This document shows, piece after piece, positions 1-64,000 of a stretch of DNA of 64,000 nucleotides. The notes under the pieces were generated by a model. That model ran no database searches and was not told the origin of the DNA. It saw only the letters and a list, made by a program, of their open reading frames with translations. The stretch spans positions 31,329,606 to 31,393,605 of the forward strand of contig JAFMSR010000008.1 in the NCBI GenBank assembly GCA_022818135.1, in the 5' to 3' direction. Within the stretch, counting starts at the first letter, position 1. Each line of letters starts with the position of its first letter. The DNA comes from Saxidomus purpurata (Eukaryota; Mollusca; Bivalvia; Venerida; Veneridae). The translations under genes were made by a program, and so were the position numbers.

Positions 1-984
1 GTCTCCAATAGTAATTAAATATCTATCGCGACATGTGTATCAGGAAAACAAACTTAATCCTTGTTTTTCTTATAAATATGCTTCTCGAATTATTGACCGT
101 TATTCACTAACCAAGAAAGTATAAATACTCTACACTTATATTTAACATTGATTTGGAAGTAACAATATATTATGTTGATAGATATGAATTATTTACGTAC
201 TTAAATTATCAACCCACCCAAAAAAGGCTGAAAACGCAAGAGTATTTTATAGTCTATTCTCGTTCAGTATCATCCAATTAGAAGGTGCCTTACAGAGTAA
301 ATCTCTCATTTCAAAAAATGTTATAATTCTACTTCATTTCATTTCATTGGCGGTTGAAGAGTTCCAAACTTCCGGTCAAAAGCGAGCGAAATACGGCTGC
401 GCCGAAAAACTTACAGCACTTCAAAGTAGAATAAAAATGGTCTACTAGTGATTCCCACTAAGAGTGATATTTTTATTCAAATTTTAACCGGTGGTTGGCT
501 TAATAGCCGGTTAAAGTTTCGAACAACTGGTTCCTGGTTTCATAGACGTCTGTAATACATATCTTACGTTTTTATTCAATTTTCTTATCTCATACTAGTG
601 TCAATACAATGTGCAAGAATTATTGATGCTAGAAAGAAACCAGTAATGCACACATCATGTTTATTCAGTGATAATAATTTAAAGTTGGTGTTTTTCCTCA
701 CTACATAGCCGTTCTTTGAAGTTTTTATTCTCACGCGTCGTCTTTTTCCTAGTGTTTATGATATATTTACTTTCGATGTACTTGTGTGTTTCTTATAACA
801 ATTATTATTACGACTGTGATTTTACAAATCTACTGTAGTGTGCTTACCGATTGAGCTAGCGCAGACACTACTCCGTTATTTGTCTTTTTATACTTGTGAA
901 ATTAAATCCGTTCAAGCGGTGTTCATCGACTGACTTTATCAAAATATTTGTTTAAATAGAGTAGGATTAGATAAACCTATTCCT
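1..984 (+). repeat. Composite dispersed repeat, copy 1
   Basis: This block is nearly identical to 6125-7064, apart from a roughly 45-bp segment near position 75 that is absent from the second copy. The window begins inside the repeat; the part at 6010-6124, which holds a tRNA-like head, would lie upstream of position 1. Near 825-895 it carries a minus-strand tRNA-like A-box stretch (GAGCTAGCGCAGA). No coding potential is visible. The direct copies about 5.1 kb apart could be independent insertions or a local duplication. Confidence 0.85.
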
Positions 985-1178
985 ATGTTGTATATAGTTA
1001 GATTTTTTTATCTCATACGACTGTCAATTCAATGTGCAAGAGTTCAATGTGCAAGAGTTATTGATACTAGAAAGAAATCATTAATGCACACATCATGTTA
1101 ATTCAGTGATAATAATTTAAAGCGGGTGTTTTTCCTCACTACATCCGTTCCTTAAAGTTTTTATCCTCACGCGTCGTC
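985..1178 (+). repeat. Second repeat family, copy A, 5' part
   Basis: The segment from about 1005 matches 8195-8360, including the motifs GTGCAAGAG and ACGCGTCGTC. A short internal duplication (TTCAATGTGCAAGAG twice) is specific to this copy. At about 1178 the match stops and resumes at about 2491, so the element has been split by the insertion at 1179-2490. Confidence 0.75.
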
Positions 1179-2490
1179 GCTACGCCTGGGTGAGCTTTTC
1201 TGGTCGATGATGTCCGTCGTCCGTCGTACGTCGTCCGTCGTCCGTCAACATTTTGATTCAAATGACTACTCCTCTGTAACCTCTAGGCCAATGTTGATAA
1301 AACTATGCAGGAATGTTCCTTGCATGAAGCTCTACCAAAATTGTTCAAAGAATTCCATTCCATGCAGAACTCTGGTTGCTATGGCAACAAATAGGAAAAA
1401 CTTTAAAAATCTTCTTCTCTGAAACCACAAGGCCTAGAGCTTAGATATTTGGCATGTAGCATTGTCTAGTGGACCTCTACCAAGATTGTTCAAATTATGA
1501 CCCCTGGGTCAAAATTGACCCCGCGCGGGTGGGCACTTAGTTTTTGCATAGGCATATATAGGAAAAACTTTAAAAATCTTCTCCTCTGAAACCACAAGGC
1601 CTAGAGCTAAGATATTTGGCATGTAGCATTGTCTAGTAGACCTCTACCAAGATTGTTCAAATTATGACCCCCCGGGTCAAAATTGACCCCGCGCGGGTGG
1701 TCACTTAGTTTTGCATAGGCATATATAGGAAAAACTTTAAAAATCTTCTCCTCTGAAACCACAAGGCCTAGAGCTAAGATATTTGGCATGTAGCATTGTC
1801 TAGTAGACCTCTACCAAGATTGTTCAAATTATGACCCCCCGGGTCAAAATTGACCCCTCGGGTGGTCACTTAGTTTTGCATAGGAATATATAGGAAAAAC
1901 TTTAAAAATCTTCTTCTCTGAAACCACAAGGCCTAGAGCTTAGATATTTGGCATGTAGCATTTGCTAGTGGACCTCTACCAAGATTGTTCAAATTATGAG
2001 CCCCGGATCAAAATTGACCCGGTACGGGGGCTCACTTAGTTTTACATAGGCTTATATATAGTAAAAACTTTAAAAATCTTCTTCTTTGAAACCACAAGGC
2101 CTAGAGCTTAGATATTTGGCATGTAGCATTGGCTAATGGACCTCTACCAAGATTGTTCAAATTATGATCCCCGGATCAAAATTGACCCCGCACCGGGGGT
2201 CACTTAGTTTTACATAGGCTTATATAGGGAAAACTTTAAAAATCTTTTTCTCTGAAACCACAAGGCCTAGAGCTTAGATATTTGGCATGTAGCATTGCCT
2301 AGTAGACCTCTTCAAAGTTTTATCAAATTATGCCCCTGAGGTCAAAATTGACCTTGCCCGGGGGTGATCATTTGTTTTACAAAGGCGTATATAGGAAAAC
2401 TTATTTGGTATATAACATTATCTAGTGATCTTCCACCAGGCAAGTGGACTTGTACCAAGGTGAGCGATATAGGGCCATCTTGGCCCTCTT
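1179..2490 (+). mobile_element. Pearl-like non-autonomous element with 167-bp core repeats
   Basis: The insert interrupts a repeat that is continuous at 8165-8782. It starts with a short GTC-rich tract (1207-1245), then unique sequence, then about six head-to-tail units beginning near 1394, 1561, 1728, 1893, 2061 and 2228 (period 165-168 bp). It ends with a small hairpin, AGGGCC-ATCTT-GGCCCT, at about 2470-2487. A unique flank, tandem cores of about 160 bp and a terminal hairpin match what I recall of pearl elements and BIV160-type repeats of bivalves, often discussed as Helitron-like. The family name is from memory; the structure is seen directly. No protein is encoded. Confidence 0.65.
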
Positions 2491-2845
2491 GTTCCTAGTG
2501 TTTATAATATTCTTACTTTCGATATACTTGTGTGTATCTTGTAACAATAATTATTTAATATCTATTTCCTATCAGTTTGTTTTAAAAGATTTTTTTATAG
2601 CGATTCACTTGATTTATTGGTGGCGGCCATTTCAATCAAGTGGTGACGTCATTTGTAGCCGTTGACGTCGCGTGTCCCTTTTCTGAGGACTGATTATCGC
2701 ATAATCGGCCCTCATGCGCTGGCCGATTATTTTATAATTCCCTAACCGTAAAGATAATCATCATAATACTGTACAAATTCGTTTCTATATATAGTTACAT
2801 ATGTACAATGTATTATCGTCTAATAAACAGCTATTTGTCGTTCTA
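2491..2845 (+). repeat. Second repeat family, copy A, 3' part
   Basis: This is the continuation of the split element and matches 8367-8720. Conserved features are TGACGTCA near 2645 and a 10-bp perfect inverted repeat, ATAATCGGCC and GGCCGATTAT, at about 2700-2730. That hairpin is kept in both copies although its loop has changed. Confidence 0.75.
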
Positions 2846-4683
2846 GGGGCCGTTTTATCAACATTGTCGTAACTTACGCCAGCTTTCTGGCGTAACATAA
2901 TTTTACGCATTTTTTTACGTTTTGCGCAAAGCGTTTTATGAAACACATTTTGAATTGGCGTAAATCGCACTAGCGTAACTTTGGCGTAAATCGTAAAGAA
3001 ATGCGTGACACAGTCAACAGCACCTGTTTCCGGTGACGTCATTTTACCGCAAAAGTGTCAATTTGCATGGCCGCTAAACTGTGAAATAAAAAACTCGCCA
3101 GAAAAGAAAGATTATCTTACTGGTATAGATCAGAAAAAACTTTGTCATTGGAATTTCCTTTCTTTTACTAGTATTCATCAACACAAGTTCACTAAATTAA
3201 CAGAATTAGTTACCAAAACAAGTGAAATGTCTGTATTTTATTGACCTTGAATTGTACTGCATTTTCGGACAAGATTACATCTAAATACAGATGTATGTGA
3301 GTGCCCACTCTGTATGCGTGGGAGGCGTTGGTTGGTTTAAAATCAGACCACGTCATATCAAAAGGGTAGTGACGACCGTGGCTAAGTATTAAATGTAAAT
3401 TAAACATAAAAGAAAATAACTTTGCAATACAGTTTTTGAAGAATTTGCTGCATAATGCATTTAGACTATACTTACACACTGACATTTTCAATGTGATACC
3501 GAGCATACATCTTGCTTGTTTCAGTTTTTATTACCTTTCTTCATGTATCTTTATCACTTATACACAGCAAATATTATAAATAAGAAATGATTGTATAAAA
3601 AAGCATACACAAATATAGTGACAATAAGGGAATATAGGAAGAGTATTTCTTCATCAAGTGAATCAGTGCCTGTGTTGTGGTCAGCAACATGCATCAGTAA
3701 TTTACAACTACAATCACTTGTCAGTCTATTCTTTAAAAGTTCCAGAAAACTACTTTGGTCTGGACAGTATTTAGAAATCATAAAGTCTTTACCTTTATAA
3801 AGTATTTTAGCCTGGAACGCAGCACATTCCAAAATGGAGAGCATTGTCATTAGAAATTACAGGAGTGTTCCAATACATTGATGCTAGCAAACATGCTGTT
3901 GATCTACTCCTATCTAGGTGATATAGATATTTACAAGCCAATAAAATATTTCAAATGGAAATTAATGAATAATTCAGGTAGAATGATACTTCTTCCACCG
4001 GAACTTCCTCGCAGTATCTTCTAGGTCAATGTCAAGTTGGCCGAGTTGTCATTAACCACTGACCAAATATTCTAGGTAAGAGTTGTGGCTCTAGTATATA
4101 TACTTCAAACACAAACTATGTTTTGGTTCTTTTTATGTCTGCATGAAACTTTACTTCAAAATATCGGGTGGGGTTAAGATAGTTAAAACTTTACTGATGC
4201 AAAGTACATTGTAGCCCCACATTTGGCTAATGCTGAATACAATTTAAGAAGTAAAGGTACAAGCACGGATTGCAATAGGCACTTTTATCACATTTACTTG
4301 CAGTGTCTTCAATTTGAAATTTGTAAACAGGCCATGTCAAATTCTTACTCATTTATAGACAAATGAATTAACTTGCGACTGAACCATTTATGGTTTCTAG
4401 CAGACCTTTATCTAAAAGTTTAAATTTTACACACTTTTAGTGCCAATGAACATGACTGTAATTAACAGGGTGAATGTATTTCACAGGAACTATTTCTGTA
4501 TTATGTCTGAATCATGTATTAACAGTATAACAACAGTCATATAAAATAAGTCAATAATTATGAGGCTAGGTATAATACTGTACAGCTGAAAGTGTGTAAG
4601 TGATCACCTAAATAAAGCACCAGTATCTTTACACTAAATCAGCCTTTTGAACATGCTGAAGAGCTAGCAAAAACTTCGCATTC
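2846..4683. other. No recognised gene; GGCGTAA-rich patch at its start
   Basis: From 2860 to 3010 the words GGCGTAA, TTACGCC and TTACGC recur in both orientations, giving a small foldback-prone patch. The remainder holds short open frames on both strands (largest 98 codons) that overlap one another and show no recognisable domain. I see no support for a gene. Confidence 0.5.
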
Positions 4684-5089
4684 AGCTTTAGACAGAAAGA
4701 TTATTGTGATGTAGCTTTAGACAGAAAGATTATTGTGATGTAGCTTTAGACAGAATGATTATTGTGATGTAGCTTTAGACAGAATGATTATTGTGATGTA
4801 GCTTTAGACAGAATGATTATTGTGATGTAGCTTTAGACAGAAAGATTATTGTGATGTAGCTTTAGACAGAATGATTATTGTGATGTAGCTTTAGACAGAA
4901 TGATTATTGTGATGTAGCTTTAGACAGAATGATTATTGTGATGTAGCTTTAGACAGAAAGATTATTGTGATGTAGCTTTAGACAGAATGATTATTGTGAT
5001 GAAGCTTTAGACAGAATGATTATTGTGATGTAGCTTTAGACAGAATGATTATTGTGATGTAGCTTTAGACAGAATGATTATTGTGATGT
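4684..5089 (+). repeat. 29-bp minisatellite, 14 copies
   Basis: Fourteen head-to-tail copies of a 29-bp unit starting AGCTTTAGACAGAA lie without spacers. Copies differ at one main position (AGAAAGATT versus AGAATGATT) and once by GATGAAG. The array is exactly 406 bp. The alternation of the two variants suggests growth by unequal exchange of multi-unit blocks. Confidence 0.95.
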
Positions 5090-5094
5090 AGCTT

Positions 5095-6010
5095 AACACT
5101 GGTTTGACTGTACTTTAAGCCACCATGTGTGTCTTTTCTTTTTTGCATGTCTTTTAGGTGGGATCTTTGAACCTAGGATCTACTTAAATTACCGAATATT
5201 CAAGGAGTAAACACATTTTAGAGACTTTGTTAAAACAAAGTTATAAAAGTTATTAAATACTTAGTTCTGCTGAAATTATAATGGATACATAATTTGTGTG
5301 CAAAAGATTGCCTTAAAAGATTTCTTGTGATGTTGGTATGAAAGAGTATTTTCTTCCAAACACTACTTCAGATATCTCAACATTATTAGTTTTTTATTTC
5401 TTTTTTAATTTGGTACTTTTTTTAATTAAGAAAGGTAGGCGAAAGACCAAATTAATCTTAAAATTTACACCATCATCAAGAGTAAAAATAATATTTATTT
5501 GTCTGAGCTAAGCAAAAACGGTAAATTAAACGTGTTTTGATTTATAAGGATTAAACCGATATTTTCCTTCTTTGTTTAATGTGTAAAAACCACGTCTAAT
5601 CGATTAGCGGGAAAAAATGAAAGTTCCATATGAATCACTTTTTTTATCTTTATGACTTAGAGAGCTGTTTGTAAATATTTGTAAACCTCTTCAAATATTT
5701 AGTTAATATAGATTGGCGTTCCATTTACATAAAATTCACAAGTTAAACTTTCTGTTTACTTGATTAACTGATGAACTTCAAGGACAGATTTGTAATCTCA
5801 TTTACCAAAAATGCCTTTACCCGTTTTCCGAAAATAGAACCAAAGGCAATGTGGACACCCTGATACAGTCAACACATTTTAGATTATTTTGCGTGATTCG
5901 ATATATCATATCATATATCATATCATATATCATCGATATATAAGATAGTCGGCGTAATTGTTAGTATATGAAAGCGATTGTTTATTAATTTTAGTAAATT
6001 AATTCTATTC
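5095..6010. other. Intergenic, AT-rich; short ATATCAT repeat
   Basis: No gene is visible. A simple repeat of ATATCAT words occupies about 5900-5945. Confidence 0.5.
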
Positions 6011-6124
6011 AGTCGGAAGGCGCCAAATGTCACATGGTGAGAGAAAAAAAGCCTTTACCGGTTTTCGAACTTATGTACCTTTCCTTGCTCTCCCGACTGA
6101 GCTAACCGGCGACTTGTCAAATTT
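6010..6124 (-). repeat. tRNA-derived SINE-like head
   Basis: Read on the minus strand, 6112-6050 resembles the 5' half of a tRNA: GGTTAGCTCAGTCGGGAGAG is an A box, followed by a decayed B box (AAGTTCGAAAACCGG). The neighbouring GGCGCCAAATGTCACA recurs inverted at 10440-10480 beside another tRNA-like head, so both belong to one family. Confidence 0.6.
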
Positions 6125-7064
6125 GTCTCCAATAGTAATTAAATATCTATCGCGACATGTGTATCAGGAAAACAAACTTAATCCTTGTTTTTCTTAAATA
6201 CTCTACACTTATAATTAACATTAATTTGGAGGTAACAATACATTATGTTGATAGATATGAATTATTTACGTACATGTACTTAAATTATCAACCCACCCAA
6301 AAAAGGCTGAAAACGCAAGAGTATTTTATAGTCTATTCTCATTCAGTATCATCCAATTAGAAGGTGCCTTACAGAGTAAATCTCCCATTTCAAAAAATGT
6401 TATAATTCTACTTCATTTCCTTTCATTGGCGGTTGAAGAGTTTCAAACTTCCGGTCAAAAGCGAGCTAAATACGGCTGTGCCGAAAAACTTACAGCACTT
6501 CAAAGTAGAATAAAAATGGTCTACTAGTGATTCCCACTAAGAGTGATATTTTTATTCAAATTTTAACCGGTGGTTGGCTTAATAGCCGGTTAAAGTTTCG
6601 AACAACTGGTTCCTGGTTTCATAGACGTCTGTAATACATATCTTACGTTTTTATTCAATTTTCTTATCTCATACTAGTGTCAATACAATGTGCAAGAATT
6701 ATTGATGCTAGAAAGAAACCAGTAATGCACACATCATGTTTATTCAGTGATAATAATTTAAAGTTGGTGTTTTTCCTCACTACATAGCCGTTCTTTGAAG
6801 TTTCTATTCTCACGCGTCGTCTTTTTCCTAGTGTTTATGATATATTTACTTTCGATGTACTTGTGTGTTTCTTATAACAATTATTATTACGACTGTGATT
6901 TTACAAATCTACTGTAGTGTGCTTACCGATTGAGCTAGCGCAGACACTACTCCGTTATTTGTCTTTTTATACTCGTGAAATTAAATCCGTTCCAGCGGTT
7001 TTCATCGACTGACTTTATCAAAAGATTTGTTTCAATAGAGTAGTATTAGATAAACCTATTCCTT
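6125..7064 (+). repeat. Composite dispersed repeat, copy 2
   Basis: This is the direct copy of 1-984, with scattered substitutions and without the roughly 45-bp segment present in copy 1. It contains the same tRNA-like A-box stretch near 6905-6950. The open frame at 6157-6360 lies entirely inside the repeat and has no recognisable product. Confidence 0.85.
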
Positions 7065-8164
7065 ATTGTGTACTGATATGACTAAGCTGTTGGCTAACAA
7101 GTTGACTTACATACGACCTCCAATATCTAAAACTATGTTGTACGTGATAGAACGTATCATGGTTTGTGAAATTAACAATAGCTGTGTTTCAGGACCTTGA
7201 AAGAAACACATGTCAAGATAATGAGACTTTTCCCTGCTGTCTAGCATATAAATAGAGACAGTAAGTGTTGCCTTCTACTAAGACAGGAGAGTTCCTTGTT
7301 TGGGTGACTTCTTGATCAAAAACTAGAGAATCAGGGATGGTTTTTAAAGTGGTTCTATAAAATGCAAAGAATTTCAGTTGATCAGGGCCACAGGCTTGTT
7401 TAACAGGTTTTAAATACTGGTACTAATATCTGTGTTTGAAATGCTTTGACGTGATTCAAAATGGTAAGTGCCATAACTGCCAAAAGTTTCAGTTAATTTC
7501 ATCAGCTGATTGGAACTTGATCGTGATGATTTAGGTATTTCATCATGGTGAAGTTTGTTTTGGAGTTGAGAGGGTAGCAGAGATGCTTTAAAGAGTATAT
7601 AGATACAGATTCACGAGATGGTTATTACTGTCAAACAAAATTCACTATTGACCTAACATTTCAGAGAATGTGAAGTTTCTATATTAAATATACACGTAAA
7701 AGAGCCACCAGAACCCCGATATGGCCTCTTTTCATTCCAATAATTTAGGTAGAGAATTAAAGGACAATTATTTGTGTCAAATTAATACTGTATGAGCTGA
7801 CTCATATTGCTATGGGAATCAGTAAACTTCCTAACGGGCAAAACTGTTAAGAAGTACAGGGTACTGTTAAGAAGTTCAATGGCTGATGTCATTTCTGAAA
7901 GTACATAAATACATGGTCACGTTATAATTTACACATCTTCAGGGATTAATACTAACCGAATACAGTATCAGCCCACAGCTACATTGCTTTAACTTACTGG
8001 GAAGCGGCATGAGAAATTATTTTACGCGGAGATGAACCAAATTGCACCACAATAAACCAAATTCTTTGCTACCTTTTTTAAATTTTGTTTATTTATCATT
8101 TTACGTTTATTCAACACATTATCTATGTTTCGAGAAATAATTTGTTTGATGTAGGGTATGTCCC
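7065..8164. other. No gene recognised
   Basis: AT-rich sequence between two repeat blocks. I see no long open frame, RNA gene or repeat structure. Confidence 0.4.
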
Positions 8165-8782
8165 TTTAACATGTATAATACATATCTTACGTTTTTATTT
8201 AGTTTTCTTATCTCATACGACTGTCAATTTAATGTGCAAGAGGTATTGATACTAGAAAGAAACCAGTTATGCACACATCATGTTTATTCAGTGATAATAA
8301 TTTAAAGCTGGTGATTTTCCTCCCTACATCCGTTCCTTAAAGTTTTATCCCCACGCGTCGTCTTTTTCCTAGTGTTTATGATAATTTTACTTTCGATATA
8401 CTTGTGTGTATCTTGTAACAATTATTATTTAATATCTATTTCCTATCAGTTTGTTTTTAATGATCTTTTTTTATAGCGATTCACTTATTTATTGGTGGCG
8501 GCCATTTCAATCAAATGGTGACGTCATTTGTAGCCGATGACGTCGCGTGTCCCTTTTCTGAGGACCGATTTTGGCATAATCGGCCCTCACGCGCGGGCCG
8601 ATTATTTTATAATTCCCTAACCGTAACCATCATAATACTGTACAAATTTGTTACTTTATATAGTTACATATGTACAAAATATTATCGTCTAATTAACAAC
8701 TGTTTGTCGTTCTGATGCGCAGTTATATTCTTTGTGAATTACTGCGCATCAGAACTCCAAATAATTGTTTATTAAACAATAA
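8165..8782 (+). repeat. Second repeat family, copy B, with terminal hairpin
   Basis: This is the uninterrupted copy of the element split at 985-2845. It includes TGACGTCA at 8519-8526 and the conserved ATAATCGGCC / GGCCGATTAT hairpin at about 8576-8606. It ends in a 14-bp perfect inverted repeat, TTCTGATGCGCAGT (8710-8723) and its complement (8741-8754), within a longer imperfect hairpin of about 37-bp arms (8686-8782). Confidence 0.7.
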
Positions 8783-8873
8783 GCACGACTGGAAAGGATA
8801 TTATTTAAATGTAAAATCAAATAACCACTCTTACCATTTAACCACTACGGATGCGTATAACTAATAGAATCAG

Positions 8874-8952
8874 TTTCACCAGGACTCGAACTCACGCCCG
8901 TGATTTTACAAATCTACTGTAGTGTGCTGACCGATTGAGCTAGCGCAGATAC
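8874..8952 (-). repeat. tRNA-derived SINE fragment
   Basis: On the minus strand this reads as a degraded tRNA with A box TAGCTCAATCGG and B box AGTTCGAGTCC at normal spacing. The anticodon stem does not pair well, so a working tRNA is unlikely. The 5' half of the same sequence recurs at about 825-895 and 6905-6950. Confidence 0.65.
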
Positions 8953-9119
8953 TACTCCGTTATGTGCTTTTTATACTTGTGAAATAATAATCAAGCGGTG
9001 TTCATCGTCTAATAAACAATGATTTGGAGGATGTCATTTCTACCGTCACCAGATGTTACAAAAGGTGAATAAGTGCAAAGCGTTATTTATTTTCTACATG
9101 TATATCTATTTATCGCTAT

Positions 9120-9330
9120 GCGACACAGTATAACGTCATTTTAACCGCATAACTGCCCGTGTATAGCTCCGATATACGTGAGACTGCCACTGGGCTCCTA
9201 GAGTTTATCTCTAGATCGTTGAATTACACTGAAAAGCGTTTCTGAAATTTCCAGTGCCCCAGTGTCGGGATTCGAATCCGGATTGGTAATCCAGAGTGTT
9301 AATCACTCGGCCACCGCGCCAAACGTTCAC
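9120..9330 (-). repeat. tRNA-derived SINE
   Basis: On the minus strand the sequence begins GGCGCGGTGGCCGAGTGATT, a Ser/Leu-like D-arm and A box. It continues to a B box GGATTCGAATCCCG, then a body of about 130 bp. It lacks the long variable arm of a class II tRNA, as expected of a SINE head rather than a gene. Confidence 0.65.
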
Positions 9331-10220
9331 AAACTTCTTTTTCTTTAAATTTTATTATGCCCGCACTTGTTTTCATTGGCCGAAGTAATTGATAAAGCAT
9401 ATTAATTACCTCAGAGCTTGAGCGGCGCTAACGTGGAGTACTTTGTACATATAAGATTTAAATGTATGCAGTTAGTGTCTTACTGCAAAACTGAAAAAAG
9501 AACAGCCAAGAAATATATGATTGATGTTACGAATATTTTTTAAAGTTTGATACCTGATGTGCTCCTAATTTTGCGTCACATTTAAACATTATGCGCTACC
9601 GCGATGGCGGCGGCTCAATACACTGGGTATAGGAAAAAGATCCGTTGTAAATGTTGCAGTTTTAAAAACTGATCATTTATGGAGCTGAGTCAAATATCCG
9701 TCTCTCTGATCCACGTAATATACGAATCTCATTCGACCATTTAAAAGAAATAAGGTTAAATTTTTGTGTATATGATCATATATAGAGAGCAGAAATAGAG
9801 AAATAAAATCGAAAAATAAAAATTCAATTAAAATTCAGCGGGAATGGTCAGAACTGTTTTTTTCTCCTTCAAAACATCGAAATTATTTCCCTGAAAGAGC
9901 ACCAAAGTGATATGAAAAGAGTTAAGACTTTGAACGAAAATAATTAAGGTCAGGTCCGTTAAAAGTTGAACTTTCTAACATACCAATCATTTCAATTATA
10001 TTCAAATGATTGGTTTTGGGTAAGAAAATGTTACAATGGGTACTGTTATTTAGATGAAACAAAACCGAGTTTGGTTTCATATACAAATGTAAATCAATAT
10101 CCCCAATAACTATAAACATTTTCAAAGAATCATGTTAATAGTTTTTAGGATCAACAAAAAGCAACACACGTCAGTAGTTGATTAATAAGGCAACAGTAAC
10201 AACCCTGGGATATTAAGATC
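9331..10220. other. No gene recognised
   Basis: AT-rich intergenic sequence. The short minus-strand open frame near 9922-10125 has no recognisable features. Confidence 0.4.
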
Positions 10221-10224
10221 GCTT

Positions 10225-10490
10225 GTGACTGGTAACTTTTCAACCGCCAATGAAATAACAGGTAGAATGTATAACATTTTTATATTGAGAAATTTGCTAT
10301 GTAAGGCACCTTTAAATTGGACTTAATCACAAAATCGGGGAGAAAAAAAATGCGAAAGCGTTCGGTTAGCTGAGTCGGGAGAGCATTCGCTCTAATAACT
10401 TTGTAAGCGAATGACCGTTGGTTCGCATTCCGGTCAGGATGCACACTTTTTCTAACCCTGTGACATTTGGCGCCTTCTGACTGCAAAAAC
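10225..10490 (-). repeat. Inverted fragment of the composite repeat with SINE-like head
   Basis: The segment 10235-10320 is the reverse complement of sequence at about 6360-6440 (for example CAACCGCCAATGAAAT and AAGGCACCTT). It adjoins a tRNA-like head on the + strand at about 10363-10440 (A box GGTTAGCTGAGTCGGGAGAG, B box GGTTCGCATTCCGG) and then GACATTTGGCGCC, shared inverted with 6015-6035. It is therefore a third, rearranged copy. Confidence 0.65.
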
Positions 10491-11316
10491 AACAAACTTG
10501 ACATGATGTTTTACTTTGAAGTCTCATACACTCAAAATTGCGCCGACCATCTTTTTTAAAGATTGTTCTTTTTTAATCTCCTGTCGATGTATACAATCTA
10601 AAAGTGAACGTTTAAGTTATTGATTTCAATACTTTCAGCGGTGAGAATGTTGTAAAACGTGACAATATTCATAAAAACGATGGTACAGTTTTTCCTCCGT
10701 TATAAAATAGTGAACCAGAGTAAATGTGTACAAAGTTTCACTAGACCCTAACCTATAATGGGAAATTATTTTTTTTGTAACGTAATAAAACGAGAAAAGG
10801 TTGTAACTTAAGTATGATAGAGATTAAGTGAGGCTGTTCTCTGTTCTACTGATAAAGTTATGTGAAGGTTGTTTTTGACTGATTACTGCCAAAAACATGC
10901 TTTAACACGCAAACCATATTTTTAATATGCTCTATAGATTTAAAGAGACAAAAACATATGTTAATTTCCATGTCTTTGCACACTGTTGATTTATGATGTG
11001 CCTTTCTGTGTCATTGAGTACTTTTTTAAAGTTCGTCAACTCGACGGTCACAGTGCTTCTAATATAGTCCATATTGATATATACAATGTAGTAATATTTT
11101 CCCCTGTGTAAGAAAGCCATTTTCATGCAAGAATTTTTCATTCCTTTAAAGGATTTAATACATGTGATTTCGATCAATATTACAGGTCTCTTTAACTAAA
11201 TCTGAAGTGTCAGTTGAAACGAAAGTGTGTGGGCTACTAGCAGATGTATGTTGTCTACACCGCTTGTTCCAGTCACATGACCATAATTGTCTTGCATCAT
11301 GGTAAGCATCATGTTT

Positions 11317-11842
11317 TATGCCCCCGAAGAGTGGCATATTAAAATCGCACCGTCCTTCCATCTGTCCGTCCGTCTGTGCGTCCGCGCTTACATTTTTTTT
11401 GTGTCCCGGCTGTAACTTTGTCATGCATTGAAGGATTTTATAATAACTTGGCACACATGTTCAACACATCAAGACGATGTGTCGCGTGCAAGATCCATGT
11501 CCCTACCTCAAAGGTCAAGGTCATAATTAAAGTTTAACAGTAATGGAATACTGTATATATGCACACATTCATGTCTGGACTGTAACTTTGTCATGCATTG
11601 ATTGTTTTTAAAATAACTTGGCACAAATGTTCAGCACATCAAGACAATGTGTCGCATGTAAGAACCACGTCCTTACCTCAAAGGTCAAGGTCATAATTAA
11701 AGTTTAAAAGTGATGGAATACTGTATGCATGGTAATTCTGTCATGCATGGAAGGATTTTAAAATTACATGGCACAATTATTGTTAAACACATGAAGAGGA
11801 CATACATTTGAAGACTGTGAGACACCTCTTTCGGGGGTATTT
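11317..11842 (+). mobile_element. Non-autonomous repeat element with CCCCCGAA termini
   Basis: The left end ATGCCCCCGAAGAG is answered by an inverted-looking right end CTCTTTCGGGGGTAT. Inside are a CCGTCTGTCCGT-type simple tract and three head-to-tail units of about 150-170 bp starting near 11411, 11581 and 11731. Each contains GTCATGCATTG or a close variant; the first two also share GGTCAAGGTCATAATTAA. No open frame is meaningful. A fragment with a similar edge (ATGCCCCCTTC) lies near 34450. Confidence 0.6.
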
Positions 11843-12242
11843 ATCACTTGTGAGGGACAGCTCTTGTCTTCTCTATTTTATGTTTGTATGTGGATAGATC
11901 TTCAAAAAAGGGTAGTTTTGTAAGACGTGAAAGATACCGGTCACTGCACTGAATGTTACATTTAAGCCCGAAATAATTACAAACTTTCTGATTTGCAAGG
12001 CATGTTTTCGTTGGTCAGTTTGAAAACACGAATCAGCTTTCGCTTTGAACGGAACGAAGACGCTTAAAACCATGTGTTTTGGGGTTTTGGAGATGTTTTT
12101 TACTTATAGGAGAACAAAATAAGGCTAGGATGATTCTCTCCTCTCTTTTGTTTGGAGGGATACAGAATGAGTGTGTGGGTTTGGGTATGGAGTGGAGGGT
12201 AGAGACTGTTTCAAATATATATCGACCTAGGGAAGGAGATTC

Positions 12243-12520
12243 ATAGTAGTTGGTGGATGTAAAATTCGTTGAAATGTATGGTTTAATGGTTGCAAGAACT
12301 TTGCTCAGTTTAGTTCAAAATATGTTATATGTTAGACTTTTAATTCCTGGGAAATGTGAAACTACAATACCGAGTGGTACTGTTATAGCTTTTTGGAGTC
12401 GTGGAGCTGTTAGATTCACCTGCAACACATTCGAACGAATTGCCATTGATAGTGCAGGCCCATTCACAAAATCAGAACGGAATAATGCCTATATTTCGGT
12501 AATTGGTGATTGATTTTTTA
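12243..12520 (+). pseudogene. Ty3/Gypsy polyprotein remnant (protease-RT linker joined to integrase core)
   Basis: One open frame first reads GLMVARTLLSLVQNMLYVRLLIPG, here spanning about 12280-12355 and resembling the linker after the protease in Ty3/Gypsy polyproteins (pattern ARxLV...VRvlNP...TIxxGT). About 20 codons later the frame passes directly to FERIAIDSAGP and ERNNAYISVIGD, the start of an integrase catalytic core with its first acidic residue in AIDSAGP. The whole reverse transcriptase and RNase H are missing, so an internal deletion joined the two parts. No LTRs are visible. The following 1 kb (to about 13600) has low-complexity frames that may be the decayed tail. Confidence 0.55.
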
Positions 12521-12888
12521 AAGCTTGTTTAAATCTATCCTATGCCGGATAAAGAGTCATCTAGCGCACGAATTTGGTGCTGATTAATGAAGCGGTATGA
12601 ATTTGTTACATGTGAAAGAGTGCTATTACAAAAGTTGGTGATTTGGTCTGACGCTATCATAAATAATGGCATGCTGGATTGAAAACGAAAATTCGTCGTC
12701 ACTAGACTGGTCCGTGGAAAATCATGGATAAATTGTGTGATGTTTTGTTCAAAATAAAGCAATCAGATACAGCTGCAGCTGTTGTTATACACGGTGAAAA
12801 TTTAATAAGATACTTTGGTGAGAAAACAGTTGAAATAGAGACTGAAACTCAAAGAGAACCAGATATGCAATTTCTTGATTAATCAGTA

Positions 12889-13595
12889 TTGGTTAATTTC
12901 AATGAAAGACAAACATCCGAAAATTACTTGTCTGAAAATAGCTCACCGGAAAGCAGTGGAAAGCTGTTTGACAATAACACAATGCAAGAAAGTTATGAGG
13001 TACTCAGTTATTTACTGAGCAAAGTCCTATGTGTGACCATAAAGAATCAAAAGAGAGTTTGTCCGATAATGGCTCATCCGAAAATAGTGAAATTACGGAT
13101 TACCAAGATTGTGGAAGTCCCAAAAAAGATCAGTTGGTGAAAGGGAATTTGTTAAATGGTCGAGATAATGTACAACGTGATAATCGTCAAGTATCCGAAA
13201 ATCCTCTATCCGAATATTATTCGTCTCATACGAGCCCTTTGTGGGAATAATTACAGTACGTCAACACAAATAAACTAAAGAAGGATTCCGGAAAATCCAA
13301 GTTTGGATACACATTCGAACATAACAAAGCAGTCTTTTGACCAGTACGAAAACATTTAGGACAAAACAAGACAAATTAAACGGAGCGCAACTCAACGGAG
13401 CAACCGAGAACAATGTACGGAGCAAGGCACACAGTTCCCGCCAAAGAAATGAACCACGAGACAAATCGTGAATATCGTAAGTGCAACGGAAGTTGGTTCT
13501 CAGCGGAGCAGACAACACAATCAACGGAGCAAGACATACAATTGACTGAGTCACGAAATGCACGTGCTATACCTGATATGTCACTTCATTTATAA
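12889..13595 (+). other. Low-complexity open frames of unknown origin
   Basis: Overlapping short frames rich in Ser, Asn, Glu, Arg and Gln follow the Gypsy remnant, for example at 13029-13250 and 13413-13595. They carry no motif I recognise. They may be the eroded 3' part of that element, but nothing proves it. Confidence 0.3.
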
Positions 13596-14039
13596 CGTTT
13601 CGGCAGGTGTAAGAAGAAGTCATATGGTTATACTAACTTCACCCCAATAATTAAGCATGCTGATAATGGATTCTGGAGAAAACAGAAATCTTAAGACAAT
13701 TATGTAGGACTGTTTTGTTGAAATTTATTTATTAAAGATTGGTAAAGGTACCAAAATAAACATGTATTTTGAAATTTCCATACTATAACAAAATGGAAAT
13801 TTCACTGTGAGGGTGAAAATAATCTTTTATTGTCACTAAATATGCATAAAATAAACTGAGAAATAAAACGTGGAGGAAATAAAAGTATTCAATGTCATTA
13901 CTTGTATTAGCAGAGTCCATTTTAATATTTGATATACCTGTATGAAAAAGACAGTGAACGAACATTTAAATATAGTTCATAAATTTCTTAATACAAAACT
14001 AGACGGAAGACTTAAAGTTTGTTTAGTTATATTGCACTG

Positions 14040-14790
14040 CTATTTGTAAATCCATAGCAGCTTTGGTTGAACATGGATATTTCATGTTGTATCGATCCAC
14101 GAGATGAACATTTGGACCAATTTTAAAAAATACCTTCCAGGGATTTAGATGTAGTCTTGTGACCTTTGTCCCTGAAATTTGACCTGACCTTCAGTAAACA
14201 AGGAACGGAAACAACTGAGAAGTTATTTCAAATTTGTCTATGGATGTAGAAATTACAGCCCAGTCATACAATAACATAACCATCCATTTCTAGTTTCAGC
14301 CTTGAGTTACCTTCAACTAGCTCTTTAACTTAAAGGTAGCCACTAGGGTGCTCTGCCTGGCAAATTTCTGTGGTATGGACGACAACTGTGTGAAGTTATT
14401 TCAAAATCAGTCGCTTGTAGAAGTTACAGCCCAGATACAGAGTACTGGTATATACATTTTTAACCCTAAATTACACTGGCCTTTAAGGTAGCTGCATGGG
14501 TGTGGAACATGACACATCATTTTGGTATGGGTAAAAAATGAGTATGAAGTTATACCAAAATCAATCTATGTAGATCTATGTGAAAGTTACAACATGAATA
14601 TGAAGTACTAGTATATAACCCTGCATTACCAGTTTTGAGCCATGATTGTGTTCTTGGCCTTCAAAAAGTAGTGGGTCTGGAGCATGACACACCCTTGTTG
14701 TAATTTGGGCATTCTCTGGGTGAAATAATTTGAAAATCGGTCCATGCATAATTAAAAAGTTACAGCCTGGACACGAAGTGTGGACGGTAA
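14040..14790 (+). repeat. Degenerate tandem repeat, about 200-bp units
   Basis: About four diverged units repeat the order GAAGTTATTTCAAAATC, then AAGTTACAGCCC, then a variable stretch and a GTGGAACATGACACA-type block. Diagnostic words recur near 14220-14260, 14385-14430, 14550-14590 and 14725-14770. The array is old, since units differ by many substitutions and small indels. Confidence 0.6.
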
Positions 14791-14799
14791 AATGACCAA

Positions 14800-16930
14800 A
14801 AACTGTTTCTAAAAATGTACAAGCATTTAATACATGTATAATGCAATCTGTGAAATACTGTGTTCATTTGTAACACCTGTGAAATACTCTGTTGTTGTAA
14901 CATGATATTGCTTACTCTGAGATTATCATGAGGCTGTAACATTTTCCGAGTTTTATGTAACATGCACAGTTATGAATGACTTGCCTTGCTGATAAGCCCT
15001 TGCTGAAATCCAGCAACCTGACTAGACAATTATGTAAGACTGATACGAGGTTTTTATCTGTATTCTACATAAACCGTATTCAGTGAGCACTGCTCAAGTC
15101 TCGTATCCAGGTCCAAGAAACTCAGAATCTCTGTTAAAATAAGTAATTATAAAATGCATTTATACAACCGTTTAGCTTAATAGATTGACTGATATCAGTC
15201 TGTGCCATACAGCTAACATTAAAGGAACACTTATCCTTTTCCGATGGTGCACTTTCCTCAGGCCTTGGGTCTTCAAGAAGAAACTGATCTAGACAGTTCA
15301 CATCAGTTAAGCGGTGGAGTTTGGATTTGTTGTCTATGAGGATATTACATTCCGAAGACCAAGTACCAAGAAGATTCCTGGATTTCACCAGTTCAAGGGC
15401 TTTACATAAGAGGTGACTGCGTCTTCTGGTGAGATTTCGTTGACATATATGTTTGCATGTCCGTTATTTTTCAGAGATGACCGCCTGAGATAAAGCTTTT
15501 GCCGTGGGCGATATGAAGTACACCTCATGATTATATCTCTGGGTTTTTCAACATTATACTGTTTAGACTTTCATAAGTTCACCCGATGAGAAATCCCGAC
15601 CGGAATAATAAATAATCTCAATGAAGAAACTTAAAAACCAGGTATTAGTTTTAATTTTTCGCGCATATGGACACGTCACAACACCGAGAAGAAATCTAAC
15701 CTATCGTTTAAATTCTAGCAAATAAAGAAAAGCAGAAAAAGTAATAATATCTTTAAAAACCCATACTTTCTCGTATCCGATTATAGTTTTAGTATCTTTT
15801 TGTTTCTCTGCCGCTTTGCCGATGGTGCGCCAATTTTCTCCAATCAAACTGTATACCGGCAGACGTTTTTCAATGACACAGAGAGGAACATCATGAATTA
15901 ACATAAAGTATCCATGACACGGAAGGGAACTTGTGGTTTGTATTTTATCTATATAAAGACTGTGATAAATATAGTTTACGTGTAAATGCATGTGTTTTTT
16001 CACTTACCAGCCAACAAACACTTGCACAACCCTTACATAATTAAGTTGGACATGGAACAGCCTCACTCTATTATGTTAAATTTAAGTTACAACCATTCTC
16101 ATTTCGTCACATACATCACGGTACTAAATTGCAAAAGGTTTTCCACCTATGGGTGAGGGTCTAGTAAAACATTTTCTGTGGGACATTGTCTTATAGCAGA
16201 GTAATAACTCTAGTTGTTCTCGTTTTGATGAATAATCTCCCTTTGTAACACTATTGCTTAAAAGTATAAATACCAACTTTTAGATTGTATAAAAACATCC
16301 TAGGTCATTACGGTTCCCTAATGGATGAAATATTCCCCTTTTTTATTTTTGTTTGAATTTCTTTCATTCTTTGAATTTGCATACAGTAATTGGGGGACAT
16401 TGATATAAACCGAATTCGATCTTGCTATATCTATATAACAATACACAGAGAACCTCCTCTAGCTTTTTTAAAGCTAATCCTGTACTTTACAACTGGACAA
16501 GAATCAATTATTTACCATTTTCATAAAAAAACGTTCATTGACACCGGATATAGATATGTGATGTAACATGATCTTGTCTACTTTGTTTTCACTTTACTTT
16601 ATGCCAGTTCTAACAGCGAAGATCTATGAGTGAAAGGCAACATTCGCTCTGCTGAAATTTGTCTCATGTTATAGGTGTTTACATTGAGTTTCTGACAGAT
16701 AAAAGCTAGTTAGGTAAAAGCTATGTAGTCTGAATACTCGTATCTTTTGCCTTTCATTTCTTCCCGAAGAAAAAAAACTTATTATTATATTAAAAAAGGG
16801 TTTGGGGAGAAAAAAAGTACGCAAGATTTGATTTGTGTGCAGAATTTGAAATGACAATATCTGTCTAATTTAACTGGTGTCATCGAAAAGTGTTTTCACA
16901 GTAAGTCATCCTTATATATTCCACTCTATT
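14800..16930. other. No gene recognised
   Basis: Short minus-strand frames at 15134-15388 (84 codons) and 15701-16003 (100 codons) show no domain or convincing splice sites. The rest is AT-rich sequence up to the start of the LINE. Confidence 0.4.
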
Positions 16931-16938
16931 TCAAGTAA

Positions 16939-18542
16939 TATAGACAAACGCAAAACGCCAGTGCCATCGGCAATAAGTACACCTTGCCCATAGAATCCCA
17001 ACAAAAAAGTGCCAATGACAATAAGCGCACTAGGAATACAGAGACTCAAACCACAAGTGCCAATGACAATAAGTGCACAAGGTCCATAGGAACCCAAACA
17101 GAAGTGGTAACTAATAATGCATCCACACAATATGTTAGTGAGAGTAGAATAGGTAGTACACAAACAAATGAAATAGAGAAGAAATATATAGAAATACAAA
17201 CATTAACACCCATAGAAATTAATGCCACCCCCCAAAATGATAGGAAAAATACAAAAACAACATCACCCATACAACTAAAAAATAAATTTCAAATTTTAGA
17301 GGAGGGAGGGGAAAAAACTTTGGGAATACAAAAAGATACAAAAACTATCCCCACCCCAACCCCCCATACCACACAAAAACAGGCCAAATCACCAAAAGTA
17401 GGTAACAAAGAAAAATCGCCAAAATGGACCGATATGGTTATAAAAGGGGTTCAAGGGGGGCTTAGCACACAGAAACTGTTAGAAATAGAAAAAAAATTAA
17501 AACAACAATTCGGGGGGGGGGTGACAAAATTAAAAACATGGAAAGCAACAAAGGAATTTTATATTTCAAGGCTAGGTCCGATTTTGAAACAAAGATCAAA
17601 GATTTTAGGTTTGGAAGACATGAGCTTAAAATTGAAAACAAAAAAGCCCCAACCCCCAAAATATCAGACATAAGTATGGGAGTCCTAGAGGTGCCAAAAA
17701 ACCAAAGCACCGAACAATTCAAAAATAATCTCATGAAAAACAACAAAATCATTGCCACTGTACGGCAAAAAGAAATCAATAATAAGGGAAAAAGGGAAAA
17801 AACAAATCAGATCATTTTAACTTTTACTTGTTCAGAAATGCCAATAGAATTAGTGGGTTCAAATGAATTAGTTAAACCAACGACATTAAGTATCATAAGA
17901 TGTAGTAAGTGCCAAGCCCCAGGGCACAAAACACGACAATGTCGAAATAAAACCAAATGCCCGAAATGTACCGGCAACCATGAACTATCAATGTGCCAGG
18001 CTCAAATACTTAAATGCATCAATTGTTCGGGTAATCACTGGGGTTCAAGCAAAACTTGCCCCGTGTACAGAAAGTACGTATCAAAGATAAATGATACAAA
18101 CAATAAGATAACAAAGGAATATGAAACAAAGTGTGCCAAGATAAAGCACACTCCTCAAGATAAAATACCCCCTCCTATTGTCACCCCCACCCCAATTACA
18201 ACAGAAACCAAAGACAAAACCCAAAAATCTGACCCCAAAATTACAACACCCAAAAATATACCTAGTACTAAGGATATAATTAAAGTAAAACAAGAAAGGT
18301 GTGCTAACCCCTTACCCTCACCTCATAGCAAAATTAAAAGAGAACCTTCTTGGGGAGGGAATTATGGGTACCAACCAAGACACCAGGCAGGCCCAATGTA
18401 CTACAGATTTCAAGGGGGACTTAACCCAGTACCAACACTAAGGAGAATTACTAACACAAATCACCCACACCCACACATTCTCTACCCAGGACCAAATGGA
18501 CAAATGAAAATACATTGTCCACTAAACTTATGTAGAACTTAG
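16939..18542 (+). pseudogene. LINE ORF1, zinc-knuckle nucleic-acid-binding protein, frame-broken
   Basis: ORF1 products of I-type LINEs bind their own RNA and act as chaperones. The first part (to 17521) is Thr/Asn/Lys-rich and starts with three 16-residue repeats. The second part (17522-18542) contains a pre-knuckle domain and three motifs: CX2CX4HX4C (from 17901), CX2CX3HX4C and CX2CX3HX6C (ending about 18059), then a Pro/Thr-rich tail. The reading frame changes at a run of ten G (17512-17521). Read from the G run in the second frame, the protein continues without a stop, so one base gained or lost there explains the break. No ATG is present in the early frame; the true start is unclear. 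Confidence 0.8.
16960..17103 (+). repeat. 48-bp in-frame tandem repeat in LINE ORF1
   Basis: Three units start at 16960, 17008 and 17056, each beginning AGTGCC and encoding 16 residues of the type SANDNK-TR---TQT. The period is a multiple of three, so the repeat keeps the reading frame. Confidence 0.85.
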
Positions 18543-18585
18543 GCTAAAACACCGATAACACAAAACAACTCCGAATAAACCATTA

Positions 18586-21500
18586 ATGGATCACAAAACA
18601 GCTGAGGTAATTACTGAGTCCACCAGATCCTGCCTCAGCATCATTTCATGGAATATTCGGGGTATGAGATCAGAATCGTACACTAAATGTAATGAATTAC
18701 AAAATTTTCTCATAGATAAAACAAAACCAATAGATGTTATTTGTCTACAGGAAACCCATTTGGCAGAAAAACATAATCCTTTCAAATTCAAGGATTACCA
18801 AAAACCCGTAATGTTTCATAACAAAGAAACCCCCACCTCAGGATGGTTATGCATATATGTCCGCAACGGTCTATCATACATAACCAAAAATACTGATTAC
18901 AATAATGTTAATCAAAATATTGCAATAGAAATCATTGGCAAAGATAATAACATTTCGATTTATAATTACTATACAAATAGCAAAGAAAACAACAACATTA
19001 ATGTTTTTAGGAATACCTTCAAAAATTTAGGACAGTCAAATGTAACAGTAGGAGACTTCAATTTAAAACATCCACTTTGGAACCCCGAAAATGACTTTAG
19101 GCGCGATGCTGGGGCAGAGGATCTGATAGACTTTATGAACGAGTCAGATCTAAATTGCATAAACGATGGTCAATGCACCCGTCTCGCCGAGCAGGCAAAC
19201 CACACAGATTCAGCCCTGGATCTGTCTATAGTCTCCGCAGGTCTGCACCCTAGGGCAACGTTCCTTGTAGTCGACAACAGCTTCAGTAGTGATCATCTTC
19301 CAATAATCACAATAATAGAAACTCCAATAAGATTTGAAAATGTAATGATAACTGAAAAATGGCTGATAGACAAGGCATCCACGCCCAGTGGATGGAATTT
19401 CATCATTTATGCATGGTAGAATTAAATTACAAGATTAAGAATCAAACAGTAGAGGAAACTTTCAAAGAATTTCTAGATAAACTTAATGGTATTTTAGAAA
19501 AAACAATTCCAAAGTCTAAACCCAAAAATATCAAAACTAGAATCAAGAAAGTATGGTGGACACAGGAATGCCACGAAGCCATAAGAAGCAGAGAAATTAG
19601 ACGTAAAATTCATAAAAGGGAAAAAACTCCCATAACTCTCATTTTATTCAAAATGGCCCGAGCAAGAGCAGTAAGAGTAGTTAAAAAGGCAAAGCAGGAC
19701 AGTTGGCGCAAATTCTGCTCAACTATCACATGTAATACATCATCTAAGGAAGTTTGGAATTTTGTAAATAAAGTTAAAGGCAGTGTACCAAAGAGCAATC
19801 CAGTCTTTAAGATAGGCCAACAAAATATTACAGAACCAAAAGAAAAAGCTAACGCATTAGTCAAACAATATGCCGAAGCTAGCAGTAATAAAGGGTACAC
19901 TAGAGAATTTTTATTACACAAAAGGAATATAAACAGAGCAGTAAATGAACATATCAATGATAGGAACAATGATAACTCACAAGAATATAACCAAGAATTT
20001 ACTATATTTGAATTTAATAAAGCTTTGTCGAACTGCAAGGACGGTGCACCGGGAGAAGACCTGATTCATTACAAAATACTCAAAAAATTACCACAGGAAA
20101 GCAGGAATACACTTCTTCAAATCTTTAACCAATCATGGGTAGAGGGCACCACGCCAGAAAGCTGGAATCATGCAGTTATCATACCATTACTAAAACCTAA
20201 TAAAGACAAAAATGAACCTGCTTCTTATAGACCGATTTCTTTAACTTCAACATTTCCAAAACTAATGCAAAAAATGATTAAACCGAGACTGTGCACATAT
20301 TTAGAAAAGAACAATCTTATGTCCAAATACCAGTCCGGATGCAGGTCGCATCACTCATGCGACGATAACATCACTAGATTAGAGTCCGATTGCAAGAAAG
20401 CACAGGCAGAACACAAATATCTTATAGCTATATTTTTAGATCTGAGTAATGCATTTGATAAAATGTGGAACGGAGGAGCACTCATGCAACTCCTAAATTC
20501 TGGCATTCAAGGGCGCATGATAAAATGGTTAAGGTGCTTTTTACAAAACAGACAGATTAAGGTAAAATATAATGGAGCTCTCTCAGAGGTAGTGGAAACA
20601 GTGAATGGATGCCCCCAGGGAGCGGTATTGTCTCCCATAATTTTCAGTTTAATGATGAATACTTTCGAAGAACAAATTAAAAACCTTAATACGCAACACC
20701 CAACTATAAATGCTCAAATATCCCAATTTGTGGATGATTCAGCAACATGGCTAACCTCAAACAGTCCGGTGCAGGCAGTGAAAAAACCCAAACTGTTTTG
20801 AACGAAATAGAAAAATGGAGCAATTCATGGGGATTCATCATTAACCCGACTAAAACTCAAGTTTTATTAATACACAGACAGGCCGTAAAACCTCCGGAAA
20901 GAGCCACCAACTTTCCGAAATTAACATTATGTGGAACGAACCTCACATATAATGAGCATGCAAAATTTCTAGGGATGTATTTTGACAAAACCTTATCATG
21001 GAAAATGCACGTAGAATACATGTCGAAAAGATGTCTTAGAGACTTAAATATCATAAGAGCAGTAAAAGGGAAATCGTGGGGCACAGACAAAAAATGCCTT
21101 CTCAATATCTATAAGGCCCTCATCTTAAGCAAAATCAACTATGGCAGCATAGTTTATGCCTCCGCTAAAGATTCACAACTAAAAACAGTTCAAAGACTAC
21201 AAAACAGGGCACTAAAAACCATTATAGGATGTCCGAGGCACACCCCCACCCTCCCTCTACATACCGAGACTGCTATGATTCCACTGCCTCTGCAGAGAGA
21301 ACTTCAAGCTCTAAAATACTGGGCCAGAAGCTCCAGACTGGGCCCGAACTTACCAATCAACGATGAAATTTGTGACCAACCAGCATATTTTTATAAGACA
21401 AAGAGTAATAAAAATTTAAAGAAACCTTATTCACAAAGCATTAGGACATTAATCACAGAATACGGCCTAAGCGAAACCCAAATTCAAGAACCGTGCTACG

Positions 21501-22492
21501 AACAACTTATCAATATTGAAATGCCTAAGATTAACCTAGATTTAGTAGGGAAAATTAACAAAGCAGAAGATAATGAAAGAAACAAAATTATTGCAAATTT
21601 AAACATTATTAGACACTTTAGAGACTTTACTCAAATTTATACAGATGGTAGTAAAGACCCGTCCAAACAAATAGCAGGGGCGGGTATAGTAGTTATAGCA
21701 GAAGACGGCACAATTCTACATAACAAGAGTCTGAAGCTTAACCATCAAACTTCAATATTTACATGTGAATTAGCAGCAATAGATTATGCAATAACTTATT
21801 GCAAAGAAAACTATATTTCAAAAGCAGTCATTATTAGCGATAGTCTGAGTTCTTTATTAGCAATAAAATCAGGTCAGTCTCATAGGCAAGAAATGATTTA
21901 CAGTATTTTAAAGTCCGTTACAGCCATAAAGCATAGAGGGGACGAAATTCAATTAATGTGGGTACCGAGTCATGTGGGCATAAACGGAAATGAATTAGCA
22001 GACGACAAAGCAAAATTCGGCAGCACTTCCGGTACAGAAATTCCTATTAAGCTCAGTGTACCGGAAGTCTACAGCATCATAAAAGATAAAGTAAAACAAA
22101 AATATCTACAGCAATGGGAAACTTACTGCTCAACACATAACATAGAAATTAGTATTAAACCGCCTAGTAAATTACAAACGTACCATCATGATAGAAAAAT
22201 AGACACAATGTATACTAGACTTAAACTTAAAAGTAGCTATCTTAAAGGGGACCGATACATAGAAGACAAAAACTGCCAACACTGTAACGAAATAGAAAAT
22301 TTTGGCCATCTACTGTTTCACTGCCCATTATATTCGGAAGAAAGGAAAATATTTGAAACAAAACTTCTGAAATTAGAATTAATAACCATTACGGAAAAAA
22401 CTCTGTTAGATCCACCAAAAGAAATAGCACAAGATATTCGCCTGGCCGTATTCGAATTTATCAAAAATATAGGATACAATGAAAAAATATAG
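18586..22492 (+). pseudogene. LINE ORF2: endonuclease, reverse transcriptase, RNase H; two frame breaks
   Basis: The start ATG at 18586 lies 43 bp after the ORF1 stop. Endonuclease motifs are SIISWNIRGM, CLQETHL, VGDFNLKHPLW and SSDHLPI (18630-19310). Reverse transcriptase motifs are PASYRPISLTS, LIAIFLDLSNAFD, NGCPQGAVLSP and the catalytic FVDDS at 20727-20741, where YADD or FADD is usual. RNase H shows YTDGSK (21638-21655), CELAA, SDSLSS and WVPSHVGINGNELAD. The end has CX2CX8HX4C (CQHC...HLLFHC). The frame shifts at about 19370-19385 and again at about 20779-20788 next to an A6/C3 tract; either side of each break the domain homology continues, so each is a one-base change. Confidence 0.88.
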
Positions 22493-24184
22493 ATTAGGAC
22501 TGATTACATAATGGACTGCTCGGCAAAACACCAGAACAAACATACACACTACTGAAAACACAAACGTCATAGGTGACTTTTACGGAGTGTTAATGCCGCC
22601 CGGCAAGCACTCGAACCCACACACCCACATGGTCGTACCAAAAGACCAAGGGGAAGTATGATCTAGTACACGGACTGCGCAAGTGTAGATCGACTAAAAA
22701 CCGTATCTTACCCTTTATTTGGGACTCCCACCTTAACGAAATAATGCGTAACTCGCAATGGGGGAAAAACGGTACTTGGACTCTGCAGGAGCATGGTACG
22801 CGGAATGCATGGTGCTAGCCCTGAGCTCTATGACCCTATATACAGTACACAGCACACAACTCACACAACTCTATATTTGATAAAAGTACATAGGGGTAGA
22901 TATGGCAAGTCTATTATAGATTGTAGATATGTTATTTCGTAGATTAGATTAGAATAGACAAGCCAGTATCGCATTTTAGTGACATAAAACAAATATTTCC
23001 ACACTAAGAAACCCCTAACACACTCTCTGTAAACCAGGGGTGTCCTGTAATTTACCTTTAAGTAGTTTAGTATACTTTATTATACATGTATATATGTTAA
23101 CAAGAATGAGCTTCCGGTACAGAAAGGTCAATGACATCAAACCCCCACCTCAGGTGAATCTTTTAGACAAAACACATATCTAAAACACTGAATTCATATA
23201 CCTCCGGAAAAAATGAAAATTTTATATAAAAAAACTTTAGAACTAGATAAGGGCTACCCAACACCCTAGCCATAACTATAAAGCACGATTTAGTAAAGAT
23301 TTGAAATGAAAATAGAAAAGATTGAAAAAATTAGACAATTTTATTACAGATAATTTATTCCGCGATTTTCCAAAATTTTGTAGCATAAAAGACAATTTAT
23401 AAAGGATACAAAACATTGAAAGGCTATATTTCGACCAAATTATATTTAGAATAACACGGACCAAAGATATAACAGAAAAAAACGTAAGAAAAAAGCTTTA
23501 TTTAAACAAAATCGGCAAAAAATCCTTTTTTCTCTATATAAATATATAAAAAACACATGTATAAAAATACCTACCACGTGACAAACCCGGTATAAAGCCG
23601 AGCTAAGGCCAAAAAACGGATAGTAAATAAACAAATCAAACCGCGATTTACAAACACAGCGGACCAATCAGGAACGGGCTATCTCAAAGGCCCACGACAG
23701 AGCTTTGTAAACAACGCTATACCAGCAAGCTTATTACTTAAAATATAAAGTTGAATGCCATAATCACATAAAAGTACTATATATAGACAACAAATACATC
23801 TGTACAACTTGACATGTGACGGAAGCTCAGTAGAGTAGATAGTTATTAGTCAATTCATAGAAATATGTAAAATTAACACATTTTTACTTTTCAGCGGTTC
23901 TAGTGCCTGAGTAAGAAATTTAATACCTACTGAGGAAAAACTAGTGTCTGTGGCAATATACCATTATAAACCACGCATATACAAACCCCTGGTGATTACA
24001 AAAACAAACATATAACTAATAAATGTCCAAAATAATCACCAGGACAATGACTGGAAAAACGTAGGAAATAGTTACAATCACAATTCATGACTGCTTAAGC
24101 AAGAAAACGCATACTTAATGCCCATACAAAGAGTCATAACTAAACAAAAACAGTGATTGATCCTACAACTAGTTACCCCAGACA
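22493..24184. other. LINE 3' UTR and flanking A-rich sequence
   Basis: The + strand stays A-rich after the LINE stop, and the first several hundred bases (to about 22860) look like its 3' UTR. Short minus-strand frames at 23276-23667 are shadows of the A-rich strand. No gene is visible. Confidence 0.45.
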
Positions 24185-27100
24185 TTGCAGAAAATGAATA
24201 AAACACTAATTATTTCCAAAATGGCAACAGTAATCTACTGTCAAAAACTTGCCGGATCCATAAAACCAACGAGCACCTGTGATAACTCCATCCGGTTCGT
24301 GCGCACTAAAAGTCGCAGTAGGTCACCCAAACCAATAAGTAGGTCAGGTCAAGTAGTACGTACAGCAATGTTAATCTTAAAAAACATATCTTACTTTCGC
24401 AACCTTATTTTCGAACCATTTAAGATGTGCAATACAAGATCAAAACTACATTTAGAACAATCTTACTCAGGCATGAAAAACCCAATCACACTAAAACTTC
24501 GACGGTGTGGAAAGTACTGGTTAGTCAACCAGGATCAGGAATAGTAGTTCACCAACATCTGTCCGAGGACCGAATCGACGATCATGCAGATCATGATCTA
24601 CACTTACTTCTTTTATTATTTATAAGTAAAGATAAAACAGATTAACAGATTAAAAACTGAAATTCCCTTCTGAAACAATTAAAGAGAAGTTTACACCAAA
24701 TTTTACAAAAAATTATTAAATTTCTATTTTTACGAAATCATGATCTACAGCAATATTCATATAATCACAGACAAATTTTGGCATGTTATCTATTTTATAA
24801 TACAAAGGAATCAACAATTACATTAATGACTGTGCTCTTTCAACAGTAGTAGACCGAACTGGCGGCCATTAGCACCCAGCTGATTGGCTAATCATTTTTG
24901 TCTCTCCTGGCTCCATTGGTTCATTTACTATCCGATTTCAGCTTCTGGCTCCGGTAGCAAAGAACCAACTAGTACAAGTCTCCTTATAATTTTCTATGGT
25001 ACATTGATTATTTTATCTATAATTAAAGAAGTAAAGTTAACAAGTAGCCTGTTTGATGTTTTATATAATCTCTTTCAATAAGTAAATTCTTGAAACCAAA
25101 ATGTAAATAATCAGATAAACATTTCAACAATAATTGCATCATTTAAAGTACATTTTATAACAATTGTAAGTAAAGACTGCCACTATTTTCATCTATCCAT
25201 AAATTATTGTTTCTATTTAGTAAAGTGGCTAAATTGTTTTTTTGTCTTTGTAAGAATTTTTTCTTTTATAACATATTTGACTACGCGATACATTTTCCAA
25301 ATTCAATCTCTCTCTCTCAAAACGTCAAACTTCACGATGTATGTCACAATACATCGCTACGACCAGCTACGACGATGGCGATTTCGTTCCCGTTCCAGAG
25401 GAAGGAAGACCTATGTGACAGTGACGACTGCTGTGCGATAGGCAATCAACGCTGCAACTACTAGATCTACAACATCGTCGACGACCACTTTTTTGGTCAC
25501 ACCTCTGACAATGTAATGTCAGGCTTGCTGCGGCTGCTGGCTTATTTGGGTTTTAAGGGGTTTTTATATTTTCAAAATTTCAGAGTAGGAAAATAGGTCA
25601 AACTTTCATGCATACTTTTAACTTGTTAAAATAAGTAAAAACATCTTTCGGACAGCATTTTATTCTCTCATTCAGGACGATTAAATTTTTTTATCATCAC
25701 CAAAAGCTAAGCAAAGTTAAAATAGGACAACAATTTATTAAAGGGGATTTTTACATTACAAAACAAACAAATATACCATCTAGTACCAAAATTCTCTAAA
25801 AACTGTTAGGCTACCACGATCCAGACATACAAACTAGGTCAATCACACTCAGATCTCATTGGTCGCCGTGACGGGCCTACTCTTTGGCAACCAATCAAAT
25901 TCAACCTTTGGCTATACTGGCTGGAAATTGCAGTCAGGTAAATTTCTCCTATTTTTTGGCTTCAAAATTTTGTCTTTTAGGCATGACGGGAGACATGCCG
26001 GGGTCTCATCCCAATACTAAGCTAGCATACATGCTCTTTGGGACGGACCTTGATAAAATTCTCATCAAATTAAATCAAATCAAAGTAATATAGACAACAG
26101 TGTTACAAACCGGCTGCAATGGTAAGGTAAAAATGTATTTGAACATAATCATATAATGCGGTTTGAAAATGAAAATTCACATACTTTTAAAGGCATTCAG
26201 CAATAAGTATTTACTAAGAGTATGTAAAATCTATTTGACGGAATAACTATGAAGCAGGCATTTTAAGATGGGTCCGCACTATGTTCAGTTCAACTACAAT
26301 AAAAAGTTAAGGCAGTAGTATTTTGACAAGGAAACTGTCATATGGCGCAACATAAAATGCCTATAAAAAACAAATTTCAGTCTTTATGAGATCAGGAGTA
26401 ACTGATTAGAAGGTCAAATACTTGAATAAAATATGGTATAATAAAACAGTTAAAGCACTCACACGGACCTATAAATATTTACGTCTTAAAAGCAGGTCAT
26501 GCTGTTGCAACAGATTTGCCGTGCGTGTCTGTACTTGAAAATGTCTACAATTTTCCCAAAATTCTCGCGAGCAAACATTACGCACGTGTAAAAGGATCAG
26601 CTGCGTATGAAAGTAAAAAAATCGCTAGATTCATTCCATCATGTCAAAATCTACGAATATTACAGATTTTGGATTCGTTGATTATTCTGTCACTATTGTC
26701 AACAATTACTAACACGGATTTTATTTTCAACACACGTTATTTACATTTAATTTAATATTCATTAATGAATATGTTTTTGTAATGAAATGGTGCTCTCTAG
26801 TTAAATTATTATCATCTTTATCCTCATCATTATAAATAGTTTCAGGTAATGTGATTGAAAATGATGAATAGTAGAAATTATCGGCTTCGCCGTGATATCA
26901 TACTGGCCTATTAACTCAGTCGAATTTTTAGATGGCGCTCATTTATTCATTAGGTGAAGGTGAAAACTCTGTTTAATATGCAAGTATAAACCTTTTTTAT
27001 ATAATTTAATTTAATATATTTAATTTATACATCTAATGTTTTGATTATAAGCTAATGGTAGGCAATCATCTTTTTATCATTTTCGTCTTGATCTTTGTAC

Positions 27101-28369
27101 ATTTTAAATAGAATGATGCATATAAGCAACGATGAAAGCCGAAGAATCACTTCACCCGATTATAAATAATTTATCAAAACCCGGATGTGCGAAGCCGAGA
27201 AGAGTTGAAGTGAAGTAGATGGTTAATTTAATCATATTTTATTACTTTTGTACAATTTGTGAGGATACATATACATGTACATGCATAATAATTAACAGTT
27301 ATGTGATATAGAAATAAAATCTGTGCAAATATATGGTTGCAACAAAAAGGTTGGGCCAAAACTTATTAAATCATTAGAGACGACCCTTCCCTGTAGTCAG
27401 ACCTTTTGGCAAAATTCGCATATTATATGCACAATATGGCAAAATAGATGATCTTTCCCTTACTTCAATATTTCCCTTAGGTAATATTCCAGAATAATCG
27501 ATAATCAATGATTTATTCGGATACCACCGAACCGTAGTCACGTCCGTAAACTCCTAATCCCCGAATTCGATGGTTGACCGCAAAATTGTCGCATGTCCTG
27601 CATTTCATACAGGTTAGAACGGTTTTGTGGCAACCGTTGAATTATCGATTATCGATCACCTACTGATATAGCGCTTGACGCGCAAATGTTATTTTATATG
27701 GCGGTTATGCAATCATTACATGTATCGCGAAATGTTTGTTAAATTTAGTACATATGTACATGTGACATTGTTGGGACAATCAATATATTACCTGTTATCA
27801 CAAGTCGTTGTTCGTCCCTTTAGGGATAACAACTAATACATTTAAGCACATTTTATACTGTTGTTAGAACTAATCTGGGAATCACATATACTTGAATGCG
27901 CGATAATTGTATGGAACTGGAACAAGTTGTACAAAGGTACGTATTATTTTATGTTGTCGGCAATTTATACAGGAAATTTTATTCAATTATTTTGTGAGAG
28001 TCGACAACTTTCCTTTTTCCAAAAAATATTTACAGAATTTCAATAATTCGAATATGAAACATCTTTTACACAACACCGCTATTGTAACTCTAAGAGTTTG
28101 AACGTTTTCTTTACACAGTCATAATAACACGAACAAAGATGTCAACGAGACAAAAACTGAACAAGGGCATGTTTACTCACTAACATATAAGGTATCCTTA
28201 TCTAAATGCACAACAAAGCAATATTGTTGTACGCTGACAAATGGGAATTTTAATAGCTCTGTGTACTAGTATCTTCTGTAAGCTATGCTAATTGAATGAC
28301 ATTTAATTAAGAATTCACACAAAAAGAATTTAAAAAGTACTGTCCGTATTGACATTGGCTGTATTTTCA
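24185..28369. other. No gene recognised in 4 kb
   Basis: A 119-codon frame at 24185-24544 is the longest and has no domain I recognise. At 25340-25500 a GC-richer patch with CGACGA and CTACGA words interrupts the AT-rich background. CCAAT-type words occur at 24870-24895 and 25855-25905, but no promoter can be argued. From 26760 to 28300 the sequence is AT-rich with nothing identified. Confidence 0.4.
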
Positions 28370-28375
28370 GATATA

Positions 28376-30438
28376 TATGGAATGCGGTTTGGGACATGCC
28401 AAACTTGCTAATTGCTACTTGCGGATTGCCACTTACTTATTGATAAATGCTGGTGGAAACATGCCACTTAGTAATTGCTAATTGCCACTTGCTTCTTGCT
28501 ACTTGTTTATTGCTATAGCTACTTGCCACTTGCTTATTGATCAATGCTGGTTGAAACATGCTACTTGCTAATTACCACTTGCTTATCGCGGTCTTGCTAA
28601 TTGCCACTTGCTAATAGTGGTGTTGTCAATTGCCACTTGCTTATTGCCAATTGCCACTTGCCTCTTGCTAATTGCTACATGCTACTTGTCACATGCTAAT
28701 TGCCACTTTCTTTATTTCTAATTGTGGGTTAGGACTTGCTACTTGCCACTTGCTTATTGCGGTTTTGCTAATTGCAAATTGCCACTTGCTAATTGTCACT
28801 TGCTAAATACTAATCGCCATTTGCTTTTTGCTAGTTGGGACATGCCACTTGCTAATACTTACTTGCCACTTGCTTATTGCTAGTTGGGACATGTCACTTG
28901 CTAACTGCCACTTGCTTATTGTCAATTGCTTGTTGCCACTTGCTACTTGCTACTTGCTAATTGCTTTTTACCTTTTGCTTGTTACTAATCACTAGTTGCC
29001 AATCGGTTATCGGTATGACTATCCGAACATGGCTAGGAAATAACGAACTTTAGCTATTATTATTTTATTGAAGTAAAGTATTAAGTTTTTGATGTTAAAA
29101 TGGAACATGCATACCAAAAATATATTATATTCAATCACATTCAAGCTTTTAATTTATACAATTTCAAAACGCGTGATCTGATTCATGTTCATGAACATTG
29201 AACATGAGTTACTATTAAAAGTAAACAAGACATCTATAATGGTGTATGTATAGATTATATATGTTATAAGTTTATTATGAATTATTAATAATATTTCATA
29301 CTGAAAATATATTTAATATAAATAATCTTGCAGCTGAAGTCTGAACAAATTAGATGAGCAAACACCGAGCATGAACCATCATCTGATCATTTTATATTTA
29401 AAATATATATTTTTTATTTAACTAGATCAAACTCATACTATATAAATTCGTGTTTGTTCTAAATATGTGATATAATATGAGTAGACATTCTTATACAATT
29501 TTACGCAATCAATTCAATGTGCCGAAAGTTGATACTCGTGTTCGTAGACTACCAGAAACATCGAACATGAATCATTATTATAATATTAATGAATGAAAGA
29601 TAAGATAAGATAAGTTTTATTTTCAGTCGGCAAAAGTAATAAATGGGCAAATCTGATACCACTTGTTAACAATGCGCGGGAGATTCATGTTCTTGGACGG
29701 AGATGAAAACACAAACACAAACATGAATTATGACATGAACAATTACAATGGCAACGATATTTTACTGTCGAATTAAAATGATTTAATATACTCTATAATG
29801 TTAAAATTATATTTGCGCTCGCAATCAAAAGCGTTTGAACGACTCCAAAGGTAACTTGCAAGTAGTAACAAGTGGCAGAAAGCAAATAGCAAGCGGAAAT
29901 TAGCAAAAGCAATTAGCAAAAAGCAATTAGTAAGTGGCAATTAGAAAATCATAATTGGCAATGAGAAAATGGCAAGTAGCAAGTGGCAATAAGCATGTAG
30001 CAATAAGCAAGTGGCAATTAGCAAATGCCAATTGGCAATTATCAAGTGGCATGTCCCAAGTAGCAATTAGCAAGTGGCATGTCCCAAGTAGCAATAAGAA
30101 AATGGCAGGTGGCAATTAGCAAGCGTCCCAGTTGGCAAGTGGCAATTAGCAAGTGGCATGTCCCAACTAGCAATAAGCAAGTGGCAATAACCAAGTGGCA
30201 TATCCCAAGTAGCAATTAAGTATAAGCAAGTGGCAATTAGCAAGTGGCATGTATCAACTAGCAATTAGCAAGTGGCAAGTGACAATAAGCAAGTGGCAAG
30301 TGACAATTAGCAACTAGCAATAGGCAATACGTAAGTCGCAAATAACAAGTGGCATGTCCAAATCTGCAATCAGCAATAAGCAAGTGGCAATTAGCAAGTA
30401 GCAATTAGCAAGTGGCATGTCCCAACCCGCATTCCATA
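28376..30438. mobile_element. Foldback-type DNA element, 2063 bp, with 6-bp target duplication
   Basis: The element begins TATGGAATGCGG (28376) and ends CCGCATTCCATA (30438), a perfect 12-bp terminal inverted repeat that continues imperfectly as TTGGGACATGCCA. The left arm (to about 29005) consists of degenerate repeats of TTGCTAATTGCCACTTGC; the right arm (from about 29855) consists of the reverse complement, GCAAGTGGCAATTAGCAA. The flanks GATATA (28370-28375 and 30439-30444) form a direct repeat, a likely target duplication. About 850 bp of AT-rich, non-coding sequence separates the arms. No transposase is encoded, so it would need one supplied in trans. Long inverted arms built of short tandem repeats define foldback elements. 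Confidence 0.85.
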
Positions 30439-30444
30439 GATATA

Positions 30445-31982
30445 CGAGTATATTTGTTAAATAAGATTTAAAATATGCCCCTGAAGTTTATCAACTGAAG
30501 AAACAGAACTGAAAAACACCTTCATTTTGAGACACAGATAACAAAATTACATGTTGAAGTAACATGTAAATTAGACTCTTTCAAATTCCTATACACATGT
30601 ATATGAGTATAAGAATAACATATGTACAATAAATCATATAATTATTCACCATGCCTGGTTACTTTTCCCGAAGTAGTTTTCTTAATTATTAGTTATTTAT
30701 GTTAATTTTGTTTGGAAAGTGGATTAACTCTAGATCATGCACAGCTGTGTTAATTGTCCTACATATAATACTTATATTATAGACCAGTACTATATGTTTA
30801 TGCATATGAAAATAAACCTTAATTAAAGGTATATAAATAGATCCAGGCTAGTATTTTGGGAAAATCCCAATTCAACATTATAGGTGAGGAAATAGTATTA
30901 CAATTGATACGTTTATTGATATATTGCAAATTCGAGTAACTTACACCTGACTACCCCAGATATCTTGTTTATGTAAACATGATAAAAGTAGAATAGCGAG
31001 CTTTACCTCTACTTAGTGTTTGACCCCATTTGTCCACCAATCGAATCGCTCAGATTTTCAAATAAACGTCTTTCTTTTTTATTAAAACTAACTACTGAAA
31101 TCACTTAATTATTAAGAGCTCGCTACCGCTCGCTCCCTTAGGGTTTCTGAATTGTTGACATTTGACTTAATAAACACTAACTTATACATATTTTTCTAAC
31201 AATGATTTTAATCTTCTTGTTTCTGTATAGATTGCCAAATTAGATAACATGTTTACTAAACTGCATGGACAGATCGTGTTATTATAAAAGTGTAGCAAAA
31301 TAATGCTTTTGGTAAAACCATTACCTGTGACGGTGTGAACCGGGGGAGGTTAGGAGAATAAATCAAATTGCACGTGAGGGTTGGGCTTAATTTATAACAT
31401 TTGTATACAAAGGAATTCCATTGATAAAATCATTGCATTTTAGTAATATGCTGCACTGTATACAATGACAATATAGTGCGACGGTGTCGCAGTTGTTGTT
31501 TCAGTACGGAATTGAAATTGATGTGTGAGTTAAGTGGAAAATAGATTACTAAATACGTCACAAACAAGTATTCAGACATGAATATGAATATGGATAAAAC
31601 ATGAATAAGGATTAACAATTTATAGAAGAGGTATGCAATTACAACTAACGTGCCTTATTTCTGTTAAGATATTTCATTACATATAACAAAAGTACTGAGT
31701 TTAACTAGTAATATATGATTTCTGATGGCGAGGTGATCTTTAAACTTTAGAAAATTGGGCCTAACTTTGAATTTTCAGGGATTAATTTTGTGCGTCTGTC
31801 TTTGAAAAACTGCAGAAAGCAGATAATGCATCTCACCAACAAGGTAACTCGAATAAGATAATGGGTACTTACGCTGTTCGTGTAGTATAAAGGACTGGTT
31901 CCAGCGTCTGATTTTATTCGGCAGACGGTGATTGCCTATACGAAAATGCATGAGCAATAACCTGGGGATCTAGGGAAGGAAA
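30445..31982. other. No gene recognised
   Basis: AT-rich intergenic sequence between the foldback element and the minus-strand LINE. Short frames only. Confidence 0.4.
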
Positions 31983-34900
31983 TTAGGTACTGTTCAAAGT
32001 CAACATTGTCTTTGATACAGCTGTACATTTACCCTTTTGTGAGTTATCAAGCTTAGATGACCATTCTTGCTTATATTGATCAATTAATGTTTGCGTTTTC
32101 AATTTATGGATATGCTTAACCTGGATATTGTTTTGGTTTAACCATAAAACTGAATTCCTGTAGAGGCAAGTATACCTTTGATATAACTCGGCCACTTAAA
32201 TGGGTGTACAATTGTAACATATGCTTGTTACATATGTACATGTACGAGATATTTGACTGTTTGCACTGAGAAGGTTTTTTCCAGAGGTTGATCATATGGG
32301 ACTTAATAACAATTTAAATACGATCATAGCGATTAAGTTCCGCATATAACATATACCTGGGGGTCCTTTTTCTGGTCTTAGTAATTGTACGTAAAAAGTT
32401 AGAAAGGACTTGCACAATCATATCTAAATTCTCAAAGCCCCATATATCACTTCCTTATGTTGGGAGTGGAAGGACCGTATGATCGAATAACCTGATTTGT
32501 CAATCTATTAGGAGGTCTTAGTAATTAATCCACAAATATAGTAAGTACACGGCTTTATCAACTTGTGTGACTACATGTTTTTTCTAGGAAAGGAAAGATC
32601 AAGAACTAGAAAATATAACACCAAGGTACTTATACTACTTTACGGTTTCTATGTTTTGACTATGTATATTAATGGCCTCAGACCATAGTTATTTTTACTA
32701 TATGTTCTATATAAACATTATGCCAGCTGGCAATTTCTCTGACATCCCGATCAAATAAAACTAACCTGTTCTAAATAATATCATCCAAGTGCAACATTTT
32801 AAGCTCCAGTAAACTATAGGTTGACCGGCATTTTTTTTCACCATTTCAGGTCAAAGTTCATGAGTATGAATAATTTCTGAAAATGGTCGGAACCATGCAA
32901 AATCACTACTGTAAACAAGCAGTCAAGTAATATTTTCTGACATAAAAACTTCAATAAAATTGTCATTTTCATGCTATTTTAGGTCTTCTCTGCCAATAAA
33001 TGCCCTTTATCCTATATCTTTCATTCAAAACTTTTAAAATATTCAGCATCAAACACAAGCACTATTTTTCCTATAACTGCTTCCGTATTGTGGTCAACCA
33101 AGGGCAAACAACTGTGGTCTGATGCCTTATGGTATACAGATTGTGCTTACTTGTCCCCAAAACAACAACAACTTTTGTTTTTGAGAAATTGATTTTTAAC
33201 TTCCATTCTTGAAAATCATGGAAGAAGTTGTCAAGACATGTCTGAAAAGAGTATTTATACTGTAACGTTTGCATACAGCAAAACAAAAACTTGCAGGAAA
33301 ACAATGGCATCGTTTCGGGGGAAGTCGATTATAATACCATAATCTTTTCTAATTAGAACCGATTCCAGATTCCAGATTTTTTCTATTTGACCGTTAATAC
33401 TGATACTGACGCAAGACTTTATATCAGAATACATGTTTAGAATGACAGTAAGGATTTTTCCGGTTTCATCAGTATCGGACATTTTCCTCCAAAGCCCTGC
33501 ACGCCACACTGAATCGAATGCTACCTAGAAATCTATACAAAAGCATATCAGTTTCTTTTCCTCTGTTCAAAGCTTTTCAATTAAAAAATATGAAGCAAAA
33601 TATGGTCACTAGTGTAATATTTCGGCCTGAGTCCAGCTTGAATCTCATTAAGAAGGTTATTTTCACATAGAAACTCATTAATACGTTCATTAAGAACTTC
33701 CAATGCAGCTGAGTATAGTTATTGGTCTACAATTAATCGGGTCTATTAGGGAGCCTTTCATTTTGTTGATTGGTTTAATTGCCCCTATTAACCAAGGATC
33801 TAGCAAAATACCAGTATCCAGAATTTTTTTAGATAACACGGAGTTTAAATATATGGCCATAATTATCTTTGTATTTTTTAGATATTCACTTGAAATTTTA
33901 TCAAACACGGAAGCTGCCTTGACATTGCTAGTTTTTGATACCTAAAATATTGATAATAAGCCGGTCTGGGAAATAAATCACCAATGACTTGCAGTGGTAA
34001 TGGACCTGACAATAAGCCGGATTGGAAAGAAAACCTGCAGTATTTTCTGCATGCCGACCAGGGATAAAACTGTGATAAAGTAGAAGGTTGCTCATAAAAA
34101 AAGCAATGTTTTTAATTTTATTTGCACTATTTAGTAAAAAAACAACGATAAAAACATTTACTGTTGTCGTTAGATTAAATCTAATTAAAATCAAATAAAA
34201 TGCATTTAAAGATATAATTCTCACAGAAGTTAAATAAATGCATGAAAATTTGCCAAAAAATAACATTTACAATCAATTCAATAGATTGCGATAATTTGTT
34301 GAAATACTGCCAACAGTCCTTCGGATTATTTGAGTTCAAAGCACGCAATGTTTTTTCATTATAATACCTTTGTTAACTAATTATGCTACTCAGGGTTTAT
34401 TTATACGATCTTCTGGCCTGTTGTAACCGAATGTTATTGAAGTTCTTCATGCCCCCTTCAAAAAAGAGGGGTATATTGGTTTGTTTATATAACTTACACC
34501 GTTTGCGTGTTTTACATCCTCGCTCTTCTACACTGAGGCCCAAACCAAATTCACCTTAGCCGAGTTTGAGAAAAGCAGGGAAATTTTATTTGTAATTTCG
34601 TTAATATAGGATTTTGGATCAACGCCAGTGGGCTGGTTGCCAAGGAAGTAACCTGTCTCATCCATTGTTTGTGAGCTTAGATTGTGCATGAGTTATTAGC
34701 CTTAGCATCTGACCATTCGGAGGTTTACTAGAATTATATGTCTGTCTTGGTGTATCGGGTGGATAACGGGGAGATAACACTTTGGTGTGGAAGTGGTTAT
34801 AACATGGATAAAATGCAGTAGCCATTTGAGAATAAAGAACCGAGCTCATTTACCTCAAACTGACTTATAAGAGGTATACAATTCATGGTAGCAATCGCAT

Positions 34901-35040
34901 AAGCAATTTCAAATATGTTTCTAAATGTTAGCTTTCCAAGAAATCTATATGTACCAATGCGACCGTAAGCAGTTAACAAGCATCTATTTTTACATAAATC
35001 AAGCAGTTTACTCCCTGTAGCATTGACTTGAGTACACATT
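31983..35040 (-). pseudogene. Old non-LTR retrotransposon ORF2, heavily degraded
   Basis: Fragments in several frames follow the order of a LINE ORF2 on the minus strand. Near 35030-34800 is the end of the endonuclease (SKLLDLCKNRCLLTAYGRIG, then an NCIPLISQFEVNEL stretch). Near 34760-34660 comes a KPPNGQML linker; at 33905-33690 reverse transcriptase (DPWLIGAIKPINK, CRPITILSCIG); at 33509-33260 VWRAGLWRKM; at 33200-33120 EWKLKINFSKTKVVV. Downstream, about 32460-32320 encodes GSDIWGFENLD and then TPRYMLYAELNRYD, and 32110-32040 encodes QEWSSKLDNS, both typical of the C-terminal region. Many stops and shifts mark it as ancient. The 5' end may continue into the assembly gap. I do not assign a clade. 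Confidence 0.75.
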
Positions 35041-35134
35041 AACGAACGAGTGTGTAGTAAATTTAACTGCTTTAATTGGCTTATTGCATTTTAGGAATTT
35101 AAAGTATCATCATCTTAATCCAGGTAGCTAGGTA

Positions 35135-35634
35135 NNNNNNNNNNNNNNNNNNNNNNNNNNNNNNNNNNNNNNNNNNNNNNNNNNNNNNNNNNNNNNNNNN
35201 NNNNNNNNNNNNNNNNNNNNNNNNNNNNNNNNNNNNNNNNNNNNNNNNNNNNNNNNNNNNNNNNNNNNNNNNNNNNNNNNNNNNNNNNNNNNNNNNNNNN
35301 NNNNNNNNNNNNNNNNNNNNNNNNNNNNNNNNNNNNNNNNNNNNNNNNNNNNNNNNNNNNNNNNNNNNNNNNNNNNNNNNNNNNNNNNNNNNNNNNNNNN
35401 NNNNNNNNNNNNNNNNNNNNNNNNNNNNNNNNNNNNNNNNNNNNNNNNNNNNNNNNNNNNNNNNNNNNNNNNNNNNNNNNNNNNNNNNNNNNNNNNNNNN
35501 NNNNNNNNNNNNNNNNNNNNNNNNNNNNNNNNNNNNNNNNNNNNNNNNNNNNNNNNNNNNNNNNNNNNNNNNNNNNNNNNNNNNNNNNNNNNNNNNNNNN
35601 NNNNNNNNNNNNNNNNNNNNNNNNNNNNNNNNNN
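35135..35634. other. Assembly gap, 500 N
   Basis: Exactly 500 undetermined bases, the usual placeholder for a gap of unknown size. It lies between the old LINE and the first visible DCTD exon, so upstream DCTD exons may be hidden here. Confidence 0.98.
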
Positions 35635-35707
35635 TTCAATGTTCAACTTCATTTTACAAATTATAAAGACAGAATGTAAAGTACAAATAATTAATGATGT
35701 TTTTCAG

Positions 35708-35927
35708 TATGTCATGCTGAAATGAATGCAATTGTTAACAAGTACCAAGCTGATCTGAAAGGCAGCGAGACCCGAATGTACGTCGCGTTATTTCCATGTA
35801 ACGAGTGTGCAAAGATTATTGTGCAGTCAGGGATAAACGAAGTTATTTACTATTCTGATAAAAAGAAAGAAAAACCGGAATTTGAAGCATCCAAGATACT
35901 GTTTGAACATGCAGGAATCACCCATAG
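35708..35927 (+). CDS. DCTD: Deoxycytidylate deaminase, penultimate exon with zinc site
   Basis: The enzyme converts dCMP to dUMP, feeding thymidylate synthesis in the cytosol. This 220-bp exon follows a TTTTCAG acceptor and ends before GTATAC. It encodes the catalytic core: [11 protein letters not shown] supplies the zinc-binding His and the proton-shuttling Glu, and FPCNECAK supplies the two zinc-binding Cys. The stretch [20 protein letters not shown] closely follows the animal enzyme. The exon starts in phase 1 and ends in phase 2, which fits the next exon at 38182. Upstream exons for the N-terminal half were not found between 30445 and 35134 and are probably in the gap or outside the window. 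It is single-copy-like and intact where visible. Confidence 0.9.
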
Positions 35928-38181
35928 GTATACATGCATTTAATTAATTACAGCTTTATTTGCATTCTTTTTTATTGTTTTTGTTTTGTTTTACGTAAAA
36001 CTATTTGACGTTTCTAATTAAAATTTATTGTGTTCTATCTGCGCTGCATCTTATGAATGTTTATAATTTTCTTACCATAGTTTGATATATAAATTCAATT
36101 CGATATTCGTAACTGTCTCAAATGAGATCGTCGATAATTTTCTTCTTTATAACAGTTCAAAGCAGAAAACTATTACTAAAGTATTGTAGCATATATTTTA
36201 CCTGTCACATTGGTACCCGTTACGAATTTATTCATACGTGAAATCTACAACAATCAACCAAAATATAAACATGAAACGCACGCAAATAGCGAATTTTACT
36301 TATATTTCTCAAATTATTTGGCTCAGAAGAGGTTTATCTTGTTCTGCTTCGAATGCCTCTGTCACTAGAAACATGTAACATTTCGTCCACCAGTGCATAG
36401 TGGACGTCCAACTTACACCCTATTGTCACTGGGCCGTCACAAAAACGGTTTTTGATGCAGCCTCACTTATCTTAATCCATGGAAAGTATTTTTATTTCTA
36501 ATCTTTGTCCACATTTTATCCGTATTGAATAGAGTGTTTACTGCAGATTACATTTTACGAAAACTACCAAGGTTATATATGTGAAAATCAGTGAAATGAG
36601 CTTCTTTCAATTCAATTTGTGGCACATTATTTCTTTTGACTGAACACAGTAGGATCATAAAATAGTACAGGTAGAATGTTTCTTTATCATTGGTTCGAAC
36701 TGTATGCTTATTTCGCAACCTATTACATGCGTGTTTCTTAATATACAAGAAGTTCTTTAGGACAGAGCGCATTGCCGGTCTTACCAATTATTTTCTGACA
36801 ATGTGCACTAAATAGGTTATACTGTCACGCGATGAAGCTGAAAGTAAGGTTTACTATGATCAATTAATTATCTGTTTTATCCAATGCCCCAAGAAACAAT
36901 GTGGGGAGTATATATTCGCCGCTTTGTTCGTGCATCCGATTACTTCTTGTCTTTAGCATATTGAATTGATACTTCTATCGCAGACAGAGCAATGAGCAAG
37001 GAGCGGGTCTCTCGTTGCACATCATTAGCCACAAACCAGTACATTATATTTAGATCGGTTATTTTCACGGATAACTAGTATATCGGCCGTACCTCTCAAT
37101 GACACGCCTTTGCTCGCCTTTCACCAAATGAATCATTATTAAACCGATCAATATATAATATCTTTATAATATATTCAAGCACTATAAAGCAAATACGAGA
37201 TTAAGCTGCCTGTTTTCTTCAATCACTTAAAACTGAGTATCTAATTTTCTGAAGTCTAATGTAGCTATTTGTATTGAAATGATGCTCAAAGACAACGAAG
37301 CATGATGTCCTATAATTGTAAAGACTGTAGGGGTTGGAGTATGAGCACAAAGACTAAATTACATTTTATGCAAAAGATAGTAGATTTGATTAACACATAC
37401 TCGTAAGTATTATGAACAAAATCACTTGAATCTCTCACTTTTTATGTTAATGTATTCAAACTGTCCCGTTTGTGGGAAATGCCTTAAGTCAAATAGCTTA
37501 CAAATTAACGTGTTACGTATTCCAGTGTACATATACTGTACATATATTGCAAAAATTAAATAAATGTGTTTTATAGAAACAATTTTATATAGTTCAACAT
37601 TCATTGCATCTTTCATAATAATGAAAATCATCTAAAGGAATATATGCCTTAAATATTCAGATTTGAACAGAAACCCTATTTTGTGTAATATAATACATAA
37701 TAGAATAAAATAATACAACTGCGATATATTTTGATAATTTTAATAATCAAAATTTCTTAAAGATCATCCGATTCACTCTGGTTTAGGTTTCATTATTTGT
37801 CATGCGTTAATGGTGAAATTTGCAGCAGTTTAATTTAAGTAAGTCGAACTACGGATTACCCTCCTTTCCAACAACAGTTATCTTATCTTGTTCTCATAAA
37901 TAAAAATAGATTTAAACCATGCACTGATGCAACGATGTCATTACAGTCACAGCCTATAGGCTTATCAGTCAACCAATATATAACGCGGTGTATCATTTTG
38001 TATCATGTGTATGACAATACATTTCTTGCAACAAAATGTTAAAAAAGGTACTACATGTACCTCGCCCATTTCTATGTATAACTCTAGTGATTTTGACTAA
38101 ATTAAATTATTACAAATCATACACCAGTTGAATAATTACTGATCCTAGTGATACATTACTAATGATTAGTATTTTTTGCAG
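35928..38181 (+). other. DCTD: DCTD intron, 2254 bp
   Basis: Bounded by GTATAC and TTTTTTGCAG. AT-rich, with only short spurious frames; no repeat or RNA gene is recognised inside. Confidence 0.75.
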
Positions 38182-38233
38182 ACAACACAAGCCCGACAAC
38201 ATTAACATAGACTTCTCGTCTATTGAAAAGTGA
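38182..38233 (+). CDS. DCTD: Deoxycytidylate deaminase, last coding exon
   Basis: After the acceptor TTTTTTGCAG, the exon completes an Arg codon (AG + A) from the previous exon and reads QHKPDNINIDFSSIEK before TGA at 38231-38233. This matches the short C-terminal tail of animal DCTD, where a KP...I-IDF pattern is conserved. The joint keeps phase and yields the expected chain end. The exon is too short to be found as an open frame by length. Confidence 0.85.
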
Positions 38234-38305
38234 TCCGAGGGACAGGCGATATTCCTGTACAAGATAAAGGTGTCAAAGTGATTTACTAACAATGAGACAT
38301 TATAG

Positions 38306-38311
38306 AATAAA
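38306..38311 (+). promoter_or_regulatory. Polyadenylation signal of DCTD
   Basis: AATAAA lies 73 bp after the DCTD stop codon, a normal distance for a short 3' UTR. Confidence 0.55.
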
Positions 38312-41300
38312 TTTACAAATTGTAGTTTCTGATTTGATTAGTCGTGATTAGTGCAAGCAATTTCGACATTGTATGATTTCTAACCTTAACTTATTTTATA
38401 AATCTGGTTGAATGAACATGTTTTCTAAACTTATTTAATAAATCTGGTCGAATGAACTGGAAAATTATATGGTTTTACTATATTATTCTAATTAGTTTTC
38501 TTGAAATGGTTAATTGTTTAAATTGTTATACGTGATTTCGTTTATGCATGGACTGTGATTTTTCTATTGTATTCGTTTATTAATTGATATATAATTTTGA
38601 GACTTTTTACTCGGAAATCAATCATATTTTTGTAGTCTGTGATAGTTTGTTTCAGGATGTATTATATGTTTCTATTGTCTGTGATACTTTTATGTCTCAA
38701 AAAGATTTTTGGCAATGAGATATTTTACTGATCCTATAAAATGTCGACTTACAAAATGGATGCTTCTATCGGATACGATGATTTGGAACGACACTTATTT
38801 TTGAAGGACACTAATTTGCAATTGAAAAGCGAAATGTAGAGTTGTATTTACAGATTTTCAGTGATTTTTTATTTGTACAATCACTGATAATGGCGAAAGC
38901 CCTCTCTTAATTACGTCAACATGACGCTGCTGTAACAACTAAATTATAAGTACATTTCTGAAAGTGTGTATAAAAGAACATTATAATGTACTCTATTTAT
39001 TTGTATTTATTTTCAGTCATTTTTTAAAATAATACTTTTTAATAAAGAGACGTGATTCCTAATTTTTTGAAACGTCTAATATCAACAAAACAATATTTCA
39101 ACGGACTATTACAATAAGCAAACTGAGAATAATTCGATACGTGGAGAAATATTCTTTTAAAGTTTAAGTATATACCTATAAATATTCCGTCAAAAATTGA
39201 ACCTTTAGTCAACCATAAAATACGGATTGACAGAAAAAAATCATTATTGTATGTACGTGTAATGCGCACAGTGCCATTATCTGTAAGAGTGCATCCTATA
39301 GGCCCAAAGAAGATTCATGCATACACGTGATGTTAATAATGTTGCTTTTGCTTGGGTTGTTACTACTTTTTTATACAATGACGTCAATAAAATGACACCG
39401 CAAAGAAATGAAAACAAACCTTTTACAATATGTGCTATGATTATCAACTAGTATAGTCAAGAAGATTTTCATCATGTTCAATAGAAATTAAACTACTTTA
39501 CAGATGCATATATTTTATTTATTACCTTTATCTTATTCGATCTTCTGACAGCATATATAATGGTATTGGTGTTTCTTTCTATTTTTCAAATATGACATTC
39601 CAGGATCAACAAAACAAACGACAAGAAAAGAGTTGATGCGAGGCATCAAAGGCGCCGCAACGAATTCATTTCTATTGCTTATTTTTGGGTATCAGGTAAT
39701 TTATTGTAATAAGGCATAATGTCTTTATATTGTGTGTTTTATGAAAAACACATGAAAATGCTAGACGCAACGGCTAAATTACTTGTCCGCCTTCCTTGGA
39801 TAAAGATGCACACATGTTTTGCAGTTCTTTGCAACAATGTTTAACAACTGTACGAGTACATTATACACATGTATAACGTATTTAAATCAAATTTACTGTA
39901 TCTGTATTTGCGGAAAAGTTTGGCGATGAATTTACTTGAAATATACATCATCTCAAGCAGAGAATTCACGTTTCGTAGTTGCTTGCACCTCTCAGTCTTT
40001 GACATTTTTCGGTCCCCTATTCTCTGAGATTTAGTCTTTTTCACCATCATAGAATAATTTGTTAATATTCAGTAACCATTAAAACAATTTAAAATGATTT
40101 AAAAAAGAAAGGAAATCATATTCATGAAAAGGCTTTAAATAGTCTTCATACTCTTTCCGTTTTCTTTTCATTAGATTGTATATACGAGCCCTATTTTCAT
40201 TCAGCGTTAATTAAAGCAAAGTTAACGCAGCAATATTATAGCATGTTCTCCACTATGTCCCATTAAGGTGATTCTCAGAATATACAATACTATTCCTGCC
40301 TCTAATCTCACGAAATCGTTTGCAGTCAAAATGTTTGTAAACAAAACAACGCACATTTTTACGATTACTAAAAGTGTCGTTACGGACCAATTAGTTAACT
40401 TTGGCTACCTGTCAGTTTATTGCTGTAGACCAGTCTAATAATACGAAATGTAAACCAGTCTGAAAAAAATAGAAAGTGCATCCCGACCAGTTAGTTAACT
40501 TTGGCTACCTTTCACTTTATTGTTCTAACATGACATGTCTGATTTAAATAGACTATCAGTGACTGTACAATGATACTTCCATTCCAAAACAAATGAAGTG
40601 TGATTATAAATTTTTAACTATAAAAATCGAGTCATAGTAACGTAATGGACCTACTTTACCCGATACCGGAAGATACCGGCATGTTTGACCGGTATCGGTT
40701 TTTATACTGGCAGTACAATAAAAACTTTTCACTACTTATTAGACGTTACATAAGCATATAATTCGAATTTACGTTTTAATGAAGGAAATTTGTATAATCA
40801 ATATTTTAATGTCTATTTCGTATTATTTGGAGTACATATTATATAATTTTAGCATACAGTTAAAACCATTTTTCTTCGCATTCTAATAACCGCTCCTACC
40901 ATGTACTTCCGGAAAATTATTCCATAATAGCCCGCCGCCGTCAGAGGCGGCGCCAATAAACTCGGCTAGTTTTTATACACAAAGTACCTCACAACAAAAC
41001 ATTTAAGTGCCGACCACTGATGGTGAAAGCACCGCATCGAAAGAGGTATATTCTAAGCATAATCCAAAATAAACACTTTTCGCGGACTAATGAAGCACAC
41101 ACAGAATATTTCAATTTAACATTTTTTGAGAGTAAGAAGTGATTGTTGTGAGATTGTTCAAGATTCAAGACATGGGCGAAAGCTCAGAGACAACTACAGC
41201 TCTTCTGTAATTTATCTGAATAGTAACTGTAATACTATGTTTCTCAAGTTATACAAGAGGAGTGTTTCAAAAGGAAAAATTGTAATTTGTTAAGTAATAG

Positions 41301-42440
41301 ATAGAGTAGTTTGCGGGAATAGTTATTCGAGTCAACAGTGAAAATTATAAAAAATCAATAAATGTTTACCTATAGATATATGCAGTAGTTGCAATACAAT
41401 AATAACAGTACTCCTAAAAAAAGGTAAAAGACTGGGGTAAGATTTCATTGAGTCACTCGAAAATTGTTTATTCTGTGCTGAATAGATATTGTAATTTATG
41501 TGAGTGGTGTCAAAGAATGAATTTATCGAGTAGCCCTTGACATTACTACTCACTCAGCCTATTTGGCTAATGCGTATGTGGCACAGTTTCTTTCTGTCAC
41601 TGAAAGCGACACATATACCTCTTCCAAGTTTCGGCTTGAATTTCTTATACACTCACAGACCTGAAAAATACGAATCAGTGAAACAGTTATATAAAAGCTG
41701 TTACTTAAAAACAACAGTTAATAACGGTGAACCAACTTAACCGACTGCATTTGGGTTTCTGCATTGCGGAGTCAGATAAAAATCCGATCATTTTTAAGGA
41801 TTTTAACAGGTCACCTAGACATTCTGGGGAAACGCAGTACGATAAACACAGCTGTTCTTGCTTTCTTACGTTGTCGACTTTTGAAAACAGCCATTCAACT
41901 TGGTGCTACTCCACCTCAGTTTTTTCAATTTCTAAATCACTCATGCGGCCAAAATTGCGTTCAAAGCTAGATTGATAGCGGTTTCGTATTTCCGACATTG
42001 TGCAACATACAAGCTGGTTGGAGTCAAGGACTACCACACAGTCAGATGTTTTTCTAAACATTCACTCTCAACATCCACATACCAGATATAGACCAACCAA
42101 CTATTTCTGTCTTCAAATATGTCAAAAGCTTTAATATTTGACTCTGAGGGGCCACTTCGAAGCTAACTCCGGGAAACTGTTCTGTGCCTTCTATTGCGCA
42201 CTTGTGGCGAAAAGCGACCTACAGATTTAAACACTTTCTAAGCATGTGTATCAAACATTTTAAGCAAGTCAACATTTCGTATATGTTCCTGTGTAATCTC
42301 CTTTGTGTGTTTTGAAAAGTGACCAAGATTGCGCTTTTAGGAGATTCGGAATGGAACTGCAGTTCTTTATCATAATCATTTACATTTTGCATGCTGTGAC
42401 CGGTGAAGTGTATTCAATGTTATTCAGAGTCTTCAAAGAT
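38312..42440. other. No gene recognised; 100-bp partial tandem duplication inside
   Basis: AT-rich sequence. At 40385 and 40485 the block GACCA(A/G)TTAGTTAACTTTG recurs 100 bp apart, a small tandem duplication (about 40385-40540). Near 40660-40710 the words ATACCGGAAGATACCGG and CCGGTATCGG form a small inverted patch. Frames at 41537-41975 have no recognisable product. Confidence 0.45.
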
Positions 42441-43427
42441 TACACTCAACAACTTTTCTAAGTATACACCTCAATTATGTGTCATATCAATATCATTTTG
42501 AAAGATACGGTCATGAAAATTTGTCAACAAATTATTTGATTCATTCTCTCAATACTCGATATAAAGTTGATGAGCATGAATGGTGATTTCATTGTCTCAG
42601 AGAGTTTACATCATAACATCCCTACATGTGAAATTCACAAAACTGTAAATTATAGTAATTCTAAATTTCTTCTAAATTATCTAGAACAGTAAAGTTTTTG
42701 TTAAAAAACGGTTTCTGGTACCAATTTCAAATATCCCGCTTTGATAAAAATATCCTCTCAACACTAAATTTATTAACAGAGCTGATCTGTCTAACCTTAT
42801 AAGGATTGCCTTTCCCATGCATTTATCCAACAAACCTCGTCAATTGGATCAATTGGTTCAAAAGAGTGGTGTATTTTCTCCAAAGTGACGTTTTCACACC
42901 ACAAACTGACCATTAGAGATCCAAGAGAAGTTCCAAATACCAATGCTTGAAGACGATTACGCCCAAGCCACACATGAGTTGAAAAAAACATAAGCCTAGG
43001 GTGCTCATTTTCCATCAAATCTTCATCCGATCGAAATGAAGTGGATGATAAAAATCAGGCAAAAGTCTGAAAATCCCTTTTTACATTTTACATCTGCCCA
43101 AGAACATCTACTAAAAGGATTTGAATGATCAAACATTGCCAAATGTCTGCTAATTTTATTTTAGTGAATCATAAATGGTCGTCTGTGTTACACGCAGATT
43201 GATGACAGTCTGGTAATTTTAACGTTTTTGTGACTTTTGAATATTGGGGTTATTGTGTTTACAGCGATGCGGACCAATGAGTTTGGTACCTATCTTTAGA
43301 ACTCCGATGGAATGTTAAATATCAATCTTTGATCTTATGACTTTGAAATATTCATCAAAATATCTTGAAAATTGAATAAACTACAAGATTTCTATTAGGT
43401 GTATACTTAGAAAAGTGGTTGAGTGTA
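42441..43427. mobile_element. Tc1/mariner-type DNA transposon remnant with 31-bp inverted ends
   Basis: Ends at 42441-42471 and 43397-43427 are inverted copies of 31 bp with a single mismatch; the outer end reads TACACTCAAC and the inner part AAGTATACACCT. Taking the outer TA as the target duplication gives an element of 983 bp starting CACTCAAC. TA duplication and about 30-bp ends suggest the Tc1/mariner group. Inside, a minus-strand frame of 73 codons (43018-42797) may be a transposase scrap, but no DDE residues can be placed. Confidence 0.65.
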
Positions 43428-43962
43428 CATGTATCAATGACTAACTGGTTGATCACAATAACCACACACTTGGTCAACTGCGAATTCATATTGAAAATGA
43501 AAGAATATTAAGATACGCCATGGCATATTCGTTATTCGAAACATAGATCTTCGTAGGTTAACATTTTACCACTAATGACAAATATTTCTTTGTGTTCTTT
43601 AAACCAATAAGATAACTGCCTTGGTCCATCAGCAAACAGAAATATTGCATATATTCCTCAATGTTAATTTCAGAAGCCGCTAATTGATTTGTTTCTAGCT
43701 ATGAATTTATTATTTTAAAGTTTCGAACAATACTTACAGCTATAATACATATATACAACAATAAACAGGCCGTTTACGCCTTAACAAATTAAGAAAATAA
43801 CTGACTTTGTATATCGCACATCGGATAGTAAATAGTTTCTTGCAGCCATAGATCAGTACTAGTGTAATATTTAAAGGTTTTAATAAAGAAAATTCTATTG
43901 AGTTTCAGTGAGATATATAAGTACAGCATTTCACACGAGGGAAAATTCTCACAACATGATAG

Positions 43963-44431
43963 TGTAACGATCGGTGAACGTAGTGAAAACGTTCGGTCGC
44001 ATATGATGATAATATGCAAATTTAAAACCCATGTACATGTGTTGGGGATTAGGGTAGTATATATAAGGCACAGAGACCCATTCAGGGTTGAGTATACTTT
44101 TCACTGAATGGATCTGCTGCGTCTTAGGCCCTCGGCTCGTTACAAATGGTGGCAGCGGTGGGATGAAGACAACTGCCAGACAGGAGTTGCCTTACCCACG
44201 AAGTTCCCAGGCCAAGACTCGGGACGAGTCTTCTCGGAGGGGGAAGTAGTGTAACGATCGGTGAACGTAGTGAAAACGTTCGGTCGCATATGATGCTAAT
44301 ATGCAAATTTAAAACCCATGTACATGTGTTGGGGATTAGGGTAGTATATATAAGGCACAGAGACCCATTCAGGGTTGAGTATACTTTTCACTGAATGGAT
44401 CTGCTGCGTCTTAGGCCCTCGGCTCGTTACA
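43963..44431 (+). mobile_element. TRIM: miniature LTR retrotransposon, 469 bp
   Basis: Two direct repeats of 182 bp (43963-44144 and 44250-44431) differ at one base (GATGATAATA versus GATGCTAATA). Each begins TGTAAC and ends GTTACA, the TG...CA form of an LTR. The 105-bp interior begins AATGGTGGCAGCGGTGGG, the place and look of a tRNA primer-binding site of Ty3/Gypsy elements, and ends in the purine tract GGAGGGGGAAG before the second LTR. There is no room for any protein. LTR length near 180 bp is similar to Mag/Steamer-type elements known in bivalves, but that link is inference. No exact target duplication is visible: left flank GATAG, right flank ATATC. Confidence 0.82.
44054..44061 (+). 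promoter_or_regulatory. TATA-like box inside the TRIM LTR
   Basis: TATATAAG at about this position in LTR 1 (and again in LTR 2 near 44345) could direct LTR transcription. Only the motif supports it. Confidence 0.35.
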
Positions 44432-44682
44432 ATATCAACAAGACGATATAAAGGATGGTATATAAATGTGCATAGGCACCCATTCGAAGCTTCATAACTG
44501 TAACTTAAACTTCGATCTAAATCATGACCATGTTTGGAATACACCGTTAAGAGAGCAAGTGTATTAAGAGACCAGTATTTTCAAACCAAACATGGTAATT
44601 TTGGATGAAATTATGTTGCAATTTAACACCGTTTATATTGAGATACCAAGAGCGATCTCTTTATACAATTTATACATGTCAA

Positions 44683-44735
44683 GGGTGTAACAGGGATACA
44701 CGGGACCTCGGTTTAAGGTCCGATCCAAAATACCA
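44683..44735 (-). repeat. Fragment of a SINE core domain
   Basis: On the minus strand this reads GGATCGGACCTTAAACCGAG and then GTCCCGTGT, matching the core of the intact SINE at 49177-49473 (TTTCGGATGAGACTTTAAAA and on). The rest of that SINE is not obvious here. Confidence 0.5.
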
Positions 44736-45177
44736 TTAATTATGTCAGTGGCAGAGTAAGGAATCGATCTTGTGATATGACCATCTCAAACTACATTTGA
44801 AATAACCTTTAGAATGACACTAGATTATGATCGAGGATTGATTTACGACGATATTAAAACACAAGCTTTAACGAAATAGTGTGTCCGTCACTTGATCAGG
44901 GTACGTAAGATGCTATGTTGCAAAAGTGAGCGAAATATTGAGATGGAAACAAAACACCGGAAATGTAAGCAAAAATTTGATTTGGGAAATGTGATTTGGG
45001 ATGATATTTTGACTCGTTAAGTGAGTGAAATGCCAGAATTAAAACGAAACACCGGTAATGGAAGCTGAAAACGTGTTTTTTGTTTATTTTGCTTCCAACG
45101 TTTTGTTATCTCCAGATTATATAAATTGGTGTACAGCTTATTTTCAATCCCTGGTAAGCTTAGTCTGATAAGTAAGT

Positions 45178-45250
45178 CATCTATAGCTCAGTAGTTAGTG
45201 CATTCGACGGAAGAGCGCAAGGTCATGGGTTCGAACCCCGCCGGAAGCTG
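45178..45250 (+). repeat. tRNA-like sequence, probably SINE head
   Basis: A box TATAGCTCAGTAGTTAGTGC and B box GGGTTCGAACCCCG are well formed and correctly spaced, and the T-arm pairs. The anticodon stem pairs poorly and no 7-bp acceptor stem is found, so a functional tRNA is unlikely. Confidence 0.5.
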
Positions 45251-45259
45251 GACTCTCCA

Positions 45260-46319
45260 CCTAACTTTATTTCATTCCATTTCTCATCATCTTTTGACAA
45301 AAAACTTCTTTTAACTTGTCAAATTTCAACGTTTCTCCATTAGTACCGAGTACGTCTCTGATAACTTGTGACAAAGTCCGAAAGTAGGAACGCTGGTAAA
45401 CGGAAATTCTAAGGGCATACACTGGCGTGTCCGGAGTATACAGTGACATAATAGCTTAGTAAATTGTGAAAGAGTACCGTAGAGTACTATGGGGAAAATC
45501 TATCCCATGACAAAAAACGCACAAAGGGAAAAACAAGAAAAGTTATAATTGAAATGCAGGTGAGAAGCAGGTGAAAAGTAGGTGAACAGTGAAAATCACA
45601 GTAGAAAAGAATATACAGCAGTTCGGCGTGTATGTGAGAATGGATAGCCGATGACCAGGGCGGGCGGAGGTTGCAAAGAAGGGAAGGGAAAGTAAGAGGG
45701 CGGAGAAAGGAGATTAGGCAGACCATGAAAATATTTGTCTGATAAGTGATAACTAAAACGTTTAAAAAACGTTATTGAGCAGTCGGTGCAATGTTTACAA
45801 ATAATTTTCTTGTCTTCACATGATTTCAGGTCTTTTTTCGGCACATATGACACTAAATTAATGTTCGTTTTATAAATATGGTTTTATGTAGGTATGACTA
45901 TTCACCATGGTTCAAATACTGTTGTGTTTTTCTGATATTCTTGTCGTTTCAAAAGGCGATTTATCATCAGTTTAGTTTATTTCTAATTACTTACTACTCA
46001 CTTACTTGCTTTCAGATTACTGCACTCAACACCTTTTTTTGTCAGGAAAGCAATGGAAATACACGTACATCTGTCAAGGATTCCATCATTGCAAGTAAGT
46101 GAATATCTACATGAAAGGACATTTATAAAATGCACATAAGTGTCACACTCATATTTGCTGAAAAACATCTACGAGTGTGTATGCGCTAATAAATTAACGT
46201 GAGGTAAAACAAATCGTAGTAATATTTTCTACTCTTACGGTATCGCTTGCAATATCAGCAACTACAAATAAGACGAATAGCGTTTTATTTGAGGAGAAAA
46301 ACAGCCAAAATTAAACGGC
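45260..46319. other. No gene recognised
   Basis: A purine-rich + strand stretch at 45520-45730 produces a long-looking minus-strand frame of no recognisable content. Nothing else is identified. Confidence 0.4.
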
Positions 46320-46691
46320 ATGCACGGAATACTACAAGTTCAACGCAGCGATTTCATGTAAGCGCAGCAAATAGTACCCCTTTGAACATTTTGCTGTTAG
46401 AACGTGTTTAACGTGTTAGAATGGAAATATATTTTACTTTTGAGTGATATACTGGTAAGCATATCACTTTGTATCGCTAAGATGCTTCCTAATGTAATCA
46501 CGAAGGCCGACAGCCTGAGTAATTATTAACGAAGCATCTAAACAACAAACAGTGATATATTAACAGGTATATCACTCAGAAATGAAACAAATTTCCATTC
46601 TTACACGTCAGTTTAAATAAAAAAGTTCGAAGGGGTACAATTTGCCTTCATACATGAACTCGCGAATTTGAACTCGAAGCATTCCGTACAT
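46320..46691. repeat. Large imperfect palindrome, about 372 bp
   Basis: The left arm from ATGCACGGAATAC is repeated inverted to GCATTCCGTACAT at the right end, with AGTACCCCTTTGAAC answered by GTTCGAAGGGGTAC and an inner pair at TGAGTGATATAC / GTATATCACTCA. The arms of about 150-185 bp are only moderately similar, so it is an aged foldback insertion or an inverted duplication. Confidence 0.7.
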
Positions 46692-46699
46692 TTCTTGGA

Positions 46700-49165
46700 A
46701 TTATGACTGGAATTATGACGCCTATCACAGCGTTTTAACACATCCAAACTAGTAAATGTTGTGTGGAAATTACGCGCAGCCAAAAGTAGTGAGTCAAGAG
46801 TGATATTCTTTGTAAGATATACCACGCTAAATTCCTTCTTTGAGTATATAGGAGAAATGTTCAAGAGTGTTAGAATTATTAACATTACCCCTAAGCCAAA
46901 ACCTGCACAATAACATTTTATCCTTTAAGTTATCAGATTAATCTAACCTGGCGATTGAAATAAGCCTTGTGACACATACGGCACACAACTTGTGCACAAA
47001 GACCACTCTTGCGAAGAAGCTAAAGCGGTCTTTGTTGACAGGTAGTCTTTATTCACGGGTGTTCACACACTATTTGAATAGTGCACGGTTTTCTTTCTTA
47101 TGGTCTTTATACGCAGAGTGGCCGTTATTCGGAGGTGTTCTATACACATATTTGACTTTAATTTGAAGAAAAAAAAACTTACAGGAAATAATATCCTGCA
47201 AAAACACTTTTTCAGCGCAAGGAGACGTCATGTAATTAATACAAATACCAAGGTAAATACAATCGCATATGAACAATTTAATCGTTCGGACAAAACAATG
47301 TTATAGTTCGCCATGTGCATTCTATTGAATTTTCACAAGTGTAAAACTAAAGTTTTTTTAGTATAAAACTACTACCTGGTCCTCATCCATTCTAGAAATG
47401 GCCTTAAGTTATGTACATCTACATTTTTATTTGCATTATTAATCGATGGTCAATTGATGGTGTCACTTCATATCAGTATCGTCGGACGTTGCCATTTTTG
47501 GATATTTGTCTTGTGTAACTGTTTATTTCTGTAAGCATGGTGAGGCATTTCGGAAAAAGATGAAAAGTACTCCATTTAAACAGAGAAAGACATTGCTCTA
47601 CCACAATATATACATTTTACCTATACATTTTTCGAGAAAAGAAACAATGAGAATTGCGGAAAGTGTGTATTTAAACAAACATTGGCTTCATCGGTATGTT
47701 TCTGCACCGATTGTCATCAATAACCTTGTTGAATACTGCAGTCGCTACAACTTTCCCCATTTTCACAATATGGTCGACAACTGAAAACAAGCAAGGCACC
47801 AAATGACGCCGGAGAATCATATCACTTAAAATCTCAAATGTTGAAGCAAACATTGTTTTACATTTACAAGACGCTTAAAAACATACGGGTCCTGATGGCT
47901 GAAACTTAATTGGTAAATTACCTTTAGGCTAAGCATGAATCACTGAGTCTCTCGAGCAATAAATTCAAAACGTGACAATTACACTCCTGTATGATATCCA
48001 AAGTTGTATTGAATACGGCTGTCTCTCAATGCTTTTCAAGTCACATTTTCGATGTTCTATAAGAAAGTAAGTAACATTCTCGATGGTCTTCGAGGAAATC
48101 AGGAATTCAAAGTGTTTTCATTTGAACTTATTTTGCGTGATTTCTGTCCAATCAGTTATTGTTATAATGTTTGGTCTGGGAGCAAGACTAGTACATATAA
48201 AATTAGAAAGGCACACATTAATATTCTATCAAGACATACATATAGAGTGATCGTATACATGCTCGATCATTTGCAAGGTTTCGTGTTTTAATTAAGTAAT
48301 CTAATTTATTCCTTAAAGGTCCAATTGATTGAAAAAAATTCTTTTTATCATTTGAATATTATTCGTCAGCAAATGCAAATTTCACAATTTTTAACGAAAA
48401 ATACTGAGTGGGTACCTGTCCGTAAGTCCATAAAGTTCTCAAAAAACACACCTGTACGGAAAGTGACGATAATATTTCCGGAAACCTACGAGCGGCAGTT
48501 TCGGAATCGCTAGTCTGGAGTGACGTCATTTGCAGTACAATCGTGTCCGATAACAGGTACTCTAACAACAACGAAAGCGATAATTTCATCTTATTAGGCA
48601 TCTTCAGAGAGTAGAGATGAAGATATTTTGAGCCCGTAACGTATAGAACGGGCTATAGGTTACAAGATTTTGTTGGTTAAAACAATTCTGACGCAAATCT
48701 ATTTGAAAACTCTTTATAATTAAAATTGCGATATCTACTTAAATACGTGTCAAATGTCACTTTAAGAAAAATATTTCATTCGTCGAGTACATAAAATGTG
48801 TCATCGGCATCCAAAAAGATACACTTTCTGAACAATTATAGGGTTGCTGGAAACTTTCTTTGCTGAATTGCTTTTTATCAAGTTGTATATAGCTCTATTT
48901 ATGTTTTTCCAAGATTGAAACTTGAAAACAAATATAATGGTTTCATAATTTTAATTGGGCACTTTGCATGTTAATATACTATATTGTTGTTGTATATTGT
49001 TGTGTAATTATCAAATGTAATTGACCAGTGTGCAATATGCAATAATGTGTGACCAGTTAAATTGCTGGCAGGGGGGGGGGGGCGCCAAATTAGAACAAAT
49101 CATAATCATATCGCATCCTTTGTTGTGACTTATGCCCTTGGGCTAGATTAACTGTAATTCCTTCA
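46700..49165. other. No gene recognised
   Basis: AT-rich intergenic sequence. Near 47085-47150 is GTCTTTATACGCAGAGTGGC, resembling a dispersed repeat edge. A 92-codon frame at 47506-47784 has no recognisable domain. A G-run lies at 49070-49082. Confidence 0.4.
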
Positions 49166-49176
49166 ATGGTTAGATC

Positions 49177-49473
49177 AAGTCAGCCCGGATAGCTCAATAG
49201 GTAGAGCACGAGACTTGTAATCTCGGGGTTGTGGGTTCGATTCCCAGGGCTGACCAACTAAAATTACTAACAGTCTTTCGGATGAGACTTTAAAACCGAG
49301 GTCCCATGTACGGGTGAAAACCTGGCATGATAAAGAACCAGGGGTGTCTGTGGAATTGGGACGCTTTCTGTATCTTCCACTATCCCCCGAAAACCTAAAA
49401 TAACTAAACTCTTCTGGGGGCGTTGGTCATATGGGAAACCGGTACCAACGACAAAACCCTAATATACCATACC
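49177..49473 (+). mobile_element. SINE with tRNA-Thr-like head, intact with 11-bp target duplication
   Basis: The head (49179-49253) resembles tRNA-Thr: A box TAGCTCAATAGGTAGAGC, a perfect 5-bp anticodon stem around CTTGTAA (anticodon TGT) and B box GGGTTCGATTCCC. A core follows with TTTCGGATGAGACTTTAAAA-CCGAGGTCCC, which recalls the widely conserved core of Nin-DC-type SINEs; that name is from memory. The element is flanked by ATGGTTAGATC at 49166-49176 and 49474-49484, a perfect target duplication. The exact duplication and well-kept promoter boxes suggest a young insertion. Confidence 0.88.
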
Positions 49474-49732
49474 ATGGTTAGATCTACGTTAATTATTTAC
49501 CATGGCAACGTTGTTAAACGAGATATTGTTTAAGAATTTAAAACTTTTATGGATTACTGGAGTGTTCCGCACCGTGTAAGTTAAACTTCTAGTAGAGTAA
49601 CTGTTATATTCTATATAGGGCCTTTGTTCTACATTTTTTTCGACGTAGTCGTATACTTTTGATTTGAACTTCCGTTGGTATGGACGCGTTGCTAACCAAC
49701 TTCGTTATAATGTGACCAATCAGAATCTGCAA

Positions 49733-49828
49733 ATTATTGGCTAGCGTTTCGGTACCGGAATAAGCAGTGTACTGCCCGGGAGCCTTCTGAAACACAAAAT
49801 GTGTATATTTTTTTATATTATAGTTATT
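49733..49828 (+). repeat. 96-bp direct duplication, unit 1
   Basis: Starts ATTATTGGCTAGCGTTTCGG and is nearly identical to 49954-50050. Contains GGTACCGGAATAAGCAGTGT. Confidence 0.85.
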
Positions 49829-49953
49829 TATAATAAATCATGTTGCAAAAAAAGAAAAAACAGAACACGTTATGTCAAGGTTTCTGGACAGTACGAAGAT
49901 CAACTTTTGTATTCAACGAGGTGTTGTCCGGGGCCGGACATCTAGCGTCATTG

Positions 49954-50050
49954 ATTATTGGCTAGCGTTTCGGTACCGGAATAAGCAGTGTACTGCCCGG
50001 GAGCCTTCTGAAACACAAAATGTGTTTATTTTTTTATATTATAGTTATTA
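49954..50050 (+). repeat. 96-bp direct duplication, unit 2
   Basis: Copy of 49733-49828 with one substitution and one added T, lying 221 bp downstream of the start of unit 1. The short frame at 49872-50081 overlaps it and has no recognisable product. Confidence 0.85.
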
Positions 50051-50469
50051 CGTCACCTACGTCGACCATCTTTTTTTTTAAAGATATTACTTGTTTTAAA
50101 TGATTTTAAATATAAATGCCAGCTGTTGTTATAAAGACTAGATCTTAAAAACATGTGTCTTAAATATTATCATAATATTCTGTAATAAAATACATTTTGT
50201 AACAGCCTAACATCCTCGTATATGATGTAATTTGACATGATTTAAGTTATAGAAGTGAAGCTCTAGATTGGAAAAGTTTGTAACAAACAAAGTCTAAATC
50301 TTGTTATAAGAAACTTATTCCTTAAGAAAATACTTAAATTGAATAGATCGAGATCATTCTACAAAGGTCGAATTATAAATACATTTTCTGTCTTTATGTC
50401 GTGCATGACTTTCAACGCTTGGGCCGTTTCACGCAGTTGCTACTCTAGAATTTTGAAACGTTCGTCATA

Positions 50470-50621
50470 CAGTCACATGAAGTTCGGACCCGAAAAGTTA
50501 TTTTTATACAACACCCCGGGCCGACTATAAAAACATATATAATTCGTATTATGTATGCTTGATAGTCGCGCCGGGGTGTTCTATAAGAATGACTTTCCAG
50601 GGCCCAAACTTCATTCGACTG
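50470..50621. repeat. Palindromic element, 152 bp
   Basis: The left arm CATGAAGTTCGGACCC...ACACCCCGG is answered by CCGGGGTGT...GGGCCCAAACTTCAT. Arms are about 60 bp around an AT-rich loop at 50525-50570. It resembles a foldback MITE. Confidence 0.65.
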
Positions 50622-50639
50622 CGGTTTGTTCCTATTGTC

Positions 50640-51689
50640 TTAGTCACTGACTTTTTATATTAGAGTCCCAAGGTTACTGGTGTAGGCTTATTCTCTCACT
50701 CCATTTGTTGCTGCATCCACCCAGAAGACACCAGGCGCCTCCCATTTACAAAAATAATATAATTAGTAAGTTAATCGTGTTTTTACACGGAGTTTTGTGT
50801 GCTCGTTTATTATAGTCAATGTAACGGATCTTTCTCGAGTCCTGCAAGTGACGTCACACGGAAACTTTTTCCGATATTTTACGGAAGTCGCCGAGGATCG
50901 TAATATTTGCGTTTCGGTGAAATACCGGCCAATTTGTTTTGGTGATTTATGTCCCAATAAACACTTTTCTTGTCGAAAATTTCCGCCGAACTGGGTTCAG
51001 TGCACTTAATTAACACATGGCTTACAAAATATTAACAGGTGAAATTTTCAATCAATGGGACCTTTAATAAGTAAAAATTGAAACAATTGGGTTCCGTTCT
51101 TTATATTTATGACCCAATACACAAATGTTTCTCTAACAGATGAGCGACTATTGCTCGTGCGGTGTTTTATGGACGCTAAAATAATGTAGCAAAAAACTGA
51201 CCAACTGACATACTTCATTGAAAACTGAGTGTAATAGATTCTTTACGTCACACCATTATAAAATTTTGATTTAAATCATAAAAGTAATTATATGCGGTAG
51301 TCTAAATGACTTTAATTATCTAGTCTTTGCAGCATTAATCATATAAATATTCAGTGACCTCATTTTTGACAGCTTGTAAACAAATATGGCTGACATGCAA
51401 ATGTTGAATAAGGATAAGTTACTAGATATTTCATGATACATTTTAGAATGGAGTAAGAAGTTAATTTTTATTGATAAAGTATTCTAAGAATAAAACTATA
51501 TATCAGAAAATGTAAAAATAAACATTTAAGGCAGTTTCAATATAAATATTTGGTTTTAGGTCTCAAACAACTAAATCTGCATATTTTGTTTATAATGTGA
51601 GAAATGCTCTTTTCATGTTCATTTTTAAATGAGCTTGAAATGAACATTTGTTATATCATAAAACAGTTTTTGTCCTTTCAGCAACTAAA
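50640..51689. other. No gene recognised
   Basis: AT-rich sequence upstream of the Penelope-like element. Short opposing frames near 50763-51009 overlap and show no domain. Confidence 0.4.
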
Positions 51690-53335
51690 ATGGCTAAAAG
51701 GAACCAACAGATTCACTCACCTGATAGCGTTGAAAAGGCTAAAAGTCTAATTACACAAGAGTGAAAACAATAGACATATCCAATGGCTAAACGCATTATG
51801 TAAAGGATTATCTTTCTGTCTAACACTTTTAAATTTTGACGGACTAGAATACATCGTGACATCTTACTATTTGACCGACGCTTAAGATTAAAACATCATT
51901 TTCTAGGAAGCACATCAACGAAAAAAACAACAGAAGATCCTTTCTCAACATCTTCGGGATGGACTCCATCATCAGGAAAATCAGCACACCTCGATGCTTT
52001 CTTAACCATGGTCAAATATGAAATACAAATGTATTAGACAGTATATCTAAAGGCGAACAAGAATTCACATGACGAATATAAAGCTATCACTATGTTGAAA
52101 AACAACTCGGATATAATTATCAAACCAGCATATAAAGAATACATATTCAATAAAAACGGACGATATCACAGAAGCACACAGACAGCTTGGGGAGACTTAT
52201 ATCTACAAACCCACACCAATAGACCTAACGAACAAAACTTGCAGAGATATCAACATTTTTTTTAAATACTGAAAAAGCATTCCTTACTTAAAACAGAACA
52301 AATAATCTATTTGACAACAAAGAACTGCAGAACACCAAATTGAATATTTTTATCCGCTTGTAACAGGCCTACAGAGAAACTCTAAGAACATGGTGATTTC
52401 TATATACAACCTTTAACACAATCCATTCCCTCTTATATTAAAGATACAAACTATTTTCTAGAAAAATTCATACATTTAAAATCAGTAAATAAAGTACCAC
52501 AAGACTATCAAATTTACAACAGATATCAGCCAAACTTCGGTACACTTCCTAGATACAACGGTCGTGAAAGAAACCTTACAACAACACTTTACGAGAAACC
52601 GACAGACGCCAACAACTTTTAGAAAATCTACATGCTAGAGGATACCCGAAAACCTTAATAAAAGAAGCTATTATAAACGCCAGCAAAAACGAAGAACTGA
52701 TAGTAACACAGAACGCAGCTAAACATTAAATAATTCCGCTAATTATCGCCAACATCCCTCGACTATCAAACACGCATAGACTCATTTTTAAATACAAATA
52801 CCTCTTAAAAACCGATCCGACTCAAAACTTCAAAAACACAACATTCTCACAGTATTTCGGGAACCAGCGAACCTGCGAACCTGCGAAACATGCTGATTTC
52901 ATCAGACATTAAAACGTCCACTGAGAAAAGAGGTTCCTTCCCGTGAAATAAAAACTACATAGTCTGCACATACTTAACAGGGAAAACCAATGTTAAATCA
53001 TATGTAACTGGAGAAATTTTCTATGTTAAGGGCTCATATGACTGTTCAACCAGCAGCGCAATCTACTTGATTTCATGCCGAAAATGAGGGATTCAATATG
53101 TAGAACAAACAGGGAACACAATACGGGACAGATTTTATTGACACGCAAATGATATTTGAACGTCAAACAACGTGAAACCAGTCTCTAAGCATTTTTCCGC
53201 GAACGGAATAAACAATGATGACGTCGACGTCATGGGACTACTAACAACCGCTAGAAACATAAACATTAGACTTAGAACGGAAAAAGCAATCATAGCAAAA
53301 TTTAAAAGCAAACAGCCAAACTGACTAAACCTTAT
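51690..53335 (+). pseudogene. Penelope-like retroelement with GIY-YIG endonuclease, degraded
   Basis: A possible start MAKRNQQIHSPD lies at 51690. Further on are GWTPSSGKSAHLDAFLTMV (about 51955) and NNSDIIIKPA (52100), which match the N-terminal region of Penelope-like reverse transcriptases (the usual PADKGG has become PAYKE). The central catalytic part of the RT is missing. A continuous frame at 53038-53300 encodes a GIY-YIG domain: AIYLISCRK and GIQYVEQTGNTIRDRF, then PVSKHFSANGIN. Three in-frame stops interrupt it, one replacing the Cys after CRK, and YVG has become YVE. Two-domain structure (RT plus GIY-YIG) is the mark of the group. Confidence 0.75.
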
Positions 53336-53499
53336 ACAATGAATACTAGTATATAACATAAACGGGCATCAGAATATTCCTTCATCGAGATCGACAAAAA
53401 ACTCCGACAATGTAGAATACGTAACACATTTTTAAAAGGAACAATCAACAACTTCAATAGACATTATACAACCCACCTGAAAACGATCATCAAATTTAT

Positions 53500-53770
53500 A
53501 TGTGTCATCTACCAGAAAGGATATTCAAGGAGAGAACACTTAAGAACGCATACTATCAGCGCACACATTATTGCTTTCAAAAGATATCAAACAATAACAA
53601 GGACAAAACTACCAACAAAATAGATGTGGAACCCATTAAGAAGTGGACACCGCTGTTCGAGGCATGCATACAAAAAAGACTTACACCAACATTCAGAATG
53701 ATAGCAGGACATAATCCATGGGTGACAAACAGCGAGCCTACTACAGATCACATATTTAAAAGGATAATAC
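53500..53770 (+). other. Open frame joining the Penelope-like element to the minisatellite
   Basis: A 133-codon frame (53500-53901) reads a Lys/Thr-rich peptide (MCHLPERIFKERTLKNAYYQ) before entering the 46-bp repeats. It may be the 3' tail of the retroelement. No domain is recognised. Confidence 0.35.
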
Positions 53771-54160
53771 CACCACAAATATTACCTATACCTGAAACCT
53801 CCGAAATAATACCCTCCAACACAAATATTACCTATACCGGAAACCTCCGAAATAATACCCTACAACTCAAATATTACCTATACCTGAAACCTCGGAAATA
53901 ATACCCTCCAACACAAATATTACCTATACCGGAAACCTCCGACATAACACCCTCCAACACAAATATAACCTATACCGGAAACTTCCGCAGAATACCCTAC
54001 AACTCAAATATTACCTATACCGGAAACCTCCGACATAATACCCTCCAACACAAATATTACCTATACCGGAAACCTCCGACATAATACCAACCAACACAAA
54101 TATTACCTATACCGGAATCCTCCGACAGAATACCCTCCGACACAAATATTACAACCAGCA
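53770..54160 (+). repeat. 46-bp minisatellite, about nine copies
   Basis: Units share ACACAAATATTACCTATACC and GGAAACCTCCGACATAATAC. The word ATTACCTATA or a close variant starts near 53781, 53827, 53873, 53919, 53965, 54010, 54056, 54102 and 54148, a 46-bp period with one 45. The period is not a multiple of three, so it is not coding. Confidence 0.93.
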
Positions 54161-54534
54161 TCAGTACAAAAACAACATACCTTGATGAAAGAGATGATTT
54201 CACATTAATAAAGGACGTGGAATTAAGTGATTTCAGTAGGTAGTTTTTATAAAAAAGAAAGACGTTTATTTGAAAATCTGAGCGATCTGATTGGTGGGCA
54301 AATGGGGTCAAACACTTATAATAGTTTTCTGCTCTGAAATGTTATAAAGAAGAAAATTAATGACGATCTCAATTGAAACAGTACGGCGGAACAATTTCTT
54401 TATATACAACAACATCTCCGAAACAATCTTCGAGTTCTACTAACAGTCCTTCTCATCAGCTATCATCTCCTGACTTTCATCTTTATAAAATAATTCATAA
54501 CTAGTTAGCAATTGACGTAAACAATAATGAATAA

Positions 54535-54738
54535 GTCGATAATTGCAAAGTGTGTGTACCTCGAGATTCACAAACAGTCAATCAAATATGGTTAAGTTGT
54601 GAGGTAGTAGACTGCATATATTGGGTGCATGTAGAGTGCTTAGGATTTTACAGGTGTAAGAAGAAGAACTTCGCGAAGGTTGAGTGGAGATGCCCTCAAC
54701 ACCGAGCGCTATTTAAAGCTACCCCCGTTAAATCCTAA
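54535..54738 (+). pseudogene. PHD-type zinc finger fragment
   Basis: In one frame the sequence reads CKVC, then WLSCEVVDC, YWVHVECLGF and VEWRCPQH. Spacing C-x2-C, C-x4-C, H-x2-C and C-x2-H follows a PHD finger, which reads histone tails in chromatin proteins and is also found in transposon-encoded proteins; the last ligand is His rather than Cys. No ATG or clear splice site precedes it in frame (a stop lies at 54532), and the frame ends at 54738. It may be one exon of an unseen gene or a scrap of a mobile element. Confidence 0.45.
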
Positions 54739-54994
54739 GCATTCTGACATGGCTATTGTTCCACTATTGTTATCTTCTTTTAGAGACGGTTGTTTTATTG
54801 GTTTGCAGTTGTTTACATTGAAAATAAATATAATTATGCACTAATATTGTTACGGTCCCTATACCTCTTCACTAAATAAATGACTATTTTAGTACGCTTG
54901 CTTATCCGTAAAATTAGTATAATGTAGCTGACCTGGAACTAGGGGTAAACACGTCTATAAAGACTTTAAAGACTTTAAAATAATGTCGACTCCT

Positions 54995-55240
54995 TATAAG
55001 TATGGGTACTGTAGTTGAGATCAGGTAAATATTGCAGATTTGTGCATATACTAGCGGTGCCCTATAAGTAAAGGTGCTGCAGTTAATGTCAGGTAAGTAT
55101 TGCAAACTTGTGCATGTACTAGCGATGCCCGCTAAGTGAAGGTGATGTGGTTAATATCAGGTAAGTGTTGCATTCACGTACATACACTAGCGGTGCCCTC
55201 TAAGTAAAGGTGCTGCAGTTGCATCAGGAAAGTATACAAT
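54995..55240 (+). repeat. 67-bp tandem repeat, about 3.5 copies
   Basis: Units contain CAGGTAA(A/G)TATTGCA, TACTAGCGGTGCCC and AAGTAAAGGTGCTGCAGTT. Starts are near 55023, 55090, 55158 and 55226. Copies differ by several substitutions. Confidence 0.8.
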
Positions 55241-57283
55241 GGATTTGGCATATACCCTGCTGCTTAAGGACTTGTGTAAGCTTCCAGACGTTGAAGGATC
55301 GCAGTGGCGTGAAAACAATGCTAACTTCTTTTCTTCGTAAACAAACCTGGGCTATTATATGCCCTCAGAAATCAAACAACCACGATTTAACTAATATTTA
55401 AATTTAACTTTATTAACAGTAATAAATATTGCCTAATCAATATTAAGGCTAGAATGACTTCATAAATTACTAAGGTTTAGTGTTAACACGTTATGCTAAT
55501 CAAAATATAAGGTCTCCGTGTTATGTTGTATCAACGCGAGTATACAATCGATATGACGGAACTTTATAAAATTTGCTTCAAGTCAAATCAATCCACTGTG
55601 GCATACAGGTACCAGATTCAATATATATGGAATTAGATGAACCAAATAAATAGACTAAATATCAAAATGTTATAAAAAGTCTAAAAAAGATAGTTCCATC
55701 TCGGCTTGAATCTATAATACTTTAATTAAAACTCTGAAAATATCTGATTCAGCTTACATTTAAATTCTTGACAGTATTGTTTACAATTTTCTGACAAAAA
55801 TTAGCGTGGACTGTCCCAAAGTATTTTCGAGAACTATAATGCCTTGTGTGACAAAAATGCGTTGCTTATATACTAAGCAGTGGTAGCAGCTACCCAAAAT
55901 TGGTAGATCTACCCGTTTCTGCTATTATTGGTAAAGCGTCTTCTACCCAAAAATGTATATATCATGGTAGCTACCAAAAATTGGTACCAAACTCCATGAA
56001 CTTAAATAACAAAAATGGCTATTGACATTTTATGAAAAATCGGACTGGCTAAGTTTAACAATAAACTTCTATAACAAATAAGATAAAAAAAACCTTAAGT
56101 TAAGTGCTAGAAGGTAGACAACAATGACTGAATTATTGGATTTTTGTTGAATTAGAGTTGTCTCTGCTATAAATATCTAGTGCTGCAACACGGTGAGCAA
56201 ACGAGGCCTATTTCAAGAGGTAACCGGGGCACCAAATACCACATTTAGTATTATATATCAAAATGACCGTTAGGGTCTGTAGTTTCTGAAACTGCTTGTT
56301 GCAGTTGTAAAATCCGTGCCGCAACACGGTTATTTGGGTGTAACATACATTACCCCTTAAACTTTCAAATGAAAATAATAAACTTTACATAAAAGTTTCA
56401 GAAATCTGTGTCAGAAAAACTATGTATTTTTGTTCAATATTCTAGGACAACAGAATATGAAGATAAAAATAGTGCATTTTTATGTTGCTTTATTCACAGT
56501 TTTGACCTACTTTTACCTTGTAATTTACGTTACCATGCGTTACCATTAAATATAATGGACTGTTTTTCATTCATTGTTACTCTTTATAAATATTTTGAAG
56601 CAAAGTAATGCACAGAAGCATAGGTCTGTATATTCTCATTTGAATGATAGTTCTTTTATATAGTTAGCGCATGTAGATTACGTAACATTCTTAAAAAATA
56701 CGTTACATATAATTACATAAAATTTACAAAAAAGTTTTATCTCATTAAAAATGTTAAAGCAATGGTTTTTGAAACCAGTTTTTGTCTCAAACATATTGTA
56801 AAGAGTAAAACAAACCTGGATGTAAGTGTGAACAGTGTAATTTACATAACCGTACGTTACCTTGATAATTTAATTGAATCATATTTACATAAATTAGGCT
56901 CTATGTTTCATATCTAAATCATGGGTAAATGGGATATAAACTTGATTATGTTTAACAAAACACTTAGGAGTAAATATATTTACTTTAGGTTGATAAATCA
57001 TAAATGCTTCTCATTAATTTGTTACTAATGACCAAAATGCCTTCAGTACCTAAAGTAGAACAGCAGCATTGTACACAAATATACATATATATTGGAATAC
57101 AAGCTATTAATATGCATAACAGGCGTCTAAGATAGCAATAACCACTGAACTGTGACTATTTTGATTGTTTGCTGAAAGGTATTGAAAACAAATATAAAAA
57201 AATCATGCATAATCCATTTAATAGTGTTTGTATATTAACAACGGTGTTACAAAAGTTACTTCCCTTAGATTTAAGTTCTCCAC
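55241..57283. other. No gene recognised
   Basis: AT-rich sequence upstream of the large gene. At 55880-56000 the words CTACCCAAAA and TTGGTAG recur in both orientations. GCAACACGG occurs at 56184 and 56311. None amounts to a gene. Confidence 0.4.
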
Positions 57284-57290
57284 TATAAAA
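57284..57290 (+). promoter_or_regulatory. Possible TATA box of the large gene
   Basis: TATAAAA lies about 80 bp before the ATG of the upstream short frame at 57366 and fits a start of transcription near 57315. Motif and position are the only support. Confidence 0.35.
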
Positions 57291-57365
57291 ATGTCATCTG
57301 CAAAATCTATTTGCGTATTGTTGTGTTTTGTTGCTGTCAGATTTAGCAGAAACGGGATTTAGACC

Positions 57366-57762
57366 ATGGATTTAAATGACAAGGAGTCTGTGGTAAGTTT
57401 TAATATTTCTATTATTCGTTGTTTGATTTTAAATCATATTAGTGACATTCATATACAGTATATATAGGGTCATAGCCATTAATGCTTGTCATTTAAAATA
57501 AATACACAAATCTATCTGGGAATTACAATTACCTGAATGACATAATTTACAAAAAAGTGCAGTACAGTTACAGATTAGTGTTCTAGGAAAAAACATAGTA
57601 ATTTCTAAGCGGATCCCTTTTCGACCGAAAAAGAAAGTGTAATAGTTATCGGATGTACACTAGAAGTCGGATATTTGTTTTAAAACAGTAGTTTTCAAAC
57701 GATCGTATAATAAATATTAAAGATGTTACCAATCAAGACTTTTCTTTATTTTTCAGTTGTAA
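57366..57762 (+). other. Upstream short open frame across a predicted leader intron
   Basis: An ATG in good context (ACCATGG, 57366) starts MDLNDKESV and meets a perfect donor, GTAAGT, at 57393. The matching acceptor TTTATTTTTCAG ends at 57756. After splicing, the frame gains one Leu codon and stops at TAA (57760-57762), ten bases before the main ATG at 57772. The 364-bp intron and the ten-codon frame are predictions; if real, the short frame would sit in the 5' leader and could lower translation of the main protein. Confidence 0.45.
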
Positions 57763-57771
57763 ATAAATAGG

Positions 57772-59443
57772 ATGGCTGCATCTGACACTAAAGACTTTTT
57801 CCATAAAAGCGAACTTAATTTTGATTCTGATGTATGTGCCTTCTGTTCATCCAAATTTACAAAGGCAAATCCGTGCGTGACTGCAGATGTTTCACGCCTG
57901 GAAAGGCTATTCAAAGCATGCGAAATAAGAAATGACTTCAATGGAAAGCGAATTTTAAGAAACGCATCTGAAATTATCAATGGCAAACTGCCTTTGTGTT
58001 ACCATAGAAATTGTAGAGCAACTTATCAAAGTTCTTATCATCACAGCTTTGTGTTGAAAGAAAATGAATTTCATCAAATAGAAAACAGTGATAAAAGCAA
58101 TGCTAAGAAAAACATTACACGCTCAAATTGCAAAACCTTCGATTGGAAATCCTGCTGTTTCATTTGCACCGAAAAATGTGAGCAAATCAGAGACAATTCG
58201 CGTTTAAGTCGTAGTTGGTCAATGGTGGAATCTGCTGTAGACGGAAATCAAGATAACGTTTATTCAAGAGTGTATAAGGCCGCAGAACGCAAAAATGATA
58301 AACCAATGCTCCATAGGCTTAATAATGTTTCAAATTGTGACTTAGTTGCAGTTGAAGCAAGGTACCACAGGAAAAAAGCATGTCTTATATCTTATCTCAG
58401 TCCAAGTAAAGGTTTTGAAAAGGCTGAAACACAAGAAACAAGAGCAAGTTGTTACAAAACAATTGCAAAACAACTAAAGGCTGAATTTGAAATTGATATA
58501 ATGGAGAACAAACAAGTGTACACATTATCTGTGTTAAAGAAGAGATTTCTTGAAATTGCCAAAGACGATGGTTTGGAAAGTGCGGATTGTTATCAAAGTA
58601 AACGCTTTAAATTACTCTTGAGCAGCATATGGCCAGAGTTGTCATTTATTTATCAGAATGGGGCTTCTGACTTGGTCTGTTCCTGTACGTTAACAGTAGG
58701 AGATGCCCTGAAGGCTGCAGAAAAGTCTGAAAAGCTACGAAGAAAATCTACTGAAGAAGACGAAGAGTTAGTACTTCCTGATGAAACTGATGAAAGTATT
58801 GTGCATAGAGCTGTTGGTATTCTGAGGAAAAAGATTTGTGAAACAAATGAAAAACTTGAGCATGAATATTATGCTGTTGATGAAATATCTTTACAGTCTC
58901 AGAAAATGTATGTAGATCCTCTCTTGCACAAGGCTGTATATTGGCTCTCAGATAGCAAAGGATATTTGAACGCATCAGCCCCACCTGATGATCTTCTTGA
59001 TCCAAAATTAATTTCTGTTGCATGTGATATCACTACACTTGTAACTACAGTGTTCAGTCCAAAACACCTTGGTCTTGGTGTTCATCTGTTTAACGAGTTT
59101 GGAAGCAGACATTTGATAGAGGAGATGAATAGTATGGGCTATTGTATTTCATACAATGAACTACGGCAGTTTTTGTCTTCTGCTGCATATCACATATCAA
59201 ACAATTGTGTGAAAACTCCGTCAGGTGGCTTAGTGCCAGACAGCATTATTCCTCGAGACAAAGGTGGTAAACTTATTGTAGCATCAGGGGACAATTGGGA
59301 TCATAACGAAAAAACGGTAGACGGTAAACAGACAACTCATGCTATGACATCGATACTTGTATCACCGAAGTCATCGGAGAAACACACTAAACAAAGACTT
59401 CCAAGAGTAAAGGAGAAGACATTTGACAGTCGTTGTATGCCAG
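57772..59443 (+). CDS. Large FEN1/XPG-like (PIN-fold) protein, first coding exon
   Basis: This exon encodes residues 1-557 of a predicted 1619-residue protein. The start ATG follows AGG and precedes G (AGGATGG). Two Cys/His clusters are visible: C22-x2-C25 with H78-x2-C81 (LCYHRNC), and C129-x2-C132 with H199-x4-C204 (ARYHRKKAC), probably zinc-binding modules. Near the end is a conserved-looking block, GGLVPDSIIPRDKGGK and ASGDNWDHNEKTVDGKQTTH. I recall similar Cys/His modules in uncharacterised multicopy proteins of cnidarians, molluscs and fish. The frame runs on to 59565, but the CAG|GTAAAC donor after residue 557 joins in phase to an acceptor at 59710, so the last 40 codons are probably intron. 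Confidence 0.8.
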
Positions 59444-59710
59444 GTAAACATGTACTGCAAAATAAATACCCCTTTATATGTGATAAGAGTATCGTTCATT
59501 TTGAAAAACAGAAGTCTACTACATATTTTCAAACTAGCAAATTTGATGCATGCATCAATGTATAAATTAGTTCACTTTATCGACAAAGTCATTAAATACT
59601 AGTATCAGTGCAGATTGTAGCTTTGTATACAATTTCTTGCAATTTTTAATAAGTGACTAACATATTATTCCTCCTTTTATTGAAAGTAGCTACATGACTT
59701 TATTTTTCAG
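59444..59710 (+). other. Predicted intron of the large gene, 267 bp
   Basis: Donor CAG|GTAAAC and acceptor TTATTTTTCAG. Both edges are phase 1, giving ...CMPG|GSLCSIIPYRKP across the joint. The first part is open in frame, so an unspliced message would end at 59565 and yield a 597-residue short form. Confidence 0.7.
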
Positions 59711-62700
59711 GTGGCAGTTTGTGCAGCATTATCCCGTACAGGAAACCGATTTCAAGACCAAATCCGGAATTTGATCCGCCAGTTGATGTGAGTGAAGTAA
59801 AACCTATAGCATCAAAAGTTGTGTCTGAAGCTAGATTGAAAGAATTGCTTTACAATTTTGGAAGGTGTTCTGTGTTCTGTGATGATCTGTCTGAGCCAAA
59901 GACAATTTCTCCGTGGAGTGTCTTTCATGCCCGAAGTCAGCGCACTACAGAAAAGGCAGTATCAAATGTTGCATTTAACCCAATAATAATGGCGAAACCA
60001 ACAGATCACAGCACAGTATATACAACATTATTGCGAATGAAGGAGTGTGTAAATGCATTAGGACAAGAGCATGTGCCAGTCTTTTTTGACATGGCTTTAC
60101 TTTCAAAGGCATTGGAAATTATTTGGGCAAGGAAAGAAGAACTTTCAGGTGTCATTGCATTTGAAGGAGGGATGCATTTGCTTATGTCAATTTTCGCTGG
60201 AATAGGTCACTTGTATGGCAATATTGGTCTTCGACAACTTCTCATAGATTCAGATTTGTATGCAGCAGGTACTGTTTCTATGATCATGACAGGTAAAGAC
60301 TTTGATCGTGCAATGACTGCTTACAAGCTTATTGATGAGACACTTCAAATTAGATTTTTAAAGAACTTTGAAGTATGGTGCATTGAAAACAACAAAGACA
60401 TTCCAGATGATTTTGTCTGCACACTGAATCAGTTGAGGAATGAATCAGACAATGTTGAATTGTCTGAGACATCAGAAAAACTTTGCAAGCAAATCGAAGA
60501 ACATATTTGTCCTTTGTTAAATGAATTCAGAAATGAAGGGCGCCTTCAGTCACCTACATTTAGATTGTGGGATGATTACCTTACCAGAGTCTCGCTTCCT
60601 CTGAAATTATTTATCGCTTCAACAAGAACTGGTAATTGGGATCTAAATAAGTATGCCAAAGTGTCACTTCTGCCTTTGCTATTTGCTTCAAACAGATCTA
60701 CTTACTCGCGATACATGGTCATTGAAGCACTTCAAATGAACCGACTTCCAGCTGATATTGAAAAAGGATTTTCAGATGGTTTGTTCACCGCCAAACTTTC
60801 AGAGGGGAAATTCAATAACGTGTGGATAGACTACACACTTGAAACTACTGAAAACAAAGCACTTAAAGGTTCAGGTGGTATTATTGGACTAACACTCAAA
60901 GAAAATGCTTTAGCTAGGTGGTTTTTGTCGCGACCTGTTTCCTCTCATTACAGCATGACATTTCATGACAATCTGTCCAAGAAATTTAATAATGAAACAT
61001 CAAGCACATATCGTGGTGACAAAAAGGCAAAGCGTGAACTGGTTGATAATAGTGTGAAGAAACTAACATCGATGTTTGATGGAAACTTCATAGATCCTTT
61101 TGACTTGAAAAACAATCCCAGTAGTCTTGTAAATTTTGCAACAGCAGAACACGTTCCAAAGGAGACTGAAAAGAGTATGTTATACTGTTTAGATGCAGGA
61201 AGAGACATGTTAGAAAAATTTATAACCGAGCGCCTTATAGTGAAAGATGGCAAAACATCACCTGAAAAGTCCTTCTATGACCCCCTTCCTAGAAGCAAAG
61301 TCAAACCAACGACTCAAGAAAGAAATATATGTACAAACAGGCATACCACTAAAATAGGCAATGATGTCATGTTCCAGAGGCTACTAGCAGTAAATGCATA
61401 CAAACAGGTTCCATCCGAAAGAGTTTTTGCGTTTGAAAACACAACAGTTCCCCTGAGTATATTCTCTGAGGATGGATTGATGTTATCAGGCAAGAAGTCT
61501 GACTTCATGGAAAAACTAGAACATCTCCTAGATTGCAAAATGACAAACATTGACGGAGCTGACTGTATAATATATGATGCTATGGCAGTTGTTCAAATTC
61601 TAACGGCATCTCACCCACAGACAACATTCAAAGATATGGCACAGATGTTCCTGAAATATGTCCTCATGAAATCTCGTTCTGAAGTGGCAGCTAAGGAAAT
61701 CCACATCGTATTTGACAGATACATTGAAAACAGTTTAAAAGGTCAAAAACGTCAAAAGAGAGGAGATAGTCAAGTTAGCAAGAAGGTGCATGTTCAAGGT
61801 AATATGCAAATTCCTAAAGATTGGAAAGGGTTTTTGTCGAAAGGAGAAAACAAAGATAGTCTGATATGTTTTTATACTGGGTACATGAAGGAAAATGCGC
61901 AAACAGAGCTGAAAGCTAGTGAAAAATTATTTGTCAGTGGTGGAGAAGGAAACAAAACAATTTTAATAACAGTCGATGCATGTAAGGAGATTCCTGATTT
62001 ATTTTCTAACCAAGAAGAGGCAGACACAAGAATTATCTTACATGCTGTATATGCATGTGACCGAGGTGCAAATATAGTAGTTGTTAATAGTCCAGATACT
62101 GATGTACTGGTTCTTCTCCTGCACCACAAACAGAAATTTGCTGCCAGCAAAATTTATTTATTCACAGGAAGAGTTGGTCTACACACAGATTTGAAACGAT
62201 ACATTCCAGTACACAAGCTGTTTGATGTCTTGACCGAAGAACAAAAGAACATTTTACTATCGGTGTACTGTATTACAGGATGCGATACATGTAGTTTCTT
62301 TTATGGCAAAGGAAAAAAAACAATCTTCAAGGTGTTCATTCAGAAGGCTTATAAATTTCAAGATCTTCGGGATCTTGGATCTAATCTCCAAGAAGATCAT
62401 ACGTTGCATTTTGATGCATGCAGGAAGTTTACAGCAGAGCTATATGGTTTTGCGGATTTAACACTGGATCAAATAAGATGCAAAAAAGCAAAGAAGTCTG
62501 TACAGCCTAGACTTCTTCCACCAACAGAAAATAGTTTCTACCAGCATTATCTACGTTGTGCTTTACAGCTTTATATTTGGCGAAATGCTGCTGTATCTGT
62601 AACTGATGTTCCATCTCCGTCACAATTTGGTTACGAACATGATATGGACAGTGGTTGTCTGAAGCCAGTACTTATGACGCAACCAGTCGCGGCACCCGAA

Positions 62701-62898
62701 CTTTTAAATGACATGGTTTGTCACTGTGAAATTTGCAACGAGGATTGCACCTGTTTTTTAAGCTCACAGCCTTGTACATTTGCATGCATGTGTAGGTCAC
62801 AACGCTCTACAACCGAAAGTAGACCTGTCTGTACAAATATTTATACCCTGGAACTTGAAGTACAAAGAAATCTAGAAATCTCAGAAGCAGACATTTGA
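59711..62898 (+). CDS. Large FEN1/XPG-like (PIN-fold) protein, second coding exon
   Basis: This exon encodes residues 558-1619. Residues 558-1150 are a helical region without a motif I can name. From about 1170 the order of FEN1/XPG nucleases appears: IIYDAMAVVQ (D1180, like the N-terminal metal ligand), HIVFDRYIE (D1226, like VFDG), QEEADTR (E1327-A-D1329, like E-A-E), NSPDTDVLVL (D1353 and D1355) and TGCDTCSFFYGKGKK (D1416, followed by a GxGxK turn like the helix-two-turn-helix start). All seven acidic positions are present in order. FEN1-type enzymes cut flaps and 5' branches of DNA. The tail has a Cys cluster (1561-1585). No stop or shift occurs over 3.2 kb, so it is under selection or very young. 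Nuclease activity is inference. Confidence 0.8.
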
Positions 62899-63272
62899 CT
62901 GTATGTGCCAGTCGATATTCATAGTCATTATGAATCTGCAGTTTGAAAACTATGTTATCTTTTGAAATATAAGGATAGACACAGAGTCCTGTTTCCTGAT
63001 TAAGGACTTCACGTTATAGCATAAGGACAAAGCTTTAAATAATTGTTTTGTGTAATATAAGCAACGTCAATCATATGTGCATGTATATAAGAGTACATTA
63101 TTATTAGTAGTAGTAATACTAGTTGTTTTAACATATTCTAACGCAGTTATTGACGTAACGTCATTTCTGATTGGTTGCGTCGCCTAAATTTGCTACTTTA
63201 AAATAATGTATGTATAGTCGCATTAATCGATCGGCGTTTTAATTATCGTATTTAAACACACTGTGTGTTAGA
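62899..63272. other. 3' flank of the large gene
   Basis: Contains the 3' UTR. No AATAAA was found in the first 220 bp. A perfect short palindrome, TGACGTAACGTCA-like, lies near 63152-63164. Confidence 0.4.
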
Positions 63273-63443
63273 ATAGGGTTAACGTTTTAGTTATTTTGAC
63301 ATTTGCGACCGTATATACTGTTTTAATGATCGCAAACAGTTTTAACAGCTCAGGCCAACGTCGTCGCCGTTAAGGATATTTGCAGCCATTAAAACCGTAT
63401 ATACAGTAGCAAATATCAAAATTACAAAACAGTTAATCCTATA
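63273..63443. repeat. Palindromic MITE-like element, 171 bp
   Basis: The left arm ATAGGGTTAACGTTTTAGTT...CGTATATACTG is answered inverted by CAGTATATACGG-like sequence and AACAGTTAATCCTAT. Arms of about 64 bp are roughly three-quarters identical around a GC-richer loop (CAGGCCAACGTCGTCGCC). Confidence 0.7.
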
Positions 63444-64000
63444 ATGTAAACAACTTAATTCTGATTTATATGTTGTTATAAGATTACATAAGCCATGTTT
63501 AATTAACATTTTTCGCTAAAATTGAAGTTATAATGAAAAAGTGAGAAATCGTAAAAGGTTAAGAAAATATCATCGTTATTCAGATTGTAACGTAAATTCA
63601 CGTAAATTACACTTTACTGTTTGCCGAATGTATTCAATATAAGTTATTTAGGTAAAACACATTTTGCAAGTCTTATTTATATATTAACAATTTTTTGTGA
63701 TACAGAGAGGACTTTCCATATGTAAAACCTGTTTGAATAATGGGAGTTTTTGTCCTTTTATGTACATCACTATTCTGTTTATTGTAAATTAGAAAGCTTT
63801 CAGTTATCAGCTTAGCTTGATTTACAGGCAGTATAAATGCATATCTGCTAAAACAGGATATTTTGTGCTATTTTTAAAAGAATGTTTTTTCAGTGCAAAA
63901 ATAGACGTTACATAATTATGAATATGTTGAATGAAAAAATGTGCAGCTTCAGCCTAAATGCTTAGATTTAATGTAAGAACACACTTTTATTTAAGGTAAC
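63444..64000. other. No gene recognised
   Basis: AT-rich sequence to the window end; nothing identified. Confidence 0.4.

Follow-up and report, generated by a model that had tools for sequence, protein, structure and literature searches.

A transposon protein with a predicted FEN1/EXO1-like nuclease domain in the bivalve Saxidomus purpurata, probably of the AcademX type

Gene structure and protein modules

The window, which is the whole stretch of DNA analysed here (64,000 nucleotides of the S. purpurata genome), carries on its forward strand a gene of two exons; all the features described below lie on the same strand. Exon 1 (57772..59443) is an open frame of 557 codons and 1 base, and exon 2 (59711..62898) contains 1062 codons, the split codon included, and then a stop. 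Both are separated by a phase 1 GT-AG intron (59444..59710) and join in phase, giving 1619 codons and a stop codon. The splice was judged from genomic DNA. It is supported by two other copies, L017 and C17a (the latter in L010), whose stop-free frames lack the intron and cross the junction with no gap relative to the window protein. The gene encodes the single large protein of its element and its frame is intact, which confirms the 1619-residue protein with one intron of the original prediction.

Several modules can be recognised in this protein. Cys/His module 1 (C22, C25, H78 and C81; 57835..58014) has an aligned counterpart in x27a, from the C10 copy, and no other compared frame extends that far. 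All four residues of module 2 (C129, C132, H199 and C204; 58156..58383) are aligned in C17a and x27a. Concerning L047, its frame begins past the CxxC of module 2, with the His kept and the Cys two residues off. The C-terminal module (62719..62832) is rich in cysteine, and its nine Cys (C1561, C1563, C1566, C1570, C1572, C1579, C1583, C1585 and C1598) are identical in the window protein, L017, L027 and L047 and mostly missing from L053. Hence, the N-terminal Cys/His pairs and the Cys-rich tail that had been noticed in the window recur in other copies, and the two N-terminal modules are putative zinc-binding sites.

The middle of the protein contains a candidate DDE transposase core (D507/D510, D684 and E935), proposed from conservation. 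The candidate first Asp is in the motif DNWDHNE (59290..59310), where D507 and D510 are both kept in the four aligned frames (L017, L047, C17a and x27c). The candidate second Asp, D684, is accompanied by a GG(M/F)H motif with H713 (60088..60177), and the candidate third acid, E935, lies in the motif IDYTLETTEN together with D931 (60829..60858). D684 and H713 (D127 and H156 of P0001), as well as D931 and E935 (D374 and E378 of P0001), are invariant in all six rows of the alignment. Regarding known families, DUF6589 (PF20231) was matched by L053 alone among seven members (E 3.8e-5), where the middle domain is weakly alike at 23 bits, below the curated cut-off of 27; the window protein gave no match to it. 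When the window protein and six relatives were scanned with Pfam, no helicase family appeared.

The nuclease domain

Residues 1145-1497 (61471..62529) form the region that had been proposed as a divergent FEN1/XPG-type nuclease. The seven predicted metal ligands (D1180, D1226, E1327, D1329, D1353, D1355 and D1416; 61576..62286) were found where the original prediction had placed them. They are followed by GKGKK (62305..62319), which aligns with the GIG motif of EXO1 and FEN1 and is the counterpart of the GxGxK motif present after the last Asp in these enzymes. The alignment of 10 copies, all genomic, showed 16 invariant columns, among them D1180, D1226, E1327, D1329, D1355 and D1416. D1353 is an Asp in nine of the ten copies and a Gly in L137, which also reads EEDD where the others have EEAD. 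Since the domain of the window protein holds 44 acidic residues, six random draws would all fall within the seven of the prediction with P = 1e-6, a value that is only approximate because the motifs of the prediction already looked conserved.

The profile made from the 10 copies matched a FEN1/EXO1/GEN1/XPG profile with E 1.6e-5 and a probability of 79%, and none of 150 shuffles scored as high. In that match, all seven acidic residues are in register with human EXO1, at 18% identity. A FEN1-only profile, which was widened with archaeal genomes (142 relatives, the best 80 of 142 kept), was matched only weakly, at a probability of 4.5% and E 0.009, and E1327/D1329 fell two columns out of register; the first, 7-row version of the profile had matched it with E 0.14. 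The Pfam scan of exon 2 matched no family, and in seven members (the window protein and six relatives) the suggested check against XPG_N and XPG_I found nothing up to E 10. Over the host genome, XPG_I was found in 8 places, none of them a listed copy of the element. For this reason, the domain is regarded here as remotely related to the FEN1/EXO1/XPG nucleases and not as a member of XPG_I: by profile likeness and conservation it is a putative nuclease of the PIN/XPG-like type, in agreement with what had been proposed.

It could be argued that the acidic constellation arose by chance and that the domain is unrelated to FEN1/XPG. The PDB sequence search with the exon-2 protein and the 7-row profile found no FEN/XPG chain, which together with the Pfam results speaks in favour of chance, and AlphaFold2 from single window sequences provided no usable model (mean pLDDT 34.3 for exon 2 and 35.9 for the nuclease domain). 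On the other hand, six of the seven acids are invariant in all ten aligned copies, and the profile score of 45.9 exceeds the maximum reached by the shuffles (29.1) and by the upstream-domain control (18.2), so a coincidence seems extremely improbable.

Element ends, copies and selection

The left terminus of the element (TAGTGCTGCAACACGG...), the outer part of a terminal inverted repeat, was placed at 56178..56297, 1.6 kb upstream of the gene. It was located with a profile of six termini from other copies, whose match begins at profile position 2 and covers 56179-56297 (E 5.8e-12, 40.3 bits); among 100 dinucleotide-resampled versions of 14 kb, the highest score was 5.3 bits. Moreover, over its first 11 bases it agrees fully with the right terminus of L012. 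A search of the window for the right end of this copy found none, and that end probably lies just outside, in sequence given as N. Among the inverted repeats around the gene (59 pairs, of which the 25 longest were examined), which are read as chance, the pairs 56519/63584, 56834/63587 and 54804/63911 were considered as ends and rejected, because comparison with the termini of other copies sets the end at 56178.

Both ends can be seen in two copies, those on C9 and C10, which present inverted termini with TTA on both sides, that is, a 3-bp target duplication; the first base of the element is located to 1-2 bp, and a single TTA match could therefore be due to chance. Their terminal inverted repeats are about 470 bp long at 74% identity in C9 and 674 bp at 85% in C10. 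The C17 copy has no right terminus, and its left limit is the same left terminus as in the C9 copy.

Relatives of the element are found on many large contigs, with 52 protein matches from the 43 candidates scored out of 1047. The copies on C9 and C17 are 98.4% identical over 9 kb, and those on C10 and at C9:31.6 Mb are 99.7% identical over 5.9 kb. Judging from the copies, the element has moved recently in this genome. The copy count and the comparison of edges, both suggested beforehand, therefore bear out the core protein of a mobile element, given the multicopy relatives, the inverted termini shared by other copies, the TTA duplications and the left end at 56178 in the window. Outside the host, viral contigs were also scanned: a single protein of the family gave no pattern match, the family alignment matched the pattern in 28 stretches, none of which encodes a relative, and with human FEN1 there were 2 such matches, neither of them a relative.

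Differences between the window copy and L017, L010 and L030 amount to 0.49-0.55 at third codon positions and 0.17-0.19 at second positions. Differences between subfamilies are thus concentrated at third positions, and this is counted as a sign of selection on the protein. Comparisons of near copies, in contrast, show about even differences over codon positions in five of seven cases. Two close relatives of the window copy, L015 and L016 (about 80% identical), are both broken, and their differences from it by codon position are nearly even (0.135, 0.118 and 0.152 for L015; 0.139, 0.120 and 0.174 for L016).

The intact frame of 1619 codons next to these two broken relatives could indicate that the element gave rise to a domesticated host gene, kept for a cellular nuclease function, a host capture that the original prediction had also offered. 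This is very unlikely. A terminus of the element can still be recognised beside this copy, its relatives occur in many copies delimited by termini, and long intact frames are also present in recent copies of other subfamilies (L017, L027 and L047). The nearly even differences from L015 and L016 also count against domestication, although the decay of these two copies alone could explain them.

Assignment to AcademX

The nuclease of AcademX transposons is of the XPG type. The Academ superfamily and AcademX were reportedly described by Kapitonov and Jurka (2010) and Kojima (2020). According to a 2023 paper, AcademX combines target duplications of 3-4 bp with a nuclease, and AcademH, placed in the same superfamily, combines duplications of 9-10 bp with a helicase (PMC10045372). 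Academ elements are also described as numerous or amplified in bivalve genomes.

The element of S. purpurata shares with AcademX the terminal inverted repeats (the window copy shows the left end only), the 3-bp target duplication (TTA in C9 and C10, within the published 3 or 4 bp) and a large protein bearing a nuclease, the latter predicted from the profile comparison and the conservation. Because the nuclease and the 3-bp duplication fit the published characters, the gene probably encodes the protein of an AcademX-type cut-and-paste DNA transposon (probability of roughly 0.8), an assignment based on the published description. AcademH differs in its helicase and its 9-10 bp duplications, whereas the present element has 3-bp duplications and no helicase family. 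KolobokD and KolobokE, two lineages of DDD/E transposons, also carry an additional nuclease (PMC9587614). Their nucleases are of the DnaQ type or the lambda-exonuclease type, while the one reported here is PIN/XPG-like. Regarding FEN1, EXO1, XPG and GEN1, the element's protein resembles them in the order of the seven acidic residues and the GxG after the last Asp, but the domain sits late in a transposon protein instead of being N-terminal.

The element could also be a transposon with terminal inverted repeats and a FEN1-like nuclease outside Academ, belonging to an as yet unnamed lineage or superfamily. Most of the protein has no Pfam model, only one of the seven members weakly resembles DUF6589, and the comparison with AcademX relies on its description rather than on an Academ protein sequence, all of which would favour this option. 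Nevertheless, it is considered unlikely, as the AcademX characters that could be compared (nuclease and 3-4 bp duplication) agree with the published description and bivalve genomes are reported as rich in Academ elements. A bolder version, in which an unnamed non-Academ superfamily uses the FEN1-type nuclease to cut the non-transferred strand and so fix the 3-bp duplication, rather than as an accessory repair enzyme, appears quite improbable. The literature search found nothing joining an Academ transposase with XPG and nothing on DUF6589, and the search for a PIN/XPG transposon in Cnidaria returned none on such an element, judged by title.

Concerning the original prediction as a whole, the divergent nuclease, the Cys modules and the mobile element stand. 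The host capture is not favoured, and the element can hardly be called undescribed, since AcademX has already been reported with 3-4 bp duplications and a nuclease (PMC10045372).

Proposed mechanism and significance

Under the AcademX assignment, the window copy would be an insertion that has kept its frame intact and has its left end at 56178. A DDE transposase with an RNase H fold may occupy the middle of the protein (D507/D510, D684 and E935) and would cut and join the 3' ends. The terminal repeats may be bound by both Cys/His modules near the N-terminus and by the CXC-like module at the C-terminus. The role of the FEN1-like domain would be to cut the other strand or to trim 5' flaps at excision and insertion gaps. 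Such cutting or trimming would yield a short 3-bp duplication rather than the 9-10 bp of AcademH.

Most likely, the element belongs to a kind already described. What the S. purpurata copies provide is an active site of the FEN1/EXO1 type, predicted from profile likeness and conserved in its acids, within a protein encoded by an animal DNA transposon that was recently mobile in this genome. The residues form a concrete set for asking what part a flap-type nuclease plays in transposition, and they also bear on why the nuclease branch leaves duplications of 3-4 bp and the helicase branch duplications of 9-10 bp.

Copies and ends of the element

The genome (1.135 Gb, 4232 contigs), probably that of an animal to judge from its introns and transposons, was searched with the DNA of exon 2, which gave 15 matches, the gene's own locus counted, and with the window protein, which gave 52 matches including itself, several of them pieces of one copy. 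These 52 come from the 43 scored among 1047 first-look candidates and are spread over 15 large and 2 small contigs. The copies on contigs C9 and C17 share 98.4% identity across 9 kb, and this stretch is bounded on the left by one and the same terminus in each; the C17 copy is without the outermost 44 positions of the right terminus in the terminus profile (built from six termini of other copies than that of the window). The C10 copy and the copy at 31.6 Mb of C9 share 99.7% identity across 5.9 kb.

Both ends are visible in the C9 and C10 copies only (n=2). The C9 copy starts at its 5' end with TAGTGTAGCAAA and ends with the reverse complement of this start, with inverted repeats of about 470 bp (74% identity), and the C10 copy, which starts with TGGTAGGGTGAC, closes in the same way, its inverted repeats measuring 674 bp (85%). 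TTA is found on either flank of each. In the C10 subfamily, four right ends (L028, L033, L029 and L041) stop within 1-2 bases of one point, each adjoining different DNA. The original prediction of a mobile-element core protein is supported by the multicopy relatives, the inverted termini and the TTA flanks, and the gene is, judging from these sequences, part of a mobile element.

Concerning the window copy, the terminus profile matched, from its position 2 onward, a left terminus at 56179-56297 (E 5.8e-12, 40.3 bits); the best score in 100 dinucleotide-resampled 14 kb versions was 5.3 bits. Its first 11 bases, TAGTGCTGCAA, are identical to the right terminus of the relative L012. No right terminus was found inside the window. 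It would lie at about 64.1-65.1 kb, because other copies end about 1.2-2.2 kb past the last coding frame (frame end 8406 and right terminus 9608 in the C10 copy, 9385 and 11080 in the C9 copy, 7357 and 9575 in L017 as oriented, and about 6925 and 9153 in L012). The sequence is N from 64001 through the end of the 9.9-kb stretch examined.

Other features were observed in the window. A 77-nt inverted repeat (78% complementary, 16 nt between arms) lies at 63273-63442, past the gene and before the end of the window, and a run of 500 N at 35135-35634 is an assembly gap or withheld sequence. At 16939-22492 (+ strand), consecutive stop-free frames of 244, 358, 286, 481 and 584 residues, read by eye as carrying CCHC-like Cys, endonuclease-like, reverse transcriptase-like and RNase H-like parts, resemble a retrotransposon of the non-LTR class (LINE, Jockey-like).

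Classification

Academ is listed as a superfamily in Repbase 2015 (PMC4455052), and a 2023 mollusc survey describes it as among the longest of the DDE/D elements surveyed and nearly confined to bivalves (PMC10294476). Another 2023 paper gives duplications of 9-10 bp for AcademH and 3-4 bp for AcademX, the length being tied to the encoded helicase or nuclease, respectively (PMC10045372). The AcademX characters tested here (TIRs, 3-4 bp duplication and nuclease) are present in the family of the window element, whose transposase core is putative. The element would be of the AcademX type, a kind already described and not an undescribed one as first suggested; the odds that this classification errs in some respect are put at about one in five.

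Gene structure

Exon 1 (57772-59443, + strand, an open frame) and exon 2 (59711-62898, +), joined across a phase 1 GT...AG intron (59444-59710, +), give the 1619 codons plus stop that had been predicted. This splice is well supported by sequence comparison, since the stop-free frames of L017 and C17a (the frame in L010), both without the intron, align over the exon junction with no gap. Located at the MPG/GG junction, the intron occurs in the window gene, is absent from these two frames and is apparently present in the C10 copy, judged from its broken frame at that point. Such a distribution reads as gain or loss within one transposon family.

Probable nuclease domain

The nuclease of AcademX elements is of the XPG type. 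The predicted FEN1/XPG-like domain was compared by profile-profile alignment (hhalign). Against a FEN1-only profile (human FEN1 and 80 archaeal FEN1), the 7-row family profile gave E 0.14 and the 10-row one (9 after the program's filter) gave E 0.009 with a probability of 4.5%, none of 200 column shuffles scoring as high; E1327 and D1329 are off register by two columns in this 10-row alignment. A broader profile (human FEN1, EXO1, GEN1 and XPG plus every fourth of the archaeal loci, 20 of 80) gave E 1.6e-5, a probability of 79% and a score of 45.9, compared with at most 29.1 in 150 shuffles and 18.2 for the preceding domain of these proteins. Here the seven predicted metal ligands (D1180, D1226, E1327, D1329, D1353, D1355 and D1416) stand opposite EXO1 D30, D78, E150, D152, D171, D173 and D225 (numbers counted by hand), and the GKG motif is aligned opposite GIG of EXO1.

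On the other side, no XPG family appeared in Pfam scans of seven family members, and the Pfam XPG_I profile found eight places in the genome, none of them a copy among the 52 protein matches. PDB sequence searches with the exon-2 protein and the 7-row profile returned no FEN/XPG chain, and AlphaFold2 gave no usable model from single sequences. Hence, the nuclease proposal holds as to the EXO1 register of the acids and not as to a Pfam or PDB match, and the domain is very likely a remote FEN1/EXO1/XPG relative.

The nuclease region was also aligned over ten genomic copies (the window and nine others), the most distant being 24-28% identical to the window protein, and 16 columns are invariant. 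Six of the seven acids fall in invariant columns, in agreement with the proposed set, and D1353 is D in nine of ten; the exception is L137 (a copy close to L053), which has G here and also EEDD instead of EEAD. For six residues drawn at random among the 44 acidic ones of the window domain, the probability that all fall within the proposed seven is approximately 1e-6. K1153, R1238, R1241 and K1272 are likewise invariant.

Other protein parts, mechanism and selection

Four residues of the protein's middle part (D684, H713, D931 and E935) do not vary among the six aligned copies, and D507 and D510 are conserved in 4/4. The order is an Asp after a strand-like stretch, an Asp, GG-x-H and then D-x3-E-x3-N, which suggests a DDE transposase in which an insertion separates the second acid from the third. 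The middle part of L053 has a weak DUF6589 match (E 3.8e-5, below cut-off). DUF6589, a Pfam family of unknown function, is itself abundant in the genome: the 102 scored among 122 candidates gave 90 matches with E no higher than 0.01, in frames of up to 1051 aa. It may be a transposase core because of this weak similarity to one member of the transposon family.

The predicted Cys/His pairs and Cys-rich tail were found again in other copies. Module 1 of the N-terminal CxxC...YHxxC modules is present in the one frame reaching so far, and module 2 is complete in two. Nine C-terminal cysteines are common to the window protein, L017, L027 and L047; the window spacing, C-x-C-x2-C-x3-C-x-C-x6-C-x3-C-x-C, is near the CXC (tesmin/TSO1) pattern.

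What the copies document is the presence and conservation of the DDE-like, nuclease and Cys parts, and their roles are proposed: the DDE domain would cut and join 3' ends, the nuclease domain would cut or trim the 5' strand or flaps, and the Cys modules would bind the element ends.

Regarding selection, differences between the window copy and L017, L010 and L030 are mostly at third codon positions. Among near copies, five of seven comparisons are about even over codon positions (L027 vs L028, L033 and L032; L047 vs L052 and L048), and L017 vs L018 (5, 6, 13) and L027 vs L029 (22, 12, 42) lean to third positions. This pattern is as expected if the protein were under selection during element movement, with later drift.
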